DNA from: a virus
DNA length: 49,782 nucleotides
Virus record (IMG/VR): IMGVR_UViG_3300030329_006014
Location: 1-49,782 of that record
Strand: one strand, 5' to 3'
Shown: piece by piece, positions 1 to 49,782 of the stretch
Layout: every line of letters starts with the position of its first letter
How positions within the stretch are numbered: position 1 is the stretch's first letter
Translations under genes and position numbers: made by a program
Notes under the pieces: model-generated
Database searches by the model: none
What the model was told of the DNA's origin: nothing
What the model saw: only the letters and a program-made list of their open reading frames with translations

Positions 1-125
1 TCGTACCGTTTTTCAATCTCGTCTTCTGGGTTAAAATCTAACTCTCTATCCATGCCTGTTTCAGCAAACATTATATGCAGTTCTTCCTCGTTTTTCTCAA
101 GCCATTCTTCAAATTCCATTTTCAT
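1..125 (-). CDS. hypothetical protein, 3' part outside the window
   Basis: An open frame on the minus strand starts at ATG 125-123 and stays open to the window edge for about 41 codons. The visible N-terminus begins MKMEFEEWLEKNEEEL and is strongly acidic. The start overlaps the end of the upstream gene by 17 nt, typical of the tight packing here. No family is recognised. Completeness cannot be judged because the C-terminus is missing. Confidence 0.55.
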   Translation of the reverse strand, partial: MKMEFEEWLEKNEEELHIMFAETGMDRELDFNPEDEIEKRY

Positions 126-342
126 TTTTTTTCTTTATGATTAAGCCTCTTTGTTCGGCAAATTCTTCGTCTAAGTATTCTGCAATATTTGTATTATCAA
201 AACCCCACGCTTGGATGACCTTAACTACTTCACCCATCATGATTTCAATATCAACATCATCGTGCGGGTACTCTACTGAAACTTTAGAGTACGGATACGT
301 TTCACCTCTTTGGTCTTTTGATGGTTCAATTGTTATTTTCAT
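109..342 (-). CDS. hypothetical protein (77 aa)
   Basis: Small acidic protein beginning MKITIEPSKDQRGETYPYS, with no signal peptide or membrane segment and a basic C-terminal tail. It overlaps the upstream gene by 17 nt and the downstream partial gene by 17 nt, so it looks like one cistron of a minus-strand run of tiny genes. I do not recognise a family; function unknown. Confidence 0.7.
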   Translation of the reverse strand: MKITIEPSKDQRGETYPYSKVSVEYPHDDVDIEIMMGEVVKVIQAWGFDNTNIAEYLDEEFAEQRGLIIKKKNENGI

Positions 343-580
343 TTATCCACTCCGCTAATTCTTTTGCTGACTCTTTACTTAAAACTAACTGGTCTTCGTA
401 ATAGTTACCTTTCGTTAACACCATCCAGCATAACTTTAGTCTCATCCACCAAGTTAATTTGACAGGGTTTAAGCCCTCTCGCCAAAAACTGACATAGATT
501 TCTTCTTCGTCATCAAACTTGGTAAGTAGCATACCTTCGCCGTGACAACTACATTTAATAAATTTTTCTTGGTCTGCCAT
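326..580 (-). CDS. hypothetical protein (84 aa) with N-terminal CSCHGEG motif
   Basis: Small soluble protein. The N-terminus contains KCSCHGEGM followed by an acidic FDDEEEIYVSFW segment, a pattern I associate with short uncharacterised phage proteins. The Cys-x-Cys-His group could bind a metal, but there is no second cysteine pair. Its start codon directly follows the stop of the 35-aa gene upstream. Function unknown. Confidence 0.75.
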   Translation of the reverse strand: MADQEKFIKCSCHGEGMLLTKFDDEEEIYVSFWREGLNPVKLTWWMRLKLCWMVLTKGNYYEDQLVLSKESAKELAEWINENNN

Positions 581-688
581 TTATTTAAATTTTTCTTTTA
601 TCCACAAATATGGAAGCTCAATTATGGTCTTTAAAAAATAAGCTGCACCCCAAAAGGCAAGTAATAGTAAATCTTTAGCCTTGTCCAT
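581..688 (-). CDS. small single-span membrane protein (35 aa)
   Basis: Begins MDKAKDLLLLAFWGAAYFLK and ends with a charged KEKFK tail. The central stretch is hydrophobic enough for one membrane span. The stop codon abuts the next start, which is the usual gene spacing here and supports it being real. Too short to assign; a role in the envelope is inference only. Confidence 0.5.
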   Translation of the reverse strand: MDKAKDLLLLAFWGAAYFLKTIIELPYLWIKEKFK

Positions 689-697
689 TTTACCTAA

Positions 698-988
698 TCA
701 TTTGTCTGGCCCATTAATTATCTTTAGCAGCCCAACGTCAGAAAGATTATTAATTCTTTTTTGTACTTGGTGTTTATTTTCCATTATCCAGTTATAGAGC
801 GTACTGCTGCCATGTCCATATCCGTAAGGAAGTGGGCGATAATCCTTAGTTTGTATTTCTGGCGGCCTACCCCATTTTATAGGAAATGGTTTCCCGTTGG
901 AACTGTAGTACACCGTCGTCTTACAAGGAAGACAACAGCATCCGGTTAAATAAAATGCTAATAATAAAGTTAATAATATAATTTTCAT
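698..988 (-). CDS. predicted lipoprotein (96 aa)
   Basis: The N-terminus MKIILLTLLLAFYLTGCCC is a signal peptide with a type II lipobox (LTGC), so the mature protein should be lipid-modified at the first cysteine and sit in the host envelope. The mature part is Pro/Tyr/Gly-rich and then polar. It starts right after the upstream gene. It is one of several lipoproteins in this window, which also encodes a signal peptidase I (though that enzyme does not process lipoproteins). Function unknown. Confidence 0.75.
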   Translation of the reverse strand: MKIILLTLLLAFYLTGCCCLPCKTTVYYSSNGKPFPIKWGRPPEIQTKDYRPLPYGYGHGSSTLYNWIMENKHQVQKRINNLSDVGLLKIINGPDK

Positions 989-1273
989 TTAATAAATTTT
1001 AGTCTCTGTAAAAGTTCCGTCCTCTTCCATTACCCAAACTACATCCCCCTCTTCGCATTGTCTGGACGGCTTTAATTCATATTCTCCTCTATTGTTTGTG
1101 ACTCCAACTGTCTTGGTACAATGTTGTAAATACTCTAGCTTAGTTGTTCTTATTGCACCGTTTACCGCTCCGGCTTCCAACTTCTTCTTTGTTAATCTCT
1201 TGCGTTTGGGTTTCTTCTTAAGATTTCCCACAACACTTGTTCCTAAGTTATTATGTTCTCCAATATCTTTCAA
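989..1273 (-). CDS. hypothetical basic protein (94 aa)
   Basis: The N-terminal third is very basic (KKKPKRKRLTKKK), followed by a more acidic C-terminal part with a WVMEEDGTF segment. The basic stretch could bind nucleic acid. Its start overlaps the stop of the upstream membrane-protein gene by 4 nt (ATGA), implying translational coupling. No family recognised. Confidence 0.7.
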   Translation of the reverse strand: MKDIGEHNNLGTSVVGNLKKKPKRKRLTKKKLEAGAVNGAIRTTKLEYLQHCTKTVGVTNNRGEYELKPSRQCEEGDVVWVMEEDGTFTETKIY

Positions 1274-1479
1274 TAATGCCCCCCTTCACTTCCTTCTGGC
1301 GGCAATTTATATAAATTATTTTTATTTTTATCAAAACTCTGCCACCATTTTGGTATTTCTTTAAACAAGAAAAAAACAGTTAAACCCCACAAAGATACAG
1401 CTATGCATATCAACGCCCATTTAATTCCTACAAGAGCGTTTATGACCGTTGTTATGTTGTGGATTTCCTGAGAACTCAT
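1270..1479 (-). CDS. small membrane protein (69 aa), ExbD-linked
   Basis: Begins MSSQEIHNITTVINALVG and has one hydrophobic span (about residues 20-42), then a short polar tail. I chose ATG 1479 because a GGGAG ribosome-binding site lies 8 nt upstream; a longer in-frame start would run across most of the ExbD-like gene's end. It follows that gene by 4 nt, so it may work with the ExbB/ExbD-like pair. Function unknown. Confidence 0.7.
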   Translation of the reverse strand: MSSQEIHNITTVINALVGIKWALICIAVSLWGLTVFFLFKEIPKWWQSFDKNKNNLYKLPPEGSEGGHY

Positions 1480-1483
1480 TATT

Positions 1484-2071
1484 TTATTCTCCCAATGGGT
1501 TTGATAGGTTCGCTGGCAATTCATTGATGTCAATGATATTACCTTCTTTATCTGTTTTAAATCGGAAAGCCGTCTTTTCTTCTCCCGTTGCTTCAAATAT
1601 TTTTTCTTTCGTAACAACTTCTTGAAAAGGCTTTATTCTTATTAATTTAATAGTACATTTTACAGGCTCCTCGTCCACCTTTGAATAAACATGGACTGTT
1701 ACTATATTTTCCCCCTCAGTAACACCTCTGAAAGAAACTACCTCTTCGTGAAACTTAACAATCAGCCCTCCTTCTTCTGGTAGAGTGTTATTTCTTCTGC
1801 CTAGGGCATCATGATCTAGACTAATTAAGCTTCCTTGACCTCCTTCTCTCCTATTAAAAGAAACTTTATGACCTGAAGCAGACTGGACATAAATATCCAA
1901 ATCATCAGCACTATTACCGTCCCACGTTAATACAACTTCAAATAGTACGTTGGGTGGCCGCATTTTAGTCTTTTGCTCTTCGGTTTTAAGAAGAAAAAGG
2001 ATTGCTACAAGCATAAGCAAACAACAAAACAACACATCAATAAATGGTCTAAATGAAAAAAACTTACGCAT
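1484..2071 (-). CDS. ExbD/TolR-like membrane protein with extra C-terminal domain (195 aa)
   Basis: The N-terminus reads RPFIDVLFCCLLMLVAILF at about residues 8-26: a single membrane span with an aspartate (D12) in the PFIDV motif that in ExbD/TolR carries the proton. After it comes a periplasm-facing beta-rich domain with a DDLDIYV segment and SLDHDALGRRNN, resembling calcium-type beta domains of the YfaP/DUF2135 kind rather than the normal ExbD periplasmic domain. An ExbB/TolQ-like gene lies about 600 bp upstream on the same strand. The pair is predicted to form a proton-motive-force-driven complex in the host inner membrane. The target is unknown. Confidence 0.65.
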   Translation of the reverse strand: MRKFFSFRPFIDVLFCCLLMLVAILFLLKTEEQKTKMRPPNVLFEVVLTWDGNSADDLDIYVQSASGHKVSFNRREGGQGSLISLDHDALGRRNNTLPEEGGLIVKFHEEVVSFRGVTEGENIVTVHVYSKVDEEPVKCTIKLIRIKPFQEVVTKEKIFEATGEEKTAFRFKTDKEGNIIDINELPANLSNPLGE

Positions 2072-2086
2072 TATCCTGTCTCCATG

Positions 2087-2350
2087 TTAATCCCACTGAC
2101 TTCTAAATTTGTGTTCTGTTCTTGGTCGAGAAGCTCTTTCCAACTCAGCTTGCCTGAGTTCATGTACGGTTAACGGTTTACCTTGCTCCTCTTCCGTGAT
2201 CTCCCAATTATCCAAAATCAATTTAGCTAACCAAAGCTGAAATGGGATTGCTGCAAAGCCTAACGTGAAGACTATGGCTATGAACCAAAGAGCTATGGCT
2301 TTGGTGTGGTCACTCCATTTTATATTTAATTTTGACCTATATATTTTCAC
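2087..2350 (-). CDS. membrane protein (87 aa)
   Basis: One or two hydrophobic segments (about residues 18-48, ALWFIAIVFTLGFAAIPFQL and on) are followed by a charged C-terminal tail rich in Glu and Arg. It lies between tRNA-Ile and the ExbD-like gene, 15 nt from the latter, and is probably co-transcribed with it. No family recognised; a component of the ExbB/ExbD-like complex is possible by location only. Confidence 0.7.
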   Translation of the reverse strand: MKIYRSKLNIKWSDHTKAIALWFIAIVFTLGFAAIPFQLWLAKLILDNWEITEEEQGKPLTVHELRQAELERASRPRTEHKFRSQWD

Positions 2351-2354
2351 AATT

Positions 2355-2431
2355 TGGTACTCCGAGTGGGCATCGAACCCACAACCTCACGCTTATAAGG
2401 CGTGTGCTCTAACCCCTTGAGCTACCGGAGC
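2355..2431 (-). tRNA. tRNA-Ile (UAU)
   Basis: Cloverleaf read on the minus strand. The acceptor arms GCTCCGG and TCGGAGT pair with two G-U pairs, D stem GCTC/GAGC, anticodon stem CACGC/GCGTG with loop CTTATAA giving anticodon UAU, and T arm GTGGG-TTCGATG-CCCAC. The CCA end is encoded. It should read AUA, which is frequent in these AT-rich genes. Confidence 0.93.
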
Positions 2432-2440
2432 TAAAGCTTT

Positions 2441-2710
2441 TTAGTTATTTATTATTCTATTCTTTAAATTAAATTTTTCCATCAAATTAGACACACCGAT
2501 TATTTCAATGCCTACTTGAGTATTTACTTCGTCTGTGTCTATTGATACCATGCTGCCCTGCTTGTCTGCGTAAACCATTACTGCACCCACTTGACCTTGA
2601 GGTGGGGCTACGTAGATATACATAACATCAGCTTCTTCATCGTAGCTGATTCTGTTATCAAAGTCGTACATATCGTACTCCCCGTAACCTTCTGGAAATT
2701 CAGCTTTCAA
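2441..2710 (-). CDS. DUF2283-like protein (89 aa)
   Basis: Contains ISYDEEADVMYIYV and, later, VSIDTDEVNTQVGIEIIGV. Together these match the layout of DUF2283 proteins (a D-x-E-A-D-x-x-Y-I strand, then a G-I-E-I ending). That family is found widely in bacteria and phages with no known role. Here it overlaps the ExbB-like gene by 4 nt and is translationally coupled to it. Confidence 0.7.
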   Translation of the reverse strand: MKAEFPEGYGEYDMYDFDNRISYDEEADVMYIYVAPPQGQVGAVMVYADKQGSMVSIDTDEVNTQVGIEIIGVSNLMEKFNLKNRIINN

Positions 2711-3192
2711 TTTTTATTTTCCTTATTTTCTAATTTAAATTTTAGAATCATAAGTTGAATTTGCAACGGTAAGCTAAATACAATCCCGCAGACTGTTGTG
2801 TAAAACGCCGTATTTAACCCTTCTTTTAAACCAGCCACAATTTGTGATGTAGGTAATGAACTGTCTAAACTTCCTTCCGTTGAAATGATTAGCCCGATAA
2901 TTGTTCCTAACAAGCCTAAAGAGAAAAAATGTTCCGCTGAAAACCACCCCAAATAAGAACGCTTCGTTAAATACTCCTTGGCGTCGTTTTCTCTATTCTG
3001 ATTCATTTTATCCGCCAAATAGCAAAGCCTTCCTATATACGATGCAACGCATAAATACAAAAACATAATTAGAATAGAAATATATGAAAGATCATTCTTA
3101 ATCATTGTTGAAATCGCTCCCTTTTGCTCTGCAAAAAAGACTGCCGTAACTACGAGGGCATTTACTAAAAACCATTTTGTAAAAGTTTTCAT
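2707..3192 (-). CDS. MotA/TolQ/ExbB-like proton channel protein (161 aa)
   Basis: Three to four hydrophobic segments. The diagnostic part is FFSLGLLGTIIGLIIS (about residues 89-104) followed, after a soluble loop, by LNTAFYTTVCGIVFSLPLQ (about 127-145). This matches the G-L-x-G-T-x-x-G-x-I and A-L-x-T-x-x-G-x-x-x-x-I-P pattern of TolQ/ExbB/MotA. It is shorter than ExbB (about 240 aa), with a reduced cytoplasmic loop. With the ExbD-like product downstream it should form a proton-driven stator-like complex in the host inner membrane. Confidence 0.75.
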   Translation of the reverse strand: MKTFTKWFLVNALVVTAVFFAEQKGAISTMIKNDLSYISILIMFLYLCVASYIGRLCYLADKMNQNRENDAKEYLTKRSYLGWFSAEHFFSLGLLGTIIGLIISTEGSLDSSLPTSQIVAGLKEGLNTAFYTTVCGIVFSLPLQIQLMILKFKLENKENKN

Positions 3193-3193
3193 T

Positions 3194-3538
3194 TTATTTC
3201 CAGTGTTCCTCTATAACATTTACACTTATTTCACCTAAATACCACACCTGACAACTAAAGTCTCCAATAACAGACCAATTCATCACATTTTGAACCATAA
3301 ATAGGGAATTTAGACTCTGATTATCATTAATTTTCGTAAAAATACACTCTATTTCAGGTTTGCCGTCAGTTTCAAGCCTTACTATCGTAGAGGGAGAAAT
3401 ATTTTTGAATCCACCCACTACCTTTCTACAAAAATCTAAAGATACATCTGGATTTTTAGTCATTTTGATAGACTCTAAATCCGTACCTACTGAAGCAACG
3501 CCATTCAGCAATAAATGATATACATATTTTTCGTGCAA
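3194..3538 (-). CDS. hypothetical protein (114 aa)
   Basis: Soluble protein beginning MHEKYVYHLLLNGVAS, with alternating hydrophobic residues that suggest a beta-rich fold and no signal or membrane segment. It ends 1 nt before the ExbB-like start and so is likely in the same transcript. No family recognised. Confidence 0.7.
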   Translation of the reverse strand: MHEKYVYHLLLNGVASVGTDLESIKMTKNPDVSLDFCRKVVGGFKNISPSTIVRLETDGKPEIECIFTKINDNQSLNSLFMVQNVMNWSVIGDFSCQVWYLGEISVNVIEEHWK

Positions 3539-3551
3539 TTCATCTAATTTT

Positions 3552-3791
3552 TTATAAAAAATCTCTTTGGCGTCTCCGTTGAATATATATTTTCTCGTGG
3601 GCAGACCTTTTCTCTCTTTCTAGTAAGGTTAAATTCTTTTTAAGCCTAGATAATTCACTATCTAAGTTATTTATTTTAGATTTTAACCTAGAGATTTTCC
3701 ATTTTAGTAACCTACTCACTGGTCTTTTTTTTATCTTTCGGAAAAAGGTTTTTTTCCCCATGTTTTTTACATATTTCATCCCACCAATCAT
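3552..3791 (-). CDS. small basic coiled-coil protein (79 aa)
   Basis: A basic N-terminus (KKTFFRKIKKRP) is followed by a heptad-rich helix (about residues 30-70). The start at 3791 overlaps the upstream 55-aa gene by 80 nt; in-frame ATGs at 3779 and 3761 would shorten this overlap, and the sequence does not decide between them. Possibly a DNA- or RNA-binding helical protein; function unknown. Confidence 0.55.
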   Translation of the reverse strand: MIGGMKYVKNMGKKTFFRKIKKRPVSRLLKWKISRLKSKINNLDSELSRLKKNLTLLEREKRSAHEKIYIQRRRQRDFL

Positions 3792-3879
3792 CTTTTGAGG
3801 CTTTTTGGGGGTTATTTATGTCTATGGGGGTTCTATGTACGTGTTTTCCTGTTGTGTTTATTTTAATTTCTTTAGCCAT
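3712..3879 (-). CDS. hypothetical protein (55 aa)
   Basis: Begins MAKEIKINTTGKHVHRTPID and ends in a lysine-rich tail. ATG 3879 was preferred because an in-frame upstream start would overlap the preceding gene by more than 60 nt. It lies 1 nt after the preceding gene's stop. Its 3' half overlaps the coiled-coil gene in another frame. No family recognised. Confidence 0.55.
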   Translation of the reverse strand: MAKEIKINTTGKHVHRTPIDINNPQKASKDDWWDEICKKHGEKNLFPKDKKKTSE

Positions 3880-3880
3880 G

Positions 3881-4180
3881 TTATAGTTTTTCTTGATATT
3901 GATCTGTTTTTCGTTCAAATTCCAAAGACAAATTAAACATAGACGCATTTCTCAAAACAAAATAAGTTAAAATTATAAAACGAGATTTTACTAATTCCTC
4001 TTCCACCGTACAGTAAATACTCAAAGAATGTGACAATGATTTCTCGGAAGAAAAATATTCCTCTATTGCTCGTGTCGCCGCCTCAGTGCAAGCAGCTTCG
4101 TAGGAGGCGAATAAAGACTTATCTAATTCAATCTTTTTTTCAAATTCTCCACAAACAACTTTAAAATTTTGTTTATCCAT
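3881..4180 (-). CDS. hypothetical protein (99 aa)
   Basis: Begins MDKQNFKVVCGEFEKKIELD and contains a helical region rich in Ala and Glu (about residues 25-50). It is the first gene after the 4.2-4.5 kb non-coding region and has its own promoter, whose -10 box ends 9 nt before the ATG, so its mRNA should be nearly leaderless. No family recognised. Confidence 0.75.
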   Translation of the reverse strand: MDKQNFKVVCGEFEKKIELDKSLFASYEAACTEAATRAIEEYFSSEKSLSHSLSIYCTVEEELVKSRFIILTYFVLRNASMFNLSLEFERKTDQYQEKL

Positions 4181-4189
4181 ACTTACTAA

Positions 4190-4217
4190 AGAATAGTACG
4201 TTTTTTTTGAAGTTCAA
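4190..4217 (-). promoter_or_regulatory. sigma-70-type promoter for the 99-aa gene
   Basis: Minus strand: TTGAAC, 16 nt, TATTCT, then 9 nt to ATG 4180. The -35 box begins just past the T-run of the terminator at 4219-4260, so one transcript ends where the next begins. Confidence 0.65.
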
Positions 4218-4218
4218 G

Positions 4219-4260
4219 AAAAAAGGCGATGCAATTAATCCGTTAAGAAGCTGCACCGCC
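4219..4260 (-). terminator. rho-independent terminator
   Basis: Minus strand: arms GGCGGTGCA and TGCATCGCC (9 pairs, one G-U) flank an 18-nt loop and are followed by TTTTTT. It ends the transcript covering the 4.26-4.49 kb non-coding region. Its arms nearly match those of the terminator at 12244-12274. Confidence 0.85.
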
Positions 4261-4480
4261 CTTAGGTTGAAAATTAATGGGTGGGAGGATTCTCATTTAC
4301 CTCCATCGTTTCGGGGTCACAGCTTGAGTTTCGTGAGAAACCCTACTTTGAACCAGCCCTTGTAAGCCCCCAGAGGCGGTAACCTCCTGCCTACAAGCCC
4401 TGTACCTTAACTGCCGCGACAGCAGCTTATTCGGTCACACCCTTTGCTGATGATCAACCAGCAAAATTATTTAAAAGAAC
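4219..4480 (-). ncRNA. candidate structured non-coding RNA
   Basis: There is no plausible gene in this roughly 260-nt stretch, which is more GC-rich than its surroundings. Read on the minus strand it folds into consecutive hairpins: TTTGCTG/CAGCAAA (near 4445-4466), CTTGTAGGC/GCTTACAAG (near 4340-4400) enclosing a GAGG/CCTC stem, GTTTC-TCAC-GAAAC, TGGAGG/CCTCCCA, and finally the terminator hairpin. No tmRNA ends, tRNA-like domain or intron core are visible. It may instead be a long 3' untranslated region of the 112-aa gene. Confidence 0.45.
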
Positions 4481-4498
4481 AATTAAAGCTTTTAAGCT

Positions 4499-4837
4499 TT
4501 AGTGCCACATACATACTCCAACCTTACTAACTTCTTTCTTACTAACAACTGCTCCATGTTTGGAATCGGAATGCCATTTATACTTTCGATGGGGCCTGTG
4601 ATATATATCCTTTGGGCCTACAACCATGACAAGTTCACCATTTTCCAGAGCCTCTCTATACTTTTCTCCATCTCCGAAAGTATGATTTGCAAGAATCTTG
4701 TTGAGAACCTTCATCATGTCCAATTCCATTTTGTCAGAATTACTTGTTGCTTTTATGTAATACTGTACCGCTTCGTAGATCATCATCTGGTCTGATGAGT
4801 CAAACATATACTCTTTATTTTCGCTAATTGTTTTCAT
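4499..4837 (-). CDS. hypothetical protein (112 aa)
   Basis: Helical N-terminal half beginning MKTISENKEYMFDSSDQ, then a His-rich segment (IYHRPHRKYKWHSDSKHG). A TATAAT sequence ends 8 nt before the ATG, which fits the near-leaderless pattern seen elsewhere, although no good -35 box is present. It ends at the border of the candidate non-coding RNA. No family recognised. Confidence 0.7.
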   Translation of the reverse strand: MKTISENKEYMFDSSDQMMIYEAVQYYIKATSNSDKMELDMMKVLNKILANHTFGDGEKYREALENGELVMVVGPKDIYHRPHRKYKWHSDSKHGAVVSKKEVSKVGVCMWH

Positions 4838-4846
4838 TTTTTAATA

Positions 4847-5173
4847 TTATAAGATAAAAATTTTAGAATCTTCTATAAAAACCCTCGGAGAATATTCATC
4901 TATTTCCTTACCGTTTTTAATATTTACAAATTTACTTTTACCCTTTTTGGTGGTGACTTGATGCTTCCATTTCGGGCGGGGAGATTTCTTCTCCTCCAGA
5001 GAATGAATGTCGTCCAAATCCACTACACCCTTGATGGCTCTTTTAAGAACGTGAGCATCTCCCATCTCAAGAGCGTGTGTACGCTTCAGGACAGTTAAGT
5101 CGCTACTATACTTCTTGTTGCCCTTAACTTCAAGACATTTCTTCTTCGGATTGTAATGAACCACTACTTTCAT
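4847..5173 (-). CDS. hypothetical protein (108 aa)
   Basis: Lysine-rich soluble protein beginning MKVVVHYNPKKKCLEVKG, with no membrane segment. It begins 1 nt after the end of the 71-aa gene and is probably co-transcribed from the promoter at 5397-5424. No family recognised; the basic composition would allow nucleic-acid binding. Confidence 0.7.
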   Translation of the reverse strand: MKVVVHYNPKKKCLEVKGNKKYSSDLTVLKRTHALEMGDAHVLKRAIKGVVDLDDIHSLEEKKSPRPKWKHQVTTKKGKSKFVNIKNGKEIDEYSPRVFIEDSKIFIL

Positions 5174-5174
5174 G

Positions 5175-5390
5175 TTAACTGGCGTGAACTAATTCACTCT
5201 CTTGCTTGTATTTTTCTACCTCTTCGTCGGTAGCAAGTCTTAGATCAGAAGCTTTTGCTCCTAGAAGGGTATCGGAATGAGGTTCTGAAGTCATCACTGA
5301 TGACGAATTCATTTTGCTTCTAACTCTTTCTACTCTCCCTCTGTTAAAATTGAAGTAGAGGCTACCGTTTTTTATTTCTTTTATCCTCAT
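5175..5390 (-). CDS. hypothetical protein (71 aa)
   Basis: Begins MRIKEIKNGSLYFNFNRGR and ends with an acidic helix containing ATDEEVEKYKQE. The start ATG 5390 lies 6 nt after a TATCAT box of a well-formed promoter, so translation should begin at the very 5' end of the mRNA. Its first 29 nt overlap the 57-aa MNGKGD gene in another frame. Function unknown. Confidence 0.75.
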   Translation of the reverse strand: MRIKEIKNGSLYFNFNRGRVERVRSKMNSSSVMTSEPHSDTLLGAKASDLRLATDEEVEKYKQESELVHAS

Positions 5391-5535
5391 GTTTTGATGA
5401 TAGAGGATTTTTTTGAGGGGTCAATCTTTTTTTTCGTTTTTTCCACCAAGGGGTGCTTGGGCCAAAAATTGCGTCGAAATTTTCATCAAATTTCTTTTTA
5501 TCCACTGGTCTTGGGCTGTCTCCTTTTCCGTTCAT
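5362..5535 (-). CDS. MNGKGD-type small phage protein (57 aa)
   Basis: The N-terminus MNGKGDSPRPVDKKKFDEN followed by FDAIFG is a recognisable signature of a short protein found in many unrelated tailed phages, whose function is unknown. The C-terminal half here is unusually long and basic. The start overlaps the upstream stop as ATGA, and the gene contains the promoter of the next gene. Confidence 0.8.
   Translation of the reverse strand: MNGKGDSPRPVDKKKFDENFDAIFGPSTPWWKKRKKRLTPQKNPLSSKHEDKRNKKR
5397..5424 (-). promoter_or_regulatory. sigma-70-type promoter for the 71-aa gene
   Basis: Minus strand: TTGACC, 16 nt, TATCAT, then 6 nt to ATG 5390. It lies inside the MNGKGD gene. The predicted transcript starts at or next to the ATG. 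Confidence 0.75.
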
Positions 5536-5984
5536 TTATATTTTTTCTTAAACTTTTTACATTTTCCTGTTGATGCGCCCATTTCTCTTTTGCCAAAGAT
5601 TTCTTCGTAATTATCTTTATACTGCTTGCTGGGAGGGGATAGTGTTACAGGCATTCTGTCTTCATCTTTGTAAATTTTTGTTCGTTTTTTTTGCACATGA
5701 TCCTTGTGTCCATTATCTTCAAGCCATTCATAAACGTAAGAGTTTCCATCTTCGTCAACCTTTTTGGGGGTCGATTGGTATTTATTTGCTGTTCTAGGAA
5801 TGTAGCCAATTTCAGCTTGCTTTCTTCTATGCTTGTCTATGCCAGCATCCCCCGTAAGCTTCACTCCTTTCTGCGCTTTTTTATGATGCGGCCTACGCTT
5901 ACCTTTTCCTGCGTCAATAGTACCATCTTTTCTAAGCTTCTTTTTTTTCTCGTGGTAATTTTTATAATCTTTAGACTTGCTCAT
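5532..5984 (-). CDS. basic hypothetical protein (150 aa)
   Basis: Very basic, lysine-rich protein starting MSKSKDYKNYHEKKKK. A strong AAAGGAGG ribosome-binding site precedes ATG 5984, which overlaps the epimerase stop (ATGA). The C-terminal NYEEIFGKRE echoes the ENFDAIFG motif of the next gene, perhaps a shared short module. High charge suggests nucleic-acid binding or a virion-packaged protein, but no family is recognised. Confidence 0.75.
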   Translation of the reverse strand: MSKSKDYKNYHEKKKKLRKDGTIDAGKGKRRPHHKKAQKGVKLTGDAGIDKHRRKQAEIGYIPRTANKYQSTPKKVDEDGNSYVYEWLEDNGHKDHVQKKRTKIYKDEDRMPVTLSPPSKQYKDNYEEIFGKREMGASTGKCKKFKKKYK

Positions 5985-6886
5985 TTCGCCTCCTTTAACC
6001 AATCCTCAAGCCTGACTTTGGGTTTCCACCCCAATAAATTTTTAATTTTATTTGAATCTGCTAACGTACTGCGAGCCTCACCCAGTCTGGGTGAAAGGAA
6101 GATATATTTATTTCCAATCATTTTGGCAATATCCAATACAGAATGATTTCTTCCTGTCCCTACATTGAGTATTTCTCCAAACACATCCTCGTTGTACGTT
6201 TCTGCGGCTAGAATGTTAGCGTTAACCACATCTTTTACATGGGTAAAATCTCTAGTCTGGAGGCCATCTCCCACAATGGTCATATCTTCTCCCGCGTCTC
6301 GCTGTCTTAAAAATATTCCAATTACAGGAGCGTATGAACCTTTTAGGGGCTGCCTTTCTCCGTAGACGTTGAAATATCTAAAAGTAACTGTATTGAGATC
6401 GTATAAATTGTTATACATTTTGCACAAGTCTTCAGCGGCCACCTTGCTTACTGAATAAGGGTTTAAGCAATCCCTATCCATCTCTTCATGCAAGGGTGGT
6501 TCATTTTTCAATCCGTAAGCCGAAGAAGTTGAAGAATATAAAACTCTTTCTACTCCGTGATGACGAGCAAGCTCAAGAATATTTAATGTTCCTATAAAAT
6601 TCACAGAACAAGTATCGAGTGGCTCTTTGATGCTGTAAGGAATCCTTGAACGAGCCGCCAAGTGAAAAACTGTATCTATTTGGTGGTTATTAAAGACATG
6701 TTCTACTTCACTGTAATCAGATATATCATATCCATAATAGGTCGCCTGATTTCTGTAATGATATTTTTCGTTAGCGGCGGAAGATTCGTTATCTACTACC
6801 ACTACGCTCTTACCTCTATCTATAAGCTCATCAACTAAGTGACCACCTATAAATCCGCAACCTCCTGTGACTAAAACATTTTCCAT
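5981..6886 (-). CDS. NAD-dependent sugar-nucleotide epimerase/dehydratase (301 aa)
   Basis: Extended short-chain dehydrogenase/reductase. The N-terminal Rossmann motif is TGGCGFIGGH (residues 7-16). The catalytic site is seen as SSTSSAYG and YSVSKVAAE (the Y-x-x-x-K pair), and NVYGERQ plus QTRDFTHVKDV fit UDP-glucose/GlcNAc 4-epimerases or dTDP-glucose dehydratases. It should interconvert or modify a nucleotide sugar in the host cytoplasm, in line with the several glycosyltransferases in the window. Substrate cannot be decided. Its ATG lies 15 nt from that of a divergent gene. Confidence 0.9.
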   Translation of the reverse strand: MENVLVTGGCGFIGGHLVDELIDRGKSVVVVDNESSAANEKYHYRNQATYYGYDISDYSEVEHVFNNHQIDTVFHLAARSRIPYSIKEPLDTCSVNFIGTLNILELARHHGVERVLYSSTSSAYGLKNEPPLHEEMDRDCLNPYSVSKVAAEDLCKMYNNLYDLNTVTFRYFNVYGERQPLKGSYAPVIGIFLRQRDAGEDMTIVGDGLQTRDFTHVKDVVNANILAAETYNEDVFGEILNVGTGRNHSVLDIAKMIGNKYIFLSPRLGEARSTLADSNKIKNLLGWKPKVRLEDWLKEAK

Positions 6887-6893
6887 GTGTAAT
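6887..6893 (+). promoter_or_regulatory. GTGTAAT motif before the divergent gene
   Basis: GTGTAAT lies 8 nt before ATG 6902 and abuts the epimerase start on the other strand. The same heptamer recurs at similar distances before several other genes in the window (see findings). Whether it is a promoter element is inference. Confidence 0.4.
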
Positions 6894-6901
6894 TATATTA
6901 G

Positions 6902-7222
6902 ATGAATCTTATAGTTGTTTCCAGTTTATCTTGCGATGAGGGGCTTTATTTTAGGTATATTACCATGATGGCCAAAGAAGAGCTTAGTTATGATGTTCTT
7001 TTGGAAGCCCGAAAAGAAGACGTTGACCACTATTTTAATTTATTAAAAAAACACGGATGGTTTGATTTTGTTGATGATTTTGTGCAGCCAGAATGGAATA
7101 TAGACGGCGTCAGAATTGATAAAGAATTAAATTATCCAAAAACTATTCGAGTTGATAATATTAGATGCGAAAACACCCTAAACATCTTGGGTCAACTAAA
7201 AGGATTTAAAAAATGGAACTAA
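6902..7222 (+). CDS. hypothetical protein (106 aa), plus strand
   Basis: Soluble protein beginning MNLIVVSSLSCDEGLYFRY. It is the only plus-strand gene between 1 and 15 kb and lies between two minus-strand genes, overlapping the methyltransferase stop tail-to-tail by 4 nt. The alternation of hydrophobic strands and charged helices suggests a small alpha/beta fold. No family recognised. Its transcription must start within the 15-nt divergent gap or inside the epimerase gene. Confidence 0.7.
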   Translation: MNLIVVSSLSCDEGLYFRYITMMAKEELSYDVLLEARKEDVDHYFNLLKKHGWFDFVDDFVQPEWNIDGVRIDKELNYPKTIRVDNIRCENTLNILGQLKGFKKWN

Positions 7223-8388
7223 AGATTGTATATCTGCTTTAATACGTTAATTTGCTTTTCATAAGAATCATAAGGTATTCTCTTTGTTTGTTTGATATTT
7301 TTTTGAATCGTGCTTTCTATGCCCCCTTCTATTTCAAAGACAGACTCCACGTCAACTAATTTTAATCCATTTTTTGTTGGTATAAACATGTCTCTAACTA
7401 AATCAATTATAAATAAATTACTTTCTTTCAAAAAGTTATATACATTATTCAAGCCTTCCAAGGTGATTTCTCCCTCTCGCTCGAAATATTCCATCTCTAG
7501 CTCGTGATACTTATCACCCCTATTCCAAGACACAATGTTCGGAAAAATATCAGATTTAAATTTTTCGTAAATATGTTTTTCGTGAGATAGGTTAGTCTTT
7601 ATCCAAGTATGTGAATATCCATCTGTAAAACGTCCGATTTCCTCTCTCTTTACTGCTGTGCTGTTACCGTTTGGAGATATCTTTTTGAAGATGTCTCTAT
7701 AGTGTATTTTGTTAACTTTTTTTAACGTTGAGTATCTTGTTCCGTTGTCAATGTTGCTACAATAAAGGGTCTTTCTAGTTTTTGTGCCACCACCATATCT
7801 ATCGTTGGATTCCACAACTTCTGATATGTTAAAATAAAACAAAGATAAGTCACAATGTCCAAAATCAGCGCCATCCATCTCTATGTACGCCATAGGGTAG
7901 GCCTCTGCAAAAGCGTCCATCAACTTCCAAGCCTCTCCCCTATCACTAGCTACGATGTGATGAAGAACAGAAAAACAAAATGCAATGTCCGCTGGATATT
8001 TTAATACATTATCTTTACTTAAGCTATCTAAGAAAAATTCAGGCTTATGCGATAGAGGAAGCTCTGTATCGCCGGAAAGAAACGAACAAATATCTACAAA
8101 TTCCTTGTTTTCGTCAACGCCTAAAACTTTATAACCCCTCTTTGCCGCTTCAAAGCAAAAAAAGCCAAGGTTACTTCCCCAATCAACCACTGTAATCATA
8201 CGTTCAGGATGTTTAACTATAGTGTTAAGATGGTTAAATATAGCTTCAGACCTATCAAAGCAGTCTCTGCCCCTTAGGGGTATTGTTTCTTCGTATCCCG
8301 GTAGGTTTATAGGTTGATAGTTGAGCCAAGAATAAGGCTTGCCGCTTTCGGCGGCAGATTTATATTTAGTTATAACATCTTGTTTCAT
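7219..8388 (-). CDS. SAM-dependent methyltransferase fused to a kinase-like domain (389 aa)
   Basis: N-terminal half: class I methyltransferase, with motif I VVDWGSNLGFFCFEAA (about residues 66-81), VLGVDENKEF as motif II and a CFSVLHHIVAS stretch as motif IV. C-terminal half (about 250-389): looks like a small-molecule or LPS-kinase-like fold, with WIKTNLSHEKHIYEKF in the place of the beta3 lysine and helix C, ELEMEYF as hinge, and GLKLVDVESVF like the metal-binding I-D-x-E strand. The catalytic loop is poorly conserved. Both enzymes could act on the same small molecule or glycan. Kinase activity is inference. Confidence 0.75.
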   Translation of the reverse strand: MKQDVITKYKSAAESGKPYSWLNYQPINLPGYEETIPLRGRDCFDRSEAIFNHLNTIVKHPERMITVVDWGSNLGFFCFEAAKRGYKVLGVDENKEFVDICSFLSGDTELPLSHKPEFFLDSLSKDNVLKYPADIAFCFSVLHHIVASDRGEAWKLMDAFAEAYPMAYIEMDGADFGHCDLSLFYFNISEVVESNDRYGGGTKTRKTLYCSNIDNGTRYSTLKKVNKIHYRDIFKKISPNGNSTAVKREEIGRFTDGYSHTWIKTNLSHEKHIYEKFKSDIFPNIVSWNRGDKYHELEMEYFEREGEITLEGLNNVYNFLKESNLFIIDLVRDMFIPTKNGLKLVDVESVFEIEGGIESTIQKNIKQTKRIPYDSYEKQINVLKQIYNL

Positions 8389-9029
8389 TTCAATATTTTT
8401 GATTTTATTTTAGACTCTATCTTACTTAAAAACATTATGAATCTTCCAAGTAAATTGTAAGGAATAAGAAAGGCCCAAGCTATAGGAACGAAAAAGTAAT
8501 GAACCGCCTTGTAGAGAATGCTGCTGCTCTTTCTTTGTTCTTGTTCCGTGTATTTTTCTAGCCGTTCTTGTATTCGCTTTCTAGACTCATTATCTCTTCT
8601 TTCAAAATCAAAAAGCTCCAACTCTTTTAGTTCGCCCTTAAATATAATTGCTTTAAAATTAAAAACATAATCAAACTTGCTATCAAGGTTTGTTTTTTCA
8701 TCTCCACAAAATTCTGTTCCGAATATTATTTCTCCAGTAAACTCCTGCTTCTCTATTCCACCGTCTTTTTCTTTTAAAAAAACCTCGCCATTGTCATCTA
8801 CCGCTTGCTCAATAATAGTTTTTTCACTATAAAAATCGCCGTCTTCAGTTATGCTGTAGGAAAGTACGACATCCATATCTATTTCTTGAAAAAAGGAGGA
8901 AGTATAGAAGTCTTGAGTGCTCCAATCTACGCAATCAAAAAAAACCCTTTCATTTTCAGAAAATTTTTCTGATGGTATCGGGAGAGGGTATTCACAAATT
9001 ATTTTATTAATTAGTGGATTCTCGATCAT
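8385..9029 (-). CDS. hypothetical protein with C-terminal membrane anchor (214 aa)
   Basis: The N-terminal part contains DWSTQDFYTSSFF and SYSITEDGDFYSEK, a layout seen in uncharacterised phage proteins. A charged coiled-coil-like helix (about 145-165) is followed by a hydrophobic C-terminal segment (about 172-200, YFFVPIAWAFLIPYNLLG). It overlaps both neighbours by 4 nt, so it is translationally coupled to the sigma factor upstream and the methyltransferase downstream. Function unknown. Confidence 0.75.
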   Translation of the reverse strand: MIENPLINKIICEYPLPIPSEKFSENERVFFDCVDWSTQDFYTSSFFQEIDMDVVLSYSITEDGDFYSEKTIIEQAVDDNGEVFLKEKDGGIEKQEFTGEIIFGTEFCGDEKTNLDSKFDYVFNFKAIIFKGELKELELFDFERRDNESRKRIQERLEKYTEQEQRKSSSILYKAVHYFFVPIAWAFLIPYNLLGRFIMFLSKIESKIKSKILK

Positions 9030-9601
9030 TGTAGGGTATCGTTTTCATACTTAATTAATTTTTGAGCCTTCTTCCTAGCGTAATAAAGCCTCGACATAAC
9101 TGTGCCTATGGAACAATTAAATTTTTTTGACATTTCTTTGTAAGAAAGCTCTTCTACTGCGGAAGAAACTAAAACTTCCCTATGTTTTTGCGGGAGTTTA
9201 TGTAAGATTGCCTTAAGAAGAATATTAAGGTCTTCATTTCTCATATTTTTAAAGCCGTCTCCAAACTCTACTCTTTGATAAGTATACGCGTCAGGAAACT
9301 CTTCCAAGGAATACTCTTTATTTTTTTGTTTTTTCCTATATTGGTCTATAAAAAGATTTCTGCTTATAGAACACGCCCAAGTTTTGAAGTTTGATTTGCC
9401 TCTAAATTTTTTAATATTTTTCCAACACTTTATGTAAGTAATTTGAAGTAACTCTTCAGCCTCAAGTTCGTTGCGGGTTTTGTTTATAATCCAAGAATAA
9501 AGATATTTGTTACTCCTAGAAACAAGCTCTTCGAAAGCTTTTGAGTCGCCCTTCTGAGATTTCTTTATTAAAGATTTTTCTGAAAAGTCTTCGTATTTCA
9601 T
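9026..9601 (-). CDS. ECF-type RNA polymerase sigma factor (191 aa)
   Basis: Two-domain sigma-70 family protein. Region 2 spans about residues 15-95, with AFEELVSRSNKYLY, the AEELLQITYIKCWKNI helix and NFKTWACSISRNLFIDQYR. Region 4 spans about 125-185, with LPQKHREVLVSSAVEELSYKEMS and a helix-turn-helix ending CSIGTVMSRLYYARKKAQ. No region 1.1 or 3 is present, as in ECF factors. It should redirect host RNA polymerase to phage promoters. A TTG 12 nt upstream is an alternative start. There is no clear ribosome-binding site. No anti-sigma gene is evident beside it. Confidence 0.9.
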   Translation of the reverse strand: MKYEDFSEKSLIKKSQKGDSKAFEELVSRSNKYLYSWIINKTRNELEAEELLQITYIKCWKNIKKFRGKSNFKTWACSISRNLFIDQYRKKQKNKEYSLEEFPDAYTYQRVEFGDGFKNMRNEDLNILLKAILHKLPQKHREVLVSSAVEELSYKEMSKKFNCSIGTVMSRLYYARKKAQKLIKYENDTLQ

Positions 9602-9646
9602 TTTGAAGGACAATGTGGCTTTTTTTGCAAAAAAAACAAGAAAAGT

Positions 9647-9931
9647 TTATTCTTTGTAAAAAGTAATCACGACTTCTTTCCCATCTAGGTTTGTCATGAG
9701 AAGTTTTAGCTTTTTCCCTCCCCTCATATTTAGTAGCTCTGAAGCGGTTTTATATAGGCAATCATGACAATAATTTTTTTTTCTTTCTGGAGGAAATTTA
9801 GCTTTAAAAAACGCTAGCTTTTCATTTTCGTAAAGAATGTGATAATCTCTAGCTGAATAGGCAAGAGAACACCTAGAGCAACTTACCTTACTCTTTCTTT
9901 TTCTTGAGTCTATTATCTCTGCCGTCAGCAT
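9647..9931 (-). CDS. small two-CxxC zinc-ribbon-like protein (94 aa)
   Basis: Two cysteine pairs, SCSRCSLAYS (about residues 17-26) and NYCHDCLYKTA (about 53-63), spaced as in a zinc ribbon, followed by a beta-rich C-terminus. Likely binds one zinc ion and perhaps nucleic acid or protein. It overlaps the upstream gene by 44 nt. It lies directly before the sigma factor; a regulatory partnership is possible but unproven. Confidence 0.75.
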   Translation of the reverse strand: MLTAEIIDSRKRKSKVSCSRCSLAYSARDYHILYENEKLAFFKAKFPPERKKNYCHDCLYKTASELLNMRGGKKLKLLMTNLDGKEVVITFYKE

Positions 9932-10097
9932 TTTCCAAAATAATCAGTTCTTTAAGCGAAGTTAAGTGATTCACGAGCCAGCTTTCTCCGATAGATTGAG
10001 AAGCTTTATGTCTCGCTATCGCTTCTCTTTTATTATTTAAGTCAATCCTTTTCGCTTCTAAAATAATTTGATCTAATAAATCTAAGGACTTTTTCAT
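9888..10097 (-). CDS. hypothetical helical protein (69 aa)
   Basis: Begins MKKSLDLLDQIILEAKRID and is predicted all-helical, with a basic KKKKE end. It overlaps the zinc-ribbon-like gene by 44 nt in a different frame. No family recognised. Confidence 0.65.
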   Translation of the reverse strand: MKKSLDLLDQIILEAKRIDLNNKREAIARHKASQSIGESWLVNHLTSLKELIILENADGRDNRLKKKKE

Positions 10098-10098
10098 A

Positions 10099-10404
10099 TT
10101 ACAACTTCTGCTTTGGGGGGATTCTTGAGATCATTTCTTCGCACACCTGATTAAAAAAATCTACGGCGGGAGTAGCGCTTGCTGAACTTTCTTTTTTGAT
10201 TCCCCCTAAGATATATTCACAAAATTTTTCAATCTCCTCTTTTGAATAAGATATGTTTTTAGGGTCGTCGTTGCCCCAGAACGACAGCGAAACCTTATCA
10301 TTCTTTAAAAATTTAACCAAAATGCCTCTGTCAGAAGAAGAGGAGACAAAAACTTTTTTATTATTTTTCACAGGTAAATTCCCTAAACAAATTTTCGTGC
10401 TCAA
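10099..10404 (-). CDS. hypothetical protein (101 aa)
   Basis: Soluble protein beginning MSTKICLGNLPVKNNKKVF, with an acidic middle and PPKQKL at the end. It lies 1 nt before the next gene and overlaps the preceding gene by 44 nt. No family recognised. Confidence 0.65.
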   Translation of the reverse strand: MSTKICLGNLPVKNNKKVFVSSSSDRGILVKFLKNDKVSLSFWGNDDPKNISYSKEEIEKFCEYILGGIKKESSASATPAVDFFNQVCEEMISRIPPKQKL

Positions 10405-10603
10405 ATATGCCTTTTTTCATTAGATAATTCATTTTTTCGTTTATCTGTTGAGTTTGAACTAAGACCTCTTCTTCAGAAAGCATGCCCATCTCATACATAT
10501 AGTCTAATTCTTCAGCTTCAAATGCAAGCTGCATGCTTTGGTCTCTCCACCAACCAATGCTTTCTTTGTATAAATCCACTTTTTTGGAAAACTCTTTTTT
10601 CAT
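10361..10603 (-). CDS. hypothetical helical protein (80 aa)
   Basis: Begins MKKEFSKKVDLYKESIGWW and is rich in Glu, Met and Leu, predicted helical throughout. The start overlaps the preceding stop by 1 nt (TAATG), a translational-coupling arrangement. No family recognised. Confidence 0.7.
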   Translation of the reverse strand: MKKEFSKKVDLYKESIGWWRDQSMQLAFEAEELDYMYEMGMLSEEEVLVQTQQINEKMNYLMKKGIFEHENLFREFTCEK

Positions 10604-10764
10604 TATTGTACCTCTATTTTAAAATCTTTAGGTCTTCCTTTGTTTATTTTTCTTAAATATTTTTCCGCCGCACGCTTGCCCTCGTCAGTGAGGGGAAATG
10701 CTCCTTGCAGCATGTTCGTGCTTCTCTCTTTAATTACATAACATTGACTTTTTTTTCTGCTCAT
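10603..10764 (-). CDS. small basic protein (53 aa)
   Basis: Begins MSRKKSQCYVIKERSTNML and contains FPLTDEGKRAAEKYLRKINKG, which resembles the last helix of a winged-helix fold. It is the first of four coupled genes running to 9888. Too short to assign; a DNA-binding role is speculative. Confidence 0.6.
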   Translation of the reverse strand: MSRKKSQCYVIKERSTNMLQGAFPLTDEGKRAAEKYLRKINKGRPKDFKIEVQ

Positions 10765-10801
10765 TACTTTGACAAATAATTTTTAATATTTATTTATTCT
10801 A

Positions 10802-10978
10802 CTACTCAGGCTTAATTATTTCTATAGGAAATTCATCTTTTTCGATAAATCCTTCTTCTTTTATATATATAGCTATGGCCTCCGCAATTTCTGGGGTTAC
10901 TTCGTCGCGCTCGTCAAATATCATAACCTTATACTTGGTGACCCTAAGAGCAATGCCTCCCACCTCCAAGTCTTTCAT
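10802..10978 (-). CDS. hypothetical protein (58 aa)
   Basis: I take MKDLEVGGIALRVTKYKVM as the start. A GTGTAAT motif lies 7 nt upstream of this ATG and the flank TTTTTTTAATAAGTGTAAT closely matches that of the gene starting at 29638. The rest is a small alpha/beta protein ending in IEIIKPE. A longer frame with an upstream start would contain the motif and is less likely. Function unknown. Confidence 0.6.
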   Translation of the reverse strand: MKDLEVGGIALRVTKYKVMIFDERDEVTPEIAEAIAIYIKEEGFIEKDEFPIEIIKPE

Positions 10979-10985
10979 ACAAAGA

Positions 10986-10992
10986 ATTACAC
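10986..10992 (-). promoter_or_regulatory. GTGTAAT motif before the 58-aa gene
   Basis: Minus strand GTGTAAT, 7 nt before ATG 10978, preceded by a T-rich stretch. One of several copies in the window; possible -10-type element for a phage sigma factor (inference). Confidence 0.4.
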
Positions 10993-11063
10993 TTATTAAA
11001 AAAATACCCCCGAAATTAATCGGAGGCATGAATATGTCTGTTTGATGAGTAGTTTATTTTTTT

Positions 11064-11795
11064 TTATTCTTTTTCGTGCTCAGGCATCATTCCTCTTATC
11101 TCGTCTACTAAACCAACCTTTACACACTCGTCGGCATCGATCCACCAATCTTTTCTATCCCAATTTCTTCTAAGCTTCTGTCTTGTAAGCTTTGATCTAG
11201 ATGTAAAAATATCTAAAATACGATCCTCAATTCTTTTAACTAATTTTACTTCGTCCTCTACCTCGTAAGTCTTACCGATGGCCCCAAAAGCAGCCCTATG
11301 TATCATCATCCATGATTGATGTCCTATCCACCTGACATCTCCAGCTTGCAAGAGGATGCCAGCCATAGAAGCAGCCATACCTAGGGAGCCCGTTGTTATT
11401 TTGTGTCCTTTGGTTCTTAGTTCTTGAACAAAATCAAACAATTCAAACCCATCGATAATACTTCCTCCGGGGGATGAGAAAACTATTTCAATGTCGCATT
11501 TAGGTTCAAGCCTTGACCATTCTGTAAGCTTAACCATGCATTTTTTTACAGAAGCTTCACTTACGGAGCCAGAAAATCTATATAAACGATTTTCCTCATC
11601 GTGAGACTTCTCTCTAAGAAAGCTCCTTCTCGCTTTCTCTAGCTCCATAGCTGACAGATTAGCATCCATCTCTGCCTTGGTTGCTTCGGCTTCCGTTTTT
11701 CTAGCTTCGGCTTCCGTTTTGCGAGTCTCTGCTTCCTTGAGCTTTAATTCAGCAGCCGTCTCTTCGGGTGATTTTTTTTCTTTTTCTTCTGACAT
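11064..11795 (-). CDS. ClpP-like serine protease with N-terminal coiled coil (243 aa)
   Basis: Residues about 75-240 form a ClpP/crotonase-type S14 fold: FSSPGGSIIDGFELFD, the nucleophile motif GMAASMAGILLQAG (serine near residue 143) and WMMIHRAA (histidine near 166). The C-terminus DADECVKVGLVDEI matches the family; the third catalytic residue cannot be placed with confidence. Residues 10-60 form a charged helix with tandem KTEAEAR/KTEAEAT repeats. In phages such proteins are usually prohead maturation proteases, but no capsid gene is nearby, so a role in host protein turnover is also possible. An AAGGGG ribosome-binding site precedes the ATG. Confidence 0.85.
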   Translation of the reverse strand: MSEEKEKKSPEETAAELKLKEAETRKTEAEARKTEAEATKAEMDANLSAMELEKARRSFLREKSHDEENRLYRFSGSVSEASVKKCMVKLTEWSRLEPKCDIEIVFSSPGGSIIDGFELFDFVQELRTKGHKITTGSLGMAASMAGILLQAGDVRWIGHQSWMMIHRAAFGAIGKTYEVEDEVKLVKRIEDRILDIFTSRSKLTRQKLRRNWDRKDWWIDADECVKVGLVDEIRGMMPEHEKE

Positions 11796-11825
11796 TTTAT
11801 TTCCCCTTATTAATAATGTGACGCT

Positions 11826-12032
11826 TTATTTTTCTCCCTTTTTGCTGCGGCAACGGCATTTTCCGTGACTACAATTACTGGGAAGATTGTTAGAGTGATG
11901 TTCTTTATTGGAGCATTTATCAAGATTACATAAGCCTACGTCACAAAGCCAATTACGAATCTTTTTCCCCAGCCATCCGTGATTTGGATCTTTTTTGAGG
12001 AACTTTCCTAAACCTGAACTCCAAGTACCCAT
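11826..12032 (-). CDS. Cys/His-rich small protein (68 aa)
   Basis: The N-terminal half is Lys/Trp-rich (KKDPNHGWLGKKIRNW). The C-terminal half holds six cysteines and three histidines, including CDVGLCNLDKC and SHGKCRCRSKKG, which suggests metal binding or disulfides. It follows the even more cysteine-rich lipoprotein gene by 6 nt, so the two are probably made together. No family recognised. Confidence 0.65.
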   Translation of the reverse strand: MGTWSSGLGKFLKKDPNHGWLGKKIRNWLCDVGLCNLDKCSNKEHHSNNLPSNCSHGKCRCRSKKGEK

Positions 12033-12038
12033 AAAAAT

Positions 12039-12194
12039 TTACTCCTTACATGCGCAAGCGCAATCGGCCACTGGACAAGTGTCGGTTGAACAACATCCCT
12101 TGTCACAAGAACATTCAGAGCAACCGGAATTCCCCCAGTTACAGCCAATTGCTAATACACATGTAAAAATAGTTAAAAAAGCTAAAATTTTCAT
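12039..12194 (-). CDS. very cysteine-rich predicted lipoprotein (51 aa)
   Basis: MKILAFLTIFTCVLAIGC is a signal peptide ending in a lipobox-like AIGC, with cleavage expected before C18. The mature 34 residues contain 10 cysteines, including CSECSCDKGCC and CACACK. It should be exported and lipid-anchored. The cysteine density recalls metallothioneins or disulfide-rich peptides. An AGAAAGAA stretch precedes the ATG, and a GTGTAAT motif lies 23 nt upstream of it. Too short to appear in most gene lists. Confidence 0.65.
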   Translation of the reverse strand: MKILAFLTIFTCVLAIGCNWGNSGCSECSCDKGCCSTDTCPVADCACACKE

Positions 12195-12243
12195 ATCTAA
12201 AATTCTTTCTATACTATATTACACCTCTAAACACATTTAGGAC

Positions 12244-12274
12244 AAAAAAAGCGCGATGCAATACTGCACCGCGC
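12244..12274 (-). terminator. rho-independent terminator after the secreted protease gene
   Basis: Minus strand: GCGCGGTGCA, 4-nt loop, TGCATCGCGC (10 pairs, one G-U), then seven T. It lies 31 nt after the protease stop. Confidence 0.9.
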
Positions 12275-12304
12275 CATTTTAGGGTATATATTACGGTTTT
12301 TTAA

Positions 12305-13312
12305 CTATTCTTTTTCTTCTGGGCGATAAGAAAGACAACTTGCACAGCCGCAAGCTTTCGAGTGTGAGTGAACTAATTCTTTCATTCGCTCCTTATAGTT
12401 GCGAGACTTATGAGTAATTCTAATTTGAAAAGGAAACATTTTCTTTGCAGCCTCTTTCTCTGCATCTTCAGCTTCTTCTTTTTCCTTTGGCGTATTTTCA
12501 ATGGGCATTTTCTTTAAATCAGATTCGTTAGGCATTGGGACATTCTTGTCTAAGGCCCACATAATTTTATGTTTTTCGCAATATTCAACCATCCTGCGCA
12601 CGGGTACAATAAGATTAAATCCTTCTCCCGCTCCCCTTACAAGCATGCCCACATATCTAGCGTCTTTCTTTAAATATACTCCGCCGCCAGAGCTTCCGGG
12701 AAAAGCGGTGCAAGTTGTCTGATCGAATACATGTTTGTTTAATGATTTAATTAACCTACCGTGCTGAGAATAAATCCCATCCGTCATGCTGTTCGCACCC
12801 ATTTGACCTAGCAAAGAACCAACGTGCAGTAAGTCGTCTCCAAGGTTGGGGATTTTTTTATCTAAATAGAAAGTCACAGTATCAGTAACAAAATTTAATT
12901 TACGAACGCGCAATAAGGCTAAATCATGACCATCGTCAGCATCACTATACTTTAATACCTCCGCATCCATTTGTAGTCTGCCGACAGTTCTCCCGTTTTG
13001 CCTAATCTCTTTAACAACCATTGGGTCTTTAAATTCTACAATAGTTTTGGGTGCGCCATTGACCACAGTTTTCCTAGTCTTTCTAAGATTATCAATCACA
13101 TGAGCGGCGGTCCACACGAAATTGACTTGATTACCCTTAGAGTCTTTGCGAGTAAAAATCACTCCAGAGCCTTCTCCATTAGAGAACTGCCCTTCAGACC
13201 TAATTGTTACGGAAACATTTTGAAGGTGGTCCGCTGTTGATGTTTTCTTCTCGTCAGCGTAAGAAGTGAGCGCCAAAGAAAAGCCTAATAGGAGAATAGC
13301 TAGTTTTTTCAT
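12305..13312 (-). CDS. secreted trypsin-like serine protease (335 aa)
   Basis: MKKLAILLLGFSLALTSYA is a signal peptide, with cleavage expected after SYA. The trypsin-fold domain shows the full triad: TAAHVID (H71), GHDLALL (D130) and PGSSGGGV (S208), the layout of DegP/Do-type S1C proteases but without a PDZ domain. The C-terminal tail (about 265-335) is charged and ends with a SKACGCASCLSY cysteine cluster. The product should act in the host periplasm or outside the cell. Phage-encoded exported S1 proteases are unusual. A weak TTGGTT/TAAAAT pair lies upstream, ending 8 nt before the ATG. Confidence 0.9.
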   Translation of the reverse strand: MKKLAILLLGFSLALTSYADEKKTSTADHLQNVSVTIRSEGQFSNGEGSGVIFTRKDSKGNQVNFVWTAAHVIDNLRKTRKTVVNGAPKTIVEFKDPMVVKEIRQNGRTVGRLQMDAEVLKYSDADDGHDLALLRVRKLNFVTDTVTFYLDKKIPNLGDDLLHVGSLLGQMGANSMTDGIYSQHGRLIKSLNKHVFDQTTCTAFPGSSGGGVYLKKDARYVGMLVRGAGEGFNLIVPVRRMVEYCEKHKIMWALDKNVPMPNESDLKKMPIENTPKEKEEAEDAEKEAAKKMFPFQIRITHKSRNYKERMKELVHSHSKACGCASCLSYRPEEKE

Positions 13313-13365
13313 ATTAATTTATTTTAATAAAAAGAAGTTTTTTTAACCAATTTTTTTAGCAAATT

Positions 13366-14214
13366 TTACAAAACAGCACGGCCTTTCGCACTCCTCCAGT
13401 CTTTTTCTCTCCTGTCTATGGTATTGTTCCTATGTATTGAAGATTTTATAACGTGAGGACTCACTCCTGCCTTAGTAAATTGATGATCTAGCGCAGACAT
13501 ATCCTTGGGAAAACAAGTACCCCCAAACCCCTTTTTTCCATCTGGCCCCGGAACTAACGTGTGTGACTTATTTATTCTGTCGTCTAAGGTCACCATTTGT
13601 ACTAATTTTTCGTAGTCAATGTCTTTAGCTTCACAAAAACTATGCACCTCATTAAAAAAAGAAACCTTTGTGGCTAAGAAGCAGTTTCTGGTATATTTTG
13701 TTAATTCAGCTTCCTCGGTTGTCGAGAAAAACATTTCTGGTTTATTAATTAACGTTCCATCTCGCCAAGAGTTTTCAAATACAGAATAAAGCTCATTTCT
13801 AAGGCTGTCGTTTCTTTCGTTTGTCCCTAGAATCCAATTTTTTTGACTCACGAAATCTTTTTCCCAATTATCTTCCGTTAAGAACTCAGGCATAAACATA
13901 ACACCAAGTTTCCTGCAAGTTCCAACTGGGACAGTAGATTTTACAATTATTCTTTCAGGGTCATAGCCTGTGTCAATCAATTCTGCGACGACCATTTCCA
14001 CTAAAAGTGTAGAGCAACTTCCATCGTGGTTCATTGGGGTAGGGACACAAACGAAAATAAAATCACACCCATCTATCAAGTCTATCAACTCAAGTCCCCG
14101 AATTGAACACTTTTCAGGTTCTTTATCGTAAATAAGACAGTTGACTGACTTACCCTCCAGCAGCCCTGTGGCTCCCCCAACGTAACCGTTACCGACTATG
14201 CCAATATTGTTCAT
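13366..14214 (-). CDS. UDP-glucose/GDP-mannose dehydrogenase-like protein, short form (282 aa)
   Basis: The N-terminal Rossmann motif is IGIVGNGYVGGATG, and FVCVPTP and VKSTVPVGT match the NAD domain. The central helical domain carries the catalytic cysteine in GFGGTCFPKDM (about residue 240). UDP-sugar dehydrogenases are normally about 390-440 aa; the C-terminal UDP-binding domain is missing here, so the protein may be a natural single-active-site short form or act on another sugar nucleotide. It fits the epimerase and glycosyltransferase genes as part of a glycan pathway. Confidence 0.85.
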   Translation of the reverse strand: MNNIGIVGNGYVGGATGLLEGKSVNCLIYDKEPEKCSIRGLELIDLIDGCDFIFVCVPTPMNHDGSCSTLLVEMVVAELIDTGYDPERIIVKSTVPVGTCRKLGVMFMPEFLTEDNWEKDFVSQKNWILGTNERNDSLRNELYSVFENSWRDGTLINKPEMFFSTTEEAELTKYTRNCFLATKVSFFNEVHSFCEAKDIDYEKLVQMVTLDDRINKSHTLVPGPDGKKGFGGTCFPKDMSALDHQFTKAGVSPHVIKSSIHRNNTIDRREKDWRSAKGRAVL

Positions 14215-14215
14215 T

Positions 14216-14416
14216 TTAAGTTAATGGCTCTTCTATGGTCTTAAGTTGTCTTTCTAGAATTTCAATTTCTTTGGAAAAAACTTCATAAGATTCCGGAGTA
14301 AGTCTAACCTTGGCAAGAAACTCTTTCTTTTTTTGTATCTTCTCCTTAAGAGAGGCTACTTGAGACTGTCTAGTCCTTTCGTTCATGTGTTTTCTAGCAT
14401 CATTTTGTTGTTCCAT
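14216..14416 (-). CDS. coiled-coil protein (66 aa)
   Basis: Begins MEQQNDARKHMNERTRQ and is almost entirely a charged amphipathic helix (SLKEKIQKKKEFL, KEIEILERQLKTIEE). ATG 14416 was chosen over an upstream TTG because GGAG lies about 9 nt before it. Ends 1 nt before the dehydrogenase start. Function unknown. Confidence 0.65.
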   Translation of the reverse strand: MEQQNDARKHMNERTRQSQVASLKEKIQKKKEFLAKVRLTPESYEVFSKEIEILERQLKTIEEPLT

Positions 14417-14421
14417 TTTTG

Positions 14422-14595
14422 TTATCTCCAAATGTCTGGGTTTTCTTCTCTTTTTCTCCTCATATAGTCACGTTTTTGTTTTCTTCGTCTTTCGAGGTCT
14501 TTGTTATCATACCTCTTTCGAGCTTTTTTTAAAGCTTTTTTTCCTTTTCCTGTTTTTAGATATTTCTTTTGAGATTTATATTTTTCCTTTTTCAT
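14422..14595 (-). CDS. very basic small protein (57 aa)
   Basis: Lys/Arg make up about half of the residues (KALKKARKRYDNKDLERRR). The N-terminal part resembles the basic helix found before HNH or endonuclease VII-like modules, but no catalytic motif follows. The ATG lies 2 nt after the conserved GGTGGACGATATA element found downstream of tRNA-Leu. Likely nucleic-acid-binding; function unknown. Confidence 0.6.
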   Translation of the reverse strand: MKKEKYKSQKKYLKTGKGKKALKKARKRYDNKDLERRRKQKRDYMRRKREENPDIWR

Positions 14596-14597
14596 AA

Positions 14598-14640
14598 TAT
14601 ATCGTCCACCTTTAGGGCAAAATTTTGTCCCGTTTTAAAA
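14598..14640 (-). repeat. bipartite element downstream of tRNA-Leu (copy 1)
   Basis: Minus strand TTTTAAAACG, 20 nt, GGTGGACGATATA, starting 17 nt after the tRNA CCA end. The same two blocks occur with identical spacing after tRNA-Gly (16371-16413). See findings. Confidence 0.7.
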
Positions 14641-14657
14641 TTGGTTTTTTTTGTTTT

Positions 14658-14746
14658 TGGTAGGGAAGGCGGGACTCGAACCCGCACGGCTTTTAATGGC
14701 CAATGGATTTTAAGTCCATCGTGTCTACCAATTCCACCACTTCCCC
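14658..14746 (-). tRNA. tRNA-Leu (UAA)
   Basis: Minus strand. Acceptor GGGGAAG/CTTCCCT (one G-U), anticodon stem ATGGA/TCCAT with loop CTTAAAA giving UAA, a long variable arm typical of leucine tRNAs, T arm GCGGG-TTCGAGT-CCCGC, encoded CCA. Reads UUA. Confidence 0.93.
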
Positions 14747-14757
14747 GTGGAATTAGA

Positions 14758-15027
14758 TTACTTATATTTTTCATGAAGGCCAGCATGAACTTCTGCATGA
14801 CAATTTTTACAAACTAATATTGTTTTATCAGCTTCTTTTTTTAACCTTTTTAAAGACAAATCCCTAGCTGCTCCTAGAGCAAAGCTTTTTTTGCCTGTGT
14901 GATGAAAATCTAAAGCTCCATTATGTTTATCGTAGCCACAAATGCAACACCTTCCGCCTTTGTAGTCTACAAGTGCGGCTTTTTTTTCGTTCTGCCTATC
15001 CACGTCTCTCTGTGTATATTTGCCCAC
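14758..15027 (-). CDS. HNH endonuclease (89 aa)
   Basis: Compact HNH fold: RCCICGYDKHNGALDFHHTG supplies the first zinc-binding cysteine pair and the HH of the catalytic site, and KTILVCKNCHAEVHAG supplies the second cysteine pair and the final histidine. Its start is a GTG with no obvious ribosome-binding site. It lies 11 nt upstream of tRNA-Leu. Small free-standing HNH enzymes are often mobile homing-type nicking enzymes in phages; a role in DNA packaging is also known for the family. Confidence 0.85.
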   Translation of the reverse strand: MGKYTQRDVDRQNEKKAALVDYKGGRCCICGYDKHNGALDFHHTGKKSFALGAARDLSLKRLKKEADKTILVCKNCHAEVHAGLHEKYK

Positions 15028-15059
15028 CGCATTTTTAGACTATATTTTACAAAAAAAAA

Positions 15060-15087
15060 TTGTATTTTTTATCTTAAAAAGTAATAT
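15060..15087 (+). promoter_or_regulatory. sigma-70-type promoter for the HAD gene
   Basis: TTGTAT, 16 nt, TAATAT, then 6 nt to ATG 15094. The predicted mRNA starts at the start codon. Confidence 0.7.
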
Positions 15088-15093
15088 ATAACA

Positions 15094-15495
15094 ATGGAAC
15101 ACCCAGAAGCAGCAGAATATAAAAATATGGAATTTCACGAATCAAACAGGCTAGCTTTAGAAGGCGAAAAAAGGGTTGCCTTAGTAGATATTGATGAAAC
15201 TATATGCTTTTACTCTGGTAAAAGGCAATATAATTTAGCGGAACCTAATAATAAAAACATACAAAAAATAAACGATTTGTATGATCAAGGCTGGCACATA
15301 GTATATTGGACGGCTAGAGGAGGGTCTGAGAAATCTAAAAAAACAGGAAAATGCTATTACGATTTTACTTGGAATCAACTAGAAAATTGGGGATGTAAGT
15401 TTCACGAATTATCTACCGGAACAAAGGGAAACCATATTAAACCACCGTACGATTTAGTTGTTGATGATAAGGCGAAAAGAATAGAAGAATTATAA
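15094..15495 (+). CDS. HAD-superfamily phosphatase (133 aa)
   Basis: Motif I is VDIDETICF (D-x-D nucleophile, about residues 31-39), motif II is IVYWTARGG (Thr), and the acidic motif IV is DLVVDDKAKR near the C-terminus. The cap region is minimal. This is close in layout to polynucleotide-kinase 3'-phosphatase-like and sugar-phosphatase HAD proteins. It might dephosphorylate nucleic-acid ends or a sugar intermediate; the substrate cannot be told from sequence. It is expressed alone, from its own promoter to its own terminator. Confidence 0.85.
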   Translation: MEHPEAAEYKNMEFHESNRLALEGEKRVALVDIDETICFYSGKRQYNLAEPNNKNIQKINDLYDQGWHIVYWTARGGSEKSKKTGKCYYDFTWNQLENWGCKFHELSTGTKGNHIKPPYDLVVDDKAKRIEEL

Positions 15496-15566
15496 ATAGT
15501 AAGACATATGCAGTTTCCTTGCAATAAGGAGCCAAGGGATAGCCAAAGGTGGAGAACCCTAAAATT

Positions 15567-15602
15567 GCAGCAAGTTTCACTTCGAAACCTCTGCTGCTTT
15601 TT
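15567..15602 (+). terminator. rho-independent terminator after the HAD gene
   Basis: GCAGCA-a-GTTTC, short loop, GAAAC-ct-c-TGCTGC, then TTTTT. It sits 72 nt after the stop and ends 4 nt before the tail of the opposing tRNA-Val. Confidence 0.85.
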
Positions 15603-15605
15603 ATT

Positions 15606-15682
15606 TGGTACGAGCGGAGGGATTCGAACCCCCGACATCCACGGTGTAAACGTGGCGCTCTAGCCAACTGAGCTACGCTCGC
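15606..15682 (-). tRNA. tRNA-Val (UAC)
   Basis: Minus strand. Acceptor GCGAGCG/CGCTCGT (one G-U), anticodon stem CCACG/CGTGG with loop TTTACAC giving UAC, T arm GGGGG-TTCGAAT-CCCTC, encoded CCA. Confidence 0.93.
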
Positions 15683-15722
15683 AAAAAAAGCCCCCACCCC
15701 AAGCTAAAACCTGAAGTGAGGG
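15683..15722 (-). terminator. rho-independent terminator after the 89-aa membrane protein gene
   Basis: Minus strand: CCCTCAC and GTGGGGG pair (one G-U) across an 18-nt loop and are followed by C and seven T, ending at the 5' end of tRNA-Val. A second small hairpin, CCGCT/AGCGG, lies just before it. Confidence 0.75.
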
Positions 15723-15755
15723 TTTGGAGGTTACCGCTAGATATTCAGCGGTGAA

Positions 15756-16025
15756 TTAATTATCTTCTTTTTCAAGAGTTTGAGGAGTCTTGGGTTTAGT
15801 TGCTTGGGTCTCTGAGAAAGCTGTTGCTGTAACAGTTCCAGTAAGAGCTTGTGGAGTTCTTAGATTTTCCGCTTGCTCATCTTGGATTTTCATCATACCC
15901 GCTAAAACATACCCCGTTAAGCAAAAGTTGGCTGTGAGCAAAATGATCGCTGCACGAGCGTATACCGTCTTAACTTGAGTATATTTACTTTGGTCTGTTT
16001 CACACTTATTTTCTTTTTTATTCAT
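15756..16025 (-). CDS. single-span membrane protein (89 aa)
   Basis: Begins MNKKENKCETDQSKYTQ, has a hydrophobic span ARAAIILLTANFCLTGYVLA (about residues 23-42), then a Thr/Pro/Ala-rich tail (TGTVTATAFSETQATK) that would face the periplasm. ATG 16025 is preferred because the promoter's -10 box ends 10 nt upstream; ATG 16037 lies within that promoter. No family recognised. Confidence 0.7.
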   Translation of the reverse strand: MNKKENKCETDQSKYTQVKTVYARAAIILLTANFCLTGYVLAGMMKIQDEQAENLRTPQALTGTVTATAFSETQATKPKTPQTLEKEDN

Positions 16026-16035
16026 AAGAAGCATC

Positions 16036-16063
16036 ATCTTAGAATTGTTTTTTCTTTTGTCAA
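16036..16063 (-). promoter_or_regulatory. sigma-70-type promoter for the 89-aa membrane protein
   Basis: Minus strand: TTGACA, 16 nt, TAAGAT, then 10 nt to ATG 16025. It starts 11 nt after the CCA end of tRNA-Arg. Confidence 0.7.
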
Positions 16064-16074
16064 ATCTTTTTTTA

Positions 16075-16151
16075 TGGTACTTCCGCTGGGACTCGAACCC
16101 AGAACCCTCAGTTTAGAAGACTGATGCTCTATCCAATTGAGCTACGGAAGC
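16075..16151 (-). tRNA. tRNA-Arg (UCU)
   Basis: Minus strand. Acceptor GCTTCCG/CGGAAGT (one G-U), anticodon stem TCAGT/ACTGA with loop CTTCTAA giving UCU, T arm CTGGG-TTCGAGT-CCCAG, encoded CCA. Reads AGA, the main arginine codon of these genes. Confidence 0.93.
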
Positions 16152-16152
16152 G

Positions 16153-16323
16153 TTAAATAAAATTGAAAACTTTTAAAAATACTAGAAACCCTGTAATGGC
16201 CGCGATTACGCTTCCCATTGTCCTGACAAGCTCAAGTTTATGATTGTGTCTATCGATCCACCTTTCGTAGTTATCTCTGTTGTTGGTGAGCCTTTTCTCC
16301 CATTTTTTGTCTTCCTTTGTCAT
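16153..16323 (-). CDS. small tail-anchored membrane protein (56 aa)
   Basis: A charged N-terminal half (MTKEDKKWEKRLTNNRDNYE) is followed by a C-terminal hydrophobic segment (MGSVIAAITGFLVFLKVFNF). The polar-then-hydrophobic layout resembles small phage holin or anti-holin-like proteins but is not diagnostic. It ends 1 nt before tRNA-Arg and has its own promoter, with a 6-nt gap to the ATG. Confidence 0.65.
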   Translation of the reverse strand: MTKEDKKWEKRLTNNRDNYERWIDRHNHKLELVRTMGSVIAAITGFLVFLKVFNFI

Positions 16324-16329
16324 ACTTGA

Positions 16330-16357
16330 ATGATAAACTATTTTTTAAAAAAGTCAA
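16330..16357 (-). promoter_or_regulatory. sigma-70-type promoter for the 56-aa membrane protein
   Basis: Minus strand: TTGACT, 16 nt, TATCAT, then 6 nt to ATG 16323. Predicted leaderless transcript. Confidence 0.75.
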
Positions 16358-16370
16358 TCTACATTCTTTG

Positions 16371-16413
16371 TATATCGTCCACCCATGAATTGATTTTTTC
16401 GTTCGTTTTAAAA
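16371..16413 (-). repeat. bipartite element downstream of tRNA-Gly (copy 2)
   Basis: Minus strand TTTTAAAACG, 20 nt, GGTGGACGATATA, starting 17 nt after the CCA end of tRNA-Gly: same sequence blocks, spacing and distance as after tRNA-Leu. Confidence 0.7.
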
Positions 16414-16430
16414 ATCACTTTTTTATTTTA

Positions 16431-16504
16431 TGGAGCGGGTGGCGAGAATCGAACTCGCGTCATTAGCTTGGAAGGCTAAGGTAATACCATTATACGACAC
16501 CCGC
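16431..16504 (-). tRNA. tRNA-Gly (UCC)
   Basis: Minus strand. Perfect acceptor GCGGGTG/CACCCGC, anticodon stem TTAGC/GCTAA with loop CTTCCAA giving UCC, T arm GCGAG-TTCGATT-CTCGC, discriminator U, encoded CCA. Reads GGA. Confidence 0.93.
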
Positions 16505-16536
16505 GCCACAAGACCTAGCATAAAAGCTTTTTTTTA

Positions 16537-16905
16537 TTAGTCAATTGCTATTGTAATAGCTTTAGCTTTTTCAAGCTTAGGTATGGTTATTGTAAGTAAT
16601 CCGTCTTCATGTTTCGCTGATAAGCTTGAGGGCTCCGCTTCATCAGGTAGAGCAAAAGAGCATGAGGCGGCTGTATCTTCGCCCTTATTTGCTGCAACGT
16701 ATACGCGACCCTCATCAATTCTTGCCGCAATATCTTCTTTTTTAAAGCCAGCTAAGGGGATGTAATATTCGTACGAATCTTCATCCTCCCTACAATCAAT
16801 GCTGCTGTCTCTTTTGCGCCAATGGAGATTGCCATCAAAGAAAGCGTTGTCCCAGTTAGTTAAAAGATTATCAAACAATGAATTCGTTAATATAATATTT
16901 CTCAT
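16537..16905 (-). CDS. small heat-shock protein Hsp20 (122 aa)
   Basis: Alpha-crystallin domain from about residue 40: YEYYIPLAGFKKEDIAARID, then VYVAANKG, SFALPDEAEPSSLSA and the closing GLLTITIPK strand. The N-terminal arm (SLFDNLLTNWDNAFFD) resembles bacterial and cyanophage Hsp20. It should bind unfolded proteins as an ATP-independent chaperone during infection. The 260-nt region upstream can form alternative hairpins ending in a terminator-like one, so expression may be controlled by RNA structure (inference). Confidence 0.9.
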   Translation of the reverse strand: MRNIILTNSLFDNLLTNWDNAFFDGNLHWRKRDSSIDCREDEDSYEYYIPLAGFKKEDIAARIDEGRVYVAANKGEDTAASCSFALPDEAEPSSLSAKHEDGLLTITIPKLEKAKAITIAID

Positions 16906-16965
16906 AATAGATTAATTAAGCAATCGCCATGCCAACTGTTTTTTTCTATTTTTCAAGTAAATTTT

Positions 16966-17116
16966 AAAAAAAAAGAGACACCATGTCCCTTCTTATCTAA
17001 AAAAGTGTAGTAAAATAATGTCTCATTTAAAAGTTTTATTTTAAGATGTTTTCCTAACAGTGTAATATATACTATATAGAAAAGTAGATAGTAAAACAAG
17101 GTCTTAAGATGAGACA
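16966..17116 (-). promoter_or_regulatory. candidate attenuator/leader upstream of Hsp20
   Basis: Minus strand, 5' to 3': TGTCTCAT (17116-17109), its exact complement ATGAGACA (17026-17019), then GGGACA-TGG-TGTCTC (16989-16975) followed by nine T. The middle block can pair with either outer TGTCTC block, so a terminator hairpin and an alternative fold exclude each other. A TTTACT/TATATT promoter-like pair lies inside. No gene is seen in this 260-nt gap. Confidence 0.4.
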
Positions 17117-17168
17117 ACTTTACCGAGGAGGATATATTATAGTTTTACTTTTCGATATTTGAAAATGA

Positions 17169-17519
17169 TCATTTTTTCTTTACCCTTTTTCTTGGAGGGG
17201 GAGGTTCGCTGTTGGTAAGACTCTCGTCTTTTCTCCATCCTTGACGATATAAAAAAGCAGCTACAGTGTTTGCAAATTTATAAACTTCTTTCTCACTTTT
17301 ATCCCAAAAAAAAGCATGACAAATTTCATGTACGATAGTATTCAACTCTGACTTTGGGGTTAGGTATGGATTAATATAGATTCGGGGGTCATCTTCTTCG
17401 GGGTCGTGACAATATCCATCAGCTTTTCCGTAGTGAGCAGTATTAGGCTTTCTGAAATAAATTTCATACCTTATGCCTTGAGCATTTCTAAATTTAAAAC
17501 AGAAGTTTTTTTTACTCAT
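17169..17519 (-). CDS. HExxH zinc-metallopeptidase-like protein (116 aa)
   Basis: Contains TIVHEICHAFFWDKSEKEV (about residues 61-79), the HExxH zinc-protease motif with a glutamate downstream that could be the third ligand. The protein is short, with a basic proline-rich tail (PPPPRKRVKKK), so the domain is minimal, as in SprT-like or phage zincin proteins. ATG 17519 is chosen over an upstream TTG. A cytosolic peptidase or structural zinc protein; substrate unknown. Confidence 0.75.
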   Translation of the reverse strand: MSKKNFCFKFRNAQGIRYEIYFRKPNTAHYGKADGYCHDPEEDDPRIYINPYLTPKSELNTIVHEICHAFFWDKSEKEVYKFANTVAAFLYRQGWRKDESLTNSEPPPPRKRVKKK

Positions 17520-17560
17520 TTTTTGTCCAGCAGTCAAACTGACTACTTTCTTTTTCCTTT

Positions 17561-18319
17561 TCAGCCGCCTCGCCTAATAGGGTGGTTGTTTTTTCTGTAA
17601 TCAATCTTGTCTTTAATAAAACTTAAAAGATGAACTTTATTTTTCACGCCATGACACCAATTAGCATGATGCACTAATAGATCGCTGGGTACGTAGACAT
17701 TAGATTTTTCTTCATAACTTTTGTTTTCCCACCACAATCCACTTTGGTTGTCGTCAGAAAAGTTTTTTATACCCTGCGTATATAAGCCGTGAGTATAATA
17801 TCTTGGTGGCAAGTATCCCCAGTCGATATCACTATTTTCCCTTAATAGGTTATTTATCGTTGATTGTTCCGACGTTTCAAACGTTACGTTATGATCGGTG
17901 TGGGAGGTGAGCCTAGATCTTACACTATTAAAAAAATGTTTTAATCTTTCTGAAACTCTCATGACAAAAAACCCTCCGCACCTACCTGTAAAATCTGAAT
18001 TATGATCCTTCATAAAACAAATGTCTTTATCCCCTAGGCTTTTTTCTAAATCATTTGAAAAGTCTCCGTAAAACCTAACATCAACATCAGAAAAAAGAAC
18101 AACCTCGGAAGGCTTACAATTAGTTATGCATTCGTTAATAAAAAACTGCTTTTCAATCATTTGATTTCTCCAGCCAGAAGAAAAAAGATTTCCAGATTTA
18201 CAAACCTGAGGAACCTTCTTAACTAGAAGTGAAACATTCTCTTCGAAGGGGAAAGAATCTAAAAACCAATCTTTAAAAAATTGATCGTGGGTACTACTAT
18301 AAGAAACGCAAACCTTCAT
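17561..18319 (-). CDS. nucleotide-diphospho-sugar glycosyltransferase (252 aa)
   Basis: GT-A type fold with the metal-binding D-x-D in VVLFSDVDVRFYGD (about residues 72-85), then GGFFVMRVSERLKHFF and a C-terminal region with VHHANWCHG. This layout is that of the nucleotide-diphospho-sugar transferase family (GT77-like). It would transfer a sugar to an unknown acceptor. It overlaps the next gene by 4 nt. It is one of five glycosyltransferases in the window. Confidence 0.8.
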   Translation of the reverse strand: MKVCVSYSSTHDQFFKDWFLDSFPFEENVSLLVKKVPQVCKSGNLFSSGWRNQMIEKQFFINECITNCKPSEVVLFSDVDVRFYGDFSNDLEKSLGDKDICFMKDHNSDFTGRCGGFFVMRVSERLKHFFNSVRSRLTSHTDHNVTFETSEQSTINNLLRENSDIDWGYLPPRYYTHGLYTQGIKNFSDDNQSGLWWENKSYEEKSNVYVPSDLLVHHANWCHGVKNKVHLLSFIKDKIDYRKNNHPIRRGG

Positions 18320-18732
18320 GATTTTTTAAAAGTACAAAAGGGGACAAGATTTGATGCATCGTTGGCTACAATTTTAGCCACCTCGTCTGGCGTCTCTGTA
18401 AAAAATAATATTTCTTTTACATTTCCCAAATTTTTAAAACATATTTCTTTTACTTCCGGAGGCGACTTGAGTAAAGTATCTACGGTTTCCTTGTAGGCTT
18501 TAGTGGCGATCTCTCTTCTTTTCTTCGCGTTACAAGGACAACCCCCAATAGAATTCATAAAAGCTTTTTTAAATAGTTCCATTTGGTTCTTAAGGAGCAT
18601 AAGATTTCCTGACTGTTCTCCTTGGTCGCTTGGGAAAAAATCAGCCCAATTGGACGCGATAAAACCATTAAAATTGCTTGAACCGTATACCCTGTAGGTA
18701 TCTTGGTTTGACTGTGGAATTAGATTACTCAT
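18316..18732 (-). CDS. hypothetical protein (138 aa)
   Basis: Soluble protein beginning MSNLIPQSNQDTYRVYGSS, with a CPCNAKKRREIATKAYKE segment in the middle and a helical C-terminal half. It is coupled by short overlaps to the glycosyltransferase and the membrane protein. No family recognised. Confidence 0.75.
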   Translation of the reverse strand: MSNLIPQSNQDTYRVYGSSNFNGFIASNWADFFPSDQGEQSGNLMLLKNQMELFKKAFMNSIGGCPCNAKKRREIATKAYKETVDTLLKSPPEVKEICFKNLGNVKEILFFTETPDEVAKIVANDASNLVPFCTFKKS

Positions 18733-19078
18733 GACATTTTTTCATTAATAATTTTAAAATAAAATACAAAAACAAAGACAACCATATGTTAATTACAAAA
18801 AGACCAAAGTCTTTATACATGTAACAAGCAGCTATATTTAGCCAGAATCCAGAACAAAGAGGGCAAGACAATAGCTTTCTTAAAAAAGTCTGCTTCTCAA
18901 AAACTAACCATTCCCAATAAGATTCTCCACCTCCAAGAGATTCTAGATGTTTCTCGTACTGGTCAATTTTAAACGCCTTCTTTAAGCCAAAAAGCTTTAA
19001 ATATTGCACAAAAAAATCTGTTTCATATATATAAAACAAAACAGTTGCCACTAAGAATGGATAAACTAGCACTTCCAT
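18725..19078 (-). CDS. DUF1360-like membrane protein (117 aa)
   Basis: Two hydrophobic regions (about residues 1-20 and 88-110) flank a loop with LLSCPLCSGFWLNI, the C-x-x-C-x-G-x-W motif of DUF1360-type small membrane proteins, which are seen in phages and bacteria. The cysteine pair may bind a metal or be redox-active. Function unknown. Confidence 0.7.
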   Translation of the reverse strand: MEVLVYPFLVATVLFYIYETDFFVQYLKLFGLKKAFKIDQYEKHLESLGGGESYWEWLVFEKQTFLRKLLSCPLCSGFWLNIAACYMYKDFGLFVINIWLSLFLYFILKLLMKKCHE

Positions 19079-19102
19079 TATGGTATATATTATATCAAAT
19101 AA

Positions 19103-19519
19103 TCAATCTAGTCTAACTAATTTAATATTATACCAATTAAAAATCTCTTTAGATTGTTCGTCTCTTTCGTAAGTATCTTTGTAATAAACTTCTTGGACTC
19201 CGTAAGCAGATATCATTGTAGCGCAATAAGAACATGGCAAAAGAGTCACTGCAAGTAATTTTACTTCCCCTTTTTTGCACAAAGATAAACAATTGGCTTC
19301 GGCATGGATCATAAATTTTCTACGATAATCCCTGTCCTCCCAGAAATTTTCATAAGGCATTGATACTCCAGATGCTAAGCCGTTATAGCCCACCCCTACA
19401 ACCATGTTTTGATAATTTAAAGCGCAAGCCCCTACTTTTCGGTAGGGGTCTTCGCTTCTTTGGGAGGCTGCTTCAGCTATGCTGAGAGCGTATTGTTGCC
19501 AGCTTAACCTACTGGGCAT
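19103..19519 (-). CDS. dCMP deaminase (138 aa)
   Basis: Zinc-dependent deaminase: FMIHAEANCL supplies the ligand His72 and catalytic Glu74, and LLPCSYCATMI supplies ligands Cys96 and Cys99. VGACALN and VGYNGLASG match the dCMP deaminase branch. It converts dCMP to dUMP, feeding dTMP synthesis, in line with the ribonucleotide reductase and dNMP kinase in the window. It overlaps the AT-hook gene by 11 nt. Confidence 0.92.
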   Translation of the reverse strand: MPSRLSWQQYALSIAEAASQRSEDPYRKVGACALNYQNMVVGVGYNGLASGVSMPYENFWEDRDYRRKFMIHAEANCLSLCKKGEVKLLAVTLLPCSYCATMISAYGVQEVYYKDTYERDEQSKEIFNWYNIKLVRLD

Positions 19520-19784
19520 ATTCTGAACTAGTCTGGAAAGGCTCTCCAGTTCTTGGGGGACTCTTCTGGTATGTGACTCGTGGCCTTCCGTTCGACGTTT
19601 TCACGCATCCAACCACAGTTAAAGTGCCATCATCTACGGCTTTATTTAATTTACTGTGAATTGTAACTCTGGATACCTTTTTTGTAGAAGTGTCTACAAC
19701 ATCTTGTGCTGTAAAAATAATGTCAGGCCAATCAATATCTACTGGTGGCCGACCTCTTTTGGATGTTTTATTTTGTGTCTCCAT
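19509..19784 (-). CDS. AT-hook-containing protein (91 aa)
   Basis: The N-terminus has TSKRGRPPVDIDW, an AT-hook (R-G-R-P) able to bind AT-rich minor grooves; a second NGRPRVTY lies near the C-terminus. The middle looks like a small helix-turn-helix (SRVTIHSKLNKAVDDGTLT). Probably a DNA-binding regulator. Its ATG follows a good promoter at 10 nt. Confidence 0.75.
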   Translation of the reverse strand: METQNKTSKRGRPPVDIDWPDIIFTAQDVVDTSTKKVSRVTIHSKLNKAVDDGTLTVVGCVKTSNGRPRVTYQKSPPRTGEPFQTSSEYAQ

Positions 19785-19794
19785 CTTAGTATTG

Positions 19795-19822
19795 AGAATA
19801 GAAGGTTTTTTTATAAAGTCAA
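19795..19822 (-). promoter_or_regulatory. sigma-70-type promoter for the AT-hook/dCMP deaminase operon
   Basis: Minus strand: TTGACT, 16 nt, TATTCT, then 10 nt to ATG 19784. Confidence 0.7.
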
Positions 19823-19866
19823 GGAAGTTTTTTAGATTTGAGGAGATTTTTAAATATAATTATTAT

Positions 19867-20313
19867 ATGACCGTACAAGACGCATCGAACCAACTTTTCG
19901 AGTGGTTTGAAAAACACAACAGCTTTGAGGTAGGTAAGGATATAAAAGGCTTAATACCTATAATGGAAAACGAAGAGGCTGATACTATTGCGGTGAAAAT
20001 TGCTCTAGAAAACTTAGAAGAAATGGGGCTTCTAGCATCCAAGGAATACGCAGATAAAAGGTATTTTATTCTTTCAAAACCCGTGGATGGATTTCAGCAA
20101 AGCGTTGAAATAGGTCCGTTCGTGGCAAAATATATTGGCCATGAAATAAATGAGTTCTGCATTCTCATAAATGACCAAACCGATTCTTGTCAAACAGCAA
20201 GCATATCAGAAAAAGACTTAAAAAATCTAGTACACATTGCTCAGTTTTATAAACAAAAAGTTATGGAAAAAGAAGCTTTACTGGGCAATAATGAGGCTGA
20301 AGAAGATGACTAG
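19867..20313 (+). CDS. hypothetical protein (148 aa)
   Basis: Begins MTVQDASNQLFEWFEKHNS. The first 65 residues read like a winged helix (ALENLEEMGLLASKEYAD and KRYFILSKP), and the C-terminus is a helix with an acidic tail. ATG 19867 is preferred because a TATAAT box ends 6 nt before it, the spacing seen at other starts. It may be a DNA-binding regulator. It overlaps the next gene by 8 nt. Confidence 0.7.
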   Translation: MTVQDASNQLFEWFEKHNSFEVGKDIKGLIPIMENEEADTIAVKIALENLEEMGLLASKEYADKRYFILSKPVDGFQQSVEIGPFVAKYIGHEINEFCILINDQTDSCQTASISEKDLKNLVHIAQFYKQKVMEKEALLGNNEAEEDD

Positions 20314-20557
20314 AAAAAAAGCATTAAAATTATTAGAAGGTTTGGGCAGTAGTTTTGAGAAAGAAAAGGGGCTGGAAGATGCTGCTTCTGTTATATTTGT
20401 ATTAGCTGGAACTGTTGCCTTGGGAAATGAAGAAGCCCTTCGGTCTTTATGTCATCACAACGCTACGTGGGCGGCCGAAGCCTTAAGAATCGTGCAAGAA
20501 AATCAGAAGAATGACGAAGCCCCTCCACCAGAATCACCATTAATTTTACCAGATTAA
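20306..20557 (+). CDS. hypothetical protein (83 aa)
   Basis: Begins MTRKKALKLLEGLGSSFEK and is helical, ending in a proline-rich tail (PPPESPLILPD). Its start lies inside the end of the preceding gene, so it is translationally coupled. It is followed by the long structured non-coding region. No family recognised. Confidence 0.7.
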   Translation: MTRKKALKLLEGLGSSFEKEKGLEDAASVIFVLAGTVALGNEEALRSLCHHNATWAAEALRIVQENQKNDEAPPPESPLILPD

Positions 20558-20559
20558 AA

Positions 20560-21010
20560 TAATTTCTTGCAAGGTAAAAAAATAATGCTAGCATTCACCC
20601 AGTTCTTTGTTAGCGGTGAATAGCTTGTGGAGGCTAACTCCACACAACTCATAAGAGACCACAGGCCCGTAAAAAGACCTTGGCTAATTAGACCTAATAA
20701 GTCTACTGTTATTTCGGGAAAAAGCGGCAGTTGAAGCCAATGTAAGTAGAAATACTTAAGCTAGAAACTTCATCCTCCCAAGAGGAAAAAGGATAAGCAG
20801 TCATAAAAAAAGTCCCACCGCATAATAAAAAGAATTACATAATTTAACGAGTCAGCAAGCGAGACTAAAAGAGGTTAACGCGACGGACTGAAGCGGCTTT
20901 GTTAAAGGTAAAATTTGTTTTCAAGTGGACAGCTATGTTCTTTTCCGAAAGCCTTCGGCTTTCTTCAACCCAGAGAAAAAATTAAAGGATAAGCAGTCCT
21001 TCGAAGATTG
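20560..21010 (+). ncRNA. candidate large structured non-coding RNA
   Basis: About 450 nt without a credible gene. Visible helices: ATTCACC/GGTGAAT (20593-20621), TTGTGGAG/CTCCACACAA (20625-20647), TAGAC/GTCTA (20689-20705), TAAGTA-GAAA-TACTTA (20743-20758), CCTC/GAGG (20774-20785) and GAAAGCC-TTC-GGCTTTC (20947-20963). A 12-nt direct repeat GGATAAGCAGTC occurs at 20791 and 20987, and GGACTG (20885) can pair with CAGTCC (20994). No tmRNA, RNase P or group I/II intron core was recognised. Promoter and 3' end are not clear. Confidence 0.5.
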
Positions 21011-21066
21011 TTATATTTATATTTTATTTGTTAGATTTATTAACTTGAATATTTTTTATATTTTAT

Positions 21067-21720
21067 ATGAGCAAAATCATAGGTATATCTGGAGTGGCGG
21101 GATCAGGGAAGGATACCTTCTTTGAATTTTTGTCAGAACGTCTCCCTTGCAAAAAATTCTCCCTTGCCGACGAACTCAAAAAGGAAGTTAGGCAATGGAC
21201 TCAAGTTCATTATCATATTGATTCTATAGACTGCCCTAGAGATGACAAGGAAATAATTAGACCTTTTCTAGTATTTCACGGCACAACTAAAAGGCACAAT
21301 TCACAGGGGAGGCACTGGATAGAGAAACTAAACGACTCTTTGCTGAAAGATGACTTTGATGGATTTAAAATTATAACAGACATACGTTACGACGATTATG
21401 AAAATGATGAGGTTAGCTGGTTAAAGGACGAGCTTAACGGAACCCTCGTTCATGTTTCTCAATACGAGTACTTCAAGGACGTTGAAGAAGGTGCATTAAT
21501 AAAGAAATTCAGAGAACCCGTTAACTCTGAAGAGGCTAGAAATGACCCAAGACTTAAACAAAAAAGTGACTTTCAAATTGAATGGGAGTTTATTAAAAAT
21601 GGTCGAATAGAAGAGTTGTCACCTTATGTAGATAATTTCATAAACTGGCTTCTCAAAGATCGTGAAAAAGGAGCCAGCAGATTCGACCCTAGTCAGGAAG
21701 ATAAAAGCATCGGGCTGTAA
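21067..21720 (+). CDS. deoxynucleoside monophosphate kinase-like protein (217 aa)
   Basis: P-loop GVAGSGKDT (residues 9-17) at the N-terminus, then KKFSLADELKKEVRQW and a long insertion with FHGTTKRHNSQGRHWIEKL, KIITDIRYDDYENDEV and VHVSQYEY. The S/D-A-x-x-L-K pattern after the P-loop and the D-x-R strand match phage dNMP kinases (T4 gene 1 family). It should phosphorylate dNMPs to dNDPs. Overlaps the next gene by 59 nt. Confidence 0.8.
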   Translation: MSKIIGISGVAGSGKDTFFEFLSERLPCKKFSLADELKKEVRQWTQVHYHIDSIDCPRDDKEIIRPFLVFHGTTKRHNSQGRHWIEKLNDSLLKDDFDGFKIITDIRYDDYENDEVSWLKDELNGTLVHVSQYEYFKDVEEGALIKKFREPVNSEEARNDPRLKQKSDFQIEWEFIKNGRIEELSPYVDNFINWLLKDREKGASRFDPSQEDKSIGL

Positions 21721-22273
21721 CGAAAGCTACAAGCTCTTACGCCTTCGTCACGAAAAATTATTTTATAAAATATGTCAAAATTATTTACCTATAGCTAGAA
21801 CTAAGGGTATAAAACCAGAAGACATTTTAGATGAAAAAGACTTTGTAATATTTAAAGCAATAAAGTCCTACAAAAACAACAAAAAAACAAAGTTTTCCAC
21901 TTGGTTAGGCAACTGCACAAAATACTTTTGCCTTACAATGATAAACTCCAATAACAGGCTAATAAGTTCCGAGGATGATTTTCTTAAAGTAGCATTAGAC
22001 TTAAAAATCAAAGAAGAATATATCGCTGAAGATAAATTAAAATACGACAAAGAATACATATTCAACATACTAGATAACCTTAAAGACAAGAGAATTTCCA
22101 CCGTATTTAAGCTAAGATACTTTGAATCCTTTAAGGAAAACAACAAACCCACTTGGAGCTTTATAGCAAAAAAAATTAAAACCAGCACTCAAACCGCAAT
22201 AAATTTACATCAAAGAGGCAAAGAAATACTTTTTAAAAAATTAAATTCAGAACAATTTCAAGATATGATTTGA
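21662..22273 (+). CDS. second sigma-70-family protein (203 aa)
   Basis: Region 2-like part: SYKLLRLRHEKLFYKICQNY, then KSYKNNKKTKFSTWLGNCTK (the F-x-T-W motif of region 2.3) and MINSNNR. Region 4-like part: KDKRISTVFKLRYFE and a helix-turn-helix WSFIAKKIKTSTQTAINLHQ. This is diverged from the sigma factor at 9.0-9.6 kb. It starts at a GTG inside the kinase gene. Probably a phage sigma factor for a later gene class; its promoter is unknown. Confidence 0.75.
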   Translation: MKKEPADSTLVRKIKASGCNESYKLLRLRHEKLFYKICQNYLPIARTKGIKPEDILDEKDFVIFKAIKSYKNNKKTKFSTWLGNCTKYFCLTMINSNNRLISSEDDFLKVALDLKIKEEYIAEDKLKYDKEYIFNILDNLKDKRISTVFKLRYFESFKENNKPTWSFIAKKIKTSTQTAINLHQRGKEILFKKLNSEQFQDMI

Positions 22274-22297
22274 CATTCTAAAAAAACCCACTATAGT
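22270..22297 (+). promoter_or_regulatory. sigma-70-type promoter for the 97-aa gene
   Basis: TTGACA, 16 nt, TATAGT, then 10 nt to ATG 22308. The TGA in the -35 box is also the stop codon of the sigma-like gene. Confidence 0.75.
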
Positions 22298-22307
22298 AAA
22301 GACTATT

Positions 22308-22601
22308 ATGAGTACTGATAATAAATCACAAACAGACTGGCAAAAAAGAGAAGTAGGGGCTCTTTGGAAAAAAGAAAGCTCTACTCAAAAATACTTCTCT
22401 GGACACGTCAAGGTAGACGACTACGGGGAAGAAAAAATGGTTCGAGTAGTGGTCTTTTCTAACAGAAATAAATCGAAAGACAATCAACCAGACTTTCGTA
22501 TCTACACCGTTGACGACTCTCGGAAGAAAACCTCTGAAGACTCAACCTCCTCAGAGTTAACTAGCGAACAAGCAACAGAAAACGTTGAGGAAGTTCTTTA
22601 G
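22308..22601 (+). CDS. hypothetical protein (97 aa)
   Basis: Contains REVGALWKKESSTQKYFSG and VVVFSNRNKSKDNQPDFRIY, a pattern of a small beta-barrel-like protein found across phages and bacteria with unknown function, then a Ser/Thr/Glu-rich disordered tail. Transcribed alone, from its own promoter to a strong terminator. Confidence 0.75.
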   Translation: MSTDNKSQTDWQKREVGALWKKESSTQKYFSGHVKVDDYGEEKMVRVVVFSNRNKSKDNQPDFRIYTVDDSRKKTSEDSTSSELTSEQATENVEEVL

Positions 22602-22622
22602 CTTTCAAGTACATGTCCATTA

Positions 22623-22656
22623 ATTGGGGTTCCTTCGGGAGCCTCAATTTTTTTTT
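22623..22656 (+). terminator. rho-independent terminator
   Basis: ATTGGGGTTCC and GGAGCCTCAAT pair (11 pairs, two G-U) around a TTCG loop and run into TTTTTTTT. Confidence 0.9.
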
Positions 22657-22680
22657 AAAAATATTCAGAATACAAATAAT

Positions 22681-22708
22681 TTGTATATATTGTTTTTTCT
22701 GTTATCAT
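22681..22708 (+). promoter_or_regulatory. sigma-70-type promoter for the 113-aa gene
   Basis: TTGTAT, 16 nt, TATCAT, then 6 nt to ATG 22715. Predicted leaderless transcript. Confidence 0.75.
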
Positions 22709-22714
22709 ATAGAA

Positions 22715-23056
22715 ATGCCACTATACACTTTTCAGCATCCAGAGACAGATGAAACAATAGAAATCGTCCAAGGAATGAAGGAGGATCATTTTTATGTTGA
22801 CGAAAATGGAGTTGAGTGGAAAAGAGTATTCCACGCGCCCAACGCAGCCATCGATTCTTCTTGTGATCCATTTTCAAAAGAAGACTTCATGAAACATACC
22901 GCAAAAAAGGGAATGACAGCGGGAGACATGATGGACTTATCTAAGGACTTAAGTCAAAAGAGAGAAAAGAAAAGAGGGCTCGACCCAGTAAAGCAGAAGG
23001 CTGTAATGGATTACGAAAAGAAAACCAACAAAGCTCACCCGAATAAAAGCAAATGA
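22715..23056 (+). CDS. hypothetical protein (113 aa)
   Basis: Begins MPLYTFQHPETDETIEIVQ, resembling the opening strand of FmdB-type small regulators but without their cysteine pairs. The C-terminal half is basic and helical. ATG 22715 lies 6 nt after the -10 box. It overlaps the glycosyltransferase start by 4 nt. Function unknown. Confidence 0.75.
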   Translation: MPLYTFQHPETDETIEIVQGMKEDHFYVDENGVEWKRVFHAPNAAIDSSCDPFSKEDFMKHTAKKGMTAGDMMDLSKDLSQKREKKRGLDPVKQKAVMDYEKKTNKAHPNKSK

Positions 23057-24324
23057 AATTTTCCGTATTTACCCCCTCACACGACTTAAAACATATAGAC
23101 AAGCCGTTAAACAGCCTATCAAAACAATCGTTTAAAGACTTTGAATGGGTCTTGCTCTTAAACGGTGAAGCGGAAGACGACAAAGATTCTCTAGCTAAAA
23201 AGATAGAGAAGGCTGGTCTCAATTACCAAATCATAGATATCTTCCAAAAGGAAAACAAAAACATAGGCTACCTAAAGTTTGAATGCTGCAAAAACTCAAG
23301 CGGAGAAATCTTAGTAGAACTAGATCACGACGACGAACTTGAGCCCGACTGCTTGGAAAAGCTAGCCGCTAAGTTTGACGAAACAAATGCTGATTTCGTT
23401 TATAGTAGTGATTATTCCGTCAGAACTATCGACGGAAAAGAGACTTACCAAACTCCGTTTAACCAAGCGTACGGCTGGTTGAAAGCCGAAAAGAACGGCA
23501 AACAATACCACCCCGCCTTCCCTCCTTCTGCCTTAACTTTTTCGTACATATATTATTCTCCAGACCATGTAAGAGCTTGGAGATCTAGCTTCTATCATTC
23601 TATAGGTGGGCATGATCCCGAGATGGATGTGTGTGATGATTATGATCTACTTTGCAAGACTTACATAAACGGAAAGTGCGAATTTATATCTGAACCTTTA
23701 TACAAATATCATTTTCACGAAGACAATACGGCTTACGGAGAAAAAAACGAAAAAATTACAGAACTTACTCACGAACTTCATGATAAATACATGCTAGACA
23801 TAGCATCGAAATGGAGTGATGAATCAGGATTGAAAAAAGTTGACTTATGTAGCTGCGACAACAAACCCCCCGGATTCATAGGAGTAGACAAAAGAAAGCT
23901 GAATGATGACGATATCGTGTATGACTTAGATAAACCTGATTGGCCCTTTGAAGATGGGTCCGTAGGAGTTTTTAGAGCGCAAGACGCAATAGAGCACATG
24001 AAAGACCCAATAAACACGATGAAAGAAATTTATAGATGCCTCGCTGATTACGGCTGGGCAATCATAGATGTACCAAGTACAGATGGCAGAGGAGCTTTCC
24101 AAGACCCCACTCACGTAAGCTTTTGGAATAGCAATAGCTTCTGGTACTACACTAAATCTGCTCAAGCGCACTTCATTGGAACACCTGTTAAGTTCCAACT
24201 AAATAGAATATCAAATTATTATCCGTCTGATTTTCATAAATTTCATCACATACTCTACACTAAGGCTCACCTAGTTAAGCTTCCGGATAACAATCTAATT
24301 CCTCAGGGTGGGAGAGAAATTTAG
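23053..24324 (+). CDS. family 2 glycosyltransferase fused to a methyltransferase-like domain (423 aa)
   Basis: N-terminal GT-A domain (about residues 1-230): FSVFTPSHD, SKQSFKDFEWVLLLNG, the metal site ELDHDDELEPD, and GGHDPEMDVCDDYDLLCK near the acceptor site, all typical of GT2. C-terminal part (about 255-423): YDLDKPDWPFEDGSVGVFRA, QDAIEHMKDPINTMKEIYRCL and VPSTDGRG, which look like the second half of a SAM methyltransferase with its glycine-rich motif reduced. It should add and perhaps methylate a sugar on a glycan or on DNA; acceptor unknown. Confidence 0.82.
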   Translation: MKFSVFTPSHDLKHIDKPLNSLSKQSFKDFEWVLLLNGEAEDDKDSLAKKIEKAGLNYQIIDIFQKENKNIGYLKFECCKNSSGEILVELDHDDELEPDCLEKLAAKFDETNADFVYSSDYSVRTIDGKETYQTPFNQAYGWLKAEKNGKQYHPAFPPSALTFSYIYYSPDHVRAWRSSFYHSIGGHDPEMDVCDDYDLLCKTYINGKCEFISEPLYKYHFHEDNTAYGEKNEKITELTHELHDKYMLDIASKWSDESGLKKVDLCSCDNKPPGFIGVDKRKLNDDDIVYDLDKPDWPFEDGSVGVFRAQDAIEHMKDPINTMKEIYRCLADYGWAIIDVPSTDGRGAFQDPTHVSFWNSNSFWYYTKSAQAHFIGTPVKFQLNRISNYYPSDFHKFHHILYTKAHLVKLPDNNLIPQGGREI

Positions 24325-24373
24325 CTTTTCTTTTTAAAAAGAATAGGTAGTATATTCAATACAGGTTTACGTG

Positions 24374-26845
24374 ATGAGCGACTCAAGTATCCAAGTAAAG
24401 AAAAGAAATGGTCGCCTTCAAGAGTTAGATATTAACAAGATTAATCTTTGCGCCGAAAGAGCGTGCTTTAATTTAGATAATGTTTCTGCTAGTGAAGTCG
24501 TCCTCGATGCACATGTTCAGCTTTATGATAAAATTACAACAAAAGAAATTGATAAAGCTTTAATTCTGTCCGCAAGACAAAAGATAGAGAAAGAGCCTAA
24601 CTATAATTTTGTAGCCTCAAAGCTTTTACTCTTTAATATTCATAAAGAAGTATTTGGCTCTAGCGTAGACAAGGATGCGTTTGATCACCAATATAGATTA
24701 TCTTTTATAAAGAATACAAAAACCCTTGTCAAAGAAAACGTACTAAACAAAGCTCTTCTTGATTTTGATTTAAAAAAATTATCCGAATCTTTATCCTTAA
24801 AAAGAGACCTTAAATTTAAATACTTGGGCCTACAAACCCTTTATGATCGTTACCTTCTTAAGGTTGACAATAGAAGACTAGAAGCACCTCAATCATTCTG
24901 GATGAGGGTAGCAATGGGGCTTGCTCTCGGGGAGAAGAATAAAGAACAAAAAGCAATAGAATTCTATGAAACGATTTCGCAATTTCTTTTATGCCCTTCT
25001 ACGCCTACCCTTTTTAATAGCGGGACTACTCATAGTCAGCTTAGTTCTTGTTATCTCAATACTTTCGATGATAGCATTGATGGTATATTTGAAGGCGCAT
25101 GGCAAGAAGCAAGAAAATCAAAATACGCTGGAGGTTTAGGCTTTGACGTTACCAACTTTCGTTCCTCAGGCTCTCACATTAAAGGGACAAATGGAACCTC
25201 TAGCGGCCTTGTTCCTTGGCTTAAAATCTTCAACGACTTGCTTGTTGCAGTTAACCAAGGAGGCAAGCGTCCGGGCGCTGGATGCGCCTACCTTGAGCCT
25301 TGGCATTTAGATATAGAAGAATTCTTAGATCTTAAAAAAAATACCGGAGATGAACGCCGCAGATGTCATGATTTAAATACAGCAAACTGGATTCCCAACC
25401 TTTTCTTAGAGCATGTAGAAAAGGATAAAGATTGGTATTTATTTTCCCCCTCTGACGTAAGTGACTTGCACGAGCTTTACGGCGAAAAGTTTGACAAAAA
25501 ATACAAAAAATACTGCAAGATGGCAGACCAAGGAGAAATTTCCAACTTCAAGGTGATTAGAGCTAAGGATTTGTGGAAAAAAATGCTTCGAGTACTTTTT
25601 GAGACAGGCCACCCTTGGATAACTTTTAAAGATAACGCAAACATGCGGTATTCAAATTCTCACGAAGGGGTAATCCATAGTTCCAATTTGTGTACTGAAA
25701 TTTTCCTACACACGAAGCCTTCTCAATATAAATCTGGAGAAAAAATTGAGGTTGGAGAAACTGCCGTATGCAATTTAAGTTCAGTTAACCTCAAAGAACA
25801 CTTAAAGCCTAATGGTAAACTAAATTTTAAATTACTTTCAAAAACTATAGCAACGCAAATGCGCATGCTAGACAACGTAATCGATTTAAATTTCTATCCA
25901 ACGAAAGAAGCAGAGAAAGCTAATATGAGTCATCGACCAGTGGGGGCTGGAAGTATGGGGTGGGCGGACGTTTTTCATTCTTACAAAGTAAGTTTTTCCT
26001 CGGAAGATGCAGTAAAATTTTCGGATGAACTTTACGAATTTATATCTTATCATTGCATTTATAATTCAAATAAAATTGCCAAAGAAAAAGGTAAATACAA
26101 TTCTTATAAAGGCTCACTATGGGAACAAGGAGTCTTCCCCATAGATACCTACAGAGAATTAATGAATTATATAGATGAAAAGCCAATAATTCATAGAGGT
26201 AAAAAGTTTTGCCCAGAGCTTGATTGGAAAGAGTTGAGAAATAATGTAAAAAAAGACGGAATGCGAAACAGTAATACAATGGCTATAGCTCCAACCGCTA
26301 CAATATCCTACATACAGGGGTGCTCTCCATGCATAGAGCCAGATTTTTCTACCCTCTTTGTTTACGAAAATAAATCAGGCAATCTTATCATAACAAACGA
26401 ATGGTTTGTGCAAGAATGTAAAGATCTTGGAGTGTGGAATCAAAATTTAATTGACATGATAAAAGCCGTTAACGGAGACGTTTCCAGACTTAACGGGGAA
26501 CTTACAGAAGATTTGAAGGATAGATATAGAACAGCATTTGATCACGATCAATTTAAATTGCTAGAATGCGGCGCAGCTAGACAAAAATGGATCGACATGG
26601 GGCAAAGTTTAAACTTGTTTAATAATAAAACTTCATTAAAATACTTAAATGACCTTTACTTTCACGCTAAAAAATTAGGTCTTAAAAGTACGTATTATTT
26701 AAGGAACAAAAGTGCGAGCGAAATTGAGAAATCAACTCAAACGGATAGTAACTTTAGTGATAGTAACACAAGCGATAATAATGATACTAATACTGCTAGT
26801 AAAGCTTGCTCGATCTTAGACCCTACGTGCGAAAGCTGTCAATAA
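24374..26845 (+). CDS. nrdA: class I ribonucleoside-diphosphate reductase, alpha subunit (823 aa)
   Basis: Reduces ribonucleotides to deoxyribonucleotides for phage DNA synthesis. The N-terminal VKKRNGRLQELDINKIN starts an ATP-cone, so overall activity may be allosterically controlled. The catalytic barrel shows STPTLFNSG and SSCYL (redox cysteine near 225), SNLCTEIF (Asn-Cys-Glu triad near 437-441), the radical-transfer tyrosine pair STYYLRNK (near 772) and a C-terminal CESCQ for reactivation. A Ser/Asn/Asp-rich linker precedes the tail. ATG 24374 directly follows an in-frame GTG. nrdB follows with no gap. Confidence 0.97.
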   Translation: MSDSSIQVKKRNGRLQELDINKINLCAERACFNLDNVSASEVVLDAHVQLYDKITTKEIDKALILSARQKIEKEPNYNFVASKLLLFNIHKEVFGSSVDKDAFDHQYRLSFIKNTKTLVKENVLNKALLDFDLKKLSESLSLKRDLKFKYLGLQTLYDRYLLKVDNRRLEAPQSFWMRVAMGLALGEKNKEQKAIEFYETISQFLLCPSTPTLFNSGTTHSQLSSCYLNTFDDSIDGIFEGAWQEARKSKYAGGLGFDVTNFRSSGSHIKGTNGTSSGLVPWLKIFNDLLVAVNQGGKRPGAGCAYLEPWHLDIEEFLDLKKNTGDERRRCHDLNTANWIPNLFLEHVEKDKDWYLFSPSDVSDLHELYGEKFDKKYKKYCKMADQGEISNFKVIRAKDLWKKMLRVLFETGHPWITFKDNANMRYSNSHEGVIHSSNLCTEIFLHTKPSQYKSGEKIEVGETAVCNLSSVNLKEHLKPNGKLNFKLLSKTIATQMRMLDNVIDLNFYPTKEAEKANMSHRPVGAGSMGWADVFHSYKVSFSSEDAVKFSDELYEFISYHCIYNSNKIAKEKGKYNSYKGSLWEQGVFPIDTYRELMNYIDEKPIIHRGKKFCPELDWKELRNNVKKDGMRNSNTMAIAPTATISYIQGCSPCIEPDFSTLFVYENKSGNLIITNEWFVQECKDLGVWNQNLIDMIKAVNGDVSRLNGELTEDLKDRYRTAFDHDQFKLLECGAARQKWIDMGQSLNLFNNKTSLKYLNDLYFHAKKLGLKSTYYLRNKSASEIEKSTQTDSNFSDSNTSDNNDTNTASKACSILDPTCESCQ

Positions 26846-27856
26846 ATGAGTAAAAACGGATCAATACTTGGAGAAGAAATAGCTGGGGTAAATCAAATTT
26901 TGCCCCACAAACATGAATTTGCTTGGGATTTATTTTTGAAGGGCGTAGCTAACAATTGGTCACCTTCAGAGATTAATATGGGGAATGACGTTGACCAGTG
27001 GAAAAACGGAACCCTTAGTGATGATGAAAAACTTCTTGTCAAAAGATGTCTTGGCTTTTTTGCTGGAAGTGAGTCTCTCGTGGGGAACAATTTACTTCTT
27101 ACTGTTGCTAAATGGGTTACTGACGCTGAATGTAGGCAATACATTTTAAGGCAAGCCTACGAAGAATCATTACATAACTGGACAGTTGTAACATGTTGCG
27201 ATTCTTTTTCTTTAAAAATATCGGAAGTTTATGAAGCCTACATTAATATTCCTAGCATAAAGGCTAAAGACGATTTCTTAATGGAAATCACCACAGACGT
27301 AAACAGGCCAGATTTTAATACTAAAACAATCGAAGGTAAAAAAGAATTCTTAAGGAACTTAATCTCTTATTATATAGTATGTGAAGGTACGTTTTTCTTT
27401 AGCGGTTTTGCTATGCTTTTAGCTCTAGGTAGGCAAAATAAACTGCCGGGATTATCAGATCAAATAAGATACACGTTAAGAGATGAAAGCTTGCATATCC
27501 AATTTGGTACATATTTAATTAACACGATTGTAGAGCAACATCCTACGGTGTGGACGAAAAAGTTCGAGCAAGAGACGATTGATCATATCAAAAAAGCTGT
27601 AGAGCTTGAAGTACAATATGCTCATGACGTTCTTCCAAGGGGTATCTTGGGTTTAAATGCTGATATGTTTGTTGATTATATGCAATATATTGGCAATAGA
27701 CGCCTCGAAGGAATTGGCGTTGACTTCCGTTTCGATAGCGATCAGAACCCATTTCCTTGGCTTTCTGAAGCTGTTGATACGGGAGCAATGACCAATTTTT
27801 TTGAAAGAAAGGTGAAGGATTACCAAAATTCAGGAGTCTTAGAAGATGATTTTTAA
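26846..27856 (+). CDS. nrdB: class I ribonucleotide reductase, beta subunit without radical tyrosine (336 aa)
   Basis: Ferritin-like radical-generating subunit. By position the six metal ligands are E76 (FFAGSESLV), E107 and H110 (EESLHNWTV), E180 (CEGTFFFSGF), and E214 and H217 (RDESLH). The residue four after H110, where the stable tyrosyl radical normally sits, is V114. This points to a tyrosine-independent metal cofactor, as in class Ic (Mn/Fe) or class Id (Mn/Mn) enzymes; which one cannot be read from sequence. Co-transcribed with nrdA. Confidence 0.95.
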   Translation: MSKNGSILGEEIAGVNQILPHKHEFAWDLFLKGVANNWSPSEINMGNDVDQWKNGTLSDDEKLLVKRCLGFFAGSESLVGNNLLLTVAKWVTDAECRQYILRQAYEESLHNWTVVTCCDSFSLKISEVYEAYINIPSIKAKDDFLMEITTDVNRPDFNTKTIEGKKEFLRNLISYYIVCEGTFFFSGFAMLLALGRQNKLPGLSDQIRYTLRDESLHIQFGTYLINTIVEQHPTVWTKKFEQETIDHIKKAVELEVQYAHDVLPRGILGLNADMFVDYMQYIGNRRLEGIGVDFRFDSDQNPFPWLSEAVDTGAMTNFFERKVKDYQNSGVLEDDF

Positions 27857-27863
27857 TAAAACC

Positions 27864-28055
27864 ATGAAAACACTAGTAACACTAATCGCAGCCACAGTGC
27901 TGTTCGTAACGGGGTGTACAAGCACCGTAACTCTTGGGCCTAAAGCTAACGCAGACACAGTTCTGGGGGCAACCGCTGGGACAGATGGAGCAAGCCTCAC
28001 CCTTCCTCTAATAAAGGGTGAAGTACAACCATCTAATACCGACACATCCAAGTAA
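27864..28055 (+). CDS. predicted small lipoprotein (63 aa)
   Basis: MKTLVTLIAATVLFVTGC is a signal peptide with lipobox VTGC; the mature part is short, Thr/Gly-rich and low in charge. It lies 7 nt after nrdB and before a strong terminator, so it is the last gene of the reductase operon. Function unknown; attached to the host envelope by inference. Confidence 0.7.
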   Translation: MKTLVTLIAATVLFVTGCTSTVTLGPKANADTVLGATAGTDGASLTLPLIKGEVQPSNTDTSK

Positions 28056-28082
28056 ACCACACGGCGGAAATCCGCACCCAAG

Positions 28083-28123
28083 CCCCTCTCCAAGTTTTGT
28101 CTTTCTCTTGGAGGGGGGTTTTT
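28083..28123 (+). terminator. rho-independent terminator of the nrd operon
   Basis: CCCCTCTCCAAG and CTTGGAGGGGGG form 12 pairs (one G-U) around a 12-nt loop, followed by TTTTT. It abuts the stop codon of the convergent signal peptidase gene. Confidence 0.92.
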
Positions 28124-28658
28124 AGTATAAAACTTTCCCTTCCACTTCCTCCAACTTTACTATTCCGTGCCAAGAATAATTTCTATTGTCACCTATAACC
28201 CAATACTCACCTTCTTTAAGCTTGGTAAAATCTTTTGGAATATATTCGTAAACCTTTTCTCCAGTTTCCCAGCTTCGATAAGGCACACCTTCGGGGTCAA
28301 CCAACAAAATTCCTATTCTAATATGAGTATAAGAGTCTTTGTATTCCTTTTCGTTTACATAGATATAGCCATCCCGTATCCTTACTGTTTCTCCGGGGAC
28401 AGCCACCACCCTTTTGATTAATTTGTCTCCAGTTTCATCTACAACAACGATAACATCCCCCCTTTTTGGCTTCCATTCCTTACCTAAAGAAGAAACTCTT
28501 TCCTCAACCACGAGCTCCCAGTCGGTATAGGTCGGATACATGCTATCGCCATCTACAATTACGAACCTATAGTCATAAGTAAACGGTAATAACAGCACAG
28601 TTAAAACTAACGTTACTCTAAAAAATTTATTTTTTAGTAATCTTTTTACCGTAGACAT
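28122..28658 (-). CDS. lepB: signal peptidase I (178 aa)
   Basis: S26 peptidase with an N-terminal membrane anchor (about residues 14-27). The catalytic serine is S39 in VDGDSMYPT and the general base is K82 in DKLIKRVVAVPGE; GDVIVVVD and the closing GDNRNYSWHG box complete the family pattern. It would cleave signal peptides at the outer face of the inner membrane. Phage-encoded signal peptidases are rare; here it could process the phage's own secreted protease. It overlaps the upstream lipoprotein gene by 32 nt. Confidence 0.93.
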   Translation of the reverse strand: MSTVKRLLKNKFFRVTLVLTVLLLPFTYDYRFVIVDGDSMYPTYTDWELVVEERVSSLGKEWKPKRGDVIVVVDETGDKLIKRVVAVPGETVRIRDGYIYVNEKEYKDSYTHIRIGILLVDPEGVPYRSWETGEKVYEYIPKDFTKLKEGEYWVIGDNRNYSWHGIVKLEEVEGKVLY

Positions 28659-28914
28659 ACTTATTAATTAAATATCTAGCCGCAAGAGCTATCATTATAG
28701 CTATAATAGCCCAAATTATCACAGGTTCTAAACTAAAATTATGCTCCACCTCTACAGGAACCCCTTTTATAGTAGAGCCCACCACCTTTTCTGTAGTTTC
28801 TATTGCCTTTTCGGTAGTACCTGTAAAAAAGTTTCCAACAGCCTTTACCGCCCTGCAACCTAACACCAGCGCAGATGCGAAAAAAATAAACAAATATATT
28901 TTTAATTTTTTCAT
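28627..28914 (-). CDS. lipoprotein with C-terminal membrane span (95 aa)
   Basis: MKKLKIYLFIFFASALVLGC is a lipobox signal peptide (LVLGC). A Thr/Glu/Val-rich middle (GTTEKAIETTEKVVGSTIKG) is followed by a second hydrophobic span (IIWAIIAIMIALAARYL) and a basic end. ATG 28914 starts at the signal peptide. It sits between the signal peptidase and a coiled-coil membrane protein; a spanin-like role is possible but unproven. Confidence 0.7.
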   Translation of the reverse strand: MKKLKIYLFIFFASALVLGCRAVKAVGNFFTGTTEKAIETTEKVVGSTIKGVPVEVEHNFSLEPVIIWAIIAIMIALAARYLINKYVYGKKITKK

Positions 28915-28949
28915 AAAATTTTTACTAAATATTGGAGGAAAAAAACAAC

Positions 28950-29192
28950 TCATACCAATATAGCTATTACGTTTAAAGCCAAACTTATACCTAAAGCAGA
29001 AGCTAAAGCTATAATTATATAATATTCCTTGCTAAAAATAGCCGAACCTTCTTTCGACCTCCTCTTAAACATCATTTCGTTATTGTCTTTCTTTTTATTT
29101 TTATAAATCCACCAATTCCCTGACCGATCCTGCATCGCCCATTCCTTTTCTTGGCCTTTCCACCAATAAGCATCTTTATTTAACATCTTCAT
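28950..29192 (-). CDS. tail-anchored membrane protein (80 aa)
   Basis: A Trp/Lys-rich N-terminal half (KDAYWWKGQEKEWAMQD) and a C-terminal span (YYIIIALASALGISLALNV). It overlaps the coiled-coil gene by 4 nt. No family recognised. Confidence 0.7.
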   Translation of the reverse strand: MKMLNKDAYWWKGQEKEWAMQDRSGNWWIYKNKKKDNNEMMFKRRSKEGSAIFSKEYYIIIALASALGISLALNVIAILV

Positions 29193-29638
29193 GCCTCACT
29201 CCGAGTGCCAGCTATACTGTCAGGGTCTATAGGTTTTGGGGGGTCAATTTTTGGAGGCCACTCTCCAATTCTCTTCATATATTCAATCAGCTTTTCAAGC
29301 ATAGCCCTTTGGTTATTTATAATTATAGATGCTTCCTCTAAAGCGCTTTGTTGCGCGTTAACTCTTTGCCTTAAATCTTGGTTTACTTTAAATAAAAAAT
29401 CTGAGAATTCGGCTATTTCTTTTAACCGCTGCGATTGAGCTTCTGCGATATTAGCAAGTTCAAGTTTCTCTCTGTAATGCTCTACCTCCCGTGAAGTATT
29501 TTTTATATCCTGAACCAACAATAATGAGCCCATAAGAGTCGCAATTATAATACCAACAAAAATAGGCTCCCGTTTTTTTACTGCCCAATTAGCGATAACG
29601 CTTACCTTCTGCTTGATCCATCCAATCCATAACCTCAT
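29189..29638 (-). CDS. inner-membrane coiled-coil protein (149 aa)
   Basis: N-terminal span (about residues 26-44, FVGIIIATLMGSLLLVQ) followed by a long coiled coil (about 45-120) and a Pro-rich tail (EWPPKIDPPKPIDPD). The layout is like an inner-membrane spanin or a membrane-tethered rod. ATG 29638 was chosen because a GTGTAAT motif lies 7 nt upstream with the same flank as at 10978. First gene of the operon ending in signal peptidase. Confidence 0.7.
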   Translation of the reverse strand: MRLWIGWIKQKVSVIANWAVKKREPIFVGIIIATLMGSLLLVQDIKNTSREVEHYREKLELANIAEAQSQRLKEIAEFSDFLFKVNQDLRQRVNAQQSALEEASIIINNQRAMLEKLIEYMKRIGEWPPKIDPPKPIDPDSIAGTRSEA

Positions 29639-29645
29639 AACAATA

Positions 29646-29652
29646 ATTACAC
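29646..29652 (-). promoter_or_regulatory. GTGTAAT motif before the coiled-coil/lepB operon
   Basis: Minus strand GTGTAAT, 7 nt before ATG 29638, preceded by TTTTTTTATAAGT. No sigma-70 -35 box at the expected place. Confidence 0.45.
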
Positions 29653-29767
29653 ACTTATAAAAAAATATTCTTTTTTCAAAAAAAGATATTTTGCTACACT
29701 TAATTAGGTTTTTTGTGAAAAAATAAAAACATAAGAAATAAAAAAATACAACCACCTCCCCCTTTTG

Positions 29768-29774
29768 GTGTAAT
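29768..29774 (+). promoter_or_regulatory. GTGTAAT motif before the 85-aa gene
   Basis: GTGTAAT lies 30 nt upstream of ATG 29805, leaving room for a leader. Divergent from the copy at 29646-29652. Confidence 0.35.
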
Positions 29775-29804
29775 TCATATACGAACACAAAGGGTTCTTA
29801 TATT

Positions 29805-30062
29805 ATGAAAAAATTACTATCGAAACTCGGATCTAAAATTGACGAAGTATGGAAAAATCTAGACGCAAAAGAAAGACTTCTAGATTTGAAATCTTGGGTC
29901 ATGGGTCATCTAGGCTGCGTTTCCTTCTGGAAAGCTGTAGTTTTAATCTCCTTGGGGATTATGCTGCACCTAGGAATGGACTATATTAACGCAATGAAAC
30001 TAGGGCTTTTGTCTTGGGGTGGACTTTTACTATGGAAACATAGCTCAGACCACTGGCATTAA
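29805..30062 (+). CDS. small membrane protein (85 aa)
   Basis: Begins MKKLLSKLGSKIDEVWKNLD, with a charged helix and then two hydrophobic stretches (about 40-56 and 62-76). It ends in HSSDHWH. A transcription unit of its own with a strong terminator. The size and two-span layout are compatible with a holin, without further support. Confidence 0.7.
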   Translation: MKKLLSKLGSKIDEVWKNLDAKERLLDLKSWVMGHLGCVSFWKAVVLISLGIMLHLGMDYINAMKLGLLSWGGLLLWKHSSDHWH

Positions 30063-30086
30063 AAATATTACAAAAAAAAACTTGCA

Positions 30087-30116
30087 AGCAGGGGTATTTT
30101 TATCCCTGCTTTTTTA
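30087..30116 (+). terminator. rho-independent terminator
   Basis: AGCAGGG and CCCTGCT pair across a 10-nt loop and are followed by TTTTTT. Confidence 0.9.
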
Positions 30117-30123
30117 ATTTATT

Positions 30124-30130
30124 GTGTAAT
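30124..30130 (+). promoter_or_regulatory. GTGTAAT motif before the 94-aa gene
   Basis: GTGTAAT, 7 nt before ATG 30138, directly after the preceding terminator. The absence of another promoter in the short gap supports a promoter role. Confidence 0.5.
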
Positions 30131-30137
30131 AATATAT

Positions 30138-30422
30138 ATGGATTACCAAATTCTTGTTAACATTGCAGTGGGAGTAGTCACGCTGATGGGCGGATGGGTT
30201 TTTAAAATGCTTTTAGGGCACATAAACGAAATTAAGTCCGAACATAACGATCTAATGGTTAAGCATCATGAAGATGTTGAGAAAATTAGCTCAAAATACA
30301 CCAGCCTTGCGCTATCTTTGCCTGAAAAGTATGTTAGTAAGGATGATTTTAGGATGTTTGCCGAAAGAATGAACGACAGATTTGACCGAATAGAGGAAAA
30401 GCTGGACAATTTAAAAAAATAA
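30138..30422 (+). CDS. membrane-anchored coiled-coil protein (94 aa), holin-like
   Basis: One N-terminal span (about residues 5-25, LVNIAVGVVTLMGGWVFKML), then a coiled coil ending with YVSKDDFRMFAERMNDRFDR. This arrangement is common in small phage lysis-region or haemolysin XhlA-like proteins. Function by analogy only. Confidence 0.65.
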   Translation: MDYQILVNIAVGVVTLMGGWVFKMLLGHINEIKSEHNDLMVKHHEDVEKISSKYTSLALSLPEKYVSKDDFRMFAERMNDRFDRIEEKLDNLKK

Positions 30423-30424
30423 CC

Positions 30425-30452
30425 TTGATTTTAGCAAAAAATCTATTATAGT
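30425..30452 (+). promoter_or_regulatory. sigma-70-type promoter for the 123-aa gene/recombinase operon
   Basis: TTGATT, 16 nt, TATAGT, then 6 nt to GTG 30459. Predicted leaderless mRNA with a GTG start. Confidence 0.75.
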
Positions 30453-30458
30453 TTACAT

Positions 30459-30830
30459 GTGGTGTTTACTAAAAAGGCATATGAAATAATCATTCATCTC
30501 TTCCTAAAAGACCCTTCTAAATGCAATCGCGGGAAAGAGTATCGATTAGCTAAATTTATGCTTAATATGATCCCAGATTTAGGTTTCTGGAAAACGGTAG
30601 AAGCCCAACCAGTAACGTCTCTCACTTATTTTCTCACTAAAGAAAACAAATCTCTTTTCAAAACTGAATACATGCGTTACTTAAGGTTATCCAATTTTAG
30701 CCTATCTAAACTTAAAGGCAAAAAATATGAATTAAAGGATGAAAAAGTTGGGGGCAGTAACAGTTTGTCGAGGAATAAAAAATTAAATTTATTGGAGTTT
30801 ATAAAAAATGCCGAGAAAGAAAAAAACTGA
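30459..30830 (+). CDS. hypothetical protein (123 aa)
   Basis: Starts at GTG 30459 (a second GTG follows directly), 6 nt after a TATAGT box. Basic, mostly helical, with LLEFIKNAEKEKN at the end. It overlaps the recombinase start by 23 nt, so it is probably made with it. No family recognised; an accessory role in recombination is inferred only from position. Confidence 0.7.
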   Translation: MVFTKKAYEIIIHLFLKDPSKCNRGKEYRLAKFMLNMIPDLGFWKTVEAQPVTSLTYFLTKENKSLFKTEYMRYLRLSNFSLSKLKGKKYELKDEKVGGSNSLSRNKKLNLLEFIKNAEKEKN

Positions 30831-31908
30831 ACCATCCGAAGGAATATCTCCCGTTAGCCAAATCCAATCTTACTTGGAGCAGAACAAAGGGGACCACTAT
30901 AACTTTGAAGAAGAGCGCAATTACGTAGTGTCTAGCGGAAGCCTTTTGCTAGATATAGAAATGGGGGGAGGGATAGGCCCCGGAATCATACGTTCTTCAG
31001 GTATCACAGAAGGCGGAAAAACATCATGCGCGTTAGCTTTCGCTCGTAATTTTCAAAAAATGGACAAAGCTATGGCCGTTTACATCAAGTCCGAAGGAAG
31101 ATTGACGCAGGAAATGATTGATCGCGCAGGAATAGATGAAGATGAAAAAAAATGGTTTGTATACAAAAGTAATACCTACGAATCAGTAATTAACCTAATG
31201 AGAGAGCTAGTTAAAAACAATCCTGAAAACTATAAATATATGTTTATAATTGACTCTATGGATTCTCTCGTTCCTAAGGCTGATTTAGAAAAAGGGCCAG
31301 AAGACGCAAACAAAGTAGCTGGAGGAGCCCTATTAAGTTCGGATTTTTTACGCAAGATGGCTTTAGGCCTTACGACCAGAGGGCATATTTGCTACATGAT
31401 TTCTCAAGTAAGAAGCAAGGTCACCATTAACCCTTACGAGAGGACAGATCCAAGGGTTACCAACGCCTCCGGAGGAAATGCAATGTTGCATTACAGCGAT
31501 TGGATTCTAGAATTTCAAGAACGCCACTTAAAAGATATTATATCCTCAGAAGCAAGTGGTAAGGGGGATATACTTGGGCACTGGTGTAAGGTTATATTTA
31601 AAAAATCTCCCAACGAAAAAACTGGAAGCTTGATTCGATACCCCATTAGATACGGAGGAACAAACGGGAAAAGTATATGGGTTGAATATGAAGTAGTTGA
31701 CATGATGCTTCAATGGGAAATGGCTACTAGAAAAGGCGCTTGGATAACTATATCAGACACGCTCATAGAAGAAGTGAAAAATGAAACAGGTCTTGACCTA
31801 GAAAAGCAACACCAAGGTTTAGATAATCTTAAAAAATATTTTGAAGAAAATAAAGAAATAGGGAAGTTTTTGTTTTTTAAATTTAGAGATGTTCTTAAAA
31901 AGTCATGA
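30808..31908 (+). CDS. RecA/UvsX-like recombinase (366 aa)
   Basis: ATP-dependent strand-exchange protein. Walker A is GITEGGKTS (about residues 65-73), Walker B is MFIIDSMDSL (about 147-156), and SQVRSKVTINPYE and GGNAMLHYSDWILEF match the L1/L2 and adenine-capping region of RecA-type proteins. The usual GPESSGKT P-loop is altered to GITEGGKT. It should support recombination-dependent replication and repair. The next gene overlaps by 4 nt. Confidence 0.92.
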   Translation: MPRKKKTEPSEGISPVSQIQSYLEQNKGDHYNFEEERNYVVSSGSLLLDIEMGGGIGPGIIRSSGITEGGKTSCALAFARNFQKMDKAMAVYIKSEGRLTQEMIDRAGIDEDEKKWFVYKSNTYESVINLMRELVKNNPENYKYMFIIDSMDSLVPKADLEKGPEDANKVAGGALLSSDFLRKMALGLTTRGHICYMISQVRSKVTINPYERTDPRVTNASGGNAMLHYSDWILEFQERHLKDIISSEASGKGDILGHWCKVIFKKSPNEKTGSLIRYPIRYGGTNGKSIWVEYEVVDMMLQWEMATRKGAWITISDTLIEEVKNETGLDLEKQHQGLDNLKKYFEENKEIGKFLFFKFRDVLKKS

Positions 31909-32321
31909 GAATGTTTGATCTACACGGTAGGCAGCGGAATAAAAGCGTGTCCAAATATCTAATTGATTGGAATAAAAAATCCAGATCTAAACTTCAAAAG
32001 AAAGCGAAAGACTTCTTCAAAACGCACTGGAAAGCTCATGTGGTATACGAAGAATTTCCAGTGTACGGAACACGTATGAAGGTTGACATACTAAACGCAA
32101 CAATCAAAGTAGCTGTAGAAGTCAACGGGCCGCAGCATTCCAGTTTTAATAAATTTTTTCACGATAATTCAAGAGCGAAATATCTAAGGTCAATAAAAAG
32201 AGATTGGGAAAAGGCAAAGTGGCTTGAAAAAAATGGATACCAATTAATTGAACTTGAAGAAAGTGACTTGGAAAAACTTTCGAAAAGCTACATTGAAAAA
32301 GTTTTTGGTATTACCATCTAG
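31905..32321 (+). CDS. PD-(D/E)XK/Vsr-like endonuclease (138 aa)
   Basis: VYEEFPVYGTRMKVDILNA then IKVAVEVNGPQHS gives the E-x(n)-D-x(n)-E-V-x pattern of the Vsr/DUF559-type nuclease fold; KAKWLEKNGYQLIEL matches its closing helix and strand. The lysine of the E-x-K motif is replaced by Asn. Located between the recombinase and the helicase, it may cut recombination or repair intermediates. Confidence 0.75.
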   Translation: MRMFDLHGRQRNKSVSKYLIDWNKKSRSKLQKKAKDFFKTHWKAHVVYEEFPVYGTRMKVDILNATIKVAVEVNGPQHSSFNKFFHDNSRAKYLRSIKRDWEKAKWLEKNGYQLIELEESDLEKLSKSYIEKVFGITI

Positions 32322-32328
32322 TTTTGTA

Positions 32329-32356
32329 TTGATCAACGCAAAAATAAGCGTATACT
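32329..32356 (+). promoter_or_regulatory. sigma-70-type promoter before the helicase
   Basis: TTGATC, 16 nt, TATACT. The predicted start is about 43 nt before the helicase ATG, but an ATG at 32369 lies 12 nt after the -10 box and opens a 44-codon frame that overlaps the helicase start. Confidence 0.65.
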
Positions 32357-32405
32357 CAACATACTGTTATGAGTCGCGGTATAGAAAGTAGAAAAAAGAT
32401 AAAAA

Positions 32406-33893
32406 ATGGATTCGATATATTCAATACAGATAGAAAGACACGTGCTAGGAGGCTTAATCAAAAACCCAAAACTTTTTCCAGAGATCGAAAGGTATATCTC
32501 TGAAAAAGATTTTGTAAACGAAGTTCATCAAACCATCTTCTGTACGCTTAGAAGCTCGCTCCTTAAAAGCGAGAGCGTAGATACAGTAGTCCTTGCAGAG
32601 AAAATAAAAAACATAGGCATCACCTTCAAGGATGATGTTAACATTTATGATTACTTAGATTCAATCTCGTTTACGTCCATAAACGCAAAAGGACTTATGG
32701 ATTCAACAAGGGAGCTTGCAAAGCTAACAGTCAGAAGAACCTTGTACCATACGCTTGATAGAGGGAGAAAATACCTGAAAGAAAACGGAGAAAAGGAAAT
32801 TGATGAAATTATTAACGACATTGATGCCCTGTACGGAGATCAAGTAAAAGAGTTCGAAACAATGGAAGACGAACCAGAGCTTTTATTGGACGATATAGGA
32901 GCAATGGTAGAAGAGAGAGGGGAAAACCCCGTCGATGAGTTTGGGTTTGCGACACCTTACCCAGAGTTCAACAAAATGTACGGAGGGCTTAGGCCGCAAA
33001 ATCTTTACGCTGTTGTAGCTAGGCCGGGGCAAGGGAAATCCACATTCATAATGGATTTGTGTCGCAAGGTTTCAAAGAGCAGCAACGTGCCAGCTTTGAT
33101 ACTAGATACAGAAATGGACACTCAAGACGTAAAATTCAGAATTGCATCTGCTATGAGTGGAGTTTCTCTCTGGCATTTAGAGACAGGAAACTGGAGAAAA
33201 AATCCGGAGTTGGTCAAAAAAGTCCGAGAGGCTTTCAAAGAAATGGGTTCCGATAAAGTATATCATTACCCAGTTGGAAACAAAAACATTGATCAACTAT
33301 GCTCATTCGTAAGAAGGTGGGCCTTGTCTAACGTTGGAAGAGGCAACCCTTTTATCCTTGGTTACGATTACATAAAACTTACTGGCGAAAAAGTCGGAAA
33401 CAATTGGGCAGAGTACCAAGCTATCGGAGACAAAGTAGACAAGCTTAAAAAATTATCCGAAGAATTAAATTGCCCGATAATTACTGCCATGCAGATGAAT
33501 AGGAGTGGAGAAAACTTCAATAGAAGAGGTGGGGCCGTTGTAGATGACAGTTCCGCCATAGCACTATCAGACAGATTGCAATGGTTTGCATCTTTCGTAG
33601 GAATTTTTAGAAGAAAAACCGTTGATGAAATGGCTAATGATGGTGAAGAATTCGGTACGCATAAATTAGTGCCAATAAAAACCAGATTCCAAGGTAAAGA
33701 AGCAGCGGGACACCACGATTTAGTAAGAAGAGTGTCTGAAGATGGTACGGTAAGGTTTGAAAATAATTTTATAAATTTTACCGTAAGAAATTTCGGAGTC
33801 GAAGAGTCAGGAACAGCAGCCGATATAGCGGCTAGAGAAAACATGCAATTCGACCTAAGCGAAAATAACAATAATGATGGAGGAGTACTGTAA
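32406..33893 (+). CDS. dnaB: DnaB-like replicative DNA helicase (495 aa)
   Basis: The N-terminal helical domain starts IQIERHVLGGLIKNPKLFP, as in DnaB. The RecA-like motor domain carries Walker A VARPGQGKSTF (about residues 206-216), the acidic LILDTEMDTQDVKFR, FILGYDYIKL as Walker B and the ITAMQMNRSGE sensor. It unwinds DNA at the phage fork. It overlaps the primase gene by the TAATG stop/start, a coupling that would keep the two in proportion. Confidence 0.95.
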   Translation: MDSIYSIQIERHVLGGLIKNPKLFPEIERYISEKDFVNEVHQTIFCTLRSSLLKSESVDTVVLAEKIKNIGITFKDDVNIYDYLDSISFTSINAKGLMDSTRELAKLTVRRTLYHTLDRGRKYLKENGEKEIDEIINDIDALYGDQVKEFETMEDEPELLLDDIGAMVEERGENPVDEFGFATPYPEFNKMYGGLRPQNLYAVVARPGQGKSTFIMDLCRKVSKSSNVPALILDTEMDTQDVKFRIASAMSGVSLWHLETGNWRKNPELVKKVREAFKEMGSDKVYHYPVGNKNIDQLCSFVRRWALSNVGRGNPFILGYDYIKLTGEKVGNNWAEYQAIGDKVDKLKKLSEELNCPIITAMQMNRSGENFNRRGGAVVDDSSAIALSDRLQWFASFVGIFRRKTVDEMANDGEEFGTHKLVPIKTRFQGKEAAGHHDLVRRVSEDGTVRFENNFINFTVRNFGVEESGTAADIAARENMQFDLSENNNNDGGVL

Positions 33894-34816
33894 TGGATTT
33901 TAAAAGTATTCTTCTTGACGTTGGTTATTCAAATATTAAGGATAACGGGAGAGAATTTCGTATGAAACCCATATATCGCGACTCAAGCAGTGGGACAGTT
34001 CTCTCAGTTAGGAAGGATACTGGCCACTTTATTGATTTCAGCAAACAGATTAGCGGTTCGTTTGAATACCTCATTCAACTTTCTTTAAATTTAAAAAGCG
34101 TTAATGAAGCCAAAACAGTCCTAAAAGATAAATGGTCAATTAATGGAGAAATTAAAAGAGAGCACAAACCGTCAGTCTCTAGTAGAAAAACATTTCCATT
34201 ATCGTATCTAGAAAAAATAATTCCGGATCACGAATACTGGAAAGCAAGGGGGGTATCTTTAGATACCCTCAACCTTTTTAAAGGAGGTGTAGTTAAAAAC
34301 GGAACGATGGCAAACAGATATGTATTTCCAATTTTTAATTTTAAAAACGAACTAGTAGGCGTTACGGGTAGATACGTTAATGAAATTCCAGAAGGAAAAT
34401 CTTTTCCGAAATGGTTGCATAGAGGTAAAACATCAGAATGGAAGTACCCCCTACAAGTAAATTATCCAATAATTAAAAACAAAAAAGAAATAATACTAAT
34501 AGAAAGCGTCGGAGACATGCTCTCTCTGTGGGAGGCTGGCGTAAAAAATACTATAGTAGTTTTTGGATTAAACTTAAGTCCTTCATTTATCGGCTTATTA
34601 ATTAAGTTAGACCCTGATAAAATTTTCGTATCTTTTAACGATGATTCAAATAATAACAACGCTGGCAATAAGGCTGTAAAATCCGCTGTAAAAAAACTTA
34701 AAAATTACTTTGATCCCCACCAAATTCAAGTAGCTTTTCCTACAAAAAACGACTTTGGAGACATGAGCCAAGAAGAAATACGAGAATGGAAAGAAACGAA
34801 TATCTTAGAGAGCTAG
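33893..34816 (+). CDS. DnaG-like primase with TOPRIM domain (307 aa)
   Basis: The C-terminal half has a TOPRIM fold: ILIESVGDMLSLWEAG (the catalytic Glu and Gly) and KIFVSFNDDSNNNNAGNKA (the D-x-D-like acidic pair). The middle FPIFNFKNELVGVTGRYV matches the DnaG RNA-polymerase core. No N-terminal zinc-ribbon cysteines are present and the protein is short compared with DnaG (about 580 aa). It should make primers in cooperation with the helicase encoded just before it. Confidence 0.85.
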   Translation: MDFKSILLDVGYSNIKDNGREFRMKPIYRDSSSGTVLSVRKDTGHFIDFSKQISGSFEYLIQLSLNLKSVNEAKTVLKDKWSINGEIKREHKPSVSSRKTFPLSYLEKIIPDHEYWKARGVSLDTLNLFKGGVVKNGTMANRYVFPIFNFKNELVGVTGRYVNEIPEGKSFPKWLHRGKTSEWKYPLQVNYPIIKNKKEIILIESVGDMLSLWEAGVKNTIVVFGLNLSPSFIGLLIKLDPDKIFVSFNDDSNNNNAGNKAVKSAVKKLKNYFDPHQIQVAFPTKNDFGDMSQEEIREWKETNILES

Positions 34817-35061
34817 AGCTTACTCTTGACGAAATCGTACAAGACGAAGAAATCATTGTAATAATTAAAGAAACTCTAAACGGGAAAGAAAGAAGCGAAA
34901 TATTTAATTCTTTCAGATATGGGGAAAATTGGGGGGAAAAATCATTTTCTAAGAAAAATTCTAAAATCGGAGAAAAACAATACAACAAAATAATTAAAAT
35001 AAAAAAAGCAAGAAATCTTATTGACTACCTTTTATTATTAGCTCAGAATAAAAATAACTAA
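34786..35061 (+). CDS. hypothetical protein (91 aa)
   Basis: Highly charged helical protein beginning MERNEYLRELELTLDEI, with KIIKIKKARNLIDYLLLL at the end. It overlaps the primase by 31 nt and is in the same operon. No family recognised; an accessory replication role is possible by position. Confidence 0.7.
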   Translation: MERNEYLRELELTLDEIVQDEEIIVIIKETLNGKERSEIFNSFRYGENWGEKSFSKKNSKIGEKQYNKIIKIKKARNLIDYLLLLAQNKNN

Positions 35062-35078
35062 TAAATAGTCAAATAGTC

Positions 35079-35642
35079 ATGAGGTTGGATCATATAGCTT
35101 ACAGGGTAAAAGATAGGCGTAAATCTGCTGATTTCTTTTTAAATGCGTTTGGCTATAAGATAGGAACAGAGTTTGAAATAACTTTCGATGATGGATCTAA
35201 AGCGGATTGTTTAGCTCTAACACCTCCAGAGAATAGAGTTGAAGATACAAATTTGTGGCACTTAAAAACTCACTTCTCCCCTAACGAAGTAGAAGTTGAA
35301 AACGCGCTAGAATACCACGCTCCTCCAGAAATTTTTGTTAGCGACGGGACAAAGGGGTCTATCGTTGGAGACTGGGTTGCTGAACGAGGAGGAGTAGGGG
35401 GAGTTCATCATATCGCCTATCAAGTTGAAGATGTGCAACTAGTAATGAATGAGTGGAAAGAAAAAGGGTATGCAGAATTTTATTCCGAGGAACCAATTAC
35501 ATGCAAAGATCCAGATTTAACACAAGTGTTTACGAAACCCTCAGAACTTACAGGAGTAATGTATGAATTCATTAATAGAGAAGGCGCTGGATTTTGTAAA
35601 GACAGCGTTAAGAAACTTATGGAAAGTACAGTCAAACAGTAA
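35079..35642 (+). CDS. VOC-family metalloenzyme, HPPD-like (187 aa)
   Basis: Two beta-alpha-beta modules: RLDHIAYRVKDRRKSADFF at the start and GVGGVHHIAYQVEDVQLVM in the second half, with a likely metal-binding His in each and a final Glu in GVMYEFINREG. The GVHHIAY module and the F-x-x-x-G spacing resemble 4-hydroxyphenylpyruvate dioxygenase but at half its length. It could be a dioxygenase, glyoxalase or isomerase. The product sits before an aldehyde dehydrogenase, suggesting one small-molecule pathway. Confidence 0.75.
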   Translation: MRLDHIAYRVKDRRKSADFFLNAFGYKIGTEFEITFDDGSKADCLALTPPENRVEDTNLWHLKTHFSPNEVEVENALEYHAPPEIFVSDGTKGSIVGDWVAERGGVGGVHHIAYQVEDVQLVMNEWKEKGYAEFYSEEPITCKDPDLTQVFTKPSELTGVMYEFINREGAGFCKDSVKKLMESTVKQ

Positions 35643-35652
35643 ATATCATACC

Positions 35653-37182
35653 ATGCAATTCGAAGGAAGAAATTATATCAACGGCAAGTGGCAAGCCACT
35701 GAAGAAATGTATACCAAACTGAACCCTGCTACTGGAAAAGCTCAAGGAGCGTTCCCGTTAAGTGGCCATATCGAAGTAGAGACAGCGGTAGAATCTGCCC
35801 GTAATACTTTTGATAGATGGAAAAAAGTAAGCCGATTTGTACGTTCAGATTATATGTATAAAGTTGCTCAAATAATTGAGCGACGAAGAGAAGAGTTGGC
35901 CACCGTAATTTCCTTGGAAACGGGAAAAAACTATAATGAATCTATCGCAGAAGTAAATGAGGCTTTACATATGGCTCAATTTGCGTTTGGTTCTGGTAGA
36001 TACTCCCACGGTGAAGCTGTCGCATCCGAAATAGAAGATAAAGATTCTTACATGCTTCGCAAGCCCAAGGGTGTAATAGCTATTATATCACCATTTAATT
36101 TTCCTTTAGCTATCGGGGCGTACTGGTGTGCTGCTCCAGCGATTGTTGAAGGAAACACTGTAATAATTAAGCCTAGCGAAGATGCTCCAATGTCAACACA
36201 AATGGCTGTCGAAATTTATGAGGAAGCTGGTCTGCCTCATGGAGTCGTTAGCTTGGTGCATGGCGACGGTTCTGCTGGTGATATTTTGGCTCGCTCTGAT
36301 ATCGATCATATTTGTTTTACTGGTTCTGCCGAGGTTGGACAGCACATTAGGAAGGTAGCAGCAGAAAGCTGGCACAAAACCACTTCTTGCGAAATGGGCA
36401 GCAAATCAGCCTGTATTATCTTTGATGACGTAGAAGCTAAGCTGGCTCTAGAAGCCGCCATAGCAAGCGCACACAAGCTGTCTGGGCAACGATGTGTTTC
36501 GTCCGGTAGAATGATAGTACAAAGATCTATAGTTGATCAATTTGCTAAAGATTTCACTAAAGCTGCGGCTGATTTGAAAACTGGCAACCCCTTTCAAAAA
36601 GTGGTTAGTACCTCAGGTACGCCTGACGCACTTGGTTGGGTAGATTATGTACCAGACGAAAGCCAAAACTATGGACCGCTAATTAACAAACAAGGATTTG
36701 AAAAGGTTAAAAAATATAATGACATGGTTCTTTCTGACCCAGACGCAGAAGTTTTGCTTGAACCTAAGTATACAGATATAAATGGTAGAGCATTCTTTTC
36801 TTCTTTTATGATTTACAAAACTGAATGGCGCGATGTACCTTACTTAAAGAATGAAGTATTTGGCCCTCACGTTGCTATTATTCCTTTTGACGATCTCGAA
36901 GATGCCATTCGTATCTATAATGATACTGATTACGGGCTTGCGGTTGGTGTACTTACAAATGATTTTAGAAAAGCACGAGTCTTAAGAGACGAATGCGAAG
37001 CAGGAATGATTTATTGGAATGGCGGATCAATTGCAGCAGAATCTCACCTTTCTTTTGGCGGGGTAAAAAAGTCCGGCAACGGATTCCCGAGCGCTGCCAG
37101 AACCTACAGGGCCGTCACGCACGAAGTTAGCTGGACTGTAAACCACGCTGATAAACTAACCTTCCCACAAGGAATGAAATAA
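35653..37182 (+). CDS. aldehyde dehydrogenase (509 aa)
   Basis: Full-length NAD(P)-dependent ALDH. ISPFNFPLAIGAYW and NTVIIKPSED form the cofactor site, DHICFTGSAEVG the Rossmann loop, TSCEMGSKSA holds the general-base Glu (E-L-G-G-K in most relatives), and SGQRCVSSGR holds the catalytic Cys. EVFGPHVAIIPF and SFGGVKKSGNG complete the fold. With the saccharopine-dehydrogenase-like gene 600 bp downstream, an aminoadipate-semialdehyde step of lysine catabolism is one possibility; substrate unproven. ATG 35653 follows the VOC stop by 10 nt. Confidence 0.93.
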   Translation: MQFEGRNYINGKWQATEEMYTKLNPATGKAQGAFPLSGHIEVETAVESARNTFDRWKKVSRFVRSDYMYKVAQIIERRREELATVISLETGKNYNESIAEVNEALHMAQFAFGSGRYSHGEAVASEIEDKDSYMLRKPKGVIAIISPFNFPLAIGAYWCAAPAIVEGNTVIIKPSEDAPMSTQMAVEIYEEAGLPHGVVSLVHGDGSAGDILARSDIDHICFTGSAEVGQHIRKVAAESWHKTTSCEMGSKSACIIFDDVEAKLALEAAIASAHKLSGQRCVSSGRMIVQRSIVDQFAKDFTKAAADLKTGNPFQKVVSTSGTPDALGWVDYVPDESQNYGPLINKQGFEKVKKYNDMVLSDPDAEVLLEPKYTDINGRAFFSSFMIYKTEWRDVPYLKNEVFGPHVAIIPFDDLEDAIRIYNDTDYGLAVGVLTNDFRKARVLRDECEAGMIYWNGGSIAAESHLSFGGVKKSGNGFPSAARTYRAVTHEVSWTVNHADKLTFPQGMK

Positions 37183-37184
37183 TT

Positions 37185-37301
37185 ATGGCTAATAAAGAAA
37201 AAAGAAAAAAAGAAAAAAAGAAACCGTCAAAGCTAACGCCAGCGGAAAAAAGAAAAAAGAAAAGAGAAAAAAAACGAGGAGTAAACAAATATGTCTATTA
37301 A
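37185..37301 (+). CDS. very basic small protein (38 aa)
   Basis: Composed mostly of Lys, Arg and Glu (ANKEKRKKEKKKPSKLTPA), with no hydrophobic core. It starts 2 nt after the aldehyde dehydrogenase and overlaps the next gene by 11 nt, where a GAGGAG ribosome-binding site is embedded. Its main role may be to couple translation. Confidence 0.45.
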   Translation: MANKEKRKKEKKKPSKLTPAEKRKKKREKKRGVNKYVY

Positions 37302-37434
37302 TAAATCCGGATTAGGTTATCAAAAGACTGCTGGCAAAAAAACACGCCAAGGATGCAGCAACAGATCTAAAGGAATGAAGAAATATAAAGGGCAAGGCGG
37401 GCACAGAAAGAGAGTAAAATTACCAAAGAAATGA
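37291..37434 (+). CDS. small basic phage protein (47 aa)
   Basis: Begins MSINKSGLGYQKTAGKKTR and ends with KKYKGQGGHRKRVKLPKK. The K-Y-x-G-Q-G ending on a basic, glycine-containing short protein is familiar from small proteins of large myophages. A GAGGAG ribosome-binding site precedes the ATG. Probably nucleic-acid-binding; function unknown. Overlaps the next gene by 4 nt. Confidence 0.65.
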   Translation: MSINKSGLGYQKTAGKKTRQGCSNRSKGMKKYKGQGGHRKRVKLPKK

Positions 37435-37796
37435 AAATGCCTATATCAGAAGTAGTGGATAGATATACCATCACTAAGTTAAAGTCGGAAAGAACTTCTG
37501 AAGATGTTAGTGAAGAGTTAAATGCTTACAAAGAAGAGATAGATCAATATAACGCTCACGAAATAAATGATTATATTAATAGGCTGTATGATGTTAACGG
37601 TAGACTTTGGGATACAGAAGGAGATATAAGAAGCGGAAAAGATTTACCATTAGAAGAAATAGGAAGGTTAGCTATTAAAGTAAGAGACTTAAACTGCGAA
37701 CGCAATGGAGTTAAAGCTGAAGTGGTTGAAAAATATAGCGAAGGCTTTAAAGAGATAAAAATTAATTACAAGAAAGTAAATTACGGAAAACCATGA
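37431..37796 (+). CDS. DUF6165-like protein (121 aa)
   Basis: ISEVVDRYTITKLKSERTS at the start, then NRLYDVNGRLWDTEGDIR and AIKVRDLNCERNGVKAEVV match the layout of DUF6165-type helical proteins, found in glycan-modification gene clusters of bacteria and in phages. Overlaps both neighbours by 4 nt. Function unknown. Confidence 0.7.
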   Translation: MKMPISEVVDRYTITKLKSERTSEDVSEELNAYKEEIDQYNAHEINDYINRLYDVNGRLWDTEGDIRSGKDLPLEEIGRLAIKVRDLNCERNGVKAEVVEKYSEGFKEIKINYKKVNYGKP

Positions 37797-38908
37797 AAGC
37801 ACTAGTATTAGGAGTAGGGAGAATGGGGAAAGCTATCGCTTATGCGATGGATAAATTCGGCTTTGAAGTCGTGGGTATGGACGCTAACCCAGACGCCGCG
37901 AACAACATGCCAGAAGGCAATAATAATTTTTTTATTGTTGAAAATTCAGAAGAGATTTGCGAGGGTTTAGATGTAGAGATAAAGCCAGATGTGGTTATTA
38001 GCAGCTTGCCCTACCATCAAACAGAAGCCGTAGGCAAATGGTGCATCGATAACGGCGTACGTTATTGCGATTTAGGTGGCAGAGTAGATGTATCGCGTAA
38101 TATAAACGAATACGCGAAAGAAAAAGCCACCAAACCAGTGTTTACCGATTTAGGATTAGCGCCGGGATGGATAAACATAATGGCTGAATGGGCCTACAAG
38201 ACCCTACAACACAACGGCCAAGTCCATAATATAAAAATGATGGTAGGAGGACTACCTTCGCACAGAGTTAACCCCCCCTTAAATTACATCAATACTTGGT
38301 CTATAGATGGATTAATAAATGAATACAAAGACGACTGCACTGTGCTAGAAAATGGTGAAATAAAAGTAGTACCCGCGCTAGATGGGGTACTCCCTATAAA
38401 TGGTGGAGATCAATTTGGCCCCTTGGAGGTTTTTTATACCAGCGGAGGCGCTTCCCACACGATAAAAGAAATGAAAGAGAGGGGCGTTTTAAATTGCGAT
38501 TACAGAACAGTTCGATACCAAGGGCATAGGGATGTAGCAAAGTTCTTGCTAGATAACGTTTCCGCAGATTGCGTGGAAGAAGTTTTCGCTAAGGGGTGTC
38601 AACCAAAATCAGCAGTAATTGATATTGTAATGATGAAAATTTGGTCTAACGCAGGAGAATTGACTTGGGAAAAAAATGCATTAATCGCAGGAGACGAAGA
38701 GAATCAGCCAAACGGCTTTACCGCTATGCAAAAAGCAACGGCATTCCCCATATCCAGTGTCGCCAAAATTATGGCAGAAGGCAAACTTGAAGGGGATCAT
38801 GAGCAGCACAGAGATTATTGGACGCAATACCCAAGCAATCTTTCTTACTCTCACGTGCCTATCAAAGAGTTTAATGAGAATTTGTTAGCCTTAGGGTTAA
38901 CAATATGA
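37793..38908 (+). CDS. saccharopine dehydrogenase-like oxidoreductase (371 aa)
   Basis: N-terminal Rossmann motif ALVLGVGRMGKAIAYAM (residues 3-19), PDVVISSLPYHQT and DLGLAPGWINIMAEW, and the C-terminal catalytic domain (GGLPSHRVNPPLNYI, TWSIDGLINEY) match saccharopine reductase and carboxynorspermidine dehydrogenase. It would make or break a secondary amine between an amino acid and an aldehyde. Next to an aldehyde dehydrogenase this suggests lysine catabolism or polyamine synthesis during infection. Confidence 0.88.
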   Translation: MKALVLGVGRMGKAIAYAMDKFGFEVVGMDANPDAANNMPEGNNNFFIVENSEEICEGLDVEIKPDVVISSLPYHQTEAVGKWCIDNGVRYCDLGGRVDVSRNINEYAKEKATKPVFTDLGLAPGWINIMAEWAYKTLQHNGQVHNIKMMVGGLPSHRVNPPLNYINTWSIDGLINEYKDDCTVLENGEIKVVPALDGVLPINGGDQFGPLEVFYTSGGASHTIKEMKERGVLNCDYRTVRYQGHRDVAKFLLDNVSADCVEEVFAKGCQPKSAVIDIVMMKIWSNAGELTWEKNALIAGDEENQPNGFTAMQKATAFPISSVAKIMAEGKLEGDHEQHRDYWTQYPSNLSYSHVPIKEFNENLLALGLTI

Positions 38909-39015
38909 TAAAGAAAATAATCGAGTCTATATGGCTTTTGCTTCTCACGATATTTTACCTTATCGTAAGTATATTTATTTTTATTTATTCGATGATCTTC
39001 CATAAAGACAAATGA
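38905..39015 (+). CDS. small single-span membrane protein (36 aa)
   Basis: MIKKIIESIWLLLLTIFYL and on: almost entirely one hydrophobic helix, ending FHKDK. ATGA overlaps with both the preceding and the following gene support it being translated. No function assigned. Confidence 0.55.
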   Translation: MIKKIIESIWLLLLTIFYLIVSIFIFIYSMIFHKDK

Positions 39016-39647
39016 ACATCTCCCCTGACAAGTTAATTGAATTAGAGAAAAAATTTGGAGGACTTACTTCTTACGCGAGAAAGAGTAAACCCGGCCAGTC
39101 TAACCGAAAGACTGCCGTTGGCGGAGATAGAATGAGCCACGAAGAAGGGTGTCATGGATACTCAGAATATTATTCTAGATTTTTAAATTTTTTTAATTTT
39201 CAAGAGAGACTTGTGTTATGTGAGGTTGGAATCTTAGCTGGCACAGGATTAGGTATTTGGTCGAATATTATTAAAAACGGAAGAATAGTAGGGCTTGACC
39301 TTGATTTATCTACTATAGAACAGAATAAATCTTCCCTTCAAAAAAGTGGAATGGATTTTTCAAATGTAGAGATTTATGAATTCAACCAATTTGAAGATAA
39401 CATAGGCTTAATGAAAAGCATTCTTAAGGGGGATAATATTGATATAGCGATTGACGATGGAAACCACAGTATCAAATCAATACTAAAAACTATAGACAAT
39501 TTATCTCCCTTTTTATCTAAAAAATTTGTTTATTTTATTGAAGATGTTTGGGCTAATAAGCTTCATCTTATAAAAGTTATTAAGAACAACTATCCCTCAT
39601 GGAACGTAGAAAGTGACAGAGAACTTATAGTTTGTTACGAGCCGTAA
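39012..39647 (+). CDS. class I SAM-dependent methyltransferase (211 aa)
   Basis: CEVGILAGTGLGIWSNII is motif I (about residues 70-87), RIVGLDLDL motif II, and IAIDDGNHSIKSI and FVYFIEDVW the later core strands. The D-D-G-x-H pattern resembles sugar O-methyltransferases of the MycE type. The substrate is unknown; a glycan intermediate would fit the glycosyltransferases nearby. Ends 7 nt before the -35 box of the nuclease promoter. Confidence 0.82.
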   Translation: MNISPDKLIELEKKFGGLTSYARKSKPGQSNRKTAVGGDRMSHEEGCHGYSEYYSRFLNFFNFQERLVLCEVGILAGTGLGIWSNIIKNGRIVGLDLDLSTIEQNKSSLQKSGMDFSNVEIYEFNQFEDNIGLMKSILKGDNIDIAIDDGNHSIKSILKTIDNLSPFLSKKFVYFIEDVWANKLHLIKVIKNNYPSWNVESDRELIVCYEP

Positions 39648-39654
39648 AAATTTC

Positions 39655-39682
39655 TTGTATTAAAATAAAAAACCCTTATCAT
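39655..39682 (+). promoter_or_regulatory. sigma-70-type promoter for the RecB/Cas4-like nuclease
   Basis: TTGTAT, 16 nt, TATCAT, then 21 nt to a TTG start with an AGGAGG ribosome-binding site between them. Contrast with the leaderless promoters: here a normal leader is present. Confidence 0.75.
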
Positions 39683-39703
39683 CTTACATAGGAGGACACG
39701 TCT

Positions 39704-40678
39704 TTGGCTAAAAAAGAAAAAAAAGTATTATCAGCTTCAAGAATAAAAACTTACGAGGATTGCTCTTGGAAATATTGGTGTAATTACCACGAAAAAATTC
39801 CTCAAACCCAAAACGACGGAGCGTGTCGCGGTACAGTTTGCCACACTGTTTTTGAGTACCTTTTGCTACCAAAACATAAGAAATGTTTTGACGCAATCAT
39901 GGAAGCGGGTAATACGAGCGGCAGTCCTGCGGTAGTTAGGCTGTTAAGAATGTTACTTAAAAAAAGCTGCTGCTTCAATGAAGAAAATTTACAAATGTGC
40001 ATAGACATGGTGTACGTTGGGCTTAATGCTGACTTTTTTGGGGAAGGAGGCAAAGCGGATAAGCCTGAAATAAAATTTGTAATTAAAAACAAAGACCCCG
40101 AATACGAGATAATGGGATTCATAGATAAGAAAATAAAATTTAAAGATAAAATTAAAATTGTTGATTATAAATCTAGCAAAAGAAAATTTTCAAAGAAAGA
40201 TTTAGAAGCTAACATGCAAGCAATGACATATACGCTTGCAGCTAAAAGAAAATGGCCTAAATCTGCAAAAAATGTTGAAGTGGAATTTGTTTTCTTAAAA
40301 TTTCCTAACCAACCTCTCCAACAAATCACCATACCAGAAGAGCAACTTAAAGGCTTCGAGCATTACTTAGCTTTTATATATAAGCAATTAAATTCGTTTA
40401 CAAAAGATCAAGCAAAAACTAATTATGCAAAAGACAAAATGGCAACAAAGTTTTTCTGCAAAGCTGGCTCTCACTGGAAATGTCCATATCTAGAACCGTA
40501 TGATTATTACTCTCTTGAGGACGAAGAAGGTAATATCCTCAAAGGAGCCTTTACGAAAGAGGAGCTAGAGCCAGCGGCCACTAACGGAAACAGGGTGGTA
40601 AAGAAAAGGTACGAAGGATGCCCAGCGCATCCCGAAGGGAGCGGAAAAGAGCCAGAAGATCCATGCGATTGGATTTGA
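39704..40678 (+). CDS. RecB/Cas4-like PD-(D/E)XK nuclease (324 aa)
   Basis: N-terminal SASRIKTYEDCSWKYWCNYH is the family's opening motif, with a possible Fe-S cysteine; HTVFEYLLL is motif I; EIMGFIDKKI and IKIVDYKSSKRK are the D and D-x-K of the active site; ANMQAMTYTLAA is the Q-x-x-x-Y motif. Cysteines in FFCKAGSHWKCPYL near the end could complete a 4Fe-4S cluster. It starts at TTG after AGGAGG. Probably a single-strand exonuclease for recombination. Confidence 0.88.
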   Translation: MAKKEKKVLSASRIKTYEDCSWKYWCNYHEKIPQTQNDGACRGTVCHTVFEYLLLPKHKKCFDAIMEAGNTSGSPAVVRLLRMLLKKSCCFNEENLQMCIDMVYVGLNADFFGEGGKADKPEIKFVIKNKDPEYEIMGFIDKKIKFKDKIKIVDYKSSKRKFSKKDLEANMQAMTYTLAAKRKWPKSAKNVEVEFVFLKFPNQPLQQITIPEEQLKGFEHYLAFIYKQLNSFTKDQAKTNYAKDKMATKFFCKAGSHWKCPYLEPYDYYSLEDEEGNILKGAFTKEELEPAATNGNRVVKKRYEGCPAHPEGSGKEPEDPCDWI

Positions 40679-40702
40679 CTTATTAAAAAAAATAATTACT
40701 AT
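40675..40702 (+). promoter_or_regulatory. sigma-70-type promoter for the split polymerase region
   Basis: TTGACT, 16 nt, TACTAT, then 8 nt to ATG 40711. The -35 box contains the TGA stop of the upstream nuclease gene. Confidence 0.7.
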
Positions 40703-40710
40703 ACGAATAT

Positions 40711-41478
40711 ATGAATGAAATTTTGCCTATTTTTAAATCTCATTATAGCATTGGCAAATCAATTTTGACGCTCAGAAACAGCGAATCTACACCCGACGAA
40801 GCAGATTCAATCTTTGATATATGCGCTGAAAATAAACTTAAAGAAGCCACTGTAGTAGATGATAGCATGAGCGGCTTCCTTGAGGCGTACAAAAACTCAA
40901 AAGAGTTAGAGTTAAAATTAATTTTTGGACTAAGAATTACTATATGCAACGAAATGTCTCAAAAAGATTCAGATTCCTTAAAAACGAATAGTAAAATTTT
41001 AATCTTCATGAAGAACGAAGATGGGTACAAAAGGTTAATTAAAATTTTTACGTCAGCGGCGAGAGACGGCTTCTATTATCAACCAAGGACAGACTATAAA
41101 ACCTTAAAAAAATACTGGAGCAACAAAGACCTTGCCTTAGCTGTTCCATTTTACGATTCATACATATTTAATAATTCATTATACGGTTCGGTGTGTGTGC
41201 CAGAGTTTGAATTTTGCTCTCCAACATACTTTCTCGAAGATAATGATCTACCCTTTGATAAAATAATAAGGGACAAGGTTATATATCAATCTAAGAATGA
41301 TAAAGCGGAAATTCAAAGTGTCCAGAGCGTATACTACAAACAAAAGAAAGATTTTAAATCATACTTAACCTTTAGATGTATCAACAACAGAAGCTCCCTA
41401 GACAAGCCAGAGCTAGAACATATGACGAGCGATGAGTTTTGTATTGAAAGCTGGAGAGAAAAAAGTGATAACTCATAA
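40711..41478 (+). CDS. dnaE: DNA polymerase III alpha subunit, N-terminal (PHP) part (255 aa)
   Basis: Matches only the PHP domain of DnaE. FKSHYSIGKSI replaces the usual metal-binding H-x-H start; KLIFGLRITI corresponds to the G-I-K-P-I-x-G-x-E region; KILIFMKNEDGYKRLIKIF and SAARDGFYYQPR are well conserved; HMTSDEFCIESW corresponds to the end of the domain. The metal-binding histidines are mostly lost, so nuclease activity is unlikely. The rest of the polymerase is encoded 3.5 kb downstream. It ends at a true stop, overlapping a nuclease gene. Confidence 0.85.
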   Translation: MNEILPIFKSHYSIGKSILTLRNSESTPDEADSIFDICAENKLKEATVVDDSMSGFLEAYKNSKELELKLIFGLRITICNEMSQKDSDSLKTNSKILIFMKNEDGYKRLIKIFTSAARDGFYYQPRTDYKTLKKYWSNKDLALAVPFYDSYIFNNSLYGSVCVPEFEFCSPTYFLEDNDLPFDKIIRDKVIYQSKNDKAEIQSVQSVYYKQKKDFKSYLTFRCINNRSSLDKPELEHMTSDEFCIESWREKSDNS

Positions 41479-42067
41479 AGACATAATCAGATTCTCCATT
41501 AAGCCATCTACGGCAAATACTTGCATGGAATACGCCAAAGAGTGCAACTTAATAAACTGCGAATCTCAAATAGTCTCCGCAAAAAATAAGCGAAAAAATA
41601 ACATAGAATATCAATTCACCGGACAACTTACAACATTTGTAGCTAGCGAATGGTTCTTTAGAGACGGCGGCAAGACTTATTTTGAGACCAGAGATAAACA
41701 AAATCAGCAAAAATATAAAGGAGACATGGGTATCGATTTACCCCCCTACCCAATTGACGTAAAGGGGGGGAGAATTAGATACCGCTCAAAGGATATTTTA
41801 ACTTATAACCTTTTTGTAAGACCACACGAAAGACATAAATCAAATATTTACATAGCCACTTTAGCTGACTTTACGGACGAATTTGAAAAGTGCAAAGTTT
41901 ATTTAATGGGTTGGATTCCCGAAAGAGATCTCCCCTCAGAATTAAACTATAATTACGACAAAGATAGCTCAAAAAAGGGAACGTTTGCTTTGCAGAATAA
42001 AATGCTAAATCCTCTTCCTAAATTTAACGATACATTTGAAAACAAATTAAAAGCTTTCAGCTTATAA
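41465..42067 (+). CDS. predicted PD-(D/E)XK nuclease inserted in the dnaE split (200 aa)
   Basis: KYKGDMGIDLPPYPIDVKGG (about residues 85-104) gives the D-x(n)-D-x-K pattern of the restriction-endonuclease fold, with a preceding VASEWFF supplying a possible Glu. The remainder is beta-rich. I take GTG 41465 as start because GGAG lies 7 nt before it; an ATG at 41432 lies further inside dnaE. Its place exactly at the break in the polymerase gene recalls intercalating homing endonucleases. Confidence 0.65.
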   Translation: MITHKDIIRFSIKPSTANTCMEYAKECNLINCESQIVSAKNKRKNNIEYQFTGQLTTFVASEWFFRDGGKTYFETRDKQNQQKYKGDMGIDLPPYPIDVKGGRIRYRSKDILTYNLFVRPHERHKSNIYIATLADFTDEFEKCKVYLMGWIPERDLPSELNYNYDKDSSKKGTFALQNKMLNPLPKFNDTFENKLKAFSL

Positions 42068-42068
42068 A

Positions 42069-42749
42069 ATGGAAAACATATCTCTAGTAACTTTAGCCAC
42101 GGACAACTTACCCTACAAGGAAGCAACGGTGTCTAATAAAAAATCTTACTGCGAAAAACATAATTATAATTTTGTTCTTTTTTCTGAATCTTTAGATGAA
42201 GATAGACCCGCTCCTTGGGGTAAAATAAAAGCCCTACAAAAAACCCTAGATGACGTTTCCACGCATTGGGCCGTCTGGATTGATGCAGACGCCTTCATAA
42301 TGAATGACGAAATTAAATTGGAATCAATTATAGATGATGAGTACGATCTTATTATAGCTGTAGACTGCTTTACTATAAACACGGGGGTTTTTCTCTTAAA
42401 AAATACAAAAAATTCAAAACATTTCCTTAAAGAGGTTTACGAAAAAAACTGGGCGATCAATCACCCTTGGTGGGAGCAAGCAGCTATCATAGAATATATA
42501 AATGAACCAAACTCACTAAAAGTTAAAACAATTACCCAAAAAGATATAAACGCTTACCCCCCTATAGCTAGAGAAAGCGTGTCAGAAAAACAACAGTGGA
42601 CCCGAACAAGAAACGAATTGTTTTTTTACAACAAAGAGAGAGCGGACAAAGGGATTTACGAGCAAGGAGATTTCATTCTCCATTTTGCTGGCTTTAATTC
42701 TCAGGAAGAAAAAATGAAAAATATAAATGAATACATAGACAATGGATGA
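42069..42749 (+). CDS. GT34-type glycosyltransferase, copy 1 (226 aa)
   Basis: HWAVWIDADAFIMNDEIKL holds the metal-binding D-x-D, TINTGVFLLKN the acceptor-side motif, PWWEQAAIIEY and GDFILHFAGF the C-terminal motifs of galactosyl/xylosyl-transferase family 34 (GMA12/MNN10). Starts 1 nt after the nuclease. The next gene is a related copy. Acceptor unknown. Confidence 0.85.
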   Translation: MENISLVTLATDNLPYKEATVSNKKSYCEKHNYNFVLFSESLDEDRPAPWGKIKALQKTLDDVSTHWAVWIDADAFIMNDEIKLESIIDDEYDLIIAVDCFTINTGVFLLKNTKNSKHFLKEVYEKNWAINHPWWEQAAIIEYINEPNSLKVKTITQKDINAYPPIARESVSEKQQWTRTRNELFFYNKERADKGIYEQGDFILHFAGFNSQEEKMKNINEYIDNG

Positions 42750-43461
42750 GTACGGTTTAAATATTGCTGATGCGAAAGGCAAGAGCATAAGCGTTATCTC
42801 TTTTGCTACGGAAAACGTGTGGGATTGGGCGGAAGAAATTTTTGAAAATAATAAAGAATATTGTGAAAAACACGACTACTCTTGGAAAGGCTTTAGAGAT
42901 TTAAAAGACAAAAGCAGACCTACTAATTGGAGTAAGATTGCGTACATCCTAGAAGAAATGGAAAACGATTGCGATTGGATATTTTGGATAGACGCTGACG
43001 CAATCATAATGAATCATTCTATAAAATTAGAAGAATTTATAAATGACGATTATGATTTCGTAGTTACCCATAGTCCATGCGGTTGGTGTACGGGTACTTG
43101 GCTTATAAATAATAATATTTATTCCAGAAAACTTTTAGAGTATACTTACTCCAAGGAAGAGTTTATCGATCACCCCTCTGGAGTACAGGTTGATTCAGCG
43201 TTTTATAATGCGGCTTACGAAAAAGGTTCAAGGACAATAGTCTTAGAGCAAACAAAATTAAATTCTTTTCCTCATTACAAATATTACAGAAATTTTGGAG
43301 AGTTTACAACGAAAGCTGGGGTTTTTAATTTTAAAAGCACCTACGAAGATTACAAAAAATTATCCTTCAAAGATGGAGACTTTATACTTCATCTAGCTGG
43401 ATTTAATAACAAAGGAAGAAAAAGTATTTATAACAACTACAAAGAAAGGATTGTAAAATAA
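42742..43461 (+). CDS. GT34-type glycosyltransferase, copy 2 (239 aa)
   Basis: Paralogue of the preceding gene: WIFWIDADAIIMNHSIKL, HSPCGWCTGTWLINN, HPSGVQVDSAFYNA and GDFILHLAGFNN occupy matching places. The acceptor-side segment differs (CGWCTGTW in place of INTGVF), so donor or acceptor may differ. Overlaps the neighbours by 8 nt and 1 nt. Confidence 0.83.
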   Translation: MDEYGLNIADAKGKSISVISFATENVWDWAEEIFENNKEYCEKHDYSWKGFRDLKDKSRPTNWSKIAYILEEMENDCDWIFWIDADAIIMNHSIKLEEFINDDYDFVVTHSPCGWCTGTWLINNNIYSRKLLEYTYSKEEFIDHPSGVQVDSAFYNAAYEKGSRTIVLEQTKLNSFPHYKYYRNFGEFTTKAGVFNFKSTYEDYKKLSFKDGDFILHLAGFNNKGRKSIYNNYKERIVK

Positions 43462-44099
43462 TGGATGAACAATTTTTAAGATTTGATAAAGATAAAGAAT
43501 ATGTTTTTATCGACTGCGAAACTCTCAACTTATGCCTTAACAGTTGTCATAATTTGCCTTGGCAAATTGCCATGTTAAAAGTTGTAGGTGATAAAAAAAT
43601 CGCAGAAAAGAACTTTTATATTAAATGGGACACAAAACTACAGATTAGCGCAGACGCAGCAAGGATAACTCGCTTTAACCCCAAGGTGTTAGAAAAAAGA
43701 GGCTTAACCCCAGAAGAAGTATTTCCAACCATGGAAGACTGGCTGGATAACGCAGACTATATAGTGGGTCATAATATATTAGGGTTCGACTTATATTTAA
43801 TAAAAGACTATTACAAGTATATGGGGAAAGAGTATAGGCATTTAGTAAATAAAATCATAGACACAAATTGTATAGCCAGAGGAATTAAGTATGATGTTCA
43901 CTATAAGATAGGGCAAGATTTAACTGAATACCAATACAGGATGTTACACGAGAGAAGGAAGGGTATAAAAACAAACCTAACCCATATGGGGAAAGAGTTT
44001 GAGATAAATCACGACTACAGTAAACTCCACGATGCAATCGTTGATCTTGAGCTTAACCTTAAAGTTTGGAATAAATTAAAATGGCAGATAGAACTGTAA
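43461..44099 (+). CDS. DnaQ-like 3'-5' exonuclease (212 aa)
   Basis: DEDDh fold: YVFIDCETLN (Exo I, D and E), ADYIVGHNILGFDLYL (Exo II, D) and KLHDAIVDLELNLK (Exo III, H-D). This is the proofreading-type exonuclease (epsilon) expected with a DnaE polymerase, and it is encoded within the split polymerase region. It shares its first base with the stop codon of the gene before it. Confidence 0.88.
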   Translation: MDEQFLRFDKDKEYVFIDCETLNLCLNSCHNLPWQIAMLKVVGDKKIAEKNFYIKWDTKLQISADAARITRFNPKVLEKRGLTPEEVFPTMEDWLDNADYIVGHNILGFDLYLIKDYYKYMGKEYRHLVNKIIDTNCIARGIKYDVHYKIGQDLTEYQYRMLHERRKGIKTNLTHMGKEFEINHDYSKLHDAIVDLELNLKVWNKLKWQIEL

Positions 44100-44971
44100 T
44101 TAATAAAGTAGACGACGGGTTCTACCACATTTGGTCTCCTTCTTGTTTTTGGGGGGATCAAATGTTCAACTTAATGGCGGCTAAACAATTAGCTAAAGGT
44201 AAAGACGTAGTAATCCATACAGCTAAAGAGGCTTGGACCGGGCACACTAAAGAATGGTTTCCTATGGATCGAAATATATTTAAATTTTGGTCAACAGTCA
44301 ATTTTATAAAAGGTATTATCTTTGACGTTAGTCAAAAAAAACCAATAGACAAGGGTCGCAAAGAAAGCAGATACCACGTTGGAATGACTTTGGCTAGTGG
44401 CTCAGAGCTTTTGGGTAATACGTTCGTTCACGACATAAGTAAAGACATAGACTTTTCTTCTTTCTCCAAGTTTAGTCATCCTTATCGCGCTGATAATCAT
44501 AAAATAGCCGTGTTTCAACCAATATCTATCTTGCATAGAGCAAAAAATGATATACAATCAGAGTATATAAGCCCTTGGGATAAAAGCGTAGAAGCCCTGC
44601 TTGAACAAGGATATGAAGTGGTGGCTATAGGTAGTGAGAAAGACGAAAAAGACATGGAAGAGTACTATCCAAACCTGTTAAAAAAATACCCTATCACAAA
44701 CCTACTAGGAAAAACTAATATATTTGAGTCAATCGACCTAATCATGAACCACGCTTCGTTTGTTTTGTCTTGCGATAGCTGGTCAGCTTGGTACGGTATA
44801 GCGTCTAGAAAAAAAACGGCAGTTTCTGCGGGAAAAACATACAGGAACGGCGATGAAGAAAATATTTATATAGAGGCGCTAGGAAACAAAGATGTTTATA
44901 AACTTGATTACGCCTACAACAAAGAGAACTGTGACCTTAACTTAGCAAAATGGATAACGGAAAATGCCTGA
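44081..44971 (+). CDS. GT-B glycosyltransferase, GT9-like (296 aa)
   Basis: HIWSPSCFWGDQMFNLMAA at the start, then VVAIGSEKDEKDMEEYY and LLGKTNIFESIDLIMNHA, and FVLSCDSWSAWYGIASRKK, where GT9 heptosyltransferases have the sugar-nucleotide site. Overlaps the exonuclease and the polymerase core gene. Donor and acceptor unknown. Confidence 0.75.
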   Translation: MADRTVINKVDDGFYHIWSPSCFWGDQMFNLMAAKQLAKGKDVVIHTAKEAWTGHTKEWFPMDRNIFKFWSTVNFIKGIIFDVSQKKPIDKGRKESRYHVGMTLASGSELLGNTFVHDISKDIDFSSFSKFSHPYRADNHKIAVFQPISILHRAKNDIQSEYISPWDKSVEALLEQGYEVVAIGSEKDEKDMEEYYPNLLKKYPITNLLGKTNIFESIDLIMNHASFVLSCDSWSAWYGIASRKKTAVSAGKTYRNGDEENIYIEALGNKDVYKLDYAYNKENCDLNLAKWITENA

Positions 44972-47519
44972 TTTTACAGACCAATTTAAAGAACTAGATA
45001 TCCCCCTGCATGGTGTGCGATTGCCATCTTTCGAAATTAATAACAAATACAAAAGATCTCTTGGCGTAAGCGAGGATATTGATAACGAAAACTTTTTAAA
45101 AGCTTTGTGCGAAAACGGTAAAGAAAAAGTATGGAAAGATGTTAGTGAAGAAAGAAAAAATGAGTACTCCGAAAGACTTGAGCATGAGCTTAAGACAATT
45201 AAAGAGCTTGGATTTATTGATTACCTTCTTTTAGTATGGGATGTAATTAACTACTGCAAAGAAAGCAACATTCCAACTGGACTTGGTCGTGGCAGCGCAG
45301 CAGGAAGTTTGGTTTTATATTTTATTGGAGTAACCAAGATAGACCCTATTGAGCACGGGCTTTATTTTGAAAGATTTATATCAAAAATCAGAGCTAAAAA
45401 AACCATAATAAATGACATAACATATTTAGACGGCTCATTGATGATGGATGTAGACCTTGACATCTGTTACTACAATCGTCAGAAAGTTATTGAATACCTT
45501 GAAGAAAAGTTTAAAGGTAAAACCTCAAAAATAATTACCTTAAACACATTAAGCGGAAAACTATGCATTAAGGAATGCGGAAAAGTAGCGGCCAATAAAA
45601 GCGAGCAAGAAATGAATAAAGTTTCTTCTCTTATTCCAAAGGTTTTTGGCCAAATTAAGGACATTAAAGAGGCTTACGCCGAGCAGGATGAGTTTAAAAA
45701 ATGGTGTGATGAAAATGAAGAAGCTTACAATATATCACTAAAGATCAAAGGGCTGATAAAAAATAAAGGGGTACATCCTTCCGCAATTTCTTTGTCGTTC
45801 GATAAGCTAAACGATTGTTGTCCAACGGAATTAACCTCAGATAAAAAGAGTCACGTTGCTTCGTATGACATGAATTGGATATCAATTTTTAATGTTAAAC
45901 TTGATATTCTTGGTCTACGCGCCGTTTCAGTCGTGGATGATGTATGCAAAAGCGTTGGTATTGATATTACTGATGTAAACTTAAAAGATCAACTTATCTA
46001 CGATAATCTTCAATACCTCAGAACACCTCATGGCTTGTTCCAAATTGAAGCTGAAACGAATTATCGTGTCTGTCAGAAAGTTAAACCCAAGAATTTGGAA
46101 GAACTAAGCGCCGTATTAGCCTTGGCTCGTCCGGGGGCGCTTAATTTTGTGGATCAATACGCGGCCTACGTAGAGGACGGAACCTATGATCCAATCCACC
46201 CATTTTTTGACGACATTCTAACATCAACAGGCGGCGTAGCCTTATACCAAGAGCAGCTAATGAAAATGGCTAACAAGATTGGCTTTACTCTTGATGAAGC
46301 GGAAATCTTAAGGCGTATTGTAGGAAAGAAAAAGGTAAAAGAAGTTCGCAAGTGGAAAAGGAAAATTAAAAATAAAATTAAGGAAAACAATCTTGAATCA
46401 GAAATTGGAGATATTCTATGGAGAGTATTAGAAGATTCTGCTAATTATTCTTTTAATAAATCTCACTCTATTTCATACGCCGCCTTAGCTGCTACAACTA
46501 TTTATTTAAAATTTAAGTATCCCCAACAATTCTTTTTAAGCTTGTTGAAAATGACCAGACATGAGCCAGACCCAATTAGTGAAATATCTAAAATTCAAAG
46601 AGAAATGTCTCATTTTGATATAAAACTTTTACCCCCTCATATTATTAAATCTGATATGGATTTTAAAGTAGAGGGTAAAGATATTAGATTTGGTCTTTTA
46701 TCCATAAAAGGAATATCAGATAAATCAATTGAAAAACTGAACAATTTTAAAGATAATTACTCTAATAAATTCGAAGTTTTTGAAGGAGCAAAGGAATCAG
46801 GTCTTACGATTGGCATACTATCAGCACTAATTCAAGCTGGCACATTCGAGGGATTCTCGGTGTCCAGAAGCAAAGTTGTTTATGAAGCTCAACTTTGGAA
46901 CATCTTAACTAAAAAAGAAAAAAAATCTGCCATGCTGCTGGCTGAGTCGCAAAAGTACGATTTAGTTGAAATAGTCAAAAAATTAAAAGAAAAAAAAGAC
47001 GAAAAAGGAAAGCCAATAATAAGAGATACAAGGCTAAACACAATTAAAACAAAATCAGAACCATATAAACAAATTTATTTTAAAAATAAATATTCAGAAA
47101 CTTTTGCAAACTGGTATTACGAAAAACATCTTCTCGGCTATACATACAATATGCCTTTGAAGGATATTTTCAGAGAAAAAAAGGACAACCTTTTATCATT
47201 GAGGGAAGTGGAAGATTCCGAAGTTGACGACAGGGTATCTTTTGTGGGCACTGTAGAGGATAAGCCGTATTTCGGAACATCTAGAAACGGAAACGACTAC
47301 ATGAGAATGTTCGTAGAAGATGAAACGGGTAGTATGAAAGTGATGATCTTTTCCAAGAGACTTGAAAACAGCGTTACCTCAAATAATGGCTCTCCGCCAG
47401 AAGAAAATAACATTGTTATCGTTAACGGAGTCAAAAAGGATGAAGTTGTTTTTGCGGATAAAATAGCAATTCAATCAAACAAAATATACACAAAACTATC
47501 AGAGCTAAAAAATAGTTGA
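44964..47519 (+). CDS. dnaE: DNA polymerase III alpha subunit, catalytic part (851 aa)
   Basis: Begins where the PHP domain ends in normal DnaE (LHGVRLPSFEI). Palm: LGRGSAAGSLVLYFIGVTKI (near residue 107) and MMDVDLDICYYNRQ with the two catalytic aspartates (near 161); KLDILGLRAVSVVDDV supplies the third. VALYQEQLMKMA and SHSISYAALA mark the thumb/fingers, a helix-hairpin region follows, and VDDRVSFVGTVEDKPYF starts the C-terminal OB fold. Together with the N-terminal part the two chains total 1106 aa, normal for DnaE. There is no intein signature at either junction. Confidence 0.95.
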   Translation: MPDFTDQFKELDIPLHGVRLPSFEINNKYKRSLGVSEDIDNENFLKALCENGKEKVWKDVSEERKNEYSERLEHELKTIKELGFIDYLLLVWDVINYCKESNIPTGLGRGSAAGSLVLYFIGVTKIDPIEHGLYFERFISKIRAKKTIINDITYLDGSLMMDVDLDICYYNRQKVIEYLEEKFKGKTSKIITLNTLSGKLCIKECGKVAANKSEQEMNKVSSLIPKVFGQIKDIKEAYAEQDEFKKWCDENEEAYNISLKIKGLIKNKGVHPSAISLSFDKLNDCCPTELTSDKKSHVASYDMNWISIFNVKLDILGLRAVSVVDDVCKSVGIDITDVNLKDQLIYDNLQYLRTPHGLFQIEAETNYRVCQKVKPKNLEELSAVLALARPGALNFVDQYAAYVEDGTYDPIHPFFDDILTSTGGVALYQEQLMKMANKIGFTLDEAEILRRIVGKKKVKEVRKWKRKIKNKIKENNLESEIGDILWRVLEDSANYSFNKSHSISYAALAATTIYLKFKYPQQFFLSLLKMTRHEPDPISEISKIQREMSHFDIKLLPPHIIKSDMDFKVEGKDIRFGLLSIKGISDKSIEKLNNFKDNYSNKFEVFEGAKESGLTIGILSALIQAGTFEGFSVSRSKVVYEAQLWNILTKKEKKSAMLLAESQKYDLVEIVKKLKEKKDEKGKPIIRDTRLNTIKTKSEPYKQIYFKNKYSETFANWYYEKHLLGYTYNMPLKDIFREKKDNLLSLREVEDSEVDDRVSFVGTVEDKPYFGTSRNGNDYMRMFVEDETGSMKVMIFSKRLENSVTSNNGSPPEENNIVIVNGVKKDEVVFADKIAIQSNKIYTKLSELKNS

Positions 47520-47543
47520 CAAACTTAAAAAACCTAGTATACT
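47516..47543 (+). promoter_or_regulatory. sigma-70-type promoter for the ssDNA-binding protein gene
   Basis: TTGACA, 16 nt, TATACT, then 6 nt to ATG 47550. The -35 box contains the stop codon of the polymerase gene. The best-matching promoter in the window. Confidence 0.85.
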
Positions 47544-47549
47544 GTAAAC

Positions 47550-48113
47550 ATGATACACTTTTACAAACCTAACGCAAAGGTAACGGGCACGGCTTGCTCC
47601 TTTTACCTTAACAAAAAAGACAACGCTTTTTTTACCACCTTAATAAAACAGGATGGATGGGACAGCAACAGAAGGATAGGCTCCTTTAAGAAAAATAAAG
47701 ATAATCCAAACAAAAGAGTAAATGTTAAATTTAGCGCTGTAGAAATAGCTTCTATAATTGACGCTATAAAAAGCAATCGAAAATTTACGGGTTACCATGG
47801 AAGCAATCAAATTGCTAGATTTACTTTTGGTCCTTACGAAAGAGACGGAAAACAAATAGGATTTTCCTTTAATGTTACGAAGGAAAGTAAAGAAGACTCC
47901 ACGTCCAAAGCTTCTTTCTTAATCGGTTTTACTTTTCCAGAGGGAGAACTATTATCGCAGCATCTTTCTTATATTTTGCAAGAAAGTTTCAAAATTACCG
48001 ATTCCGCAATGGAAAAAATGATGCAAAAAAACTCTTACAATGACAGTGCTCCCCCCAAGCAGAAGGAAGAACCGTCAGAATTAATGAACGAAGACGAAGA
48101 TGATCTTTGGTAA
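47550..48113 (+). CDS. probable single-stranded DNA-binding protein (187 aa)
   Basis: A beta-rich, aromatic/basic N-terminal domain (DGWDSNRRIGSFKKNKDNP, FTGYHGSNQIARFTFGPY, KQIGFSFNVTKES) is followed by a disordered region and an acidic tail ending MNEDEDDLW, like the acidic C-termini of SSB proteins that recruit partners. Position between the polymerase and the annealing protein, and a strong leaderless promoter, fit an abundant ssDNA-binding protein. Not a classical OB-fold SSB by eye. Confidence 0.65.
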   Translation: MIHFYKPNAKVTGTACSFYLNKKDNAFFTTLIKQDGWDSNRRIGSFKKNKDNPNKRVNVKFSAVEIASIIDAIKSNRKFTGYHGSNQIARFTFGPYERDGKQIGFSFNVTKESKEDSTSKASFLIGFTFPEGELLSQHLSYILQESFKITDSAMEKMMQKNSYNDSAPPKQKEEPSELMNEDEDDLW

Positions 48114-48119
48114 AAAATT

Positions 48120-48833
48120 ATGAAGCTAAAAGAAATTAAGAGAGACAAAAACGGCTTACTCCCATCCGTTAACTATGTATTTAACGAGGATGGATTTGTT
48201 GATTGGAGAAAAATGATTAAACCAGAGCATCTGGTTCCCAATCTTCAAAAAACAAGCGAAACTGACGTTACAAAGCTAAAAGATTCGGAGCTTATTATCT
48301 TGCTGTCGGGAATTAAAGAGCTTGCCCAGATCAGGGGATATACAGATATAAATTATTCAGTTGTTTCCCCTTCCAAAGATTATGTAGTTGTCACTTGCTC
48401 CATAAAATTTACCCCAAATTATGAGACGGAAGGTAAAGAGGTTACATTTAGCGGGATAGGAGATGCTGGCCCACATAATACTCATGGATTTGGCCAAGCT
48501 TTTCTTGGGCCTATAGCAGAAAATAGAGCCTTTGTTCGTGCGGTCCGTAATTTTCTTAGAATCGCTATCGTAGCTAATGAAGAGCTTAAAAAGATGGTAT
48601 TTGCACCTAAGCCTGTTTCCTCTCCAGAGGAGGTTCAAGAGGATGATTTACTTCCTTCTCCTACAGCATTGTTAATTAGTGTGATGAAGGAAAAAAATGT
48701 TAAGTTTGATTCAATAAAAAAGAAGCTGGAAAAGGAAAATTACGAAAATGCAGGGACATTAGAATCTGTTAATGATATTCCAAAGCCTAAAGTTTTCGAA
48801 CTTATAGAAAGACTCAAAAAGGTTAACGCCTAG
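48120..48833 (+). CDS. probable single-strand annealing protein, Rad52/ERF-like (237 aa)
   Basis: The core IKFTPNYETEGKEVTFSG, GIGDAGPHNTHGFGQ and LGPIAENRAFVRAVRNFLRI followed by IVANEELK resembles the conserved G-x-A-E-x-R-A-x-x-R-A-x-R helix of Rad52/ERF-family annealing proteins. The C-terminal part is helical and charged. Lies 6 nt after the ssDNA-binding gene. Its stop overlaps that of a convergent gene in the shared tetramer CTAG. Confidence 0.65.
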   Translation: MKLKEIKRDKNGLLPSVNYVFNEDGFVDWRKMIKPEHLVPNLQKTSETDVTKLKDSELIILLSGIKELAQIRGYTDINYSVVSPSKDYVVVTCSIKFTPNYETEGKEVTFSGIGDAGPHNTHGFGQAFLGPIAENRAFVRAVRNFLRIAIVANEELKKMVFAPKPVSSPEEVQEDDLLPSPTALLISVMKEKNVKFDSIKKKLEKENYENAGTLESVNDIPKPKVFELIERLKKVNA

Positions 48834-49036
48834 TCAAAGAGCCTTTCCCTTCTTTGAATTTCTTTTATAAGCTCTCTTTTAATTTGCACAGAAGCGGTTA
48901 GCCCTGCTCTTCCCCAAGCTTTTTCTTCGCTATGATTACCCTCTTTAGACAAGGCATCATACTCAGAGGCAACTTTGTCAATTACCTTGAAGGCTGTCTC
49001 TAAAGATATGTAAGGCATGTTCATAGGGTGCGTCAT
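48830..49036 (-). CDS. hypothetical helical protein (68 aa)
   Basis: Begins MTHPMNMPYISLETAFKVI and is helical and charged. It converges on the annealing-protein gene, with overlapping stop codons. A GTGTAAT motif lies 11 nt upstream of the ATG. No family recognised. Confidence 0.7.
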   Translation of the reverse strand: MTHPMNMPYISLETAFKVIDKVASEYDALSKEGNHSEEKAWGRAGLTASVQIKRELIKEIQRRERLFD

Positions 49037-49047
49037 TTACTTAAATA

Positions 49048-49054
49048 ATTACAC
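49048..49054 (-). promoter_or_regulatory. GTGTAAT motif before the 68-aa gene
   Basis: Minus strand GTGTAAT, 11 nt before ATG 49036, preceded by ATAAAATA. It overlaps the end of the 62-aa gene. Confidence 0.4.
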
Positions 49055-49237
49055 TATTTTATATTTTATTCTTCTATCTAATATAAATCCTTCTTCGAAT
49101 AAATAATTAATAATATCTATAACTTCATACTCTTTCGCGTCAGGCTTTAACACAATTAGATTATTTTTAGTCCAATTATCCTCATCAACATCAAGAACAA
49201 TAGGTACTTTATTAACTATTAAATCTATCTGTTTCAT
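49049..49237 (-). CDS. hypothetical protein (62 aa)
   Basis: Begins MKQIDLIVNKVPIVLDVDE, with alternating strands and a helix (EVIDIINYLFEEGFILD): a small alpha/beta protein. Its start base is shared with the stop of the threonine-repeat gene upstream. No family recognised. Confidence 0.65.
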   Translation of the reverse strand: MKQIDLIVNKVPIVLDVDEDNWTKNNLIVLKPDAKEYEVIDIINYLFEEGFILDRRIKYKIV

Positions 49238-49782
49238 TATGTTCCACAGTCATTGCAATGGCCGCCTGTTTTGTATGCGAAAATCGACCCATTTGCAGTC
49301 CGGTTTGAAGGTAGTGATTGATTAATGTTCGTAACTTTTATAGCAAAACTTCCTCCGCCACAACCATTAACACAAGCAAAGTCGCCTACGCTAATTCCGG
49401 TTACTCCAGCATCAAGACAGTAATATTCGTCTGGGTCGGTAGTAAAATCGTTATCACCTCCACCCAGTACACATTTTTTGGCTTCAATATAAGCTCCTTC
49501 ATCAGCCCAACCACAACACTCAACTTCGAAAGTCGTCGTTGTTGACTGGGGTGGCGCTGTAGTAGTTGTGGGTCCGCTAGTGGTAGTAGTTTGGCAAGGA
49601 TTGCACGGGCATTCGCAATCAGTTCCGTTGAACATCATAAAAGCTGCGCCCGAAAAAGGAGCGCAAGTTGTCGTGGTAGTAGTCGTCGTCGTGGTAGTAG
49701 TCGTAGTCGTGGTAGTAGTCGTCGTCGTGGTAGTAGTCGTCGTCGTGGTAGTAGTCGTCGTCGTGGTAGTAGTCGTCGTCGT
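49237..49782 (-). CDS. Thr-repeat, Cys-rich protein, 5' part outside the window (at least 181 aa)
   Basis: The frame is open to the right edge. From the edge inward it reads a pure threonine run of about 38 residues, then CAPFSGAAF, a CECPCNPCQ cysteine cluster, two shorter threonine runs (TTTTSGPTTTT and STTTT) and a compact C-terminal domain with CCGWADEGAYIEAKKC and GGHCNDCGT. Thr-runs separated by Cys modules recall mucin-like linkers of virion surface or tail proteins; O-glycosylation is conceivable given the nearby glycosyltransferases. An internal ATG at 49638 is unlikely to be the true start. Confidence 0.75.
   Translation of the reverse strand, partial: TTTTTTTTTTTTTTTTTTTTTTTTTTTTTTTTTTTTTTTCAPFSGAAFMMFNGTDCECPCNPCQTTTTSGPTTTTAPPQSTTTTFEVECCGWADEGAYIEAKKCVLGGGDNDFTTDPDEYYCLDAGVTGISVGDFACVNGCGGGSFAIKVTNINQSLPSNRTANGSIFAYKTGGHCNDCGT
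49669..49782. repeat. 18-nt tandem repeat encoding poly-threonine
   Basis: Unit GTGGTAGTAGTCGTCGTC (plus strand) repeats about six times up to the window edge, with one changed position in an early copy. On the minus strand it reads only Thr codons (ACG, ACT, ACC), keeping the frame. Confidence 0.9.

Follow-up and report, generated by a model that had tools for sequence, protein, structure and literature searches.

A three-gene operon of phages and Alphaproteobacteria that probably encodes a hitherto undescribed form of 5:2 ion-driven motor

Two minus-strand genes in the window (the whole 49,782-base virus record analyzed here) encode a MotA/TolQ/ExbB-like subunit (B) and an ExbD-like axle (D), and together with a third gene that lies off the window (T) we judge them to be, on sequence grounds, probably a hitherto undescribed form of the 5:2 ion-driven motors, that is, a trans-envelope device resembling Tol and Ton. 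We place B-D-T with these motors because B has a MotA_ExbB domain and the pore threonines and D has a single TM helix with a conserved Asp, the ExbD/TolR outer domain being the exception among the features tested here. We lean towards the view that B, D and T form a compact inner-membrane machine of the 5:2 family, driven by ions and serving as a host-envelope accessory in the phage. Few 5:2 motors are known, namely flagellar stators, Tol, Ton, gliding and secretion motors, and Zorya, and the literature searched yielded no phage-borne example, nothing relevant on TerD together with ExbD or on ExbB encoded by phages, and no description of the B-D pairing.

The motor pair and its surroundings in the window

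The features of the pair are as follows.

2707..3192, minus strand: gene B, encoding a 161-aa MotA/TolQ/ExbB-like subunit with four predicted TM helices
1484..2071, minus strand: gene D, ExbD-like axle (195 aa, one TM helix and a YfaP/TerD-like outer domain)
1967..2050, minus strand: TM helix of D (aa 8–35, from the AF2 helix and hydropathy)
2036..2038, minus strand: codon of the invariant membrane Asp of D (D12)
1520..1945, minus strand: outer beta domain of D (aa 43–184, from AF2, VIA-align and conservation), with invariant W50, D57, D59, D88, G91, E110 and G120

The initial annotation had called the product of 2707–3192 a TolQ/ExbB/MotA-type protein, and our searches bore this out. Window B matched the Pfam MotA_ExbB family above the cut-off (E-value 9.5e-7, 29.1 bits against 22.9), and a PDB-wide search with a profile of 39 B relatives returned exclusively subunits of 5:2 motors (MotA, PomA, TolQ, ZorA and ExbB), the top matches being to MotA and PomA. 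Alignment with MotA/PomA identified T97, the Thr of the GTxxG motif, and T133 as the pore-lining threonines of the final two TM helices in B; these are kept in 159/165 and 157/165 B proteins, respectively, and G93 is invariant (165/165). From these matches we regard B as a genuine MotA/TolQ/ExbB homolog. A tblastn search of isolated phages with window B gave no matches, and its relatives there were reached solely via the neighborhood of D; PHROGs has a family for neither B nor D, and the rhizobial-phage relatives of the two gave weak PHROGs matches at most.

The Pfam match of D to ExbD was weak and confined to the TM region (PF02472, E-value 0.034, 14.6 bits against a cut-off of 25.4), and no whole-length ExbD/TolR domain above the curated cut-off was present in D by Pfam; yet in an alignment of 167 distinct D proteins the residue at D12, within the membrane helix, was Asp in 166/166, upholding the ExbD-type membrane aspartate proposed earlier. 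The reading of B and D as a motor pair had been made to depend on this Asp and on the GTxxG motif of B, and as both are so widely conserved neither can be put down to chance.

For D, AF2 modeling (mean pLDDT 84.8) predicts a TM helix at residues 8–35 and a rigid beta domain from ~43–44 onward, separated by a gap of ~8 residues. When the outer domain of this model was searched with VIA-align the TerD-like structure 3ibz came first (Z 11.8 over 138 residues, rmsd 3.7), the remaining TerD-like structures followed at Z 8.9–10.5, and the next group fell to ~6.5; as modeled, the domain has the TerD fold, clear of the structural background. The YfaP/DUF2135-like character claimed for it in the initial annotation is also real at the sequence level, with an hhalign score of 37.3 against E. 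coli YfaP compared with 24.4 for the best of 100 shuffles; PF09906 was not found in D by Pfam at E-values up to 1. TerD itself was rejected as a sequence relative, since its hhalign scores (13–14) equaled those of shuffles and it matches by fold alone. The outer domain of D thus resembles YfaP by sequence and TerD by predicted fold, and differs from both in being tethered to a motor axle; as judged from sequence and model together, it replaces the ExbD/TolR outer domain. The seven invariant residues listed above are unchanged in 167/167 D proteins, and the four acidic ones are possibly a metal or ligand site.

Around the pair the window carries further genes.

2441..2710, minus strand: DUF2283 gene between B and D (Pfam 5.9e-8); variable cargo that relatives carry at other downstream positions
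2355..2431, minus strand: tRNA-Ile(tat) gene, called by ARAGORN, also between B and D
2087..2350, minus strand: small one-TM protein, DUF6693-like (Pfam 3.3e-5, below cut-off); variable cargo between B and D
1270..1479, minus strand: small membrane protein after D, variable cargo whose ATG start is probably at 1479
698..988, minus strand: small lipoprotein, common within the window's clade but not outside it
12305..13312, minus strand: exported trypsin-like protease (Trypsin_2 by Pfam, 3.1e-11; hmmsearch 5.1e-6), with a signal peptide and GSSGG

The small membrane proteins and the lipoprotein had been noted in the same run as the pair; they are variable cargo among relatives and do not belong to the conserved unit. 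The proposed gene run between B and D survives in part: a small membrane gene does lie there, but the DUF2283 and tRNA-Ile genes also intervene, and in most relatives B and D abut. The ORF listed as 1270–1617 overlaps D merely through a spurious TTG start, its ATG at 1479 lying just past D. Exported trypsin-like proteases recur near B-D-T in phage 16-3 (p036), in RHph_N3_19, in contig L062 and in a group comprising L097, L099 and L104–L107; we rejected this protease as a fourth member of the operon, as it is absent near most loci and on chromosomes, and the association is a loose one.

Elsewhere the window encodes a ClpP-type protease (11064–11795, minus strand; Pfam 8e-27), a Sigma-70/ECF-like sigma factor (9026–9613, minus strand) and, on the minus strand at 5981–6886 and 13366–14214, a sugar-nucleotide gene set consisting of an apparent NAD-dependent epimerase (from translation only) and a UDP-glucose/GDP-mannose dehydrogenase. 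A DNA polymerase resembling DNA polymerase III alpha (44964–47519, plus strand) lies near genes for RNR, a DnaB-like helicase and a UvsX-like recombinase, with no close isolate. PHROG names had pointed to a T4-like virus, an assignment we abandoned as the polymerase is more similar to DNA polymerase III alpha. A near-identity DNA search of phage records with the window gave no match.

A conserved third gene and the order of the operon

A survey of gene order in other phages, suggested in the initial annotation, showed that the B-D pairing is kept and revealed the conserved third gene T, which had been missed because it lies beyond the window end. B stands just upstream of D in 86/86 relatives with enough flank (83/86 by script, L002, L055 and L067 having a B with a longer start-codon overlap), and in most of them the two genes abut or overlap by a few bases. 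T was found downstream of D at 79/89 loci; the ten loci where it was not found all belong to the window's clade, on contigs that end before the expected place of T. A reciprocal scan led by a narrower T alignment identified 47 loci (including L072 and L061, already found from D), all of which have D, with B present wherever the contig reaches; T without D was never met. By these sequence comparisons B, D and T are shown to constitute an operon that is strictly conserved, with its genes arranged as in tolQ-tolR-tolA and exbB-exbD-tonB. T directly follows D in most lineages and lies 0.5–5.5 kb downstream of it in the window's clade; the window ends ~1.5 kb downstream of D, and a search for T in all its frames gave no match. 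Past T, loci L101–L103 have an SbmA/BacA-like transporter gene directly after it (Pfam 3.5e-123), and a related phage contig has a predicted tmRNA gene about 0.4 kb past T (L006:11426-11839, by ARAGORN).

T is predicted to have two TM helices, a small alpha/beta outer domain and a disordered flexible tail, and its charge pattern indicates that the short loop is inside and the C-terminal part periplasmic. An OB-like fold for T was rejected, the matches being too weak (Z at most 5.9). Four T proteins were scanned with Pfam, and no TonB/TolA domain, including the TonB C-terminal domain, was found.

The resemblance to TolQ-TolR-TolA and ExbB-ExbD-TonB therefore lies in the gene order, in the homology of B to TolQ/ExbB, in the single TM helix of D with its ion-carrying Asp, and in a T that, like TolA and TonB, is membrane-anchored and reaches into the periplasm. 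The differences are that D has a YfaP/TerD-like outer domain, unlike ExbD and TolR, and that T has two TM helices, another conserved tail, and no TonB/TolA domain. With the flagellar stators MotAB/PomAB the system shares a B of four TM helices, but the cytoplasmic loop of B is very short and the outer domain of D is not OmpA-like. ZorAB are likewise 5:2 motor subunits, with weak ZorA matches to B; B-D-T, however, has neither the long ZorA tail nor the OmpA-like ZorB domain nor the effector genes of Zorya. The nearest parallel for D is in vWA force transducers, which adjoin tolQ-like genes in bacteria and keep the axle Asp (PMC12204202, section 8): in both, a motor axle with a conserved Asp is joined to a new outer domain, the difference being that theirs is vWA and bacterial rather than phage-borne, whereas B-D has a YfaP/TerD-like domain and a third gene.

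Distribution among phages and Alphaproteobacteria

A search of phage records with D identified 21 rhizobial phage records (27–31% identity over nearly the full length), all annotated as hypothetical proteins, and a second hop from the D relatives led to 16-3, a temperate phage of S. meliloti, and its kin; a profile scan of IMG/VR for D found 110 relatives, of which 80 were kept. The hosts of all isolated D-bearing phages are Rhizobium or Sinorhizobium, which fits a device for the alphaproteobacterial envelope and suggests an alphaproteobacterial host for the window's virus as well. In phage 16-3, B-D-T, encoded by p038, p040 and p042, is located at 22.65–24.51 kb, between the late genes and int/xis, in what has been named the silent region (PMC10460002), and in this phage it therefore looks like accessory cargo.

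Scanning GTDB genomes yielded 73 loci, most of them B-D-T operons with ordinary bacterial neighbors, carried by Rhodospirillales, Hyphomicrobiales and other Alphaproteobacteria; Azospirillum brasilense Sp7 and Thalassobaculum litoreum are among the bacteria with a chromosomal operon. Of 59 chromosomal loci, 57 have B and 57 have T, and the three-gene unit alone is conserved: no general conserved neighbor was found beyond it, sfsA occurring at ~10/59 loci. Some copies resembling the phage type stand in long bacterial contigs amid housekeeping genes, e.g., COX15-B-D-T-thrB-rnhA (names from translations). D was present in 60/385 sampled alphaproteobacterial genomes, and NZ_CP012915.1 and other Azospirillum megaplasmids or chromids each bear D in two copies. 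A tree of 87 D proteins has two deep sides, one of chromosomal and 16-3-type phage proteins and the other of diverse phages including the window. B-D-T was also seen on MAG contigs of Parcubacteria-type, Verrucomicrobiota and Actinobacteria assignment (L108, L109, L115, L117, L118, L120 and L124), which may be phage contigs or mis-binned.

The machine had been described as phage-made; phages do carry B-D-T, but this description proved too narrow, the same operon being present on alphaproteobacterial chromosomes. Since several kinds of rhizobial phages, many uncultured phages and alphaproteobacterial chromosomes all carry it, B-D-T is no purely phage invention.

Proposed mechanism and alternative explanations

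B-D is best read as an ion-driven motor, given the homology of B, the pore threonines and the invariant Asp, and the gene order together with the topology of T makes T the likely transducer or effector, as are TolA and TonB. Protons would pass through B past the Asp of D, and their flow may turn or pump a D dimer whose beta domain would act on T; T in turn could pass force or a change of state to the periplasm or outer membrane. The predicted closeness of the outer domain of D to the membrane is unlike a long force shaft and counts against the motor reading. For the phage, such a device may guard or alter the envelope of its alphaproteobacterial host during infection; we favor envelope guarding or superinfection exclusion, and our leading guess for the phage role is the latter. 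Against an exclusion role stands the occurrence of this operon on chromosomes too, which suggests that it has a housekeeping task at the envelope.

This last point bears on the strongest alternative, that B-D-T is an ordinary envelope-maintenance system of Alphaproteobacteria, similar to Tol-Pal, with which phages keep the host envelope sound and which has no anti-phage role. It is consistent with the chromosomal copies flanked by ordinary genes (the COX15 arrangement above, and sfsA/map/radC or fliG, all named from translations), with the 60 of 385 genomes of the class that have D and with the two copies on Azospirillum chromids; however, B-D-T is patchy rather than universal among Alphaproteobacteria, and Tol-Pal should already exist in most carriers. 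We consider this explanation possible, though doubtful.

An auxiliary metabolic role, in which B-D-T, like ExbBD-TonB, would power nutrient uptake through the outer membrane of an infected cell, could draw on the exbB-exbD-tonB gene order and on the many carriers that are uncultured phages, some of them with B-D-T near sugar- or nucleotide-metabolism genes. We think it unlikely, as T has no TonB C-terminal domain in our Pfam scans and there is no TonB-dependent transporter family among the 25 commonest neighbor families listed.

The initial annotation also raised lysis timing, and a lysis module acting as a PMF-sensing holin or spanin substitute might be entertained given membrane proteins that extend into the periplasm and the exported trypsin-like proteases of some carriers. 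The genes around B-D-T are very varied and lend this no support: the commonest families of the 107 neighbors include none for lysis, the operon also occurs on bacterial chromosomes, and its place in 16-3 is outside the late region, leaving such a module quite improbable.

Interference with host Zorya function had also been suggested. Least credible is a Zorya-related defense or counter-defense element, with B as a degenerate form of ZorA or with the pair poisoning host ZorAB, for the ZorA model matches of B (best E-values 2e-7 and 3.7e-7) reach about 29 bits (29.4 against 500, the cut-offs being 500–750), B has no long tail of the ZorA kind, no PADLOC defense model matches D or T, and no zorC/D/E-like family is among the commonest B-D-T neighbors.

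Returning to the ion-driven machine, we tentatively go further and speculate that B-D-T may be an undescribed kind of trans-envelope machine, PMF-driven and having an outer domain and a third component of its own, which would be native to Alphaproteobacteria and would have been acquired repeatedly by unrelated phages for control of the envelope against competing phages. One more class, distinguished by a new axle domain and an obligate third protein, would widen the family of 5:2 motors, and several phage lineages and chromosomes carrying B-D-T would show that phages bear proton-driven machines. As the phage copies are small (B about 160 aa, D 195 aa and T 150–200 aa) and some carriers can be cultured, such as 16-3 in S. 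meliloti, the function of these proteins is directly testable.

Follow-up and report, generated by a model that had tools for sequence, protein, structure and literature searches.

A three-gene PHP-DnaQ-palm form of DNA polymerase III alpha, with variable guest genes at its joints, in uncultivated aquatic phages

Introduction

The replicative polymerases of family C are regarded as one-chain enzymes in which the PHP domain and the palm occur together. The window analyzed here, a 49,782-nucleotide stretch of viral DNA (IMG/VR record IMGVR_UViG_3300030329_006014), instead carries DNA polymerase III alpha (dnaE) in two open reading frames (ORFs), at 40711-41478 and 44964-47519, and ORFs and profile matches agree with the preliminary description of this DNA that the break falls at a domain joint. 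The locus therefore raises the question of how a replicative polymerase came to be encoded in two pieces, and what the genes standing between the pieces have to do with it.

Results and Discussion

Organization of the locus

All genes of the window described below are on the plus strand. The PHP chain (40711..41478, 255 aa) matched Pfam PHP (1.8e-12) and PHROG 405 and has lost its metal ligands, while the palm-thumb-fingers-HHH-OB chain (44964..47519, 851 aa) has kept its catalytic residues and matched the Pfam families for the Pol III alpha NTPase (5.5e-60), finger (4e-32) and HHH (9.6e-15) regions. Because the two chains matched consecutive spans of PHROG 405 (positions 62-292 and 317-1082, respectively, of 1190), they are consecutive parts of one protein; consecutive parts of Pol III alpha structures in the PDB were matched as well. 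It is the PHP-palm linker that is interrupted, and a stretch of this linker is missing in comparison with other phage PHP domains.

The five genes reported between the halves were recovered, with Pfam matches for the enzymes among them. At the PHP|DnaQ joint stand an orphan guest gene (41465..42067) and two paralogous GT34-like glycosyltransferase genes (42069..42749, PF05637, 4.1e-23; 42742..43461, PF05637, 3.9e-18), the latter two also being guests, without counterpart in other relatives. These are followed by a DnaQ-like DEDDh 3'-5' exonuclease (43461..44099; Pfam RNase_T 7.7e-14, PHROG 192) and, as a guest at the DnaQ|palm joint, by a GT9-like (GT-B) glycosyltransferase (44081..44971; PF01075, 8.4e-07) common only to the window and one relative, L005 (64% identity). 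A Cas4/PD-(D/E)XK-type exonuclease (39704..40678; Pfam PDDEXK_1 6.2e-18, PHROG 69 exonuclease) lies upstream of the PHP gene, as it does in most relatives. No near record was returned by a megablast comparison of the 12-kb region with phage records.

Distribution of the split among relatives

Relatives comprised 80 IMG/VR loci with palm chain amino-acid identities of 64-100%, six further loci at 49-53% from genome contigs (probably viral contigs in metagenome bins), and a second clade of 80 loci from a scan with one of the 49-53% loci as query. PHP, DnaQ and palm were all found in 156 loci, some of which are near-copies and so do not represent independent events; loci without a PHP match have short upstream sequence. 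In every one of the 156, across two clades approximately 50% identical to each other, PHP and palm are separate ORFs with DnaQ between them. DnaQ, previously taken to have arrived as cargo, is present between the halves throughout and is a core member of the operon. No cargo was present at either joint in 34 of the 156 loci, this minimal state being an overlapping PHP-DnaQ-palm operon. At empty joints, stop and start overlap or lie no more than 10 nt apart (71 of 72 PHP|DnaQ joints and 83 of 84 DnaQ|palm joints), and since guest-free ORFs overlap or touch, the three genes are probably translationally coupled in that state.

Phages with an intact dnaE were found, but only at approximately 27-30% identity to the window; otherwise, fused PHP-palm proteins turned up only in a scan that used proteins of this kind as queries. 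Searching phages by tblastn with the palm chain yielded 1283 records, none of which reached 60% identity; the inspected ones either keep PHP in the polymerase ORF or, in the case of Rossellomorea phage phiT1, are broken within the polymerase. In a 67-row tree the PHP-DnaQ-palm group formed one clade with support of 100 on a long stem, and a single change between split and fused states was needed in a 162-row tree, both being quick trees with long branches and unsure outgroup relations. The carriers of this three-gene replicase are uncultivated phages from aquatic environments and form a large group.

Guest genes at the two joints

Both joints are insertion hot spots, where closely related phages have gained and lost unrelated genes. 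Across the 156 loci the PHP|DnaQ joint was empty in 72 and otherwise held PD-(D/E)XK-motif genes (19), IMPDH/GMP reductase (16), SET (14) or cupin genes (12), an unknown family (12), or others (11). On the tree, this slot required at least 37 changes of state, or 29 for empty versus occupied, and a guest inserted after the PHP stop codon and ahead of the DnaQ start codon distinguishes pairs of loci whose palm genes are as much as 94.6% identical. The DnaQ|palm joint is likewise variable, with glycosyltransferases, a carbamoyltransferase and nuclease-like genes. Non-nucleases (cupin, GMP reductase, SET and glycosyltransferase genes) are also taken up by the slot.

The association of nuclease-like genes with the dnaE joint, proposed from the window, holds in that such genes recur there across relatives. 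Small PD-(D/E)XK-like nucleases at the joints make up approximately eight families, gained and lost, which were assigned by motif except for C7 (fold) and C32 (Pfam PDDEXK_5, 1.7e-07, in L065). The palm chain of two loci carries an in-frame fusion to a PD-(D/E)XK-like domain, recognized by motif. The nuclease motif occurred in 9 of 20 gap families versus 8 of 112 flanking families (Fisher p 8e-5), a comparison that is only supportive because the pattern was written after the gap proteins had been viewed; false positives of the pattern include the PfkB kinase of L016.

Family C7 was found at 64 loci. Copies of at least 63% identity (n=39) lie in the replicase slot in 37 cases, with one cut by a contig end and one elsewhere, while those at 41-50%, in unrelated phages, are found between helicase-primase and PolA, next to a class II ribonucleotide reductase, or following a clamp loader, a placement typical of homing endonucleases. 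The E ... D ... DxK residues are invariant, and the AF2 model (pLDDT 82) best matched NhoI/Eco15I in Foldseek (6e-06), followed by DpnI; PvuII and the homing enzyme I-Ssp6803I were matched weakly. The modeled fold supports assignment of C7 as a PD-(D/E)XK nuclease. Its profile match to family C9 was weak (probability 11%).

The closest relatives of the window (85-88%) carry C7 in place of the orphan gene. For the orphan, GTG 41465 (200 aa), which has GGAGAG ahead of it, is the probable start codon, rather than ATG 41432 (211 aa). The latter codon lies in the conserved end of the PHP gene read in another frame, which explains the MSFVxKAG-like starts in relatives. The overlap with the PHP gene thus stands as described, but is probably 14 nt rather than 47 nt. 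As for the reported nuclease motif, D ... DVK is present, with the helix Glu apparently replaced by Gln as judged by eye. The 211-aa protein matched no family in Pfam (above threshold), NCBIfam, PHROG or PADLOC, and its single-sequence AlphaFold model (pLDDT 34) was too poor to inform on fold. Pattern scan, tblastn and profile comparison identified no relatives outside the same phage, and no profile match to C7. The motif GIDLPPYPIDVKGG is what makes this gene a probable PD-(D/E)XK nuclease.

Many of the small slot nucleases, including that of the window, may be free-standing homing-type endonucleases that exploit conserved replicase genes and would have arrived after dnaE was split, a homing nature being suggested by their position and turnover. 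The best-surviving alternative, which we consider possible though doubtful, is that they are working phage genes for host DNA breakdown, repair or exclusion of rivals, kept in the replication operon for timing and not through homing. In favor of this, the position of C7 is constant within each phage group, as expected of functional genes inherited vertically, the closest solved folds are the restriction enzymes NhoI and Eco15I, and the two in-frame fusions to the palm chain point the same way. Working genes fit poorly, however, with the alternation of approximately eight families in the slots and with close relatives having none; furthermore, the neighbors of these genes in other phages are the usual homing targets, and similarly unstable nuclease content has been described (Barth et al. 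2023, PMC10448857).

Active sites and the role of the PHP chain

Eight of the nine positions of the canonical PHP metal site (HHDHEH[C/H]DH) are replaced in the 151 full-length PHP chains, D/E alone being kept, and four of the 151 retain a His at one of the replaced ligand positions. GRGSAAG and the catalytic Asp residues of DxDxD and KxDILGLR in the palm chain are invariant across the 156 loci, as are D18, E20, D110, H190 and D195 of DnaQ in 35 sequences. The signature of an active PHP exonuclease is accordingly absent, and that of a DnaQ/epsilon DEDDh exonuclease (DxE, D, HxAxxD) is present. With regard to the DnaE type of family C, the NTPase/palm, GRGS, three Asp, finger and HHH are all found, but PHP is not in the same polypeptide. 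Mean conservation was 72% for DnaQ versus 61% for PHP, in whose alignment of 39 diverse members 42 columns are invariant.

Bacteria commonly compensate for an inactive PHP with DnaQ (PMC12926913), and PHP is a docking site of epsilon (PMC3919608). Given these precedents, together with the loss of the PHP sites and the retention of the others, an enzyme consisting of a dead PHP scaffold, DnaQ and palm is proposed. The three chains would assemble non-covalently into one enzyme, in which the PHP chain would keep a structural and exonuclease-docking role as in E. coli Pol III and DnaQ would do the proofreading. It is improbable that the PHP chain has left the polymerase altogether and persists as an independent protein of different function or as a vestige. 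Such a fate would be consistent with its lost metal ligands and with its lower conservation relative to DnaQ, but not readily with its invariant columns, its presence wherever a locus extends far enough upstream, or the constant adjacency of its gene to DnaQ and palm. The PHP chain could also have a different partner.

Breaks at the same joint in other phages

Separate PHP and palm ORFs were found in four of 80 distant contigs. The two genes touch in L241, are separated in L244 by an HNH-like ORF (by motif, with no Pfam support), and have four small ORFs between them in L239, one a calcineurin-like phosphoesterase. L254 was set aside as a further independent split, being a possible frameshift. 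A similar PHP/palm split, where no CDS is annotated in the record, is present in the isolate Bacillus phage vB_BpsS-140. Parsimony required four split/fused changes, two of them forced by strongly supported branches of the 67-row tree. The same joint is thus broken independently in other phages, vB_BpsS-140 among them, and because separate PHP and palm ORFs recur in distant phages, the joint is naturally breakable, with or without DnaQ.

Origin of the three-gene replicase

An old and stable fission of Pol III alpha, in which a dead PHP scaffold, DnaQ and palm assemble and to which homing-type guest nucleases came later, is the history that we regard as likely. DnaQ is the one gene constantly present between the halves. 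On the simplest history, a single event that predates the parting of the two clades would account for the layout: either a dnaQ gene inserted into dnaE at the joint, or a break in dnaE was followed by the arrival of dnaQ. More tentatively, the system may be a trans-PolC: an exonuclease gene would have entered the dnaE joint once to give an enzyme of three chains, encoded in an order that reflects how they assemble; PHP would be a dead adaptor and the joints a refuge of homing nucleases, some of them fused to the polymerase. We hold this fuller version to be possible rather than probable.

The preliminary description had instead proposed that dnaE was unbroken in this phage lineage until the PD-(D/E)XK nuclease of the window disrupted it, and that cargo, including DnaQ, accumulated later. 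The nuclease gene does abut the PHP gene, nuclease-like genes do recur at the joint, and the unrelated phage contig L244 has its HNH-like ORF in an independent PHP/palm gap. This nuclease is, however, unique to one phage, while the split is found in 156 of 156 loci, including nuclease-free relatives and the 34 without any cargo, and DnaQ is found in all and is better conserved than PHP. A split layout shared by all relatives with unrelated genes between had been named in advance as evidence against the nuclease as cause, and it is what the relatives carry; breakage by this nuclease is therefore very unlikely. Least credible of all is an artefact (a frameshift, a misassembly or a trans-spliced, split-intein gene), despite the possible frameshift in L254 and a split-intein-like break in L093, which lies elsewhere in the gene, as assembly error is ruled out by the layout shared by 156 loci and trans-splicing by a split intein at the PHP|palm joint by inspection of the sequences, in which no intein halves were found at the PHP end or the palm start.

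The locus offers two lines of study. The three-gene form is natural and widespread, so that the role of an inactive PHP can be tested by adding or omitting one protein. Furthermore, empty and occupied sites among close relatives provide a series for studying the entry of nucleases and cargo into essential phage operons.

Comparison with known systems

In the freely accessible journal literature searched, no break between PHP and palm with an intervening DnaQ was found. Cyanobacteria have a split-intein DnaE, with dnaE likewise in two genes, whereas here the joint has no intein and trans-splicing is not expected. The bacterial Pol III core (alpha and epsilon) and PolC also bring together PHP, palm and a DEDDh exonuclease; in bacteria, however, PHP and palm form one chain, inside which the exonuclease of PolC is located, while here there are three genes in the order PHP-DnaQ-palm.

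Among phages, the group 2.2 jumbo phages have a split Pol III alpha, broken between the NTP-binding and the Mg/DNA-binding parts, with the split genes far apart; other Pol III domains are absent, and these phages also have a family B polymerase (PMC7824862). The likeness lies in a phage family C polymerase made as two proteins thought to reassemble. The present split differs in that the break separates PHP from palm, the genes form one operon with DnaQ between, and the palm chain is intact.

For the slot nucleases, the best known parallel, by analogy, is that of the phage HEG-islands and free-standing homing endonucleases of Barth et al. 2023 (PMC10448857), in which nuclease genes of changing class, including one PD-(D/E)XK replacement, occupy fixed places by polymerase and ribonucleotide reductase genes. 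The slot nucleases described here are almost all PD-(D/E)XK-like, their slot also takes metabolic cargo, and their homing is putative; what the two systems share is turnover of nuclease class at a fixed site beside polymerase or ribonucleotide reductase genes.

Metabolic and other genes of the window

Sugar enzymes were abundant in the window phage, including a GDP-mannose dehydratase/epimerase-like gene (5981-6886, minus strand) and a UDP-glucose dehydrogenase-like gene (13366-14214, minus strand). At 35563-38908 an aldehyde dehydrogenase (1.3e-119) was found with a saccharopine dehydrogenase-like gene (4.5e-22) nearby, and the two possibly constitute an auxiliary metabolic pair for lysine or polyamines. 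The minus strand also encodes a Sigma-70/ECF-type sigma factor (9026-9613; Pfam 5.1e-16) and a protein with Thr/Pro-rich repeats (TTTTSGPTTTTAPP; 49237-49638).

Insertions, fusions and splits in other replicase loci

The joint between the genes for the DnaQ exonuclease and the palm chain holds a small acidic protein of 66-109 aa in 53 loci (e.g. L013:2055-2270). In two loci the N-terminus of the palm chain carries an in-frame PD-(D/E)XK-like domain, assigned by motif only (L120:4251-5000 and L160:216-720).

Independent PHP/palm splits occur in other phages. In the cultured Bacillus phage vB_BpsS-140 (L318, MH884512), PHP and palm are separate, overlapping ORFs (L318:3851-7458), a region over which the feature table of MH884512 lists no CDS. 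In an unrelated phage contig, the gap of the split contains an HNH-like ORF (L244:4603-5013; motif only), which is the closest match to the preliminary proposal that a nuclease gene landed in an intact dnaE and broke it at the PHP/palm joint.

In a further locus the palm chain (L093:8974-11958) is broken, apparently by a split intein, with NYSFNK preceding CMSLDT at one border, VTSN preceding SHSISY at the other, and an intein splicing match (Pfam, 2.4e-04). The break seems to lie close to, and not to coincide with, the cyanobacterial DnaE intein site.
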